A DNA stretch of 42,414 bases from Candidatus Zhuqueibacterota bacterium (GTDB taxonomy: Bacteria > Electryoneota > RPQS01): assembly GCA_003818605.1 (NCBI GenBank), contig RPQS01000031.1:1-42414 (forward strand). Reading direction: 5' to 3'. The first letter of the stretch is position 1. Each line of letters starts with the position of its first letter. Below, piece by piece: positions 1 to 42,414 of this stretch. The position numbers were made by a program, and so were the translations under genes. Under the pieces are notes generated by a model that did not search any database, was not told the DNA's origin, and worked only from the letters and a program-made list of their open reading frames with translations.

Positions 1-1121
1 CCGTGTCCGGTCGGAAGGAAGCACATATTTGTCAAATCTTGACCGTCGCACGAAAAAAGACAAGGATGCAGAATATGATTATAGATTCCGTCCACACGAT
101 AATGTGCCAAATCGTTCCACATGTACAAAAATTCAAAATCGAAACCACCGACGTCCGGCTCTTTCGTCCGCAGGGCATGATATATCCGCCGGGCAGCGCT
201 GTCTTCCAGCAGTTCATCGCCGTCCATGCAGAGAATCCAATCCGGCTTTTGGCGGAGAGCCATTTGCAGGATGTGATTTTTATCGCGCACTTTATCGAGC
301 GGAACGTTTTCCTGACGGTCGTATTCCATGACTGCGGGATGGACTTGGCAAATCCATGGCGTTTGATCGGTGGAACCATCGTCGAGAATGACAATTCCGT
401 CCGCAATGCGCGCAATTCCATTTAAAACGTCGCGCAGCCAGCGATCTTCATTCTTGATGTTCATTTGGCAGATGATACGCGGGAATACCCTTTCCTGCCT
501 GTTGAAGCATACGGCTTTCAGCCGTTTTCCCCCGGCAGTGGCCGTGACCGTTACATGGTCGTAATAATCCGCAAGCAGTTTTTCAAGATCAGCGGAACTG
601 AAAAGACGAATGTGTGTTGATTCGTAGTCCGCTAATCCTTCCGGAACGAACACCACCAGTTTGCCGCCTGCCTTTAAAACGCGTGCCGCTTCTTTCAGCA
701 AGGGTGTGGGGTGAGCCTCAAAACTCAACACTCCGTTTAAAAGCACCGTGTCAAACGTATGATTTCCGAAAGGCAGCGGCCCGCCCACGCCCAACTGAAA
801 AGACAAGCGGCGGCGCACGTCATCCGGCTCATGCGATTGGTGTTTTTGCGCTGCCGCAATAGCGACGGGAGCAATGTCATAACCCGTCACTTCGCATCCC
901 TTACGTGACAGCAATACGGCGATTTCACCGGTACCGCATCCGAGATCCAAAACGCGGCCTTTTACTTCCGCCGAATTCACGATGTCGCGGGTATCGGTCT
1001 GTGCTTCGCGGAAGGCAATCGTCGTTCGTTCCGGATGCTTTTGTATGACGTCCTGAAAATGGCGCTCGCGCGCTTCATTTAATTTGGCTTTTCGCGGATC
1101 CGTGTTCAATCCAGTCATCAT
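1..1121 (-). CDS. Methyltransferase-glycosyltransferase (GT2) fusion, 3' end cut by window
   Basis: The frame is open from an ATG at 1121 (upstream in-frame TAG) to the left edge, giving at least 373 residues with no stop. The N-terminal third is a class I SAM-dependent methyltransferase: motif I VLDLGCGTGE lies at residues 57-66, followed by the acidic GYD end of beta-2 and a FDTVLLNGVLSF stretch. From about residue 222 a family 2 glycosyltransferase begins (IICQMNIKNEDRWL), with VILDDGSTDQT at about 244-254 and MDGDE at 299-303, the nucleotide-sugar/metal-binding DXD-like site. Such two-domain proteins usually modify cell-surface glycans or sugar-linked metabolites; the substrate is not predictable. 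It sits 81 bases downstream of the FkbM methyltransferase gene on the same strand, so co-transcription is likely. The SD is weak. A second ATG directly follows the first. Confidence 0.85.
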   Translation of the reverse strand, partial: MMTGLNTDPRKAKLNEARERHFQDVIQKHPERTTIAFREAQTDTRDIVNSAEVKGRVLDLGCGTGEIAVLLSRKGCEVTGYDIAPVAIAAAQKHQSHEPDDVRRRLSFQLGVGGPLPFGNHTFDTVLLNGVLSFEAHPTPLLKEAARVLKAGGKLVVFVPEGLADYESTHIRLFSSADLEKLLADYYDHVTVTATAGGKRLKAVCFNRQERVFPRIICQMNIKNEDRWLRDVLNGIARIADGIVILDDGSTDQTPWICQVHPAVMEYDRQENVPLDKVRDKNHILQMALRQKPDWILCMDGDELLEDSAARRIYHALRTKEPDVGGFDFEFLYMWNDLAHYRVDGIYNHILHPCLFSCDGQDLTNMCFLPTGH

Positions 1122-1202
1122 GTCAGGCGCTTTCTTCGCTCGTTTCGGAAACTAATTATGAAAACACGTTTTCTCTTTTTACCATTGCCGCCGCGATTCG
1201 AT

Positions 1203-2075
1203 TTATCGCGTGAACAGCAGCATGTGCCAGTTATGACTCTGATCCAACTGATCCAGATTCATAAAGCGGAGCGAAGCGTCATCTTCGATGTGCGCCATGC
1301 GAAATCCCTTGCGCATGAGCTTCTCCGCCGTGGGACGCACCAGCGAATTATACTCCAAAAGCAGTTGAATACGCGGATTGACATGCAACGTGAAATCCGC
1401 TCCGTCAATGATTTGCGGTTCCGAACCTTCCGCGTCTATCTTGATGACGTCCACACGGCCGCGCGGATGTTCGCGGAAGTATTCATCCAGCGACGTGCAT
1501 TCGACTTGTATGGCTTCGGTGGTATCGTTGTGAACGGGACTCGGGTTTCCCCAGAAGAAATTTCCCGAAGCTTGATGCCGCGCCCACTTGTGAAACGTCA
1601 GCACTTTCGGAACTTCCATCACACCCTTGCGTTCCAGCGTCGTGTAGGACTGGTAGCCGTTCACTTCCAGACTGCGGTGTAAAAGATTATGAACATCGGG
1701 ATTCGGCTCGAAGGCAATCACATGCCCCTTCGGTCCGACTAAACTTGCAGCAATCAGCGTGTACCATCCGAAGTTCGCGCCGATATCCACGACCGTCATA
1801 CCGCCCCGAATCAAACGGCGAAACACTTCAGTCACTCCCATTTCCCATTTGCCGTCCACGAGAATATGCGGCGCTAAACTGATATCCCGTGTATCCACAA
1901 AAATTTTATGACCGTAAATCGTGGATGTGATAGCCATGTGGTCGCCAAGGTAGTGGCTGGAGCGCAGAGATGAAGTGTTCCTCAATTCGGCAATTGCCGA
2001 ATTGAAATTAACACTCGAAACGGCGGCGGCGTGAGCTTCATCCGTCATCACGGGGGTATCGTTCCGGTCGCCCAT
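1203..2075 (-). CDS. FkbM-family SAM-dependent methyltransferase
   Basis: This 290-residue protein has the FkbM methyltransferase signature: motif I VVDIGANFGWYT at residues 95-106, the acidic ribose-binding residue in AFEPNP (E123), and the typical DVIKIDAEGSEP block near residue 210. FkbM enzymes O-methylate sugars or polyketide/glycan hydroxyls, and in bacteria they are common in surface polysaccharide loci. The start at 2075 is supported by an AAAGGAAAA SD five bases upstream. The first 45 residues precede the conserved fold and look variable. The downstream neighbour on the same strand is a methyltransferase-glycosyltransferase fusion, which supports a role in glycan decoration. Family is sure; the acceptor substrate is unknown. 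Confidence 0.9.
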   Translation of the reverse strand: MGDRNDTPVMTDEAHAAAVSSVNFNSAIAELRNTSSLRSSHYLGDHMAITSTIYGHKIFVDTRDISLAPHILVDGKWEMGVTEVFRRLIRGGMTVVDIGANFGWYTLIAASLVGPKGHVIAFEPNPDVHNLLHRSLEVNGYQSYTTLERKGVMEVPKVLTFHKWARHQASGNFFWGNPSPVHNDTTEAIQVECTSLDEYFREHPRGRVDVIKIDAEGSEPQIIDGADFTLHVNPRIQLLLEYNSLVRPTAEKLMRKGFRMAHIEDDASLRFMNLDQLDQSHNWHMLLFTR

Positions 2076-2391
2076 TCTACTTTTCCTTTGTTCGGGTATT
2101 TAAGGGGAGTGGCGGACATCCGAAGGTCGTAGCGTCATGCTATATCAACGTAGGGTCATCTTTACCGAGGCATGGCGCACCATGTAGCATTTCGCAAGAA
2201 CTGCACCACCTCTCCTTCAACATGTATCTCGTTGAAATAAATAAAGATATGCATAACAAAAGCTGTCTAAATGACCTTTTTCTGCCGCCTTCAATTCATA
2301 GCGGAAAAAAACGCTGGTTTAGCCAAAAACAAAGCGCCCGGCCGCTAAGGCCGGGCGCTATCGAAAAACGGGTATTGCGAACAGGACCCAA
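2076..2391. other. Intergenic region between the FkbM and M29 genes
   Basis: This stretch of about 315 bases holds the terminator of the aminopeptidase gene near 2326-2359 and the upstream region of the FkbM gene. A possible ORF at 2222-2440 has no SD and runs into the terminator and the aminopeptidase end, so I do not call it. A short CATGG/CCATG palindrome lies near 2170-2187. I see no RNA gene. Confidence 0.5.
2326..2359 (-). terminator. Rho-independent terminator of the M29 aminopeptidase gene
   Basis: An 11-base-pair GC-rich stem (AGCGCCCGGCC paired with GGCCGGGCGCT, loop GCTAA, 2333-2359) is followed on the minus strand by a T-rich tract (TTTGTTTTT). It begins about 30 bases after the stop of the aminopeptidase. 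Confidence 0.85.
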
Positions 2392-3519
2392 TCAGTTCTT
2401 GCGTAAGTTTTCGGGATTCAAACCGACGAAAGCTTCATGAACGAATTTGCCGTCTTTGCGAATCAACTGATCGTCGAAATAAATCTCGCCGCCGCCTTTT
2501 TCCGGCCTTTGGATGAGCACGAGATCCCAGTGAATGGCGGAACGATTGCCGTTATCGGCTTCATTCTCATACGCGTTGCCGGGCGTGAAATGGAATGAGC
2601 CGGATATTTTTTCATCGAACAGAATATCGTCCATCGCTTCTTCGATATAGGGATGGAAACCCAGCGCGAATTCGCCAATATAGCGCGCGCCTTCGTCGGT
2701 GTCGAGAATCGTGTTCAGACGCGCTGTGTCATTTGCCGAGGCTTCGACAATTTTCCCTTTTTCAAAACGGAAACGCACGTTCTCGAAGGTGAATCCGCGA
2801 TTGGTGGACGGAGCATTATACTGAATGACGCCCTCGACCGAATCGCGAACCGGAGCCGTGAAGATTTCCAGATCGGGAATGTTGAAGTGGCCGTCGCACT
2901 TCATCACGTTAATGCCTTTGATGGAAAAACGCAGATCGGTTCCGGGGCTAACGATGCGCACTTTGTCGGTTTTCTTCATGAATTCAACGACCGGATTCAT
3001 CGCCTCCGAAGCCTTTGCCCAGTCCACTTTGGTGCAAACTTTATAGAAGAAATCTTCGAAAGCTTCCAGAGACATTTTCGCCATCTGCGCCATCTGCGGC
3101 GACGGAAAACGCAGCACGACCCAGCGGGTATGCCCAACACGCTGCTCGAGATGAACGGGCTTCATCCACAGCCGCTCATAGAGTCCCATCTGATCCCCGG
3201 GAACGTCGGAGAGTTCCTTCGCATTGAAAATTCCGCGTACACCGATATAGGCATTCATTTTTTTCATGCGATAGAGTTCGCAGTCCGCGATAAGCTTCAT
3301 GCGATCTTCCGTCGCGTTCAGGTAAAGCTTCCGCTGAACACGCTGGGATTTCATCTCCAAAACGGGATTCCCGCCGACATCACAGACTTCCTGAACCAGC
3401 ACCGCCATAAATTCCGGGGGAACATCAAAACCCTCGATCAACACATTGTCACCGGCTTTTACGGCTGTGGAGTAGCGTACAAGGACGCGGGCTAAATCAA
3501 CGTAGCGTGGGTCTGCCAT
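2392..3519 (-). CDS. Aminopeptidase, M29 family (AmpS/AmpT-like)
   Basis: This 375-residue protein matches the M29 (thermophilic metallo-aminopeptidase) family over its usual length. The expected metal ligands are all visible: E218 in NIPDLEIFTAP, E283 in YIGEFALGFHP, H310 in SFHFTPGNAY, and H330 with D332 in AIHWDLV. These enzymes remove N-terminal residues from peptides in the cytoplasm with a co-catalytic dimetal centre. There is no signal peptide. The start ATG at 3519 has an AGGAAAAC SD. The gene stands alone with its own terminator. Together with the two OPT transporters in the window it fits use of peptides as a nutrient (inference). Confidence 0.93.
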   Translation of the reverse strand: MADPRYVDLARVLVRYSTAVKAGDNVLIEGFDVPPEFMAVLVQEVCDVGGNPVLEMKSQRVQRKLYLNATEDRMKLIADCELYRMKKMNAYIGVRGIFNAKELSDVPGDQMGLYERLWMKPVHLEQRVGHTRWVVLRFPSPQMAQMAKMSLEAFEDFFYKVCTKVDWAKASEAMNPVVEFMKKTDKVRIVSPGTDLRFSIKGINVMKCDGHFNIPDLEIFTAPVRDSVEGVIQYNAPSTNRGFTFENVRFRFEKGKIVEASANDTARLNTILDTDEGARYIGEFALGFHPYIEEAMDDILFDEKISGSFHFTPGNAYENEADNGNRSAIHWDLVLIQRPEKGGGEIYFDDQLIRKDGKFVHEAFVGLNPENLRKN

Positions 3520-3621
3520 GTTTTCCTCTAAGTCTTGTGTGGAATTTCGCTCAGTAGCAGTGCTAATGCATCAAATTTACGATATTTTTTCTCCATTTGC
3601 AACCAAAGATGCGCAAAACCA

Positions 3622-4320
3622 TCAGTTCTTCGGTTTTGTGTCCGGTGATGCGGATGGACCGCCGACAATCTGCATCAGGTTTGCGGCCCGCCGGTTTACG
3701 TAATTGCCCGTCACACGGTAGCGAAGCGGGGATGGAATAATGGCCGCCAGGCGACACGCCTGATCCGGAGTGAGTTGTCGAGCGGAAACTCCAAAATGAT
3801 AGCGCGCCCCCTCCTCGATTCCGAATACTCCCGGGCCAAATTCAATACAGTTAAGATATAGCTCTAAAATACGGTTTTTTGACAGCAGCAATTCCATGAG
3901 CCAAGTAATGACCGCTTCGCGGCCTTTACGGATATAGCTGCGGGTAGGAGAAAGGTAAAGATTTTTTGCCAACTGCTGTGTAATCGTACTGCCGCCGCGT
4001 TTGATGCGTTCCTTCTCTTCATTCAGCTCGTAAGCCTTTTTCATCGCATCCCAATCGAATCCGTGATGACTGTAAAATCCGTCGTCTTCGGCCGCTACCA
4101 CAGCCTTTTGCATCACGCGCGGAATACTTGCAATCGGCAGCCACGTTTGTTTGATCGTCAACTCTTTTCCGGCCGCTTGGGCCTGCCTTACCCGCATGCG
4201 TATCCAAGCCGTATTGTGAGGATTATGGAAAGACAGCGCCGCTACCTGCACGACCGTGACAATCGCAGCAAGCATCACATAGACGAAACATAGCAGCAGA
4301 ATGGATTTAACGATACGCAT
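3622..4320 (-). CDS. mtgA: Monofunctional peptidoglycan transglycosylase (GT51)
   Basis: A 232-residue GT51 glycosyltransferase polymerises lipid II into glycan strands at the inner membrane. One N-terminal membrane anchor spans about residues 5-30. The GT51 motifs occur in order: EDDGFYSHHGFD (78-89, catalytic E78), RGGSTITQQLAKNL (108-121), RKGREA (131-136) and KNRILELYLNCIEFG (148-162). No transpeptidase domain follows, so it is MtgA rather than a class A penicillin-binding protein, and the length is normal for MtgA. The start ATG at 4320 gives a short cytoplasmic tail (MRIVK) before the anchor. A plausible promoter lies 34-61 bases upstream. The gene is monocistronic in appearance, between the M29 peptidase and an AraC-type regulator. 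Confidence 0.93.
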   Translation of the reverse strand: MRIVKSILLLCFVYVMLAAIVTVVQVAALSFHNPHNTAWIRMRVRQAQAAGKELTIKQTWLPIASIPRVMQKAVVAAEDDGFYSHHGFDWDAMKKAYELNEEKERIKRGGSTITQQLAKNLYLSPTRSYIRKGREAVITWLMELLLSKNRILELYLNCIEFGPGVFGIEEGARYHFGVSARQLTPDQACRLAAIIPSPLRYRVTGNYVNRRAANLMQIVGGPSASPDTKPKN

Positions 4321-4353
4321 ATCGGATTTTTCCGGCTGGATAAAACGGAAATA

Positions 4354-4381
4354 AATATAGCAGACATTAGCAGAGAATCAA
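4354..4381 (-). promoter_or_regulatory. Sigma70-like promoter of mtgA
   Basis: On the minus strand, TTGATT (4381-4376) and TATATT (4359-4354) are separated by 16 bases, about 34 bases before the mtgA start codon. The -10 is the same hexamer seen at three other promoters in this window. Confidence 0.55.
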
Positions 4382-4411
4382 GCGCGAATAAATAAGCACT
4401 ATCATCGAACG

Positions 4412-4441
4412 GCAAATCCCGCCGGATACGGCGGGATTTGC
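4412..4441. terminator. Strong hairpin downstream of the AraC-type gene
   Basis: A 13-base-pair perfect stem (GCAAATCCCGCCG, loop GATA, CGGCGGGATTTGC) lies about 50 bases beyond the regulator's stop. No T-run follows on either strand, so termination is likely but not certain. Confidence 0.55.
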
Positions 4442-4492
4442 AGATGCGTCTGGGCTGAATACGGCGGTTTGAATCGGGCTGAACCAATCGGA

Positions 4493-5401
4493 TCAGCTCG
4501 CTTTTTCGACCGGAACTTGTATTTCCGTTAAAAGATCTTCCGGTTTCGTTTGATCGGGATCGTTCAGATAAACTTCCAGCGATGGCCCTTGCCGCAAATG
4601 ATAGCCTTGCTTCGGCACCCATTCGCCGCAGAGCCGTGCATACATTCCGGCAAGACCCGAATACGGGCCTTTTAATACGGCGGTCGCGTACGATCCGCCT
4701 CCGATTTCCTGCACGTGGATTTCACCTTCCGCTTCTACGTCTCTGCTCAACGTGAGACAGGCTTCATAGCGGATTTTCTCCGGCGGCGTGATTTCCGGAT
4801 CGTCATAGCAGACTCCGATAAATCGGGTTTGCGGTCCAAAGAGTCCGTTCTTCCCCGCCCATGCGCAGAGTTTCTTCCACGCGGTATCCGCCGATTCGGC
4901 ATACGGCCCTTGCGCTCTTACGAAAGCCACGCGAATCGGATCTACGGTTTTAATTTGCGCGTCCATCTCCCATGCTCCTGTGTTGATCGGTTCGAAATCC
5001 TGTAAATCTCCCTGCGGATGATAGCTTACGGCGGAAGAGGATTTCCGGGACAGCACAGAGCGTTTTTCCTTGCGATAAACGGACGGCGGCACGCCGAACA
5101 GTTCACGGAACGCTTTCGTGAAGGCGTCGAGCGTTTCATATCCCGCATCGAAAGCGATGCGCGTCACGGATTCGCCGTTGTACTTCAACGTGTAAGCGGC
5201 GCGCTCCAGTCTTAAACGGCGGATATGATCCATCACACTCTCTCCTGTCATGCCCCGGAAAACCCGGTGGAAGTGAAAGGGCGAAAAGCTTGCCACGGCC
5301 GCCAACTCATCCAGCGACACCGCCTCATTCAGATGGTTCTGAATATGGATGAGAACACGCAGGATGCGCTGCTGATAATCGTGTTCGGTCGAGGTTTTCA
5401 T
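4493..5401 (-). CDS. AraC-family regulator with C-terminal GyrI-like effector domain
   Basis: About 302 residues. The first 110 form an AraC/XylS DNA-binding domain with two helix-turn-helices: LDELAAVASFSPFHFHRVF, then SVTRIAFDAGYETLDAFTKA ending in the family hallmark FRELFGVPPSVYRK. After a linker, residues 145-300 resemble the GyrI-like/SOUL small-molecule-binding fold of Rob-type activators (KTVDPIRVAFVRAQGPY, GGSYATAVLKGPYSGL, SLEVYLNDP). Rob- and BmrR-like proteins sense cationic or amphipathic drugs and activate efflux or stress genes. I chose the ATG at 5401 because GGAAG lies 9 bases upstream; a GTG at 5410 is possible but would sit on that SD. No drug-efflux gene is adjacent, so its targets are elsewhere. 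Confidence 0.88.
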   Translation of the reverse strand: MKTSTEHDYQQRILRVLIHIQNHLNEAVSLDELAAVASFSPFHFHRVFRGMTGESVMDHIRRLRLERAAYTLKYNGESVTRIAFDAGYETLDAFTKAFRELFGVPPSVYRKEKRSVLSRKSSSAVSYHPQGDLQDFEPINTGAWEMDAQIKTVDPIRVAFVRAQGPYAESADTAWKKLCAWAGKNGLFGPQTRFIGVCYDDPEITPPEKIRYEACLTLSRDVEAEGEIHVQEIGGGSYATAVLKGPYSGLAGMYARLCGEWVPKQGYHLRQGPSLEVYLNDPDQTKPEDLLTEIQVPVEKAS

Positions 5402-5483
5402 GTCATTCACTTCCGCAGGACAAGATAGAGAATCATACCGCCGGATACCCGTCCGAATTTGCGGTTTTCCAATCGCGAGAAGC

Positions 5484-5801
5484 TTACATACGGTTTAGCG
5501 CTTGGGTCATCTGCTTGCGATATTTTTCCAAAGCGGTCCGCCCTTCCTTTGTTAAACGGAGCACGGTGCGCGGCACGCGATCCACGAACGTTTTTTCCAC
5601 TTCGAGATAATGCGCTTCTTCGAGTTTTACGATATGCGAAGAAAGATTGCCGCGCGTGAGTCCGGTATGCCGCAGCAAAAAAGTGAAATCCGAGCATTCC
5701 ACGATATACAGCGCGGTCATAATCGCGAGTCTGGCCGGAGCGTGAATCACAGGATCCAAGTCCGCGAGCGATTTGAAATCCGGATGGTCAGGCGTTGACA
5801 T
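5484..5801 (-). CDS. Winged-helix transcriptional regulator (HTH_34 / MarR-like)
   Basis: About 105 residues forming one winged helix: a leader (LDPVIHAPARLAIMTALYI), recognition region (TGLTRGNLSSHIVKLEEAHY) and wing (VEKTFVDRVPRTVLRLTKEG), ending in a short helix. This matches the short winged-helix regulators (Pfam HTH_34 type) usually paired with a membrane protein. Two adjacent ATGs occur; the one at 5801 is six bases from a GGAG SD and is preferred to the one at 5804. The start overlaps the end of the upstream membrane-protein gene by 14 bases, so the two are translationally coupled. A likely binding site is the palindrome at 6429-6457 over the operon promoter, implying autoregulation (inference). 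Confidence 0.85.
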   Translation of the reverse strand: MSTPDHPDFKSLADLDPVIHAPARLAIMTALYIVECSDFTFLLRHTGLTRGNLSSHIVKLEEAHYLEVEKTFVDRVPRTVLRLTKEGRTALEKYRKQMTQALNRM

Positions 5802-6414
5802 CATGGACTCCGCCGTCTTCCAGCTTCGGATTAGCCCGCACAAAGCGAATGAGACGAATGATGCCGATAATGAGTAACACGAAGGAAGTCAGTAACAAAG
5901 CGATTCCCGGACTGAAGCCCAGAAAATGTCCGAGAACAAAACAGGCGAGCGCGAACGCACCGACATAATAGAGATGAGTAATCCGGCGTACGGCGGCGAC
6001 GGCTATTATAATGAGAGCAATAATACCCCCCATGACCATGCGTGCGTATGGCTTGAACGCACCTTGGACCTCCGATGAAAATGTTCCGCTTGCGGCAAGT
6101 GCGCTCAGGAATATAAATGCTACACAGGCTGCAGCCACCAACAAAATCGTGTGCTTCTCCCGCTTGCGACGCAGCATCCTGCTTTCACTAAATCGCGCAT
6201 ACCCCAGCCGGGGATACGTGATGTACTTCTTCCAGGCTTTCTTAAACATAATTATGAAAATGGGGATCAAACCTGCGAAGGCGGGAGAACCACGACTCTC
6301 CAGCACACCACTTGCGAAGAACAAGCCCATTCCCATTAGGAACTCGACGGCTCCATCCTTCTCATACTCTTGATAAATCTTGCTTTCCAATGTTAATAGG
6401 TCTTTTGTTTCCAT
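5788..6414 (-). CDS. Integral membrane protein of unknown function, paired with winged-helix regulator
   Basis: About 208 residues with four hydrophobic segments: a hairpin near residues 25-57 (VEFLMGMGLFFASGVL and FAGLIPIFIIMF), then after a basic stretch (MLRRKREKH) segments near 90-112, 125-145 and 150-190. It ends in a soluble acidic tail. I do not recognise a named family. I chose the ATG at 6414 rather than the in-frame ATG at 6435 because AGGTGG lies five bases upstream of it, and because the earlier ATG falls inside a palindrome overlapping the transcription start. Its 3' end overlaps the regulator gene, and this two-gene layout (membrane protein plus HTH_34 regulator) recurs in bacteria. 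The role may be membrane stress or signalling, but nothing in the sequence fixes it. Confidence 0.75.
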   Translation of the reverse strand: METKDLLTLESKIYQEYEKDGAVEFLMGMGLFFASGVLESRGSPAFAGLIPIFIIMFKKAWKKYITYPRLGYARFSESRMLRRKREKHTILLVAAACVAFIFLSALAASGTFSSEVQGAFKPYARMVMGGIIALIIIAVAAVRRITHLYYVGAFALACFVLGHFLGFSPGIALLLTSFVLLIIGIIRLIRFVRANPKLEDGGVHDVNA

Positions 6415-6428
6415 GGTATCCACCTTTG

Positions 6429-6457
6429 CAGACATGTTTGTGATGCAAACTTGTCTG
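6429..6457. promoter_or_regulatory. Candidate operator: 12-bp inverted repeat over the start site
   Basis: The arms CAGACATGTTTG (6429-6440) and CAAACTTGTCTG (6446-6457) pair with one mismatch around a 5-base centre (TGATG). The right arm covers the expected transcription start of the promoter at 6459-6487. A dimeric winged-helix repressor bound here would block initiation. The regulator encoded at 5484-5801 is the obvious candidate. Confidence 0.65.
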
Positions 6458-6458
6458 T

Positions 6459-6487
6459 AATATAATACACGAGAATCGAAAAGTCAA
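6459..6487 (-). promoter_or_regulatory. Sigma70-like promoter of the membrane protein/regulator operon
   Basis: On the minus strand TTGACT (6487-6482) and TATATT (6464-6459) are separated by exactly 17 bases. Transcription should begin near 6452, inside the inverted repeat at 6429-6457, and about 38 bases before the chosen start codon at 6414. Confidence 0.75.
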
Positions 6488-6500
6488 GATCCTAACGGAC

Positions 6501-6530
6501 AAAAAAACGAGAGGCATAAATTGCCTCTCG
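6501..6530 (-). terminator. Rho-independent terminator of the secreted HExxH gene
   Basis: The 9-base-pair stem CGAGAGGCA/TGCCTCTCG (6508-6530, loop TAAAT) is followed on the minus strand by seven Ts. It lies 27 bases after the stop at 6557. Confidence 0.9.
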
Positions 6531-6556
6531 CTGCGGACAGGTATAACCATTAACTT

Positions 6557-7903
6557 TTAGAGGGTAACCGTGAGTGTCTGCCCCTTTTTATCTATGGTTG
6601 CAGATTTAAATGTGCCGATGATGCTCGGACAAATGACTTTCATTTCTCCGTTTTCTTTGGTGAGCATCGGTTCCTGCTGAATGCCCGTTACAATCAACTC
6701 CTTCACGCCTTCACCGATAGGATGGGAACCTGCCCCCCGGCTCAGCGCCTCAAAATCCATTACTTCAATCAAAGCGTCCTGATTCCCCAGCTTAAGAAAT
6801 CGTCTATGGAGCAGATTGCCTTCACCCAGATTCTGCATGTTCATCGGATCAAATCCCTGCGGCCAAAGACGCTTGTCTCCGCGAGCGTTGATAATCAACG
6901 TCCAGCCGGGTTTGGCTATATAGGATTCGTATTTATTTTTAATCGCAACAAAATAAGCGCGGCAGTCGTCCGCGGCCTTCGTGCGGGCGGCGGCGGCGAA
7001 TTCCGTTGTCCATTGCGCGGGCGGAACCGCGCCGTTTCGAATGCATTCCCTGAGAAGTGAATCCAGATAGAGAGTCGTGTCCGATTCGAGACGCATTTTC
7101 CATTGCGGCAGGCACTTGTCAAGAATCATCGCGATGGAACGCCCCGTGGAATAGGTGCGAAGTCGAATCTGATCCACGGCATATTCGCTGTCCGGCAGAG
7201 TTTCGGGGAAACCTTCCCGGCAGGCCTGCCATTCGATGTAGTAAGCGAGTCCCTCTGTGAGTTCCATACACCGTTCGAAATCACTCGCGGATGAACCGAT
7301 CCGCGCGAAGCGTTGGTCGCGGATATCCAGGGCGGTTGCCGCCCACGCGAGGCGACTGTTTTCATCCGCCGCTGTGACCGCCCGTTTTAAAGCGGCTGTT
7401 TCCATCCGCCGCAGAGCCACAGCCTCTGAGTCCGTCACGGGATACGTAAAGAAATCCATCTCGTTCGCGAACCAATGGCGATGAGATTTTGCTTGAAAGA
7501 CGTGAAACGATTCATGCAGGACAACCCCGGCCCACTCGTTTACGGTCTGCCGATCCGCCAGATTAAAACATATCACGGCAACGGCTCTGCCTTCGAGTTG
7601 ATCCGTTGTGTTGGCGACGGCGAGGCGATGTCTGCCCGTTCGGACACATAAATTGGGATGCAGTGAATCCTGGTGAAAGTCTTCGGGCGGCATCGGGTGA
7701 CCGTACAAATAACTGTTCGTACCGTCGTATATGAGAACGGGGATTCCCGATGGATCGAATCCCGGCCAGAGATCCTGTCTGGCCATCTGGTTTCGCGCCT
7801 CAATGACGTTCCAGACATTGACCGGCTGTTTGGCAGTCTGCGCCCATGTCAGGGAAATTGCGGCCAGTAATGCGGCAACAAGCAAGATGTTTTTCAACTT
7901 CAC
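6557..7903 (-). CDS. Secreted HExxH (gluzincin-like) protein of unknown function
   Basis: A 448-residue protein with a Sec signal peptide (MKLKNILLVAALLAAISLTWA, cleavage near 21). Residues 127-137 read VVLHESFHVFQ, a zinc-binding HExxH (H130, E131, H134). Downstream, ELTEGLAYYIEW places E217 where gluzincins carry the third ligand. That pattern suggests a secreted or periplasmic metallopeptidase, but I do not recognise the family, and the C-terminal half (a beta-rich region near 330-448) has no visible motif. The start is a GTG at 7903 with GAGGT just upstream. It has its own terminator and lies 66 bases downstream of a T9SS cargo gene. The protein itself lacks the T9SS C-terminal domain. 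Confidence 0.75.
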   Translation of the reverse strand: MKLKNILLVAALLAAISLTWAQTAKQPVNVWNVIEARNQMARQDLWPGFDPSGIPVLIYDGTNSYLYGHPMPPEDFHQDSLHPNLCVRTGRHRLAVANTTDQLEGRAVAVICFNLADRQTVNEWAGVVLHESFHVFQAKSHRHWFANEMDFFTYPVTDSEAVALRRMETAALKRAVTAADENSRLAWAATALDIRDQRFARIGSSASDFERCMELTEGLAYYIEWQACREGFPETLPDSEYAVDQIRLRTYSTGRSIAMILDKCLPQWKMRLESDTTLYLDSLLRECIRNGAVPPAQWTTEFAAAARTKAADDCRAYFVAIKNKYESYIAKPGWTLIINARGDKRLWPQGFDPMNMQNLGEGNLLHRRFLKLGNQDALIEVMDFEALSRGAGSHPIGEGVKELIVTGIQQEPMLTKENGEMKVICPSIIGTFKSATIDKKGQTLTVTL

Positions 7904-7969
7904 GAGAACCTCGGCTAATTCCTTCTTTGATTAGAGGGGAATTGTTAATGAGGAAAGGAAAAGACCAAT

Positions 7970-10138
7970 CTATTTCAGCAGAACGATTTTCTGGGTTTTC
8001 GCGAACGATCCCGCTTCCATTCGGACAAAATAGATGCCTGACGGTAATCCGGATCCGTCAAATCGAACATCGTGAAGCCCCGTGTCGAAACGACGGTCTG
8101 CAAGTGTCTGCACAAGTCGCCCGGTTAAGTCAAACACACGAATGATAGTCCGCCGAGTGTCCGGTATCTCGAACGAAATAGTGGCAGCCGGATTCGCGGG
8201 ATTGGGATACACAGTGAAGGAAAACGAACTGGGAAATGCAGTATATACACCTGTAGAACTGTGGATCGGAGGCCGAAAATGTCGAATGTTTCCTCCATGC
8301 TCTGTATACCATGCCTCACCGTTACTCGCGACTCCCAAATGACTATCTCTGAAATCTAAGTCAAGGTTCTGTCTGTACTCAATCCAGGTTATTCCGCAAT
8401 CCGTCGTGTAAAGAGTCTTCGTACTTCCCAATGCGATTCCATAATTGCCCGTAAAAGCAACACTAAAGAACGCATCATTGCTGATAGTCGACCATGTTAA
8501 TCCCCGATCATGTGTCACCCAAAAACCGGCCGGTCCGGCGTTTCCCTCCCCAACAATCCAGCACGTGGATGTTCCTTGTGCCGTAATATCACCCGGCCAA
8601 GGCCAAGATTCAGGAAGATGATTCCAGTACCAATTGGTGAAATCGTTATTTGACCAGTAAACATCTCCGATTACATTTAAGCTCCAAACATAATTGCTGT
8701 CTGTGAATTCAACGTCCACGACTCCATAAGACACAAAATCAGGCTCATACTGTTCGTTCCATCTCTCCCCTCCATTCAAGGTTACCGCATAGAAATCACC
8801 TCCTTCGTCCCATATCGAATTCCAATACCCGCCGGCAACCACACCCCGTTGAATATCAACGAAAGAAGCGCAGTAGAGATCAATATTCGAGTAATCTGAA
8901 AAACTATGCACGATTGACCATGTTTGGCCGCCGTCTGTGGTCCGAAGCACATTGCGACCTCCGTATTCCACGGCCCAACCGTTATTTTCATCCAGCATTT
9001 GAAGACTATGCAGTGACGCTGGGGCAGTCGTAGAATCCCAGGAGCGTCCTCCATTCGTGGTTTCAAGCACAATTCCCGCTGGGCCTGAAATCCAGCTTTT
9101 TTGACTATCCAAGACCGATATATCCCATCTGCTCCATATGTCCACATAATAGTGTATTCCCGAAGACAAAGCCCATGATTCACCGGCATTCTGACTGTGC
9201 GTTATCATTCCATAATAACCAACCGCCCACCAATTATTCTCATTAGCGATTGCAATTCCGGACATATTGGCAGCGGCTGTTCGTGGCATCCACGTATTGC
9301 CGCCATCGTGTGTTACATATATATTCGGATTTGACGCAAAAACCGCAAAGCCTGTCCATCGGTCTACGAAAGTAATTTCTTGGAAACAAAGATTCGATGA
9401 ATCCAGTGAAATTCGTGTCCACGTTTCCCCGCCATCCGTTGTTTTCAACAGCTTACTATGACATCCTCCAGCCCATCCGTACAGGGAATCAATGAATGTT
9501 ATGTAGTTGAGTCCTATAAGTGAGGTGTCTTGGGAGAGTGACCAAACGATTCCACCGTCAAACGTCTTTAATGCTCTGCCTGTACCGACCGCCCAACCAC
9601 GAAGTGGATCACGAAAGTAGATTCCGCGCAGAGGCATCAACGAATCTGTGGTAACGATATTCCAGACTGACCCTCCATTTGAAGTATGGAGCATTATGCC
9701 GTCACCATAATTCTCCCCGACAATCCATCCATTTAGAGTATCGGTAAAAGTTACATCCTCAAATGTTCCGGATAAAAGCTCTGCTTGCTGTATCCAAGTG
9801 TCGCCACCATCACTCGTATGGAACAATGTACCGAAAATCCAGGCCTGCTCAGGTATACTCCAGTCGCAGCCGCAAGCCCAGCCATGCGTTTCGTTGATAA
9901 AAAAGAATCTTTCGAGCCTCAAGGAGGTCGGACAATCCCGGCCAAACCAAGTATTTCCTCCATCCGTTGTTTTGATCACCGTCCCGCAAACGCCTACGGC
10001 ATACCCTACTGAACTATTAACAAATTGTATGTCATATAAGCTGTATCCTTGCGGTAAAGGATTTTGCCATTCCCAATACTGAGCATATGCGGTGATACAC
10101 AGCGCACACAATGAGCAGAGGAAATACACGATCTTCAT
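7970..10138 (-). CDS. T9SS-exported YCF48/BNR-repeat beta-propeller protein A
   Basis: 722 residues. It has a signal peptide (MKIVYFLCSLCALCITAYAQ), then about a dozen repeats of the YCF48/BNR type with recurring cores such as TTDGGNTWF, TSDGGDTWI, FVDRWTGFAV and NGWAVEYGG. Each unit pairs a TxDGGxTW turn with a GWAVG strand, forming blades of one or two propellers. The last 80 residues are a T9SS type A sorting domain (FTVYPNPANPAATISF, then VFDLTGRLVQTL, FDGSGLPSGIYFV, and a final KTQKIVLLK). The protein should cross the outer membrane by T9SS and be surface-bound or released. The start ATG has an AGAAGGAAAC SD. Protein B upstream on the same strand is a paralogue. The ligand is unknown; propellers often bind glycans or proteins. 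Confidence 0.88.
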   Translation of the reverse strand: MKIVYFLCSLCALCITAYAQYWEWQNPLPQGYSLYDIQFVNSSVGYAVGVCGTVIKTTDGGNTWFGRDCPTSLRLERFFFINETHGWACGCDWSIPEQAWIFGTLFHTSDGGDTWIQQAELLSGTFEDVTFTDTLNGWIVGENYGDGIMLHTSNGGSVWNIVTTDSLMPLRGIYFRDPLRGWAVGTGRALKTFDGGIVWSLSQDTSLIGLNYITFIDSLYGWAGGCHSKLLKTTDGGETWTRISLDSSNLCFQEITFVDRWTGFAVFASNPNIYVTHDGGNTWMPRTAAANMSGIAIANENNWWAVGYYGMITHSQNAGESWALSSGIHYYVDIWSRWDISVLDSQKSWISGPAGIVLETTNGGRSWDSTTAPASLHSLQMLDENNGWAVEYGGRNVLRTTDGGQTWSIVHSFSDYSNIDLYCASFVDIQRGVVAGGYWNSIWDEGGDFYAVTLNGGERWNEQYEPDFVSYGVVDVEFTDSNYVWSLNVIGDVYWSNNDFTNWYWNHLPESWPWPGDITAQGTSTCWIVGEGNAGPAGFWVTHDRGLTWSTISNDAFFSVAFTGNYGIALGSTKTLYTTDCGITWIEYRQNLDLDFRDSHLGVASNGEAWYTEHGGNIRHFRPPIHSSTGVYTAFPSSFSFTVYPNPANPAATISFEIPDTRRTIIRVFDLTGRLVQTLADRRFDTGLHDVRFDGSGLPSGIYFVRMEAGSFAKTQKIVLLK

Positions 10139-10193
10139 GTTTCCTTCTCCGATTAATTGGACGGGAAGTTAGTCTTTATTAAGGTGGCGAATA

Positions 10194-12410
10194 CTATTTC
10201 AGCAGAACAATTTTCTGAGTTTTCGCGAAAGACCCGGCTTCTATGCGCGCGAAATACACTCCCGACGGCAAAGCCGATCCGTCGAATCCGACGTCAAACT
10301 TTCCCGCATCGAAACGGCGATCCGCTAAAGTCTGAATCTGCCGCCCGGTGATGTCGAACACATGCAAGCTGACATGCGCGGCGATAGGAATCGAAAATGA
10401 AATCGTCGTTGTAGGATTAAACGGATTCGGAAAGACTTGCAGAGAATATTCGGATGGTTGGAAAACCGGATGATCTTCGGGCACCGTTGATAGCGAATCA
10501 GTGTAATGAAGAAGCATGCCTCCCGCGCCGACCGCCCAACCGCTGTGGAGATCCGTGAAAGCGATTTGCTTGGGATAGAATGTAGCGAGACTATCCTGCA
10601 CCGTCCACGTCTCGCCGCCGTTTTCCGTGGAAAAAATAATCGTGCGATCCACTTGCCAGTCATCGCCAATCACCCATCCATGCATTTCGTCAAGAAACTG
10701 AATATCGCGCAAATCGCAGGTATTCGCGATATGATTCGAAGACCAAGTTGCTCCGGCATCAGTAGTGCGCACCATGCTTCCCGATCCGCCCACGGCCCAA
10801 CCTGCTTGAGGTGATGCAAACTCGATATCAATAAGGAATCCGGTCACTCCGGAGTTGACCGGCTGCCAACTGGCTCCGCCGTCCGTCGTGCGCAGAATTG
10901 TGCCGTTGTCTCCGGCGATGCAGCCGACAAGTTCATCTGCGAAATCTATCCCACGCAGCCAAGCCCGCGTACCGCTCCCGACCAGCGTATAAGTATCCCC
11001 GCCGTCCGTTGTGCGCAAAATCGTGCCGTTGTCTCCAGCGATGCAGCCGACAAATTCATCTGCGAAATCCATCCCACGCAGCCATGACAGTGTACCACTG
11101 ACCATAGGAACATAGGAATTCCCTCCGTCAGTGGTTTTCAAAATGGTTCCGTTTTGTCCGACTAAATAGCCTTCGTTGGCATTTTTGAAAAAAACTGCAT
11201 CAAAATCGGACGTTGTTCCGCTGTTCTGCTGAATCCAGGTTTCGTCGCGATTCACCGCATGCCATACGCATCCGCCCGTTCCCGCAATCCAACCGGTATC
11301 CGGATTGATAAACGCGGCACAGGTCAGAGACTCGCTTATGTTTAAATCGCGCGACTGAAGAGTGGTTCCCGCATTCGTGGAATACATTACCGTTCCTGAT
11401 TCACCTACCACCCAGATTTCCTCAGGCCCCGTTGCCGTGATCCCAATCAAATTTTGGATAGTGCCTTTCTGCTGTGAAATCCAGTTAGTTCCTCTATCGG
11501 ATGTAAACTGAATCGCTCCCCGTTGTCCCACAATCCAAATGCGGCTGTCTGTGATAGCGATGCCGCGCAGCGTTCGCGCTACTCCGCAGCTTTCCGAATT
11601 CCAGTTTGACCCGCCGTTAGTCGTATGTAAAAACACTCCATCCCGGCCTACAATCCATCCGTTTTGCGCGTCCGAAAACGCGACGCTATAGTATCGTCCG
11701 TTGCCGACGCCAAACTGAGTGGTCCAATTGCGACCACCGTTCGTCGTATGTCGAATGGTATTGTCCGCACCCACCGCCCAGCCCGTACTGTCGTTCACAA
11801 ACACAACGTCATAGAGTGGGGGTCCTGAGTAAGTATCTTGTCTCGTCCACACACCGCCGCCGTCTGTTGTGTGGTATATTCCTAATGATCCTACGACCCA
11901 CCCGGAAAGACCAACGAAACACACGCCGTACCATGATCCATTATACGGCCATTCCATTTGCAGCGTCCATGTGTTTCCGCGGTCGTCCGTGTGAACGATT
12001 TCTCCGCCGGATCCCACAATCCATCCCAAATTGTTATTGATGAACGCAATGCTTTCGTAATTGACGTCATGATGCGGCGACTGCTGTGCCGCCCAATGGG
12101 TGCCACCGTCATCCGTGTGACGAATCGTTCCGTTATTTCCGGCCGTCCAACCCGTGTTGGCATCCACAAAACAAACGTACCAAAGATCCTCTGTGGTTCC
12201 GCTCTGTTGATAAATCCATGTTTCCCCGCCGTCCTCCGTGCGGAGGATTATACCCTGCGTGCCGACGGCGCAAGCTACCGTATCGTTGATGGCGGTGACA
12301 TGATGGAGATTTTTACCCGTCGGCAAGGGACTCTGCGCAGTCCATGTCTGCGCTTCGCACAGCAAACTGCCCAGCAGGATGATGAGTACGGACCAATAGA
12401 CACATTTCAT
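10194..12410 (-). CDS. T9SS-exported YCF48/BNR-repeat beta-propeller protein B
   Basis: About 738 residues: a signal peptide (MKCVYWSVLIILLGSLLCEAQ), roughly 14 YCF48/BNR blades of 41-47 residues (TEDGGETWI, HTDDGGTHW, GWIVGSGGEIVHT, TTDGGASW) and a T9SS type A sorting domain ending in KTQKIVLLK. I prefer the ATG at 12410, which has AAGGGGAT five bases upstream, over the GTG at 12425 that lies within that SD. Two successive blades near residues 440-530 are almost identical and correspond to a 123-base tandem repeat in the DNA. It is 55 bases upstream of paralogue A, and the two share near-identical C-termini, which suggests tandem gene duplication. Extracellular; ligand unknown. Confidence 0.88.
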   Translation of the reverse strand: MKCVYWSVLIILLGSLLCEAQTWTAQSPLPTGKNLHHVTAINDTVACAVGTQGIILRTEDGGETWIYQQSGTTEDLWYVCFVDANTGWTAGNNGTIRHTDDGGTHWAAQQSPHHDVNYESIAFINNNLGWIVGSGGEIVHTDDRGNTWTLQMEWPYNGSWYGVCFVGLSGWVVGSLGIYHTTDGGGVWTRQDTYSGPPLYDVVFVNDSTGWAVGADNTIRHTTNGGRNWTTQFGVGNGRYYSVAFSDAQNGWIVGRDGVFLHTTNGGSNWNSESCGVARTLRGIAITDSRIWIVGQRGAIQFTSDRGTNWISQQKGTIQNLIGITATGPEEIWVVGESGTVMYSTNAGTTLQSRDLNISESLTCAAFINPDTGWIAGTGGCVWHAVNRDETWIQQNSGTTSDFDAVFFKNANEGYLVGQNGTILKTTDGGNSYVPMVSGTLSWLRGMDFADEFVGCIAGDNGTILRTTDGGDTYTLVGSGTRAWLRGIDFADELVGCIAGDNGTILRTTDGGASWQPVNSGVTGFLIDIEFASPQAGWAVGGSGSMVRTTDAGATWSSNHIANTCDLRDIQFLDEMHGWVIGDDWQVDRTIIFSTENGGETWTVQDSLATFYPKQIAFTDLHSGWAVGAGGMLLHYTDSLSTVPEDHPVFQPSEYSLQVFPNPFNPTTTISFSIPIAAHVSLHVFDITGRQIQTLADRRFDAGKFDVGFDGSALPSGVYFARIEAGSFAKTQKIVLLK
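10875..11110. repeat. 123-bp tandem repeat within propeller gene B
   Basis: The segment starting at 10881 recurs at 11004 with only scattered substitutions (for example GTGCCGTTGTCTCC and GCAGCCGACAA are shared). The 123-base period equals 41 codons, one propeller blade, so the reading frame is kept. This points to a recent blade duplication. Confidence 0.85.
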
Positions 12411-13031
12411 GGCGATCCCCTTCACTGGTTGTCTGTGTCTGCGATTCTCATGATAAGGTGGCTATAGATTCGGATCATGCGACCGCATGGCCACAAATCC
12501 GTTCAGGTTTTTCCGCTTTCAGATTTCAGCTTTTACGCATCCCTCGACGCTGCACCTTGTGCCATTGTCCGCGAAGCGAGATCTCGCCAAAGGCGGACCG
12601 GTCGGGAGACCGACAACGGCGAAGAAGATTGCGGCTGGATTGCGGAAGAGATACCGGGCGCCCGCTGCGCGGTGTCCAAAATGACAACAAGAACCGAAGA
12701 TTCCGGGCGGGTGACACACCCGCCACGGCGCACCTTGCGGCATTCGCGTTTTCGCCGTGCGGGGTGTCCTTACCCCGCACGCGAGCCCGGGGATTCCGGG
12801 AAGGTCAGCGACCCTCCTCGGCGGACACATTTCGGCAGGGTTTGGAAACCCTGCTCGGCGGAGAAAGAACGATTCAGAATAGACACAGCAAGCTGTGTCA
12901 CTACGATACCATTCGGATTTCCGTTTTCAGCTTTTCTGCTTCATCCCTCAAAGAGCACACTGCCGTGCGGCACTACCGAAAATAACGAAGGGCGCACTTT
13001 ACGCGCGCCCTTCGTCATTTCCATCTTCGTT
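12411..13031. other. Hairpin-rich noncoding spacer
   Basis: About 600 bases without a convincing gene. Overlapping open frames exist on both strands, but none has an SD or a recognisable protein. The sequence contains a series of short perfect stem-loops: CGGTC/GACCG near 12599, GGCGGGTG/CACCCGCC near 12717, GCGGGGT/ACCCCGC near 12759, GCAGGGTTT/AAACCCTGC near 12834 and GACACAGC/GCTGTGTC near 12881. The pckA terminator lies at its end. A related, shorter spacer lies at 24265-24490. Confidence 0.6.
12987..13013 (-). terminator. Terminator of the aminotransferase-pckA operon
   Basis: A 9-base-pair stem GAAGGGCGC/GCGCCCTTC lies 18 bases after the pckA stop, followed on the minus strand by a short T-rich tract (GTTATTTT). 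Confidence 0.75.
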
Positions 13032-14672
13032 TTATATCTTCGGTCCAGCCGCGCGAACCTCGGGAGGACATCCCTCGGAGTATTTTTTGAAGTTCTCGAT
13101 GAAGCGCGAAGCCAGATCGCGGTAAGCGGAATCGTAGTCCGCCTTGTTCGGCCAAGCCTTCGACGGATACAGCACGTCTTCCGGCACTTCCGGACAGGTC
13201 TTCGGAACATGGAATCCGAACACCGGATCGGTGTAGTATTCCACATTCTTCAGCTTACCGTCCAGAGCCGCATTTAAAAGATTGCGCGTGTGGCGAATGG
13301 AAATGCGCTTGCCGATTCCGTACTTGCCGCCCACCCAACCCGTGTTCACCAGCCAGCAATCCACATTGTGCTTGAGAATCTTGCGCTTCAAAAGATCCGC
13401 ATATTTGTACGGCGGTAGCACCATGAACGGCGCGCCGTAGCAGGTGCTGAAGGTGATTTCCGGTTCATCGCTGAGACCGACTTCCGTACCCGCGATCTTG
13501 GCCGTGTATCCGGAAATGAAATGATACATAGCCTGCTCGACCGTGAGCTTGGCAATCGGCGGCATGACGCCCGAAGCGTCGCACGTCAGCATGATGATGT
13601 TTTGCGGATGCCCGCCTAATTTTTCCGGCACGCAGTTGCCGATGTTTTCGAGCGGATACGACGCGCGTGTGTTTTCAGTCAGCTCCTCGTCATCCAAATC
13701 AATCATGCGCGTAACCGGATCGTACACCACGTTTTCCAGAATCGAACCGAACTTGCGCGTGCACGCGTAAATTTCCGGTTCAGCGGTGGGCGATAGGCCG
13801 ATCACCTTGGCGTAGCAGCCGTTTTCAAAGTTGAATATGCCTTCGTCGCTCCAGCCGTGCTCGTCATCGCCGATGAGAAAGCGGTTGGGATCGGCGGACA
13901 GCGTGGTCTTGCCGGTTCCGGACAATCCGAAGAAAACCGCCACGTCCTTCTGCTTGCCCATATTGGCCGAGCAGTGCATGGACATCACACCCTGCATCGG
14001 CATCAGATAATTCATAATCGTGAACACGCTCTTCTTGATTTCACCGCCATAACCCGTGTTGCCGATGATGCAGATTTTCTGATCGAAATTGAGCAGGATG
14101 AACGTATTGCCGGGCGTCATGTCCACTTGCGGCATCGCCTTGAACGATGGCACGGCAATGACCGTAAACTCCGGCACGAAGCGTTGGTATTCTTCGCGCG
14201 TCGCACAGGGAATGAGCATCGTGCGCGCGAAAACGCTGTGCCACGCCAGTTCCGTAATCACGCGGCACGGCAAACGATAATTCGGATCGGCTCCCGCGTA
14301 GACATCCTGCACAAACACGTCGCGCCCCTGCAGGAAACCCATCAAGCGGTCATACACTTCGTTAAACTTGTCCGGATTGAAAGGACGGTTGTATTCGCCC
14401 CACCAGACATGCTCGCCAGTCGTCTCTTCCTTGACTACGAATTTGTCGTTCGCAGAGCGCGCGGTGTGCTTGCCCGTATTGACAATCAGCGGCCCCTGAT
14501 GCGAAATCTGCGCCTCGCGGCGAAACACGACTTCTTCGTACAAAGCTTCGATGGGCAGATTCCAATAGACCTGATGGAGATTGGTCAGCCCGATGGTATC
14601 CAGTCCGAGGAAAGCCTTTTGAACGAGCGCTTCCTTCTGAGCCGGAGATTTGATTTCGAGTATGTTGTTCAT
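13032..14672 (-). CDS. pckA: Phosphoenolpyruvate carboxykinase (ATP)
   Basis: A 546-residue ATP-type PEP carboxykinase, which converts oxaloacetate plus ATP to PEP and CO2, the entry step of gluconeogenesis. Visible motifs are the oxaloacetate-binding TGKHTARSANDKF (R72), NTGYGGEIKK near 205-214, the kinase-1a P-loop GLSGTGKTTLSA (249-260), kinase-2 LIGDDEHGW (266-274), and FNFENGCYAK where most homologues have FEGGCYAK. Full length. I chose the ATG at 14672, with GAGGGA six bases upstream, over a longer frame reaching 14741. Its ATGA overlaps the TGA stop of the upstream aminotransferase, so the two are translationally coupled and aspartate nitrogen removal is linked to PEP formation. Confidence 0.96.
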   Translation of the reverse strand: MNNILEIKSPAQKEALVQKAFLGLDTIGLTNLHQVYWNLPIEALYEEVVFRREAQISHQGPLIVNTGKHTARSANDKFVVKEETTGEHVWWGEYNRPFNPDKFNEVYDRLMGFLQGRDVFVQDVYAGADPNYRLPCRVITELAWHSVFARTMLIPCATREEYQRFVPEFTVIAVPSFKAMPQVDMTPGNTFILLNFDQKICIIGNTGYGGEIKKSVFTIMNYLMPMQGVMSMHCSANMGKQKDVAVFFGLSGTGKTTLSADPNRFLIGDDEHGWSDEGIFNFENGCYAKVIGLSPTAEPEIYACTRKFGSILENVVYDPVTRMIDLDDEELTENTRASYPLENIGNCVPEKLGGHPQNIIMLTCDASGVMPPIAKLTVEQAMYHFISGYTAKIAGTEVGLSDEPEITFSTCYGAPFMVLPPYKYADLLKRKILKHNVDCWLVNTGWVGGKYGIGKRISIRHTRNLLNAALDGKLKNVEYYTDPVFGFHVPKTCPEVPEDVLYPSKAWPNKADYDSAYRDLASRFIENFKKYSEGCPPEVRAAGPKI

Positions 14673-15886
14673 AGCCAATCCCTCACCAGCTTGCGGTCGC
14701 CGATAAAGATTTCGTTGGGCGATTTCGGATCCAGAACCCACTTCATGCGCTCGATGCCTTCCTTAATATCCTTGACCGAACCGCAGTAGCTCAAGCGCAG
14801 GTGGCCCTCCATTCCGAATTCCTTGCCGGGAACCGTGACCACGCGCGCTTTATCTAAGAGCATCTTGGAAAGCTTCAAGGAATCCGGCTGCCACGCGCTG
14901 AAATTCGGCAGACAGTAATACGTGCCATCGGGAACTGAAAGAGTCACGCCGCGGAAGGTCTTCAACTCATTCACCATCACGTTGCGCTGATTTTCGAGCA
15001 TCATGCGCAGACTCTCAATCACCGACTGCACTCCGGTGAGCGCGCCTTCCGCCGCCGCCTGCTGCACCAATGAAGCCGTCGTCGTCGTCTGCCCCTGCAC
15101 GTTAATCATGATCTCCACCATCTTGCGCGGAGCCACGGTCCAGCCGATGCGGAATCCGGTCATGCCGTAAAGCTTGGACACGCCGTTGATGCTGATCACA
15201 TGCGTGTTCTCGAGATCCTTATTCGTGTACTTGTAAGGATTCGCCCAAGTCTTGCCGCTGAATACCAGCTTGTGATAGATATCGTCCGAGATGTAGAAGA
15301 TGCCCTTTTCCTCGCAGAATTCCACGAGCTGGCGGACAAATTCTTCGGAATAGATCGCGCCGGACGGATTGTTCGGGCTGTTGACGATGATCGCCTTCGT
15401 GTAGCTGGTGACGACCCGCTTCACGTCTTCGAATCGCGGATAAAACGATCCGTCCTCCGGCGTGACGATCACCGGCACACCGTACAGCATCTTCACCATT
15501 TCCGGATAGCTCACCCAATACGGCGCGAGAATGATCACTTCATCCTGCGGATTGAGAATGGTGAACAGCAAATTGTACAGAGCTTGCTTGGCTCCCGAAG
15601 AAACGATCACATTTTCGGGTGCGGGCAGGCGATCGTAATTCTCCTCCGTGTAGCGGATGACCGCTTTCCGCAGAGAGGGCGTGCCTTCCGTGGGAGTGTA
15701 CTTGATCTCTCCCGCAGTCAACTCGGCAGCGCTGGATAAAATCGCCGCGATGTGAGCTTTGTTCTTTGGCTCACCCGCCCCGAGGTGAATGACTGCCTCT
15801 CCCTTTTCGCGCAGGATACGCGCTTCTTCATTCAAAGCAAGCGTCGGGGAGGGGGCAATCTGCCGGGCTAACTGGCTTAAACTCAT
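14669..15886 (-). CDS. Pyridoxal-phosphate aminotransferase, class I (aspartate aminotransferase-like)
   Basis: A 405-residue fold-type I aminotransferase. Visible are the cofactor-phosphate region VSSGAKQALYN (95-105), SPNNPSGA (170-177) with N173, the DDIY stretch (D201/D202), the Schiff-base lysine K238 in INGVSKLYGMTG, and the substrate carboxylate-binding R near 389 in HLRLSYCGS. It fits the aspartate/aromatic subgroup common in bacteria: aspartate plus 2-oxoglutarate to oxaloacetate plus glutamate. Its stop overlaps the pckA start by four bases (ATGA), which strongly suggests oxaloacetate as the shared intermediate. The ATG at 15886 has no clear SD. A second, distinct aminotransferase of the same class lies at 19508-20695. 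Confidence 0.92.
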   Translation of the reverse strand: MSLSQLARQIAPSPTLALNEEARILREKGEAVIHLGAGEPKNKAHIAAILSSAAELTAGEIKYTPTEGTPSLRKAVIRYTEENYDRLPAPENVIVSSGAKQALYNLLFTILNPQDEVIILAPYWVSYPEMVKMLYGVPVIVTPEDGSFYPRFEDVKRVVTSYTKAIIVNSPNNPSGAIYSEEFVRQLVEFCEEKGIFYISDDIYHKLVFSGKTWANPYKYTNKDLENTHVISINGVSKLYGMTGFRIGWTVAPRKMVEIMINVQGQTTTTASLVQQAAAEGALTGVQSVIESLRMMLENQRNVMVNELKTFRGVTLSVPDGTYYCLPNFSAWQPDSLKLSKMLLDKARVVTVPGKEFGMEGHLRLSYCGSVKDIKEGIERMKWVLDPKSPNEIFIGDRKLVRDWL

Positions 15887-16492
15887 GGAACCACTGGGTG
15901 TTAATGGAGCAGATTCAGTTCATTTGAGAACAAAATAACGATATCCGCTCAGTAAATCAAGATTGAGACATGTCTGGAAAGGATATTAATTCCGCGCATG
16001 TAAGCTCGCTTGCAGGGGACAAATCTGATACCGTGTATAGTCTCGATTTCTTGCGGAACAGATCGCATTCATTAAATACGCTGGTATATAATATGTATCG
16101 AGGAATAGCATAGCGAATAAGTGAAATTAGCTGAGTTCAGTGCCACACACAAAGCTGTCTTGCTCAAATAAGTCTTTTCGGGTCTCGAGTCGCCCCTACT
16201 TTATGGGGGGAAATCATGAGGAATTCCTTCATACGCTGATCAGGGACTATGGTACAACCGGAATTATAGGTGATCGCCGAAACATCTGGCACACCATAGA
16301 ATACATCGCAACTATAAGATGTTTAAGAGTTTACACTTAAAATCCGACATAATCTATTGATGCTTTTCAAAGATCAACTTGAATGTTTGCATTATGATTC
16401 ATAACTTTATATAATTGAGTCATTCGCCAAACGTTCGGACGGGTGCCTACTGATTTCAAAGAAGGTTCACGCTCTGGAGCAAAGGAGACGTT
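15887..16492. other. Long noncoding region upstream of the ParA-RelA/SpoT islet
   Basis: About 600 bases of AT-rich sequence without a convincing gene. A frame at 16140-16340 (66 codons) has no SD and no recognisable protein. The last 110 bases hold the islet promoter. I find no tRNA, no clear direct repeat matching the far end of the islet, and no integrase remnant. Confidence 0.5.
16387..16415 (+). promoter_or_regulatory. Sigma70-like promoter of the ParA-RelA/SpoT islet
   Basis: TTGCAT (16387-16392) and a consensus TATAAT (16410-16415) are separated by 17 bases. Transcription would start near 16422, leaving an untranslated leader of about 70 bases before the first gene. It is among the best promoters in the window. 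Confidence 0.75.
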
Positions 16493-17083
16493 ATGGAAAT
16501 AGGAAGTACCGAGGAGATTAGGGTCGTTAATGAGATTTTAAAGATGCTAAACGAGCTGGAACCTGAAGCCCGTCGCCGCGTCTTGGCAACAGTGGAAACT
16601 TTCATTAAATTTGACAACTTGCAAGTGAACAGCGCACCTCCTCAATCAACAATTGCAGAACTACATGGAAGACAAACCTCGCTCCGCAGTGATGGCGATT
16701 TTTCTACAGATCGCACGATTTCAGCGAAGCAGTTTCTCTTCGACAAGAAACCACAGTCGGACGTGGAAAGAATCGCCTGCTTGGCTTATTACCTCACACA
16801 TTACCAGGACTTGCTTGAATTCCAAACACGGGATGTGAGTTTGCTGAACACCGAGGCTGCCCAACAGAAGTTTTCCAATCCCTCGGTGGCTATAAGTAAT
16901 GCGGCCCGCGCTGGTTACATTATTCCAAGTTCAAAGAGTTATTGGAGGATTAGTGCAATTGGTGAGGTTTATGTTCGTGCACTACCGGATCGTGATGCTG
17001 CAAAAGAAGCCCTCACAGATGCACCAGCCCGAAGGCAGAGAAAAAGCTCGGCTAAACGCGCAAAGAAAATGGTAAAACAATAG
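16493..17083 (+). CDS. Small winged-helix-like protein, first gene of the ParA-RelA/SpoT islet
   Basis: 196 residues. The start has AAAGGAGA four bases upstream. The N-terminal 35 residues are helical (EIRVVNEILKMLNELEPEARRR in part), followed by a low-complexity linker to about 75. A compact domain then runs from about 84 to 168: SDVERIACLAYYLTHYQDL, LLNTEAAQQKFSNPSVAI, AARAGYIIPS, YWRISAIGEVYVRALPDR. The pattern of helices followed by GYI and YWRIS strands resembles a winged helix, so it may bind DNA or protein. The tail is very basic (RRQRKSSAKRAKK), which also fits nucleic acid binding. I recognise similar domains only as uncharacterised proteins. The stop is 7 bases before the parA-like gene, so it belongs to the same transcript. 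Confidence 0.75.
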   Translation: MEIGSTEEIRVVNEILKMLNELEPEARRRVLATVETFIKFDNLQVNSAPPQSTIAELHGRQTSLRSDGDFSTDRTISAKQFLFDKKPQSDVERIACLAYYLTHYQDLLEFQTRDVSLLNTEAAQQKFSNPSVAISNAARAGYIIPSSKSYWRISAIGEVYVRALPDRDAAKEALTDAPARRQRKSSAKRAKKMVKQ

Positions 17084-17090
17084 TCTGTCA

Positions 17091-18062
17091 ATGTCCACTA
17101 TAAAAAAAATAGCTCTATTCAATCACAAAGGCGGAGTAGGTAAGACTAGCCTTTCTGTCAACATCGCCTTTGCGCTTGCAAAGCAAGGACACAGAGTCCT
17201 GCTGGTGGATTCTGATCCCCAATGCAGCCTCACAACATATTTGTCAGACGAGGCAGCAGTAAACGAATGGCTCGATGAATCTGAAACGGACAAGGGTCGT
17301 ACAATATGGTCAGCCGTTCGTCCAGTATTGAAAGGACAGGAAAATCCTCGGGATGTCACGCCGGTTGAGCGAAGAGAGAACCTGTACTTAATCCCCGGCG
17401 ATATCGCTCTTTTCGCAATCGAGGATTATCTATCGGATGCATTCGGCGAGTGCTCGAAAAGGAGATCTGAGGGTTACCAAAAAGTTACGGCGATTGGCCG
17501 AGTTGCGAGTAATGCGGCACTACAAGTGCAAGCTGAGTTTGTTCTATTTGACTCAGGACCGAACATCGGTCCACTCAACAAAGCAATCATCCTCGATTGT
17601 GACGGAATTATAATACCGGCAGCTTGCGACCAGTTTTCCTTGCGCTCCTTCTTAACACTAGGCGTCACTTTAGCTAGGTGGATCAAGGAGTGGGAGGGCT
17701 TGAGCACTCGACCACCAGAAGGGGCACCTATGTTGGGCGGTCGCCCAGAATTGATCGGGTACATTCCACAGAGATTCAAGGTATGGGGGGGGTTGCCAGC
17801 ATCAGACTATTCCATGTTCATGAGTAAGCTCGAATCAAGTTTCAGTAAAGACATAGTAGAGCTATTGCGCGGCAAATTTCCAGACATGGCCATGCGTGGC
17901 GTATCCGAATATAAGCTTGGAGAGGTTAAGGATTTTGGTCAGTCCGCGATTAGAGCTCAAAGAGAAGGGCTTCCTTGGTGGGAAGTTGGAGGTGCGGCAG
18001 CTTCCGCGTGGCCAGTATTTAATGGAATAGCCAATAGGCTCAAGGACTATTTCAATGCCTGA
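17091..18062 (+). CDS. ParA/MinD-type ATPase
   Basis: 323 residues of the ParA/SIMIBI class. The deviant Walker A is KGGVGKTS (13-20) with the signature lysine at K13, Walker A' is VLLVDSDPQCSLT (36-48), and Walker B-like FVLFDSGPNIGPLN lies near 152-165. The later stretch IPAACDQFSLRS matches the adenine/dimer region. ParA proteins form ATP-dependent dimers on DNA and position plasmids, chromosomes or complexes. No ParB gene or parS-like repeats are visible, and the gene sits between a small winged-helix-like protein and a RelA/SpoT-domain protein, overlapping the latter by 8 bases. It is therefore more likely an orphan ATPase of an accessory module than a chromosome partition protein. C-terminal residues 210-323 are longer than in minimal ParA. 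Confidence 0.9.
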   Translation: MSTIKKIALFNHKGGVGKTSLSVNIAFALAKQGHRVLLVDSDPQCSLTTYLSDEAAVNEWLDESETDKGRTIWSAVRPVLKGQENPRDVTPVERRENLYLIPGDIALFAIEDYLSDAFGECSKRRSEGYQKVTAIGRVASNAALQVQAEFVLFDSGPNIGPLNKAIILDCDGIIIPAACDQFSLRSFLTLGVTLARWIKEWEGLSTRPPEGAPMLGGRPELIGYIPQRFKVWGGLPASDYSMFMSKLESSFSKDIVELLRGKFPDMAMRGVSEYKLGEVKDFGQSAIRAQREGLPWWEVGGAAASAWPVFNGIANRLKDYFNA

Positions 18063-18801
18063 CACAAATATTCCAGAAGTGTTCAACCTTGAACAATACA
18101 TAAACGCACATCTTGCGCTATACCATGATAGCCATTCCCAGTTGACAAGCATCATGGATGACTTGGTAAATCAGATTTCAAGCTACAAGAACCTGAAGGA
18201 TCATGTTCATACAATAAAGAGCAGGATCAAATCGGAATCCAGCATAGCTGACTCACTTCGGCGCAAGTATAACAAAACGAAAGTTCCCATACCAAGTGAT
18301 GAACTCTTTCGAGGGATAAATGACATCATTGGTATGCGGATTTTGCACTTGCAGAGAGCCCAGATAGAACAGATAAACAAAGGCCTGCTCGAGTGGATTG
18401 ATGCATATAATTATGAGAAATTGGAGGGTCCAATTGCCAAGGTTTACGACAACGAGACCAAAGCGTTTTTTGAAAAACTTGGGATTGACACGGAATCGAA
18501 CGCACGAATGTATACGAGCGTGCACTATGTGGTTCTAAACAATACTAAGAGCAGATATTCATTCGAGATACAAGTTCGAACACTTCTTGAAGAGGCGTGG
18601 GGAGAGGTGGATCACAAAATAAACTACCCAAATCCAACAACGAGCGTCGCGTGTTTAGGACAGATTCGGTCGCTAGCGCATTTGACAACGGGGTGCAATC
18701 GTCTGATTGATTCGATACTTCGTTCCCACGAAGAATATGCTGTTTTAACTGAATCTTTACAAAAGCGGAATACTGAAAATTCAACGCAACATACGAGATA
18801 G
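18055..18801 (+). CDS. RelA/SpoT synthetase-domain protein (stand-alone)
   Basis: 248 residues with a single RelA/SpoT nucleotidyl-pyrophosphotransferase domain. Motifs are KSRIKS (55-60), INDIIGMRI (88-96, D90), MYTSVHYVV (152-160, with the guanine-stacking tyrosine position Y153 and H157), and FEIQVRTLLEEAWGEVDHK (170-188, E171, W182, H187). All core synthetase residues seem kept, so activity is plausible, although the usual G before the tyrosine (GYRS) is M here. There is no HD hydrolase, TGS or ACT domain, so it is a small alarmone synthetase or a toxSAS-like enzyme that may instead pyrophosphorylate tRNA. A helical N-terminus (1-50) precedes the domain. ATG overlaps the ParA stop by 8 bases. 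A bidirectional terminator follows 35 bases later. Confidence 0.88.
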   Translation: MPDTNIPEVFNLEQYINAHLALYHDSHSQLTSIMDDLVNQISSYKNLKDHVHTIKSRIKSESSIADSLRRKYNKTKVPIPSDELFRGINDIIGMRILHLQRAQIEQINKGLLEWIDAYNYEKLEGPIAKVYDNETKAFFEKLGIDTESNARMYTSVHYVVLNNTKSRYSFEIQVRTLLEEAWGEVDHKINYPNPTTSVACLGQIRSLAHLTTGCNRLIDSILRSHEEYAVLTESLQKRNTENSTQHTR

Positions 18802-18835
18802 TATCGCTCACGCAAACTTACCGTAATACAAATAG

Positions 18836-18868
18836 AAAAGCGGAACACCAAAAGATGCTCCGCTTTTT
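18836..18868. terminator. Bidirectional terminator between the islet and the cupin gene
   Basis: The stem AAAAGCGGA/TCCGCTTTT has A and T tracts on both sides, so it works in either direction. It ends the plus-strand RelA/SpoT transcript and the minus-strand cupin transcript. Confidence 0.85.
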
Positions 18869-18885
18869 ATATACTAACCGAAAAA

Positions 18886-19200
18886 TTAGATATCTTCGAT
18901 CAGCAGCAGACGAACCACCGGAGTCAGCGAGCGGGCTTTGTGTCGATCGGCTTCGTCTGCCGAAATAATGATTCCGTCCCCTGCATGGAAAATAACTTTT
19001 TCGCCGTGGAAATCAATCTCCAGAGTGCCTTCTAAAACATACCCGATATGTCCGCGCCTGCACCAATCCGGTTCGACAAACTGATCGGTGAATTCCACGA
19101 TGCGAATCTGCTTGCCCTGAGTTTGGAATACTTTCGCTCTCTGCCCGGGCAGAGCGGATTGCCAGTCTATGGAATTGAAGTTTATGCTATGAGGATTCAT
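18886..19200 (-). CDS. Small cupin-domain protein
   Basis: 104 residues forming one cupin beta-barrel: RIVEFTDQFVEPDWCRRGHIGYVLEG corresponds in part to cupin motif 1 (with the H-x-G-Y-V-L-E-G core near 51-58), and HAGDGIIISADEADRHKA (67-84) to motif 2. Not all the usual metal-binding histidines are obvious, so enzymatic activity is uncertain and a sensor or storage role is possible. A TATAAT hexamer lies only two bases before the ATG, too close for a normal leader. It shares a terminator with the islet and is divergent from a 25-codon ORF. Confidence 0.8.
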   Translation of the reverse strand: MNPHSINFNSIDWQSALPGQRAKVFQTQGKQIRIVEFTDQFVEPDWCRRGHIGYVLEGTLEIDFHGEKVIFHAGDGIIISADEADRHKARSLTPVVRLLLIEDI

Positions 19201-19272
19201 AAATTATAGGCTATTCTTTGTATTGCGTTTAAGAGAAAAATGTCGTATATTTGGGATGTGCAATATTCATTA

Positions 19273-19300
19273 TTGCGTAACATTTATAAAAGTATATTAT
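19273..19300 (+). promoter_or_regulatory. Possible promoter of the 25-codon ORF
   Basis: TTGCGT (19273-19278) and TATTAT (19295-19300) are separated by 16 bases, 34 bases before the start codon at 19335. The region is AT-rich, so chance matches are possible. Confidence 0.45.
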
Positions 19301-19334
19301 GTGTTGAGTGGGTACATTTAACAAGGAGGGATTC

Positions 19335-19412
19335 ATGAGTGAGGTATTTATTCTCTGTCTAATATGGGCCTTGACTGATCTTGTCAAGGTATCAAAGAGA
19401 AAAGATCAGTAA
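19335..19412 (+). CDS. 25-residue membrane peptide
   Basis: A short ORF with a near-perfect SD (AAGGAGGG, four bases before ATG). The peptide starts MSEVFILCLIWALTDL and ends VKVSKRKDQ: one hydrophobic segment followed by a basic tail, as in small single-span membrane proteins oriented with the C-terminus in the cytoplasm. A possible promoter lies upstream and a strong hairpin terminator begins 20 bases after the stop, so it looks like a complete monocistronic unit. I do not recognise the peptide. It could also be a leader peptide, but no downstream gene on this strand could be controlled. The SD and terminator make it unlikely to be chance, yet translation is unproven. Confidence 0.6.
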   Translation: MSEVFILCLIWALTDLVKVSKRKDQ

Positions 19413-19431
19413 TTTTTGTTTTAATGTCGAG

Positions 19432-19467
19432 CCGCACCCCGTCAGCGATGGCGGGGTGCGGTTTATT
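19432..19467 (+). terminator. Terminator after the 25-codon ORF, shared with the aminotransferase gene
   Basis: A 10-base-pair stem CCGCACCCCG/CGGGGTGCGG (19432-19461) is followed on the plus strand by TTTATT. On the minus strand it lies about 45 bases after the aminotransferase stop and may also terminate that transcript. Confidence 0.75.
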
Positions 19468-19507
19468 AATCTGTTGCTGGATCTCTGAAACACGCATGAA
19501 CTCCGGA

Positions 19508-20695
19508 TCAAATATCGCGAAAATACTTTTCAATTCTTCCGCACGCTTCCTTGATCGTCTCATCCGAGGCTGCAAAGCTAAAACGGATAGCGCGGTCGTC
19601 CCCGAAAACCACTCCCGCCATCGTGGCCACGTATTTCTCTTCGAGCAATTGCATAGACACCTTCAGTGAACCGGGATACGGTTTCCCCGCCGCTTTCCAG
19701 ATTCCGTCAATGCGCGGAAACATATAAAAGGCACCCTCGGGCTTGGGAGCTTCCACATGCGGCCACTTGGAAACGATGGAATAAATCAGATCACGCCGCT
19801 TTTCGAATACTTTCCGCATTTCCTCACGGTCGCGTTGGTCGTTGGAAACCGCTTCAATCGTCGCGTGCTGAGCTATTGCGCTCGGCGATGAGGTCATCTG
19901 TGATTGCAGTTTGGCCGCCGCAGCCACGATTTCCTTCGGCCCGCAGCCCCAACCCAACCGCCAGCCCGTCATCGCGTACGTTTTCGACGTGCTGCTCACG
20001 TAAAGAGTGCGTTCGTACAACTCCGGAATGTGCGCGGGCGAAGCCTGCTGCCTTCCGTCATAGAGCAGATGCTCATACACTTCATCCGCTAAAACCCACG
20101 CGTTCGATTTTAAAATCACCGGAGCCAGCGCGGCGATTTCCTCTTTCGAATAAGTCGTGGACGACGGATTATTCGGCGTGACCAGCACGATCATTTTTGT
20201 TTTCGGTGTGATCGCTCTCTGCAATTGTTCGGGCGAAATCAGATACCGGTTTTTCGGTTCGGTTTCTAAAATAACGGGTACACCTTCAGCCAATTTGATC
20301 AATTCCGGATAAGCTAAAAAATACGGCGCGGGCAGAATCACTTCATCACCCGGATTGATCGCTGCCAATAAGAAATTCGTAATAACATGCTTGCCGCCGT
20401 TGGATACGATAATCTGATCCGGCGCATAGGACAGGTTTTGATCGCGTTCTATCTTGCTCGAAATCGCTTTGCGCAAGGCCAGCGTGCCGCGCCCTTCCGT
20501 ATAGTGCGTGATGCCGTGATCAATCGCATATTTGCCGGCTTCGCGAATCGGCGGCGGCGTGTCGAAATCCGGTTCGCCTACGGAAAGCGAAAGTACGGGC
20601 TTGCCTTCCGCTTTCAACGCGGCCGTGCGGGCGACAACTTCTAAGGTTAATGCGGATGAAATGCGAGTTGTCCGCTCAGCAGGAGAATGAATCAA
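19508..20695 (-). CDS. Pyridoxal-phosphate aminotransferase, class I (aspartate aminotransferase-like), second copy
   Basis: About 395 residues. Hallmarks are SVGEPDFDTP (38-47), the cofactor-binding SNGGKHVITN (98-107), VTPNNPSST (172-180), ADEVYEHL (203-210) and the Schiff-base lysine K238 in SSTSKTYAMTGWRLGWG. The N-terminus (AERTTRISSALTLEVVARTA) is typical of the Thermus-type aspartate/prephenate aminotransferase subgroup. I chose the TTG at 20695 because GGAGG lies five bases upstream; an in-frame GTG at 20707 would overlap that SD. It differs clearly from the pckA-linked aminotransferase at 14669-15886, so the two may use different amino acids. It stands alone with a terminator at 19432-19461. 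Confidence 0.92.
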   Translation of the reverse strand: MIHSPAERTTRISSALTLEVVARTAALKAEGKPVLSLSVGEPDFDTPPPIREAGKYAIDHGITHYTEGRGTLALRKAISSKIERDQNLSYAPDQIIVSNGGKHVITNFLLAAINPGDEVILPAPYFLAYPELIKLAEGVPVILETEPKNRYLISPEQLQRAITPKTKMIVLVTPNNPSSTTYSKEEIAALAPVILKSNAWVLADEVYEHLLYDGRQQASPAHIPELYERTLYVSSTSKTYAMTGWRLGWGCGPKEIVAAAAKLQSQMTSSPSAIAQHATIEAVSNDQRDREEMRKVFEKRRDLIYSIVSKWPHVEAPKPEGAFYMFPRIDGIWKAAGKPYPGSLKVSMQLLEEKYVATMAGVVFGDDRAIRFSFAASDETIKEACGRIEKYFRDI

Positions 20696-21035
20696 GAAAA
20701 CCTCCACAAGTTCTGAATGCGATAAGATACAAAATTACACTCTCAGAGAAAAGCCGGGCTCTCACCAAATATCATTATATTCTCGCTTTCCTGATCTTGA
20801 AAACGTCTATTTGCCTACTCGCTCTTTTGCACTTCAAGATTACGGTTGAAAAACACAAATTGCTCAAAGGTCACACTAAGTTTATATTCCGGTGAAGAAG
20901 TCTTTTATTGTGTTATTTCAGTAAAAACAATCCCTGAATAGTGCCGATATGGATTAATATACTCGGCATACTGATTGCGAAAGCTATGGTCGTGCGGATG
21001 GATAAGAAATGAGATGCAACTTGAGAGGTACAACA
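20696..21035. other. Intergenic region between divergent genes
   Basis: About 340 bases carrying the upstream regions of the minus-strand aminotransferase and the plus-strand lipoprotein. An open frame at 20650-20895 overlaps the aminotransferase start and has no SD. No RNA gene or convincing operator is seen. Confidence 0.5.
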
Positions 21036-21653
21036 ATGACTATCAGCCAGATGATTAGAAAACGCTTAATCCCGTCGCTGCTTTGCGCGATGGTGATGCT
21101 GTTGGCGGTCAGCTGCTCTACCGATTTTTCCACGGCACCCGATCTCCAAAATGATGCGGAAATGCTGGCTGCCAATCCGCCCTCCGCCATTCCGGTAGCA
21201 GAAAAAGGTCCGATGCCCGGCTACCGCTATTTAAAACTTGGGCCGAATCATGCGACGTCCACACTGGATGATGATCCGCTCTATGCTTCACGTTTCATTC
21301 AGGCATGGCGCGGCGGGGAAGTTCGAATCAGCAATTTTGTCAGAGTGGTTGTTCCCCGCTGGACCCTCCCTTACGATGTAAATTTAACGATTACTGTTCC
21401 AGATCCGGAAATTGCGGCAGCGGAATTTGGTCCGCATCCCCTGCAATTCAACGGGTACGTACAAATTATCTGGGAGATCCACGAATTCGATCTTCCTGAC
21501 GATTTCGACTACGATTCGGTAGAGGCGTGGTATGAGAACGATAATGGAACATTCGAACCATTGCAGACAAGCTGGGACTGGAATTACGCCCATTTAACCG
21601 TGTATACCAACCATTTCTCACGCTATATCATTACGCAAAAGGTAACCAGTTAG
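21036..21653 (+). CDS. Predicted lipoprotein of unknown function (ZU5-like domain)
   Basis: About 205 residues from the ATG at 21036, which has a GAGAGGT SD. A type II signal peptide ends in a lipobox-like AVSC (C27), followed by STDFSTAPD; after processing it would be anchored to the inner or outer membrane. Residues 85-130 (NFVRVVVPRWTLPYDVNLTI and TVPDP) have the pattern of a ZU5-like beta-sandwich (IP..A....tI), and the C-terminus (TVYTNHFSRYIITQ) repeats the HFSRY ending seen in many uncharacterised FCB lipoproteins. Function unknown. An earlier ATG at 21009 would put nine extra residues before the signal peptide and lacks an SD. A strong terminator follows. Confidence 0.75.
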   Translation: MTISQMIRKRLIPSLLCAMVMLLAVSCSTDFSTAPDLQNDAEMLAANPPSAIPVAEKGPMPGYRYLKLGPNHATSTLDDDPLYASRFIQAWRGGEVRISNFVRVVVPRWTLPYDVNLTITVPDPEIAAAEFGPHPLQFNGYVQIIWEIHEFDLPDDFDYDSVEAWYENDNGTFEPLQTSWDWNYAHLTVYTNHFSRYIITQKVTS

Positions 21654-21679
21654 TCTACTCCTGATTCCCAATAGCAAGC

Positions 21680-21714
21680 AGTGGCGGCTTTTATAAGCCG
21701 CCACTTGCTTTTTC
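21680..21714 (+). terminator. Rho-independent terminator of the lipoprotein gene
   Basis: An 11-base-pair stem AGTGGCGGCTT/AAGCCGCCACT with a TTAT loop (21680-21705) is followed by TGCTTTTT, 27 bases after the stop. Confidence 0.88.
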
Positions 21715-21942
21715 TGTCCGGATGATAGAAATACGTGAAATTCTTCTCTTGACTTTTTGAAGAAACGTGCTTAAATAAAGTATTCCTGCCTCTGGATCCT
21801 CCCATTCCCGAGATCAAGGCGAATCCCGCTTCTTCCAATGTGGAGATTACGGCAAGCGGGTTCGTTTTTTAAACAACCAATCGGAAACCTCCTGTATTCT
21901 CAATAATTTTAAGATATTGTTACACAATTTGGAGTTCTTGCC

Positions 21943-24216
21943 ATGAACATCTTTGAAGAGTCTTGCGAGTACCACCGCAGCGGACGGCCGGGAAAGATCG
22001 AAATTGCTTTGACAAAGCCCTGCCAAACACAGCACGATCTGTCTCTGGCCTACAGCCCAGGTGTCGCAGGCCCGTGTCTTGAGATCGAGAAAAATCCAGC
22101 CGATGCAAATATTTACACCATGAAGGGCAACTTGGTGGCGGTCGTATCCAACGGTACCGCGGTCCTCGGACTTGGAGATATCGGCGCATTAGCCGGCAAG
22201 CCGGTCATGGAAGGCAAGGGAGTACTCTTTAAAAGATTCGCCGATGTGGATGTATTCGATATCGAAATTAACAGCCATAATTCCGACGAGATCATCAAGG
22301 TCTGCCAACTCCTTGAACCGACGTTCGGCGGCATCAACCTCGAAGACATCAAGGCACCCGAGTGCTTCTATATTGAAGAGACGCTCAAGGCGACGATGAA
22401 TATTCCGGTCTTTCACGATGATCAGCACGGCACGGCCATTATCTCCGGTGCGGCGCTGGTCAATGCGTTGGAGCTGGTGAAAAAAGACATTTCCAAAGTG
22501 CGCGTGGTTTTCTGCGGCGCGGGCGCGTCCGGTATTGCTTGCGCAAAGATGTGGGAAACCCTCGGTGTGCGGCGCGAGAACTTCCTGATGGTGGATACTA
22601 AGGGCGTTCTCTGGGAAGGCCGGGAAGATTTGGATCCCAAGCATCCGAAGTACAACAAGTATAAAGCGTACTTCACGCAGAAGACCAATTTGCGGACGCT
22701 GGAACAAGCCTTGAAGGAGGCGGACGTTTTCTGCGGCGTGTCGGTCAAGGATCAAGTTACGAAAGACATGGTGCGCTCGATGGCCAAGGATCCCATCGTG
22801 TTCGCGATGGCCAATCCCGATCCGGAAATCACCTATCCCGACGCGAAAGACGCGCGCAAAGACGTCATCATGGCGACGGGCCGCAGCGATTATCCCAATC
22901 AGGTCAACAACGTGCTCGGCTTCCCGTTCATTTTCCGCGGGACACTCGATTGCCACGCTTCGCAGATCAACGAAGAGATGAAGATCGCGGCGTCCAAATC
23001 GTTGGCCGCACTGGCCAAGGAAGACGTGCCGGATTACGTCTGCGCCGCGTACAAGATGGATCGCATTCACTTCGGGCGTGAGTATCTGATTCCCAAGCCC
23101 GTGGATCACCGCGTGTTGTTGTGGGAAGCCGTGGCCGTGGCCAAGGCCGCCTGCGAAAGCGGCGTCGCCCGCAAGCCGATCACCGATTTCGATGCGTATC
23201 GCGATCAACTTGAAGCACGTCTCGGACATGGTCGCGAAATCGTGCGCATGTTTATTAACAAAGCGAAGCGCGCACCCCAGCGCATTGTTTTTCCCGAAGG
23301 CGAACATCCGAAAATTCTGCGCGCCGCAGAACTCATCATGCAGGAAGGCATCGGCACACCCGTACTCATCGGCCATACGAATATCATCGAGCAGCGGAAG
23401 GAGCAATTGGGACTCGCGCTGCACGGCTGTGAAATCGTGGATATTCACAAACTGACGCCTGATGAAATCAATAACTACGTCGAAGAGCTCTGGAAGGTAC
23501 GCCATCGCAAGGGCGTCACGCGTGCGGAAGCCCGCAAATTATTGGGCGATCCGAACTACCTCGGAACAATGTTTTTAAGACTCGGCAAAGCCGATGCATT
23601 AGTGGCCGGAGTGGGACAGCACTATCCCGACACCATTCGACCCGCTCTGCAGCTTCTGAAGAAAAAGCCGGGCGTAAATACGGTGGCCGCGCTCTATGCG
23701 TTGGTGTTCAAAGAACAAACTGTTTTCCTGGCCGATACGGCCGTCAACCTCGGCCGCAATGAACCGGAAAATCTGGCGGAAACTGCGATCTTGTCCGCCG
23801 ATACCGTCCGTAAATTCGGAGTGGAGCCGCGTGTGGCGATGCTCAGTTTCTCGAATTTCGGCAGCGTCAATCATCCCGACGCCCGCAAGGTTGCACAGGC
23901 GGTGGAACTCGTGCGCAAGCAGCGTCCCGACATCGTGATTGACGGCGAAATGCAGGCCGACACGGCGGTGATGGAATCCATCATCAACAACACCTATCCG
24001 TTCTCCGCGCTCAAGGGCGGACCGGCCAATACGCTCATCTTCCCCGACATGACCAGCGCGAACATCGCTTATAAGCTACTCTGGCATCTTGGTCATGCCG
24101 ATGCCATCGGCCCGATTCTGATGGGAATGGACAAGAGCGTACACGTGCTGCAGCGCGAATGCGACGTGAGCGATATCGTACAAATGGCCGCCTATGCGGT
24201 CGTGGATGCGAAGTAG
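21943..24216 (+). CDS. maeB: NADP-dependent malic enzyme with phosphotransacetylase-like domain
   Basis: 757 residues in the two-domain MaeB layout. The malic enzyme part (1-430) oxidatively decarboxylates malate to pyruvate, giving NADPH. Visible are the catalytic tyrosine in [12 protein letters not shown] (Y37), GKPVMEGKG (85-93), [10 protein letters not shown] (133-142) with metal ligands, FHDDQHGTA (157-165) and the dinucleotide-binding GAGASGIA (192-199). From about 447 ([17 protein letters not shown]) to the end is a phosphate acetyl/butyryltransferase-like domain, known in MaeB as an acetyl-CoA-sensing regulatory module rather than an active enzyme. The ATG at 21943 has a TGGAG SD. It is a single-gene unit ending in a terminator. 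With pckA and the transhydrogenase it forms the C4-C3 and NADPH node. Confidence 0.95.
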
Positions 24217-24236
24217 GCTATAGAATTCTGAATCGG

Positions 24237-24270
24237 AAAGGCGGCGTGTAACAGCGCCGCCTTTCTGTTC
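24237..24270 (+). terminator. Terminator of maeB
   Basis: A 10-base-pair stem AAAGGCGGCG/CGCCGCCTTT with loop TGTAACAG starts 20 bases after the stop. The following T-tract is short (CTGTT). Confidence 0.7.
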
Positions 24271-24455
24271 GCAGATGGTGAGTAGGGGCACGACATGTCG
24301 TGTCCGTCTTCCGTAGCCGCGCACGGCTGTGCGATCTTACGAATAATCGCGAGAGGTGAGGACACCCGCTCACGGCGGACAAGATTCCGGTCGGGTTGCG
24401 ACCAACACCCGGGAGGGTGTTGGCTAGTGATCTGATTCGGCGGGGAAGCTGAAGA

Positions 24456-24487
24456 ACCCCCCTTTTATCCCCCCGTCCACGGGGGGA
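24456..24487 (+). repeat. C6/G6 intergenic hairpin element, copy 1
   Basis: The pattern is ACCCCCC-TTTTAT-CCCCCC-GTCCAC-GGGGGG. The same pattern occurs in opposite orientation at 41539-41573. It lies in the spacer upstream of the OPT gene. Similar C/G-run hairpins are scattered in many bacterial genomes and have no settled function. Confidence 0.65.
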
Positions 24488-24532
24488 AATACGAAATCAA
24501 TTGACTGTTGAGATACACGGAGATTGTGCAAC

Positions 24533-26377
24533 ATGGCTGTAGTTCAAGACCCTGTGAAGATGAAAATGCCCGGAGAAAAAACCGCGTCGGAACTCACGCT
24601 GCGCGCGGTTCTGGCCGGATTGGTCGTGGGATCGCTGATCGGTGCATCGAATGTCTGCATCGGTTTGAAAATCGGCTGGACATTCGGAGCCTCGATTACG
24701 GCGGCGGTGATTTCGTTCGCGCTCTTCCGCGGCATGGCGAGCATGCTCAGCCGTCCGTACGGAGCCAAAGAAAATCTGATTACGGCCACGGCGGGCAGCG
24801 CGGCGGGAACGATGGCCTCCGCCGGAGGATTCGTTGCCTGCATTCCCGCGCTTGAACTCTACCGTCAGCAAACGATGGGCCCCGGCCACAACTTGAGCTA
24901 TCCACAGCTCTGCATCTGGGCGATCTCCATTGCTTTTCTCGGCGTATTCTTCGCCATCCCTCTGCGCAAACAGATGGTCGTGCGCGAAAAACTCCGCTAT
25001 CCCACCGGCACTGCCGCCGCCGAAACCATCAAGGCCATGTACTCCTCGGGAATCGAGGCGGTCAAGAAAGCGCGCGTGCTACTGTTTTCCGCATTGTTCG
25101 CCGCCGCTTTCAAGCTGATCTTCAGCATTAAGCCTATCGGTTTAAGCGGTCTGATGGATTTTTCGCTGGATGACGTGGGACTCGCCACGGTCGGCATTTT
25201 GGGCGTGACTTTAGCTTCCGTAAAAATGGGAATCGGTTTATCGCCGATGATGCTCGGCGCGGGCATTCTGGTCGGCCCGAAAGTCGGCTGGTCACTATTC
25301 GCGGGAGCCATTTTATCGTGGGGAATCGGTGCGCCGATTCTGTATGATCTCAATGTCGTAACCGGCCCGCATACCGGAGTCTATTCCACCGCCTTCCGCT
25401 GGCTGCTCTGGCCGGGCGTGGCCTGCATGGTCGCGGCGGGATTTGCCAGTTTAGGTCTGCAATACAAAGTCATCGGCCACACGTTCTCCTCGTTCATGAA
25501 ACTGGTTAAAGGCCAAAAGAGCGCTCAACAAGTGGACGAAGACGACGCGCCTGATCCATTCCCGATCAAATGGTGGGCGGTGGGTATGGTGGCCGCGACG
25601 GCGCTCACCACCACTCTGGCGCACATCTACTTCGACATCGCCATTTGGATGGGCATTTTAGCCGTTGTGCTTTCCTTCCTCATCGCCAGTATCGCCGTGC
25701 GCGCGACGGGCGAAACGGACATTAATCCTATCGGCGCGATGGGCAAGATTACGCAAGTGGTCTATGGCGCGCTGGATCCGGGTAGGATTCCCACGAACCT
25801 CATGGCGGCGGGAATTACAGCCGCCGGAGCGAGTCAGTCCGGGGACCTGATGCACGATCTCAAAGCGGGGTACCTGCTTAAGGTTTCGATTCGCAAGCAG
25901 GTCATCGCACAGCTCTGCGGTGTGATTGTGGGCGTGTTCACCGCCGCCGCAGTGTATCGTCTGCTGACCGCCGCTTATCCGATTCCCGGCGATGATTTCG
26001 CAGGACCGGCCGTCATGGCTTGGCATGCGATGGCGGAGCTGCTTGCCAAAGGCATCAAATCACTGCCGCCGCACGCCATGACCGCCGCATCGGTCGGAGC
26101 CGTTGTCGGTTTGGCTATTCCGATTATCGCAAGCATAAATAAAAAAATCGGTAAGTGGCTGCCATCGCCGATTGCTTTAGGTATCGCGTTCATGGTCACA
26201 CCGTACTCCTCTCTTTCAATGTGGGCGGGCGCGCTCCTTACCTATCTTTACAATCGCAAGCACGCGGATCGCGTGGATCGCTTCGGCGCGTCGCTCGCTT
26301 CCGGCCTTATCGCAGGGGAAGGCTTGATGATGGTCGTCATTGCCATTCTGCTCATTCTCGGAGTCAAGTGGGTATAA
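24533..26377 (+). CDS. OPT-family oligopeptide/metal-complex transporter (first copy)
   Basis: About 614 residues, highly hydrophobic with some 14-16 membrane segments. The OPT family signatures are present: NVCIGLKIGWTFGASI (about 38-53), REKLRYPTGTAAAETI near 150-165, GIGLSPMMLGAGILVGPKVGW, GETDINPIGAMGKITQ near 400, and a DLMHDLKAGYLL cytoplasmic-side motif. OPT proteins import oligopeptides or peptide-like metal chelates by proton coupling. I chose the ATG at 24533 with GGAG ten bases upstream; a TTG at 24524 is too close to that SD. The next gene (TPR metallopeptidase-like) starts 5 bases after the stop, so co-transcription is likely. A longer paralogue lies at 38415-40631. Confidence 0.92.
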   Translation: MAVVQDPVKMKMPGEKTASELTLRAVLAGLVVGSLIGASNVCIGLKIGWTFGASITAAVISFALFRGMASMLSRPYGAKENLITATAGSAAGTMASAGGFVACIPALELYRQQTMGPGHNLSYPQLCIWAISIAFLGVFFAIPLRKQMVVREKLRYPTGTAAAETIKAMYSSGIEAVKKARVLLFSALFAAAFKLIFSIKPIGLSGLMDFSLDDVGLATVGILGVTLASVKMGIGLSPMMLGAGILVGPKVGWSLFAGAILSWGIGAPILYDLNVVTGPHTGVYSTAFRWLLWPGVACMVAAGFASLGLQYKVIGHTFSSFMKLVKGQKSAQQVDEDDAPDPFPIKWWAVGMVAATALTTTLAHIYFDIAIWMGILAVVLSFLIASIAVRATGETDINPIGAMGKITQVVYGALDPGRIPTNLMAAGITAAGASQSGDLMHDLKAGYLLKVSIRKQVIAQLCGVIVGVFTAAAVYRLLTAAYPIPGDDFAGPAVMAWHAMAELLAKGIKSLPPHAMTAASVGAVVGLAIPIIASINKKIGKWLPSPIALGIAFMVTPYSSLSMWAGALLTYLYNRKHADRVDRFGASLASGLIAGEGLMMVVIAILLILGVKWV

Positions 26378-26381
26378 GATC

Positions 26382-29129
26382 ATGCATGTTCGTTATCTTC
26401 TGCGATTTCTACTCTGCATTCTGATTGCGGTTACTCTTTGCTCTGCAGCGGACGCCAAAACCCGCAAGAAAAAGAGCAAGACTCCGCAAATCGTCACTCC
26501 GCCGACGCTGGTCGAGCGGGCGCAAGCCATTCGCGCGCAACTCATGGCAAGCCGTGATTCCACGGCCGAACTGCGCGTGAAAAAAGCTCTGCGCGCCGGA
26601 ACACTCGCGGAAACAGACAGCAGCTTGGCAATCCTTCAGAGTGAAAATCCCGCGGCGGCTGTGCTTGTAAGATTTCAATTGTATATGCAGCAATACCGCT
26701 TTTCGGAAGCGCGCGCGATGCTGCCGGAATTGGACAAGGTTCTGCCGTCGCCCGAAACCGAATGGCAAAAATATCGCTGGCATTTTCTGCGCGAGGACCT
26801 GCCGCGTGTGGACAGCCTGACCCGCGCCGCACTCATAGCAGACTCCAATCGTGTGGACGCGATTCTCGCGCGCGGAGAGTTGTCGCTGAGGCTGTTGAAA
26901 TACGACTACGCGCGCTCCGATTTCTTTCGCGTGATGACTCGTTTCCCCGGCACCGAATGGAGAATCCGCGCGCAATTAAGCATGGGAAGACTCCTCTACC
27001 GGGAAGATCGCTATCAGGAATCGCTGGACACGCTGCTCGCGCTCGTGGATTCCGTTTCGCTCACGGATGACGTGATCGCCAACACGGGCCTTGCACTCAT
27101 TTCATTGGCTCGCGTTAATGAAGCCATCGAAATGCTGGAAGAAGCGGCGCGCTGGAATCCGAATCACGAACTGGCGCAATACTATCTTGGCAACGGATAT
27201 GCGCGCTTAAACTATACGCAATTGCGGACCAAGAACAAGGAAAATTTTCCGCCGGAGTCGGAAGCACCTCTTCGTTCCGCGCGCGATTTGTGGACATCCG
27301 GCAATGTCGCCGGCGCATTGCGCGATTGCCGAACACTTATCGAAAACTGTCCCCAATGCATAGAACCGCGCAGCCTGCTCGGCTCCATTTATTGGAGTCA
27401 AGGCCGATTCGACAGCGCGGCTCTTTTTTTCCATGATGCTCTCGCGGTGCTTCCCGATTATGGCCGGGCGCGCAACGGTTTGGCCAAGTCGCTGGAAGGA
27501 CTGCGCATGCTGCAAAACGTGAACCGCGCCGCCGATTCCACCGCCTTTGCCAAGCTGACCATGCCGGAGATTCCCCGTATCGCAGAGTTTATCGTCAATT
27601 GGAATAGCTTATCGCCCCGCCATCAAAAACAGGTGGCTTTATCCGTTGCTCCGTGGAAAGTCTATCTGCCGGTGCTGATCGAAAGCGGCAGCCGCTACTA
27701 TATCAAACCGCTGCATGAACTCCTCTCCGAAAGTCCCGGTTTGGAAACGATCCGCGATCAACGAATCGAGTATGATTCCCGCCTTTGGGACGACGTACGC
27801 GGCTGCGGGGGATTCACCACGGTGACAGGTGTTGAAGACGTCGAGCGCAGCATTTTCTTCAATTACAACACCGTTCTCCACGAACTGACTCATCAGGTGC
27901 ACGGTGTTTTTCCACCCGCTGACGTCGACCGCATCAACAATACGTTCAACGCCGCCGCCGTGCGCGAGGATGGCGGCTTGCGCACATTTATGAGCCGCTA
28001 TCAACAAGCCAGCGTGTGGGAATACTTCGCCGAGGGCGCGAATGCCTACTATTCCCCGCGCCGCAACGGGTATGATACGCGGGAAATCGTGCGCGAACGA
28101 TTAATGGAACGCGATACCCTGCTTGCGCGGCTCGTGGAATACTACGTTCAAGGGCCAAATCTCGACTCCTGTTACCCTATCGGTCTGATCAACGCCGCGG
28201 AAAACGAATTGGAAAGTCAAAAGACCGAACAGGCTCTGGTGTATATCAACAAGGCTTATGCACGCGCGCCGCGCAGCGAGACCGTTCTATCGGAACTGTC
28301 CCGCGTTCATTCCATTCTGGATCATGATTCACTGGCGCTGGCGTGGGCCGACAGCTCGCTTGCACTCTATCCTCGCCGCGCCGCATCCTCTCAGGATAAA
28401 GCCTCAGCCCGTTTTTTTACGGATGGCAGTAGAGCGGCAAACATCGAATTACTCACTCAGGCGTTAGCGCAAGTGGATACTATTGAGCAACGCCGTGTCC
28501 GGCAGACTCTCGGTGTGGCCTTATGGTATGAAGGCCGTTACGTGGAGGCCGCCGCGCAATTCCGCGCGATTCTCCATGAAGTAAAAGATGATCCGGATGC
28601 GCAGTGGGGCTTGGCCGTTGCTTTGGGAGACGGCGGCAACACGCGAAGTTCGGACAGCATATTTCAAAAAGTTATCGCGCAGCGGAGCGGAGTTGTAGAA
28701 CTCCGTCTTGATTACGCCCGCATTCTTCTGCAAGCAGGCCGCCTTGACGAAGCCGCGCTTCAATTGGAAGAAGCGCAGCTTTTAGCGCGCGGCGATCCGG
28801 AACTGCTGGCTCTGAAAGGCTGGTATACCGCACAACGCAAATCATGGAAAGAGGCGTTGCGCTTGCTCGACCGCGCCGTCGAGTTGGCTCCCGATCAACG
28901 GCTCGCCCACGTGTTGCGATTGGACGTCCGCCGGCATTACTCTCCTCCGAAACGGAGGGATACTATCAAGCGCGATCCGGTGAAAATCGAAGCGAAAAAA
29001 ATCCAGGAAATGGAGCGTACGGATATTCCCGTGTGGACTTTCCTTGAACGGAAAGCTCAGTATGTCGAAGCGCGGACGTGGCCGCATTTCCAGAGAGCGC
29101 TGCTGCAGCAAATTGTGGATGAACTCTAA
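26382..29129 (+). CDS. Large exported TPR protein with HExxH metallopeptidase-like core
   Basis: About 915 residues. A signal peptide (MHVRYLLRFLLCILIAVTLCSA) is followed by a basic stretch (KTRKKKSK). Residues 40-380 and 600-870 are helical repeats of TPR type (for example AQYYLGNGYARLN, ALWYEGRYVEAAAQFRAIL, AQWGLAVALGDGG). Between them a peptidase-like segment has TVLHELTHQVHGVF (H500, E501, H504) and VWEYFAEGANAYYSP with E551 in the third-ligand position of gluzincins. It may be a periplasmic metallopeptidase presented on a TPR scaffold. The start ATG at 26382 is 5 bases after the OPT stop; a TTG frame from 26340 lies inside the OPT gene. Location next to a peptide transporter suggests peptide processing (inference). 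The family is not one I can name. Confidence 0.82.
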   Translation: MHVRYLLRFLLCILIAVTLCSAADAKTRKKKSKTPQIVTPPTLVERAQAIRAQLMASRDSTAELRVKKALRAGTLAETDSSLAILQSENPAAAVLVRFQLYMQQYRFSEARAMLPELDKVLPSPETEWQKYRWHFLREDLPRVDSLTRAALIADSNRVDAILARGELSLRLLKYDYARSDFFRVMTRFPGTEWRIRAQLSMGRLLYREDRYQESLDTLLALVDSVSLTDDVIANTGLALISLARVNEAIEMLEEAARWNPNHELAQYYLGNGYARLNYTQLRTKNKENFPPESEAPLRSARDLWTSGNVAGALRDCRTLIENCPQCIEPRSLLGSIYWSQGRFDSAALFFHDALAVLPDYGRARNGLAKSLEGLRMLQNVNRAADSTAFAKLTMPEIPRIAEFIVNWNSLSPRHQKQVALSVAPWKVYLPVLIESGSRYYIKPLHELLSESPGLETIRDQRIEYDSRLWDDVRGCGGFTTVTGVEDVERSIFFNYNTVLHELTHQVHGVFPPADVDRINNTFNAAAVREDGGLRTFMSRYQQASVWEYFAEGANAYYSPRRNGYDTREIVRERLMERDTLLARLVEYYVQGPNLDSCYPIGLINAAENELESQKTEQALVYINKAYARAPRSETVLSELSRVHSILDHDSLALAWADSSLALYPRRAASSQDKASARFFTDGSRAANIELLTQALAQVDTIEQRRVRQTLGVALWYEGRYVEAAAQFRAILHEVKDDPDAQWGLAVALGDGGNTRSSDSIFQKVIAQRSGVVELRLDYARILLQAGRLDEAALQLEEAQLLARGDPELLALKGWYTAQRKSWKEALRLLDRAVELAPDQRLAHVLRLDVRRHYSPPKRRDTIKRDPVKIEAKKIQEMERTDIPVWTFLERKAQYVEARTWPHFQRALLQQIVDEL

Positions 29130-29136
29130 TCGCCGC

Positions 29137-30822
29137 ATGAACCGGTTGATAATTCTCATCGGTATTTTACTCGCCTGCGCCGGTCTTGCTTCGGCGCAGG
29201 ATTCTTCTTCGACGCCCGTGGCGATGGGCTGGATTTCCATTCTGCCTCCGCTTTTAGCCATCAGTCTTGCGCTGATTTTCCGTCAGGTTCTTGTTGCGTT
29301 GCTTTGTGGTGTGTGGCTGGGGGCAACCCTTATTGAAAACGGAAACGTTCTCACCGGATTGCTGCGTACATTGGACACATATTTAGTGCGCGCCTTGGCG
29401 GATCCGGATCATGTCTCCGTAGTGCTCTTCAGTCTGCTTATCGGCGGCATGGTCGGCATGATCTCGCGATCCGGCGGCACTGCCGGTTTAGTGATGAAGC
29501 TTACCCGCTTATGCCGCACTCCGCGCAGCACGCAGTTGACCGGTTGGTTGATGGGTGTTCTGGTATTCTTCGACGATTACGCAAACAGCTTGATCGTCGG
29601 CCCCGCCATGCGGCCGCTATGCGACCGAACGCGCGTTTCGCGCGAAAAGCTCTCGTACATCGTGGACTCGACCGCCGCTCCCGTGGCGTCACTCGCCATG
29701 ATCTCCACGTGGATCGGTTTTGAAATCGGCCTCATCAGCGATGCCTTTCGCTCGCTTGGCGCGGAGGTCAATTCGTATTGGATCTTCGTGCAAACGATCC
29801 CTTACCGGTTTTACACGATTATCGCTTTGGCATTAGTGGCGCTCGTCGCAATTCTATCGCGTGACGTCGGTTCCATGTGGCGGGCGGAAGTCCGCGCGAG
29901 GACAACGGGCAAGGTTTTACGCGACGGCGCGGTGCCGATGGCGGATTTCGAGAGTCTGGAAAAAAAGGGCGGCGATATCGTGCCCGGCCCGATGTATTTT
30001 GCCTGGGCTCCGATTCTTGTCTTTTTGATTGTTGCACTGGGTGGGCTGTATGCCGACGGTGTCGCCAATTGCGGAGACAGCTCCGCTCCGCTGTATAAAA
30101 TCATCGGCGCATCAAACGCTTTCCGAGTTCTCATGTGGGGTGCATTCGCCGGAGTTTTCACTGCCGCGCTGCTGCCTCTACTCAAGCGAAAACTCAAACT
30201 GCAAGCCGTGCTGGATGCTTTTCTATCCGGCGTGCAGTCCATGAATATCGCCGTGATCATCCTGATTCTGGCGTGGGCTCTCGGACAGATCTGCAAGGAT
30301 ATGGGGACGGCACAGACCGTTGTCGGCTGGATCGAGCCGGTGCTTTCGCCGCGTCTGCTGCCCGCCGCCGTTTTCGTAACCGCCGCCGTTATCTCGTTTG
30401 CCACCGGCACGTCGTGGGGAACGATGGCTATATTAATGCCGATTGCCGTTCCCGCCGCGCACCATATGATCGGTACGGATCTTTCCGCCGGTCAGCCGGT
30501 TCTCAATACGGCTTTCTTAAGTACGATCGGCGCAGTATTAACCGGCTCCATTTTCGGCGATCACTGTTCGCCGATATCCGATACGACAATTCTTTCTTCG
30601 ATGTGTTCCGGCGGCGATCATATTGATCACGTCCGCACGCAAATGCCCTATGCCGTATTCGGGGCGATAGCCGCCCTGCTTGTCGGCTACATTCCCACGG
30701 GCTTCGGAGTCTCCCCATGGCCCTGCGCCGCCGTAGGTCTCCTTTGTGCCTGGCTGTGGATTCGCTATGTGGGCCGCCCGGTGCCGAACTACACGCCAAT
30801 TCCGGACAGATCATCGGCCTAA
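29137..30822 (+). CDS. Na+/H+ antiporter, NhaC family
   Basis: About 561 residues of a multi-span NhaC-type antiporter, which exchanges sodium for protons at the inner membrane. Family features are GVLVFFDDYANSLIVGP, the STAAPVASLAMISTWIGFEIG region, FATGTSWGTMAILMPI near 430, and GSIFGDHCSPISDTTILSS near 480, all typical of the NhaC/malate:Na lactate group. The N-terminus MNRLIILIGILLACAGLASAQ looks like a cleavable signal segment, seen in other FCB homologues. I chose the ATG at 29137, 7 bases after the previous stop; an ATG at 29119 that overlaps it is also possible and neither has a clear SD. Probably last gene of the OPT-TPR-NhaC transcript. Confidence 0.9.
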   Translation: MNRLIILIGILLACAGLASAQDSSSTPVAMGWISILPPLLAISLALIFRQVLVALLCGVWLGATLIENGNVLTGLLRTLDTYLVRALADPDHVSVVLFSLLIGGMVGMISRSGGTAGLVMKLTRLCRTPRSTQLTGWLMGVLVFFDDYANSLIVGPAMRPLCDRTRVSREKLSYIVDSTAAPVASLAMISTWIGFEIGLISDAFRSLGAEVNSYWIFVQTIPYRFYTIIALALVALVAILSRDVGSMWRAEVRARTTGKVLRDGAVPMADFESLEKKGGDIVPGPMYFAWAPILVFLIVALGGLYADGVANCGDSSAPLYKIIGASNAFRVLMWGAFAGVFTAALLPLLKRKLKLQAVLDAFLSGVQSMNIAVIILILAWALGQICKDMGTAQTVVGWIEPVLSPRLLPAAVFVTAAVISFATGTSWGTMAILMPIAVPAAHHMIGTDLSAGQPVLNTAFLSTIGAVLTGSIFGDHCSPISDTTILSSMCSGGDHIDHVRTQMPYAVFGAIAALLVGYIPTGFGVSPWPCAAVGLLCAWLWIRYVGRPVPNYTPIPDRSSA

Positions 30823-30895
30823 GGCAGCCCCAATGATCGCCGTTGTGACTCTCCTGAGTTGCAATGAAGCCATGATTTTATTTGAATGACCCGCC

Positions 30896-30924
30896 TTGCA
30901 CTTCGCTTGAGAATTTGGTATCTT
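30896..30924 (+). promoter_or_regulatory. Sigma70-like promoter of the glutamine synthetase gene
   Basis: TTGCAC (30896-30901) and TATCTT (30919-30924) are separated by 17 bases, about 50 bases before the start. The same -10 hexamer occurs at the transhydrogenase promoter. Confidence 0.6.
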
Positions 30925-30974
30925 GTTTCCCCCTAATTTGCGAAAGAAATCACTTGTACCGTGAGTAAGCTTCG

Positions 30975-32423
30975 ATGAAGTCCGTGAAAAAACAAACGCC
31001 CAAGAAAAGCGCCACTCCTAAACCGAAGCGAGTAGCGCGCGATGTATTCGCCGCATTGCCGGCCTCCCGGCTCGTTCGTCTCATCGGCAAGCCCAGTGAA
31101 GATTGGACCGTAGATGATCTCATCTCCCTCGTCCGCGAACAAAAAATCCGCATAGTCAGCCTGATGCACGTAGGCGGCGACGGCTGGCTGAAGACGCTGG
31201 ATTTCGTGCCGCAGGATGCTGCCCATTTACGCGATATTCTGTCCGCCGGAGAACGCGCAGACGGTTCCAGTATTTTTGCGGGATTGGGAATTCCCGTAGG
31301 AGCGTCTGATATTGTACTGCGTCCCCGCCCGCAAACCGCCTTCCTCGATCCGTTTTCGCACGAACCGGCGCTGGTTGTTTTATGCGGCCACCTCAACCGT
31401 GACGGCGCTCCGCTGACGGAATCTCCCGATACGGTGGTTCGCGCCGCATACAATCGGCTGAAAAAAGAAACGGGCGTGGATCTTCACGCTCTTGGTGAAG
31501 TGGAGTATTTTTTGGGGGCGCCGCCTGCGAATCACAGCAACTATGGCCGCAACGACCGTGGCTATCATGCGGCATCGCCTTTTGTCTTTGGGGAAACTCT
31601 GCGTCGTCAAGCGCTGGTTCTGCTGGCCGAAATGGGCATTCCGGTCAAATACGGCCATAGCGAATGCGGCTATATTCCCGCCGACGAAAAAGATCCGCTC
31701 GTCTGGGAACAGCATGAAATCGAATTGCTGCTCCAGCCGTTGCCGAAAGCCGCCGAGAGCGTCGTTTTGGTGGAATGGGTGCTCCGCAATTTAGCGCATC
31801 TGCACGGCATGGTATGCAGCTTCGATCCCGTCGTCAAACAGGGACACGCCGGAAGCGGCATGCATTATCATTTATCTCCCGTTGTGCGCGGAGTTCATCA
31901 AAGCCAGAATGGAACAAACGGCGAATTACGCGATGTCTCCAAGTGGTTGATCGGCGGTCTGGTGTGCTACGGCGGCGCACTCATGGCCTTCGGCAATCGC
32001 GATGCGACTTCGTTCCTCCGCCTTAAACAGGGAAAAGAAGCGCCGCAAACCGTAACATGGGGACGCTATAATCGCAAGGCGCTGGTGCGTTTGCCGATCA
32101 CACCCCGCGATGAAAAAGGTCGAGCCGTCAGTCCGGAAACCATTGAATTCCGCCTCCCTGACGGATCCGCGCATCCCTATTTTCTTCTGGCCGGAATCGC
32201 ACAAGCGATGGTAGCGGGAAAATCACTGCCCGATTTGGAAGACTGGCTGAAAAAAACTTCCGTAGATGCCGCTGCCGCATCAGCGAAGAACACCGTTGCC
32301 GTGCCGAAGAGTTTTACGGATATTGCAGATCGGCTCGTTAAAAACCGCGCCGTCTTTGAGGCAGGCGGAGTTTTTTGCTCCCGTCAATTGGACAGTATCG
32401 TGGAAGCGATCAGCCGCCAATAA
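30975..32423 (+). CDS. Divergent glutamine synthetase family protein
   Basis: 482 residues. It keeps the glutamine synthetase core: beta-Grasp region, DGSSIFAG (97-104), metal-ligand pair E175/E177 in GEVEYF, HSEC with E230, a WEQHEIEL segment with E248, GSGMHYHLS (293-301, H297), SFLRL (R349) and IEFRLPDGSAHPYFL (E391, R393). So ATP-dependent amidation of glutamate, or a related gamma-glutamyl ligation, is plausible. Compared with GlnA the segment between the two glutamates is about ten residues longer, and the usual AFxNPTxNSYKRL block is AFGNRDATSFLRL. No GlnB-like or other nitrogen gene adjoins it. The adenylylation tyrosine loop of proteobacterial GlnA is not recognisable. It has its own promoter and terminator. 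Confidence 0.87.
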   Translation: MKSVKKQTPKKSATPKPKRVARDVFAALPASRLVRLIGKPSEDWTVDDLISLVREQKIRIVSLMHVGGDGWLKTLDFVPQDAAHLRDILSAGERADGSSIFAGLGIPVGASDIVLRPRPQTAFLDPFSHEPALVVLCGHLNRDGAPLTESPDTVVRAAYNRLKKETGVDLHALGEVEYFLGAPPANHSNYGRNDRGYHAASPFVFGETLRRQALVLLAEMGIPVKYGHSECGYIPADEKDPLVWEQHEIELLLQPLPKAAESVVLVEWVLRNLAHLHGMVCSFDPVVKQGHAGSGMHYHLSPVVRGVHQSQNGTNGELRDVSKWLIGGLVCYGGALMAFGNRDATSFLRLKQGKEAPQTVTWGRYNRKALVRLPITPRDEKGRAVSPETIEFRLPDGSAHPYFLLAGIAQAMVAGKSLPDLEDWLKKTSVDAAAASAKNTVAVPKSFTDIADRLVKNRAVFEAGGVFCSRQLDSIVEAISRQ

Positions 32424-32476
32424 TCCCAATCAAACTCGAAGTGCCATATCCTTCGGTATATAGCACACGGATTAGT

Positions 32477-32518
32477 CATGCCGGGCACTGGAAATAGTCC
32501 CGGCATGTTCATTTTTTT
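32477..32518 (+). terminator. Rho-independent terminator of the glutamine synthetase gene
   Basis: A 9-base-pair stem CATGCCGGG/CCCGGCATG with a 13-base loop is followed by TTCATTTTTTT, about 55 bases after the stop. Confidence 0.85.
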
Positions 32519-32535
32519 CACGAACCTGCAATTGC

Positions 32536-32563
32536 TTGACGTTCTTGGAAAAATCACTATCTT
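32536..32563 (+). promoter_or_regulatory. Sigma70-like promoter of the pnt operon
   Basis: TTGACG (32536-32541) and TATCTT (32558-32563) are separated by 16 bases, 77 bases upstream of the first pnt start codon. Confidence 0.65.
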
Positions 32564-32639
32564 TCCCACGTAACGATTCCGACCCACTCTGCGGCTTGCT
32601 ATTCGTCTAACCCACTCAGTCTTACGGGAATCATCGTCT

Positions 32640-33824
32640 ATGAAAATCGGAGTACCCAAAGAAGCCACCGCGGGAGATCGCCGGGTTGCACTCGTGCCGG
32701 ATGCAGCGGCCATGCTGATTAAAAACGGTATGGAAGTCCTGATCGAATCGGGCGCAGGAACCGGAGCGGAGTACCTCGACGAATCCTACCGCGAAAAAGG
32801 CGCGAAGATTCTTGCCGGTCGCGATGAAGTCTTCGCGCAGGCCGATGTGATTCTTCAGATCAATCTCCTCGGAATGACTCCGGATACACAGAAAGCGGAG
32901 TTATCGCGCTTGCGGAAGGATCAAACCGCCATCGGCTTTCTGGATCCGCTCGGCAATCCGCAGCTGTGTGAGGATCTGGCGGCGCGCGGGGTGACATCGT
33001 TCGCCTTTGATCTGCTTCCGCGAATCACGCGCGCGCAAAGCATGGATTCCCTCTCCTCGATGGCCATGGTAGCGGGGTATAAGGCGGTTCTCATTGCCGC
33101 GGAAGCTCTGCCGCGATTCTTTCCCATGTTCATGACGGCCGCCGGAACGATTTCGCCCGCGAAAGTCTTTGTCATCGGGGCCGGAGTGGCCGGACTACAG
33201 GCGATAGCCACGGCCAAACGTCTTGGTGCCGTCGTATACGCCTACGACATTCGACCCGCCGTCAAACAGGAAGTGGAAAGTTTGGGAGGCAAATTCGTCG
33301 AACTTCCACTCGAAACGGCTTCGACGGCCGATTCCGGCGGCTATGCGCGCGCGATGGATGAGGCGTTTTACACCAAGCAGCGCGAATTGATGCACTCCGT
33401 GATTTCCAAGAGCGACGTGGTCATTACAACCGCATCGGTTCCCGGCAAAAAAGCTCCCGTCTTAGTGACAAAGAGCATGGTGGAAGCGATGGCTCCCGGT
33501 TCGGTCGTTGTGGATTTGGCCGCCGAGCAGGGCGGCAACTGCGAATTAACCAAGCCCGGCGAACGAGTTGTACATAAGGCCGTCACCGTGATCGGCCCGA
33601 TCAATGTGCCGTCCACCGTGCCGTATCATGCCAGTCAGATGTATGCGCGAAATGTCGTCACGTTTCTGATGAATTGCTGCAAGAGCGGAAAGATGGAATT
33701 GAATCTGGACGATGAGATTGTCCGCGAGACCCTTATCACGCGGAACGGCGACGTGGTTCATCCCCGTGTTCGCGAGCGTCTCGGCAAACCGCCGCTTCCC
33801 ATTGTCGAGAGGAAGGAGAACTAA
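32640..33824 (+). CDS. pntAA: NAD(P)+ transhydrogenase, alpha subunit part 1 (NAD-binding domain I)
   Basis: 394 residues, soluble, forming domain I of proton-translocating transhydrogenase, which binds NAD(H) and exchanges hydride with NADP(H) on PntB. Seen: N-terminal MKIGVPKEATAGDRRVALVPD, the mobile-loop motif RAQSMDSLSSMA near 125-136, the Rossmann GAGVAGLQAIATAKRLGA near 181-198 with acidic D at the end of beta-2 (AYDIRP), and VDLAAEQGGNCE near 290. It ends before any membrane helix, as in the three-subunit type known from Rhodospirillum. Its TAATG stop overlaps the start of pntAB by one base, so the genes are translated together. Confidence 0.95.
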   Translation: MKIGVPKEATAGDRRVALVPDAAAMLIKNGMEVLIESGAGTGAEYLDESYREKGAKILAGRDEVFAQADVILQINLLGMTPDTQKAELSRLRKDQTAIGFLDPLGNPQLCEDLAARGVTSFAFDLLPRITRAQSMDSLSSMAMVAGYKAVLIAAEALPRFFPMFMTAAGTISPAKVFVIGAGVAGLQAIATAKRLGAVVYAYDIRPAVKQEVESLGGKFVELPLETASTADSGGYARAMDEAFYTKQRELMHSVISKSDVVITTASVPGKKAPVLVTKSMVEAMAPGSVVVDLAAEQGGNCELTKPGERVVHKAVTVIGPINVPSTVPYHASQMYARNVVTFLMNCCKSGKMELNLDDEIVRETLITRNGDVVHPRVRERLGKPPLPIVERKEN

Positions 33825-34105
33825 TGGAAACCGTTGTCATTGCCCTAACCGTTTTTATCCTCGCCACCTTCGTGGGTTTCGAAATTATTACAAAAGTGCC
33901 GCCGCTTTTGCATACGCCGCTCATGTCCGGATCGAATGCGATTTCCGGAATTACGATTGTTGGTTCGCTGGTGGCGGCCGGAAGCGGACATGAAGTCGCC
34001 GCTACCATCCTCGGAGTGGTCGCGGTCGCCTTCGCCATGATTAACGTGGTCGGCGGCTATCTGGTGACGCATCGCATGCTCAAATCCTTTAAGAAGAGTC
34101 GCTGA
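33824..34105 (+). CDS. pntAB: NAD(P)+ transhydrogenase, alpha subunit part 2 (membrane)
   Basis: 93 residues with three hydrophobic segments (METVVIALTVFILATFVGFE, the AISGITIVGSLVAAG region, and AATILGVVAVAFAMINVVGG). It corresponds to the short membrane subunit of split transhydrogenases that helps form the proton channel with PntB. A conserved VPPLLHTPLMSGSNAISG loop is present. It overlaps pntAA by one base and is two bases before pntB, so the three form one operon. Confidence 0.94.
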   Translation: METVVIALTVFILATFVGFEIITKVPPLLHTPLMSGSNAISGITIVGSLVAAGSGHEVAATILGVVAVAFAMINVVGGYLVTHRMLKSFKKSR

Positions 34106-34107
34106 CC

Positions 34108-35499
34108 ATGAGCCCAAATCTGATCAATCTCGCTTATATTGTGGCGGCGGTTCTCTTCATTATGGGATTGAAGATGCTCGCGCATCCGCGCACCGCCGTG
34201 AAAGGCAATCTGCTGAGCGCCGTCGGCATGCTGATTGCCATTGTGTTCACCTTGTGGGACCGGCAAATCGTATCCTACGAGTGGATTATTCTCGGAGTAC
34301 TGATCGGTTCAGCCATCGGTGCCGTTCTCGCTCTGCGAATCCGCATGACTGCCATGCCGCAAATGGTGGCCTTGCTCAACGGTTTCGGAGGCGCGGCTTC
34401 CATGCTGGTAGCGGGTGTGGAATTAATGACCGCAGCATCGCGCGGCGTTGCCGTCACGGATCAGTTTACCATTGCCGTTGCGGTTTCCGGAATAATCGGA
34501 GCCGTCACGTTCTGGGGCAGCTATGTTGCCTTTGATAAGCTTCAGGAGTGGCTCCTGAAAGGTAATCCCATTCACTTTCCCGGCCAGCAGCCGCTGAATA
34601 TCGCCCTGTTGGTGGCCTGCGTTGTCGTCGGTGTGCTGATCGTTCTGAATCCCGATGCAACATATCTCTACTGGATTCTGGTCGCATTGGCTTCCGTCTT
34701 GGGTGTCATGTTTGTGCTGCCGGTGGGCGGTGCGGACATGCCCGTGGTCATTTGTCTTCTGAATTCGTATTCCGGTATGGCGGGCTGCGCCACCGGTTTC
34801 GTCATCAACAATAACGCGCTGATTATTGCGGGGGCGCTGGTCGGTTCTTCCGGTATTATTCTCTCCGACATCATGTGCCGGGCTATGAACCGCTCGCTGA
34901 TGAATGTTCTGCTTGGAGTGCTGGGACCGACGGAAGGCACACCGGATGCGGAAGCGGTCTACGCCGGTAAAATCAAATCCGCGACTGCCGAGGAAGTGGC
35001 CATGCTGTTCGATGCCGCCAGCCGCGTTCTGATCGTCCCCGGCTACGGTCTGGCGGTTTCGCAAGCCCAACACGTAGTACGCGATCTGGCCGGTCTGCTC
35101 GAATCCCGAGGCGTCACGGTCGAATACGGAATACATCCCGTGGCCGGACGTATGCCCGGTCACATGAACGTTCTGCTCGCCGAGGCGGATGTGCCCTACG
35201 ACAAACTCAAAGAGATGGACGAAGTCAATGCCACCATGTCCCAAACCGACGTTGTCCTTGTCGTTGGTGCGAATGACGTCGTCAATCCCATGGCCCGCAC
35301 CGATCCCAAGTGCGTGATCGGCGGCATGCCGATTATTGACGTAGACAAAGCGCGGACGGTCGTGGTCATCAAGCGCAGCCTCAGCCCGGGCTTTGCCGGA
35401 ATTCCCAATCCGCTCTTCGCTAATGACAATACCTTGATGTTCTTCTCCGACGGTAAAAAAGCCTTTCTGGATCTGATCGCAGCCGTCAAAGAATCCTGA
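34108..35499 (+). CDS. pntB: NAD(P)+ transhydrogenase, beta subunit
   Basis: 463 residues. The first 270 form about eight to nine membrane helices, the proton-translocating part. The remainder is domain III, binding NADP(H): VPGYGLAVSQAQH, HPVAGRMPGHMNVLLAEA near 345-362, GANDVVNPMARTDP near 390-403, and GGMPIIDVDKARTVVVIKRS. All family hallmarks are present at normal length. The complex uses the proton gradient to drive NADH to NADPH, which suits biosynthesis in an organism that also has NADP-malic enzyme. The operon ends in a strong terminator 28 bases later. Confidence 0.96.
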   Translation: MSPNLINLAYIVAAVLFIMGLKMLAHPRTAVKGNLLSAVGMLIAIVFTLWDRQIVSYEWIILGVLIGSAIGAVLALRIRMTAMPQMVALLNGFGGAASMLVAGVELMTAASRGVAVTDQFTIAVAVSGIIGAVTFWGSYVAFDKLQEWLLKGNPIHFPGQQPLNIALLVACVVVGVLIVLNPDATYLYWILVALASVLGVMFVLPVGGADMPVVICLLNSYSGMAGCATGFVINNNALIIAGALVGSSGIILSDIMCRAMNRSLMNVLLGVLGPTEGTPDAEAVYAGKIKSATAEEVAMLFDAASRVLIVPGYGLAVSQAQHVVRDLAGLLESRGVTVEYGIHPVAGRMPGHMNVLLAEADVPYDKLKEMDEVNATMSQTDVVLVVGANDVVNPMARTDPKCVIGGMPIIDVDKARTVVVIKRSLSPGFAGIPNPLFANDNTLMFFSDGKKAFLDLIAAVKES

Positions 35500-35526
35500 T
35501 TGCGGCATCATAGGACAAACGTGCCG

Positions 35527-35560
35527 AAAATCCCCGCCTGCCGGCGGGGATTTTCTTTCC
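35527..35560 (+). terminator. Rho-independent terminator of the pnt operon
   Basis: A 12-base-pair stem AAAATCCCCGCC/GGCGGGGATTTT (loop TGCC) followed by CTTTCC on the plus strand. Confidence 0.88.
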
Positions 35561-35588
35561 GGATTTACAAGTAGAAAGAGGCTATCCC

Positions 35589-35617
35589 TTGCGGTGTTCC
35601 GGGAATATTCGTATATT
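35589..35617 (+). promoter_or_regulatory. Sigma70-like promoter of the GT-C/GT2 pair
   Basis: TTGCGG (35589-35594) and TATATT (35612-35617) are separated by 17 bases, 72 bases before the start codon at 35689. Confidence 0.6.
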
Positions 35618-35688
35618 CACGATGGAGTGGATTCCGCCCTAAAAGCCCATCCTCCGCCCCCAACTTATGATCCAATCGGATTGGACCC

Positions 35689-37374
35689 ATGTCCTCAAAA
35701 TCCCGCTCCCGCGCCAAACAACACGCTAAACCCGCCGCCCGACCCGCCGCGCCAACCCTGCATGTAAAAGATGCTCTTCTTTTCGCGATTGTTTTCGGGC
35801 TGGGCGTTGTGTTATTCGGCATTATTTCGGTTTCGCTCGGTCAGGACAACAACTGGGATTTACGCAATTACCATTACTACAATCCCTACGCTTTTCTGAA
35901 CAACCGTTTGGGATTTGACATTGCGCCCGCCCAAATGCAGACCTATTTCAATCCCGTCACGGATCTGTTATTCTACTTTTTAGTGAATCATGTGCGGCCA
36001 AGCTGGGTCGGATTTATCATGGGCGGACTGCACGGCTTGTCTCTCGGCCTTGTCTTCATGATCGCCTATCTGATTTTTTCCGGTTTCAAACAATGGCCGC
36101 GCGCGGGTCTTTCGCTTTTATGTGCTCTGATCGGGTTATATGGGCCGATATTTATCGGCGAATTGGGTGCATCGCAGAACGACACGATCATGAGCCTGTT
36201 CATTCTCGGCGCGGTGCTCCTTCTTCTCCGCCATATAAACAGACCGAACACTACAGAAGGCTGGAAAGCTCTCATCGCTCCGGCCGCTGCCGGTGCCCTG
36301 ATCGGCTTTGCCGCCGGATTGAAAGATACATCGGCGATCTACGCCGTGGGCATGGCCGTTGCCATTCTGTTCATCGAACCGACATGGAAAATCCGCATTC
36401 GAACCTTAGTGGTCTGGGGCGGGGGTGCGCTCGTTGCATTCTTGATTATTCGCGGACATTGGCTGCTGACGTTGAACGGGCATTTCGGGAATCCGATGTT
36501 CCCCTACTTCAACAATATCTTCCATTCGCCGTGGACGGAACAGGTCAGCAATGCCGACATGCGATACATGCCCGCGAACTTCGTGGAAGCTCTGTTTCGT
36601 CCGTTCATGTACGTGGTGAAAAATCAGTTCACACTTTTCTCGAACGACTTCCGCGACGCCCGCTACGCCGTGCTCTACGTTCTGCTCTTGGCCTTGATTG
36701 TGGCATGGTACATTCGCCGGCGAAAAAATCGTGCGGATAAATCGCACGCTTCGGATACTCTTCTGGATCGGTCGGGATTCTTCCTTGTCATTTTTTTCGC
36801 AGTCACTTACATCGTTTGGCAGATTCAGTTCTCGATCATCCGCTACACCTCCGGCCTCGAAGCTCTCGGACCGCTGCTCATAGTTATATTAATCTTCGCA
36901 CTGGTACGGATTCGCTGGCTGCAAGGCGTGCTGATTGCGGCCGCTTTTCTGTTTATCGCGGTGGATATGCAAGCTTTAAATCATAACCGTCTGGAACGTT
37001 TGCCGTGGACAGGTAAATTCTGGGACGTGCAGACTCCGCGCCTCGAGGATCCTGATCACACCATCATCCTGATCGCGGGCAGCCGCCCGTGGGGATACTT
37101 GATGCCGTTCTTTCCGAAAGGCGTCCGCTTCGTCCGCGTGGAAAGCAATTTTACGAATCCGCGCAGCGCCACGCGCATGCAGGAAGAGATTCGCAATGTG
37201 CTGGGCGCGCATCAGGGGCCGATGTTCCTGCTCACCAGACCGCAATACCTGCAAGCCAATAATGAAGTCTTGAATGCATACCGGCTTGCCGCCGGTCAGA
37301 ATGCGATGCCGGTCTATTCCAAACACGAGCCGAACGGATTAGTCCTCTGTCCGGTGAGTCGGAAATCCTCATGA
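35689..37374 (+). CDS. Polytopic membrane protein, probable GT-C-fold glycosyltransferase
   Basis: 561 residues. A basic proline/alanine-rich N-terminus (1-25) is followed by about ten hydrophobic segments, then a soluble C-terminal domain from about 440. Right after the first membrane helix comes an acidic loop (LGQDNNWDLRNYHYYNPYAF in part) with the D/N-W-D pattern used as a catalytic site in GT-C lipid-linked glycosyltransferases. I could not assign a specific family; it may be related to GT87 or DUF2029-type proteins. It overlaps the following GT2 gene by four bases (ATGA), so the two are coupled: a GT2 enzyme making polyprenyl-linked sugar and a GT-C enzyme using it is a common partnership (inference). 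Confidence 0.72.
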   Translation: MSSKSRSRAKQHAKPAARPAAPTLHVKDALLFAIVFGLGVVLFGIISVSLGQDNNWDLRNYHYYNPYAFLNNRLGFDIAPAQMQTYFNPVTDLLFYFLVNHVRPSWVGFIMGGLHGLSLGLVFMIAYLIFSGFKQWPRAGLSLLCALIGLYGPIFIGELGASQNDTIMSLFILGAVLLLLRHINRPNTTEGWKALIAPAAAGALIGFAAGLKDTSAIYAVGMAVAILFIEPTWKIRIRTLVVWGGGALVAFLIIRGHWLLTLNGHFGNPMFPYFNNIFHSPWTEQVSNADMRYMPANFVEALFRPFMYVVKNQFTLFSNDFRDARYAVLYVLLLALIVAWYIRRRKNRADKSHASDTLLDRSGFFLVIFFAVTYIVWQIQFSIIRYTSGLEALGPLLIVILIFALVRIRWLQGVLIAAAFLFIAVDMQALNHNRLERLPWTGKFWDVQTPRLEDPDHTIILIAGSRPWGYLMPFFPKGVRFVRVESNFTNPRSATRMQEEIRNVLGAHQGPMFLLTRPQYLQANNEVLNAYRLAAGQNAMPVYSKHEPNGLVLCPVSRKSS

Positions 37375-38345
37375 GTCAAACGGACAAGGCGCATATGAAC
37401 AAGGAATCGAAACCGACCATTGCCGTACTGCTTCCTTGCTATAATGAGGAAGTCACCGTCGCGAAAGTCGTCAAGGATTTCCGCGCTGTGCTGCCGCAGG
37501 CGTCTATTTACGTCTTTGACAACAACTCCACGGATCGCACCGCCGAACTGGCGCGCGATGCGGGAGCGATTGTCGTCAAATCTCCGCGACAGGGAAAAGG
37601 ACACGTCGTCCGCCACATGTTCGAGACCGTGGAGGCTGACATTTTCGTAATGGCCGATGGGGATGACACCTATCCGCCGGAAGAAGCTCCAAGTCTAATC
37701 CGCACGCTGGAGGAAACGGGAGCGGACATGGTGGTCGGCATGCGGCTCAGCCGTTTCGACGATCAGGCTTTTCGGCGGCTGCACGAATTCGGCAATAAAT
37801 TGATCTCCGGTACGATTTCTCTGCTCTTTCGCGCACCCATCACCGATGTGCTGTCCGGCTATCGCGTCTATACACGTGAGTTCACACACAGCATGTATCT
37901 GCAATCGAGCGGATTTGCCATTGAAACGGAACTGACGCTGCAGGCTCTGATTAAAAATTGCTTGATTCGCGAAGTCCCCGTTCACTATCGCAGCCGTCCC
38001 CAAGGCAGCGTCTCCAAACTCAACACGTTTGCCGACGGTCTGCATATTTTTAAAGCGATTTTTCTGATCTTTAAAGAGTACAAACCGCTCGCATTTTTCT
38101 CGATTCTCAGCGGCATCGCGTTTATTCTGGGCTTGATTGCCGGATGGTTTCCGGTGCGGGATTATCTGCAAACGTCGTACGTCAGCCATGTGCCGCTGGC
38201 CGTGCTGGCCGCCGCGTTGGAAATTCTGGCCGTGCTGTTTCTGGGAATCGGTTTGATTCTGAACGCCGTGACCCGTTTTCACATTGAAACTCAGGCTGTG
38301 GCTAAGCGCCTGTTCCGCGCCATGGAACAACAAAAATCCAAGTAA
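37371..38345 (+). CDS. GT2 glycosyltransferase with C-terminal membrane helices (polyprenyl-phosphate sugar synthase-like)
   Basis: 324 residues. The N-terminal GT-A domain has LLPCYNEEVTVAKVV (20-34), VFDNNSTDRTAE (48-59), and the metal-binding MADGDDTYPP (near 94-103). Residues 225-310 hold two hydrophobic segments (LAFFSILSGIAFILGLIAGW and an ILAVLFLGIGLIL region). This is the layout of dolichol/polyprenyl-phosphate glycosyltransferases, which transfer a sugar from a nucleotide to undecaprenyl phosphate. The ATG overlaps the stop of the upstream membrane protein (ATGA). It supports a lipid-linked sugar pathway for glycan or protein glycosylation. Sugar identity is unknown. Confidence 0.88.
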   Translation: MSQTDKAHMNKESKPTIAVLLPCYNEEVTVAKVVKDFRAVLPQASIYVFDNNSTDRTAELARDAGAIVVKSPRQGKGHVVRHMFETVEADIFVMADGDDTYPPEEAPSLIRTLEETGADMVVGMRLSRFDDQAFRRLHEFGNKLISGTISLLFRAPITDVLSGYRVYTREFTHSMYLQSSGFAIETELTLQALIKNCLIREVPVHYRSRPQGSVSKLNTFADGLHIFKAIFLIFKEYKPLAFFSILSGIAFILGLIAGWFPVRDYLQTSYVSHVPLAVLAAALEILAVLFLGIGLILNAVTRFHIETQAVAKRLFRAMEQQKSK

Positions 38346-38414
38346 CTCGATCTTCTCCAAAATAATCAGTCTCTACCGCCGTCATCCATCACTTCACCCA
38401 TTCCCCGGACTCCC

Positions 38415-40631
38415 ATGAGCGACACAAAACCTATGACTCCCGAAGAACTCGAACGCGAGTGGTATGAAAAAGTATATCGCGGCGACGACATGCCGCAGCT
38501 CACCTGGCGCGCCGTGCTCATGGGCTCTTTTTTAGGAGCGTTCCTTTCGCTGCAAAACCTCTACGTCGGTTTGAAAACCGGCTGGGGTCTTGGCGTGGCC
38601 ATTACATCTTGCATCTTAAGCTTCACGATTTGGAAATCCATGCGCAAGTTGTTTCCGAAATGGGTAAAGACGGATATGTCCATTCTCGAAAACAACGCGA
38701 TGCAGTCCACGGCGTCTTCGGCGGGATACTCCACGGGGGGCACGATTGTTTCCGCCATCGCTGCCTATCTGCTGGTCAATGGAGTGCATATCGGTTATGG
38801 GCTGTTAACCGCGTGGGTGTTCTTCCTGGCCGTGCTTGGAGTGACGATGGCCATTCCCATGAAGCGGCAGATGATTAACATCGAACGGCTTAAATTCCCG
38901 TCCGGCATCGCCGCCGCGGAAACGCTGAAGAGCCTGCACGGGGTCGGGAAAGACGGCGGAGAAACGAAGACGGCGAAGGCTCTTTTCACTTGGGGAAGTT
39001 TCGGCATCGTTATCGCCGCCGTCCGTGACTGGCTCCAGTGGATTCCCGCGCAGTACAACTGGTTCGGTCAGCGCTTCGGTATGTATACCGTTCAGTTCGA
39101 TGCCAGCATGATTCTCGTCGCCGCCGGTGCCATCATGGGCATCCGGGTGTGCGTCAGTCTGCTCATCGGCGCCGTTCTGAACTGGGGTATTCTGGTTCCT
39201 GCAATGATTGACAAGAAAGTCATCGAACATCCCGCACCCACCATCCTCTCCGAGGAAAAACTCTCCTTCCCGCTCAGCATTCCCGCCGGATCCGCGCTCG
39301 GCTTTACGCTTGTCGAAGCCACGAAAGGCCCGCGTTTTGAAGACGGCTCGGAAACCACGCACCTTCTTTACAATTGGAGCCGCCCGGTAAATTATGCGAG
39401 TATGCAGGAACTCACCAACGATTTCAATCGGGCCATTCTGCCGGACGGCCTGACTCCGAATCCCTTCTTTGGAAAATTACAATTTGCCGAACCGCCGGAA
39501 GCCTATCGTAAAGGCCGTCTTGAAGTTCGTGCACCGGAGGCAATCCATTACGCGGCTGTCCTCAGTCTGGATCAAGAAATTTCCTCCGCCGCGTCACGAC
39601 TTGCCTTCAAAGAAAATGATTCGAACGAACAATTGCCCGGCGGATTCCGCAACTGTGTGGCATGGAGTCTGTGGGCAGGTGCGGCCTGTATGGTCACCAG
39701 CGGTCTGCTGACCTTTGCGTTCCAGTGGAAAACCGCGCTGCGCGCATTTTCCGGATTGAAACGGATTTTCTCCCGCAAAAAAATGGAGGCGGATTCTCTG
39801 GAACGCATCGAAGTTCCAGGCTCCTGGTTCGCCAGCGGGATGATTTTCGGAACCATCGGCATTGTCGCGCTGGCGTTCATATTCTTCGATATTCCGATCT
39901 GGATGGGCCTGCTGGCGGTATTTCTCTCCTTCTTCCTCGCTTTAGTGGCCTGCCGCGCCTGCGGAGAAACCGACACGACTCCGGTCGGCGCGATGGGTAA
40001 AATCACGCAGCTTACGTTCGGCGCGATTGCTCCCAAGCAAATGAATACGAATCTCATGACCGCCTGCATCACCGCCGGCGTGGCCGATTCCGCTTCGGAT
40101 TTACTCACCGATCTGAAGAGCGGCTATGTCTTGGGAGCCAATGCGCGCAAGCAGTTTCTGGCACAGTTTGCGGGCATCTTTATCGGGACGGCCATAACCG
40201 TTCCTTGCTTTTTTCTCATTGTGCCTGATGTCTCGATTCTCGGCACGGATAAGTTTCCCGCTCCCGCCGCTCAGGTTTGGGCCGGCGTGGCGCGGCTGCT
40301 TTCCAACGGATTGGAATCTCTCCACCCCACGGCAAGGCTTGCGCTCCTCATCGGCGGACTAATCGGCATAATTATTCCTCTCTGCGGCACGCTGTTCCCC
40401 AAATCGCAGAAATATATGCCGTCCGCGATGGGCTTGGGACTGTCCTTCGTGCTGCCGTTCTACAATGCGCTGTCCATGTTCATCGGCGGTCTCGTCGCTT
40501 TAATCTACGCCAAATTCCGGCCCAAGACTGCCGAGCAATACACAATTGCTTCGGCATCAGGAATTATCGCCGGTGAAAGTTTGATGGGAATTTTCATCAC
40601 GCTCATGGGGGCGTTCGGCTGGATCAGTTAG
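38415..40631 (+). CDS. OPT-family transporter with large internal insertion (second copy)
   Basis: 738 residues. OPT hallmarks: NLYVGLKTGWGLGVAIT (48-64), IERLKFPSGIAAAETLKSL, ACGETDTTPVGAMGKITQ and SASDLLTDLKSGYVL, lined up with the copy at 24533-26377. In contrast to that copy a soluble segment of roughly 140 residues (about 268-410) is inserted between two membrane helices; it includes HPAPTILSEEKLSFP and LQFAEPPEAYRKGRLEV and is mostly hydrophilic. It would be on one face of the membrane and has no recognisable domain. Otherwise it is a proton-coupled peptide or chelate importer. It is preceded by a 69-base gap and followed by a shared terminator. Confidence 0.92.
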   Translation: MSDTKPMTPEELEREWYEKVYRGDDMPQLTWRAVLMGSFLGAFLSLQNLYVGLKTGWGLGVAITSCILSFTIWKSMRKLFPKWVKTDMSILENNAMQSTASSAGYSTGGTIVSAIAAYLLVNGVHIGYGLLTAWVFFLAVLGVTMAIPMKRQMINIERLKFPSGIAAAETLKSLHGVGKDGGETKTAKALFTWGSFGIVIAAVRDWLQWIPAQYNWFGQRFGMYTVQFDASMILVAAGAIMGIRVCVSLLIGAVLNWGILVPAMIDKKVIEHPAPTILSEEKLSFPLSIPAGSALGFTLVEATKGPRFEDGSETTHLLYNWSRPVNYASMQELTNDFNRAILPDGLTPNPFFGKLQFAEPPEAYRKGRLEVRAPEAIHYAAVLSLDQEISSAASRLAFKENDSNEQLPGGFRNCVAWSLWAGAACMVTSGLLTFAFQWKTALRAFSGLKRIFSRKKMEADSLERIEVPGSWFASGMIFGTIGIVALAFIFFDIPIWMGLLAVFLSFFLALVACRACGETDTTPVGAMGKITQLTFGAIAPKQMNTNLMTACITAGVADSASDLLTDLKSGYVLGANARKQFLAQFAGIFIGTAITVPCFFLIVPDVSILGTDKFPAPAAQVWAGVARLLSNGLESLHPTARLALLIGGLIGIIIPLCGTLFPKSQKYMPSAMGLGLSFVLPFYNALSMFIGGLVALIYAKFRPKTAEQYTIASASGIIAGESLMGIFITLMGAFGWIS

Positions 40632-40653
40632 CAGTTCTTCAAACGAAAATGTA

Positions 40654-40688
40654 AAACGGGCTTCCCCCGCCGGGAAGCCCGTTTTTTT
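40654..40688. terminator. Terminator between the OPT gene and the convergent small exported protein gene
   Basis: A 13-base-pair stem AAACGGGCTTCCC/GGGAAGCCCGTTT with loop CCGCC is followed by a run of seven Ts on the plus strand. An A-rich tract precedes it, so it can also end the convergent minus-strand gene. Confidence 0.88.
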
Positions 40689-40723
40689 CGATCAGTGCCG
40701 TCTCCGCGAGGCGGCGCTGTTTC

Positions 40724-41185
40724 TTATCGTCCGCGTTTTCCTGCCCACTGCGGCCTTCCGCTCGCGTCGCGCAAATCGAGCGTCTTGCCGTCTTTCAGCA
40801 CTTCGTCCGCGATTAAAGCGGGTTTGCCTTCATACGTAATGCGCGATCCGGTGATTTCCACACGATCTCCATTCTGAAAACGTACGGATTGATCTTCCAG
40901 ATACCACGACGGTCCCAGATGAACCGGAATGGTTTCTTGACCGGTATTCACTAAAAGATGAACACCGAAATTCCGGTTGTTTTTTCCCGTCATCGTTTTT
41001 ACGTCCGTTACTTCGCCGCGAATCGTTTCCACGGTGGCCGGGTTGTACAATCGGCTGGATTTTCCGTCTTCATAGCGCGGATAATCCTTTCCGCGATTCT
41101 GCCGGCCGCCTTGCGCGAAGACAACCGATGAGAAGATTAATCCAATGACGGCCAGAATTGCGACGGTTGAAAGAAATCGTTTCAT
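40724..41185 (-). CDS. Small exported OB-fold-like protein
   Basis: About 153 residues from the ATG at 41185, chosen because GGGGAA lies five bases upstream and because it begins a clean signal peptide (MKRFLSTVAILAVIGLIFSS, cleavage near AQG, about residue 25). After a charged, glycine/arginine-rich linker (GGRQNRGKDYPRYEDG), residues 50-135 read as a small beta-barrel: VETIRGEVTDVKTMTG, GVHLLVNTGQETIPVHLGP, DRVEITGSRITYEG, ALIADEV. The pattern (GEV..V......IPVHLGP) resembles the periplasmic OB-fold proteins often linked to metal or redox proteins. I do not know its ligand. It is convergent with the OPT gene. Confidence 0.75.
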   Translation of the reverse strand: MKRFLSTVAILAVIGLIFSSVVFAQGGRQNRGKDYPRYEDGKSSRLYNPATVETIRGEVTDVKTMTGKNNRNFGVHLLVNTGQETIPVHLGPSWYLEDQSVRFQNGDRVEITGSRITYEGKPALIADEVLKDGKTLDLRDASGRPQWAGKRGR

Positions 41186-41419
41186 GATCGTTCCCCAAGA
41201 GGTTAGTGATACTGTTTGCGAACTGTCTGATCTGCTCATTGGATACACAACTCCGTGGAAAGTTTAATCCCGGCTTTTCGCACCCTCGATACGGAGAGCT
41301 TACATTCAGTAATTTCTTATTCTTATGTACTCTTCACCCAATCCTATGAGGAAGCTGGAAGGGGGAGTTCTGATTCACCGAGCCGGGATTTCTCAACCAG
41401 TCCGGAATCTATTCTTCCG

Positions 41420-41439
41420 CTCATCATTCATCATTCATC
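41420..41439. repeat. ATTC/ATCATTC short tandem repeat tract
   Basis: CTCATCATTCATCATTCATCG is a run of overlapping TCATCAT/CATTCAT units. A related tract, with the units CATTCATCATTC and CTCATTCATCATTTC, lies at 41659-41686. Similar tracts occur in intergenic DNA of several bacteria; they give misleading frames such as LIIHHSSFLII. Confidence 0.55.
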
Positions 41440-41538
41440 GTTTCTAATAATCCGAAAAAGTACAATTGGCTTAGGCGGCGGGTTCCAAGCCGTCGTTCGG
41501 TGTTCCTTCGCATATATGTCGATCACCGAAATAAAAAT

Positions 41539-41573
41539 CCCCCCTTTGCAAAAGGGGGGAATCAAAGGGGGGT
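41539..41573 (-). repeat. C6/G6 intergenic hairpin element, copy 2
   Basis: A perfect inverted repeat CCCCCCTTT-GCA-AAAGGGGGG (41539-41559) followed by AATCAAAGGGGGGT. Read on the minus strand it matches copy 1 at 24456-24487: ACCCCCC, T-rich spacer, CCCCCC, short spacer, GGGGGG. The two copies are therefore in opposite orientations. Confidence 0.65.
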
Positions 41574-41711
41574 CTCATATAACAGAATGAAACAAAAACG
41601 CACGACTGTGCCGCGTCACGTCTTCGCAGCCTGCCCGCCATCCGCTTTAATCTTATCTTCATTCATCATTCCTCATTCATCATTTCTGCCTCATCCTTTC
41701 TTTATTTCCTC

Positions 41712-41740
41712 TTGACAAATCCCTTTTTCGACATTATATT
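41712..41740 (+). promoter_or_regulatory. Sigma70-like promoter of the TetR gene
   Basis: Consensus TTGACA (41712-41717) and TATATT (41735-41740) with a 17-base spacer. The start point should be near 41747, about 58 bases before the chosen start codon. AATC/GATT half-sites (41755-41766) close downstream could be an operator, but they are too short to be sure. Confidence 0.72.
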
Positions 41741-41804
41741 ATCGTCTGACTTAATCATTCGATTGACCAATAAAATCCTATTTATCTGTTTTTATTAATC
41801 AACC

Positions 41805-42401
41805 GTGAAAAAACCAAACAAGCCACGAAGCCAAAAACCGTCGCCCAAGCCTCCCATGAGTGACGAAAGCAAACTGTCTGCGCCCCCGAAAGTGCTGACC
41901 ATTCAGGCTTTCTTTAATTCCGTGCCGCTGGAATGGCAGCCTCCCGATCCGGAATCTCCGCGCGGCCGCATCCTGAATGCCGCGCGGATTCTGTTTGCGG
42001 AACATGGTCTTGCCGCCACCAGCACGCGCATGGTTGCGGAAGCTGCTGCCGTGAACTTGGCTATGATACACTACTATTTCGGCAGCAAAGAGCAGCTTTA
42101 CGAACAAATCCTCGCCCGCGAGTTCATTACGATGATGCGCTCCATGAGCAAGCTGATCGAGCCGACCATGCCGCCGGATCAAATTATCCTCGGTCTTCCC
42201 CTGCGGGTGATGGCCGTATTGCAAAAAAATCCGCTCTGGATCACACTGCTCCGGCACGAGGTAGCCAACGGCTGCACACATCTCACGCATGCATTAAAGA
42301 GTCTGGGCGGATTCGGGCCGCTCGGTCTGCGTCAGGTGTTCGAGCACACCTATAAAGCGGCGATTACACAGGGTACACTCCACGATCTGCCCGCCAAATA
42401 G
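41805..42401 (+). CDS. TetR-family transcriptional regulator
   Basis: 198 residues. A proline- and lysine-rich N-terminus (1-28) is followed by the TetR helix-turn-helix at about 53-102: RGRILNAARILFAEHGLAAT, then VAEAAAVNLAMIHYYFGSKE, the family recognition-helix ending HYYFGSKEQLY. Residues 105-198 form the ligand-binding helical domain. The start is a GTG at 41805; an ATG at 41856 would remove the low-complexity leader and is equally plausible, as neither has an SD. A good promoter lies 65-93 bases upstream. The target genes are probably downstream of the window (the last 13 bases hold no start). The ligand is unknown. Confidence 0.88.
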   Translation: MKKPNKPRSQKPSPKPPMSDESKLSAPPKVLTIQAFFNSVPLEWQPPDPESPRGRILNAARILFAEHGLAATSTRMVAEAAAVNLAMIHYYFGSKEQLYEQILAREFITMMRSMSKLIEPTMPPDQIILGLPLRVMAVLQKNPLWITLLRHEVANGCTHLTHALKSLGGFGPLGLRQVFEHTYKAAITQGTLHDLPAK

Positions 42402-42414
42402 CTGCGCGAAAGCC

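Follow-up and report, generated by a model that had tools for sequence, protein, structure and literature searches.

A candidate 25-codon transcription unit between cupin and aminotransferase genes of a Candidatus Zhuqueibacterota bacterium

The window analysed here is a stretch of 42,414 nucleotides from a Candidatus Zhuqueibacterota bacterium (contig RPQS01000031.1, assembly GCA_003818605.1). Between a cupin gene and an aminotransferase gene it carries a 25-codon frame with a strong Shine-Dalgarno (SD) sequence, followed by a hairpin. This is best read, tentatively and at somewhat less than even confidence, as an orphan, lineage-specific mini-transcript that possibly makes a small membrane peptide. 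Here, a compact + strand unit is plausible because the SD is strong, the hairpin is strand-specific and there is no other + strand gene between the RelA-like gene upstream and the hairpin. The transcript would start somewhere between approximately 19258 and 19310, its SD would direct translation of a 25-residue peptide, and the structure and tail orientation of the hairpin suggest that it is here that the transcript ends. Residues V4–L13 are predicted to enter the inner membrane or rest on its surface, with the KRK tail remaining cytoplasmic, as expected from the positive-inside rule, and the peptide may then act as a small regulator or a membrane-active peptide. The unit probably arose, or arrived, recently between its two neighbours. 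The features are collected in Table 1.

Table 1. Features in and around the 25-codon frame, in window coordinates
Feature	Position	Strand	Basis
Weak promoter-like site, TTGCGT-16-TATTAT, 8/12	19273–19300	+	motif match; absent from stricter scan
Hairpin just upstream of SD, 9 pairs, two G-U	19302–19323	+	-8.8 kcal/mol, + strand RNA only
Shine-Dalgarno AAGGAGG, then GATTC, then ATG	19323–19329	+	anti-SD tail from same-genus 16S rRNA
25-codon ORF with stop, MSEVFILCLIWALTDLVKVSKRKDQ	19335–19412	+	ORF reading, SD scoring
Antisense promoter-like site, TTGACA-17-TATTAG, 10/12	19359–19387	-	relaxed scan; inside ORF
8-pair hairpin inside ORF, GCCTTGAC/GTCAAGGT	19368–19390	+	folding
Inverted repeat ACTGATCTTGTC/GAAAAGATCAGT, then T-rich run	19374–19410	+	sequence
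Terminator-like hairpin, 16 pairs, T-rich tail	19429–19464	+	folding, strand comparison

The reading frame and its Shine-Dalgarno sequence

The frame runs from ATG 19335 to the stop codon TAA at 19410–19412, and its product is MSEVFILCLIWALTDLVKVSKRKDQ. A mechanically called ORF in the same frame starts instead at a GTG (19308) and comprises 34 aa. The SD matches over 7 nt at a spacing of 5 nt, and no other ORF scored in the window has a match of this length. Here, the 34 longer ORFs, some of which are surely spurious, were scored at their first start and at the best of their first eight starts, and the longest match among them is 6 nt, found in three ORFs. The 16S rRNA 3' end of the only other same-genus genome in the set, CACCTCCTT, has the canonical CCTCCTT tail, so that the match of AAGGAGG to this same-genus tail, at proper spacing, is meaningful. 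The organism's own 16S gene was not found in its genome, the sole near-match (on contig C184) not being a 16S gene.

To estimate how often such an arrangement arises by chance, the intergenic DNA of the window (6,077 nt in total, in pieces of 60 nt or more) was shuffled with dinucleotide counts preserved. AAGGAGG followed by ATG and an ORF of 15–60 aa is present in 12 of 500 shuffles, and any 6-nt SD core followed by ATG and an ORF of that size in 115 of 500. Scaled to 3.2 Mb, the first figure means that approximately two chance SD-ORFs are expected per genome. The 7-nt SD is a real signal, though not a decisive one. On the same strand, there is also a 32-codon, ATG-start ORF at 19240–19338 that has no clear SD and whose stop overlaps the start codon of the peptide (ATGA). 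A stop/start overlap of this kind is a typical arrangement for translational coupling.

The peptide has one hydrophobic segment, V4–L13, and a KRK tail. Its maximum 19-residue Kyte-Doolittle mean is 1.71, a value attained by 1.5% of 6,951 random short ORFs, and the hydrophobic core extends without interruption for only 10 residues, followed by T14-D15. The frame does not have host-like codon usage. Its codon score against the window's genes is -5.5 bits; a score this low is found in just 1.2% of 430 equally long gene pieces, and 57% of 4,031 open intergenic pieces equal or exceed it, among which the frame is therefore unremarkable. Low scores (-1.5 to -3.2 per 25 codons) are also seen for the nearby P196, ParA-like and RelA-like genes, and a foreign origin is therefore compatible with the low score of the frame.

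The hairpin downstream of the frame

The hairpin starts 17 nt past the stop codon. Its folding energy is -32.1 kcal/mol (z -7.05, a stability matched by 0 of 200 shuffles), and in a scan of both strands no other intergenic hairpin of the window is as stable. The perfect form is found on the + strand, whereas the - strand fold has fewer pairs and only -23.1 kcal/mol. The tail is likewise asymmetric, with 5 T in 9 on the + strand and 1 T on the - strand. Between 1 and 41248, 11 intergenic hairpin-strands, this one included, have tails containing 5 T or more, and comparison of the hairpin list with the ORF-based gene list places 9 of the 10 others no more than 100 nt downstream of a same-strand gene. 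Since nearly all such T-tailed hairpins lie downstream of same-strand genes, a + strand transcript probably ends here. A dedicated terminator scan of the window did not list the hairpin. Two others, at 21676–21710 and 40653–40685, are near-symmetrical with T-rich tails on both strands and are apparently bidirectional terminators; the latter sits between convergent genes.

The sole + strand candidate for such a transcript between the hairpin of the RelA-like gene (18836–18867) and 19429–19464 is the 25-codon unit. It is possible, but less likely, that the downstream hairpin terminates the RelA operon after read-through, because the RelA-like gene has this T-tailed hairpin of its own (-13.7 kcal/mol on the + strand). 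The reading of 19429–19464 as a repeated element was rejected, as it is present in one copy in the genome at up to 3 mismatches and in one copy in the window. A leader peptide for a downstream gene was also rejected, since the next gene, the aminotransferase gene, is convergent with the unit; the cupin gene on the other side is divergent.

Promoter-like sites and internal structure

Upstream of the frame, the promoter-like site TTGCGT-16-TATTAT has only 3/6 in its first hexamer. A second site, TTGCGT-17-TATATT, lies at 19223–19251, and the stricter promoter scan lists neither of the two. A start approximately 7 nt past 19300 would cut the hairpin that precedes the SD, and the 5' end of the transcript is therefore uncertain. 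The preliminary description had proposed a complete transcription unit, in which a possible promoter is followed by an ATG with an SD at ideal spacing, 25 codons with a single hydrophobic segment, and a hairpin terminator within 20 bases. Frame, SD, hydrophobic segment and hairpin were all borne out; the promoter-like site is present, but it is weak.

The 3' half of the frame contains two overlapping inverted repeats, that is, the internal 8-pair hairpin and the repeat that ends in a T-rich run, and the two cannot form together. An RNA element fits this arrangement slightly better than does coding sequence. As an alternative, the transcript and terminator may be real and the 25-codon frame incidental, with the hairpin-bearing RNA being a product or by-product. 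This small non-coding RNA shares with the mini-gene the same evidence for a + strand transcript and is, in addition, favoured by the 5' and internal hairpins and by the intergenic-like codon usage. The region 19300–19470 folds at z -5.37, mostly owing to the terminator; when the terminator hairpin is left out, z drops to -1.62, with 13 of 200 shuffles as stable, which is not unusual. Rfam gives a weak match to a Bacteroides sRNA (27.5 bits, where the cut-off is 81.9; E 0.02), which points the same way, but no Rfam family reaches its gathering score. Moreover, this reading makes the ideally spaced 7-nt SD a coincidence, of the kind seen in 12 of 500 shuffles. Overall, a non-coding RNA is judged somewhat unlikely.

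Homologue searches and the equivalent site in relatives

The DNA from 19201 to 19480 was searched in 61 genomes and found in its own genome only (0 of 60 others). It is absent altogether from every relative searched, so that there is no counterpart in which the frame could have been lost with the SD or terminator retained. The peptide search gave the same picture: at E ≤ 0.1 in the 39 genomes of the phylum, the peptide was found in its own genome and in 0 of 38 others. At E ≤ 1 there were matches in 4 of 61 genomes including its own, the other three being at chance level, and at E ≤ 0.02 in 2 of 386 including its own, where approximately 8 are expected by chance. No match was found in phages and plasmids, and two viral contigs that matched the back-translated pattern were discarded as unrelated frames. 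In Pfam, NCBIfam and PHROGs there was no usable match and no relative of a known toxin; the matches to Pfam Dynein_AAA_lid (E 0.1 and 0.03) and PHROG 11240 (E 0.036 and 0.068) were too weak to be of use.

The matches in genome G160, from the search at E ≤ 0.02, share a TGAGCTTGTCGAAGTATC-like stretch, which we take to be a common palindromic repeat. The organism's own genome contains the motif once, and a single copy with 3 mismatches is present in 1 of 10 other genomes of the family; the reversed control also had a single match in each of two genomes. A REP-like repeat in the 3' half of the frame was therefore rejected, although in G008 the aminotransferase gene does have a Y1_Tnp-like gene downstream.

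The orthologous aminotransferase is 86% identical in G001, 80% in G008 and 78% in G003. Past this gene, G001 has a TPR-protein ORF starting 35 nt on, G008 has the Y1_Tnp-like ORF, a GNAT gene and a cupin gene, and no clear gene was resolved directly downstream in G003. As the content between the two aminotransferase genes differs in G008, the site varies among relatives. In that genome (G008:C19:153500-159500, L031) the interval holds a TrkA-domain sodium/proton exchanger, a cupin, GNAT and the Y1_Tnp-like ORF. A scan of genome contigs with the aminotransferase gave 80 loci at 38–45% identity, which are too divergent to be informative about the site. Around the inserted stretch, the only direct repeats were 9-nt matches of chance size, and no cupin was found in viral contigs.

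The zero conservation, together with non-coding-like codon usage and the expectation of approximately two such SD-ORFs per genome, is what would be seen if the SD-ORF were fortuitous and the adjacent hairpin belonged to the convergent aminotransferase gene or had no function. The end of this gene, at 19508, is 44 nt away from the hairpin, and the scans list no further terminator-like site for it. On its strand, however, the hairpin has fewer pairs and lacks the T tail (-23 versus -32 kcal/mol), and the hydrophobic segment would be unusual for a random ORF. Chance is considered somewhat unlikely, slightly more so than a non-coding RNA.

The neighbouring ParA–RelA/SpoT module

Upstream, at 16493–18801, are genes for an unknown 196-aa protein (P196), a ParA-like ATPase and a small RelA/SpoT-domain protein. 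The same three genes in the same order are found in G008:C15 (L126; 52, 69 and 52% identity) and in G191:C1, in a genome outside the phylum (L127; 42, 40 and 37%), and neither copy is accompanied by the peptide. In G008 the cupin gene is beside the aminotransferase gene, the module is on another contig and the peptide is with neither. An IMG/VR contig (L123) has adjacent ParA-like and RelA-like genes with no P196 match seen, and PADLOC matches for the module are weak only. The module looks like a mobile alarmone-synthetase unit, possibly in defence or as a toxin-antitoxin system.

The unit had been described as lying next to this islet, which is loosely true, as the frame is 534 nt beyond the RelA-like gene with the cupin gene in between. 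A link to the module did not stand up: the peptide was rejected as a component, because the module recurs without it and the cupin gene intervenes.

Antisense RNA and the type I toxin reading

A type I toxin-antitoxin pair would require a membrane toxin and an antisense RNA over the SD, which the cupin mRNA, if begun inside the frame, might provide as its 5' leader. In their general description (PMC8309996), toxins such as TisB, IbsC, ShoB and Fst have fewer than 60 residues, one hydrophobic stretch and cationic C-terminal residues, and the peptide is like them in each respect. With its 25 residues and a putative transmembrane helix, albeit one with a 10-residue core, it falls within the size and hydrophobicity of type I toxins. 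It differs from these four in having no sequence relation to them in the family libraries and in the shortness of its uninterrupted core.

RNA from the - strand site TTGACA-17-TATTAG, inside the frame, would cross the SD of the peptide. A - strand site as good as this is contained in 12% of shuffles, and the standard promoter scan lists no - strand promoter reading across the frame. Another site, TTGTTA-17-CATAAT (19324 to 19296, - strand), could serve as a cupin promoter, and RNA from it would miss the frame. An antisense RNA, which the preliminary description had proposed to look for, can therefore not be claimed. Rfam contains no matching antitoxin family. The suggestion that the unit makes a regulatory peptide or a type I toxin is thus unsupported, there being no homologue, no family match, intergenic-like codon usage and no convincing antisense RNA, and a type I pair is very improbable. 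Its more specific form, in which the cupin mRNA starts at TTGACA-17-TATTAG and this metabolic-mRNA leader is the antitoxin of a type I-like toxin or regulator in a sparsely sampled phylum, is less probable still.

Discussion

The orphan mini-transcript, possibly coding, is the reading that we prefer, with a non-coding RNA and chance not far behind it. Counted for the mini-gene are the 7-nt SD, the CCTCCTT tail, the rarity of such an SD-ORF in shuffles (12/500), the most stable hairpin with its T tail along the + strand, and hydropathy above 98.5% of random short ORFs. Counted against it are the lack of homologues beyond chance-level matches in the genomes searched, codon usage, approximately two chance SD-ORFs per 3.2 Mb, the weak promoter and the inverted repeats in the 3' half of the frame.

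We know of no sequence relation between MSEVFILCLIWALTDLVKVSKRKDQ and YohP of E. coli. The two are alike in length (27 aa for YohP; PMC7549839) and in having one hydrophobic segment. Hydrophobic small ORFs preceded by an SD are, in the accounts of PMC5521070 and PMC11188072, a known and common kind, predicted at approximately two dozen per species (PMC5521070). The candidate resembles the unannotated intergenic small ORFs and peptide-coding small RNAs of these accounts, as it is a short hydrophobic ORF with a strong SD in a stand-alone intergenic unit. The difference is that the sets published there rest on conservation or ribosome data, whereas the candidate is predicted from its sequence.

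The P196–ParA–RelA/SpoT module is probably more interesting than the 25-residue peptide. Type I toxin-antitoxin systems are, as PMC12390103 has it, reported from few phyla only, and a proven case here, if true, would widen that range. For now, the 25-codon unit ranks as a good, if ordinary, candidate for RNA-seq and Ribo-seq. A genuine peptide would add one more to the lineage-specific small membrane peptides, from a phylum for which the set searched contains 39 genomes.
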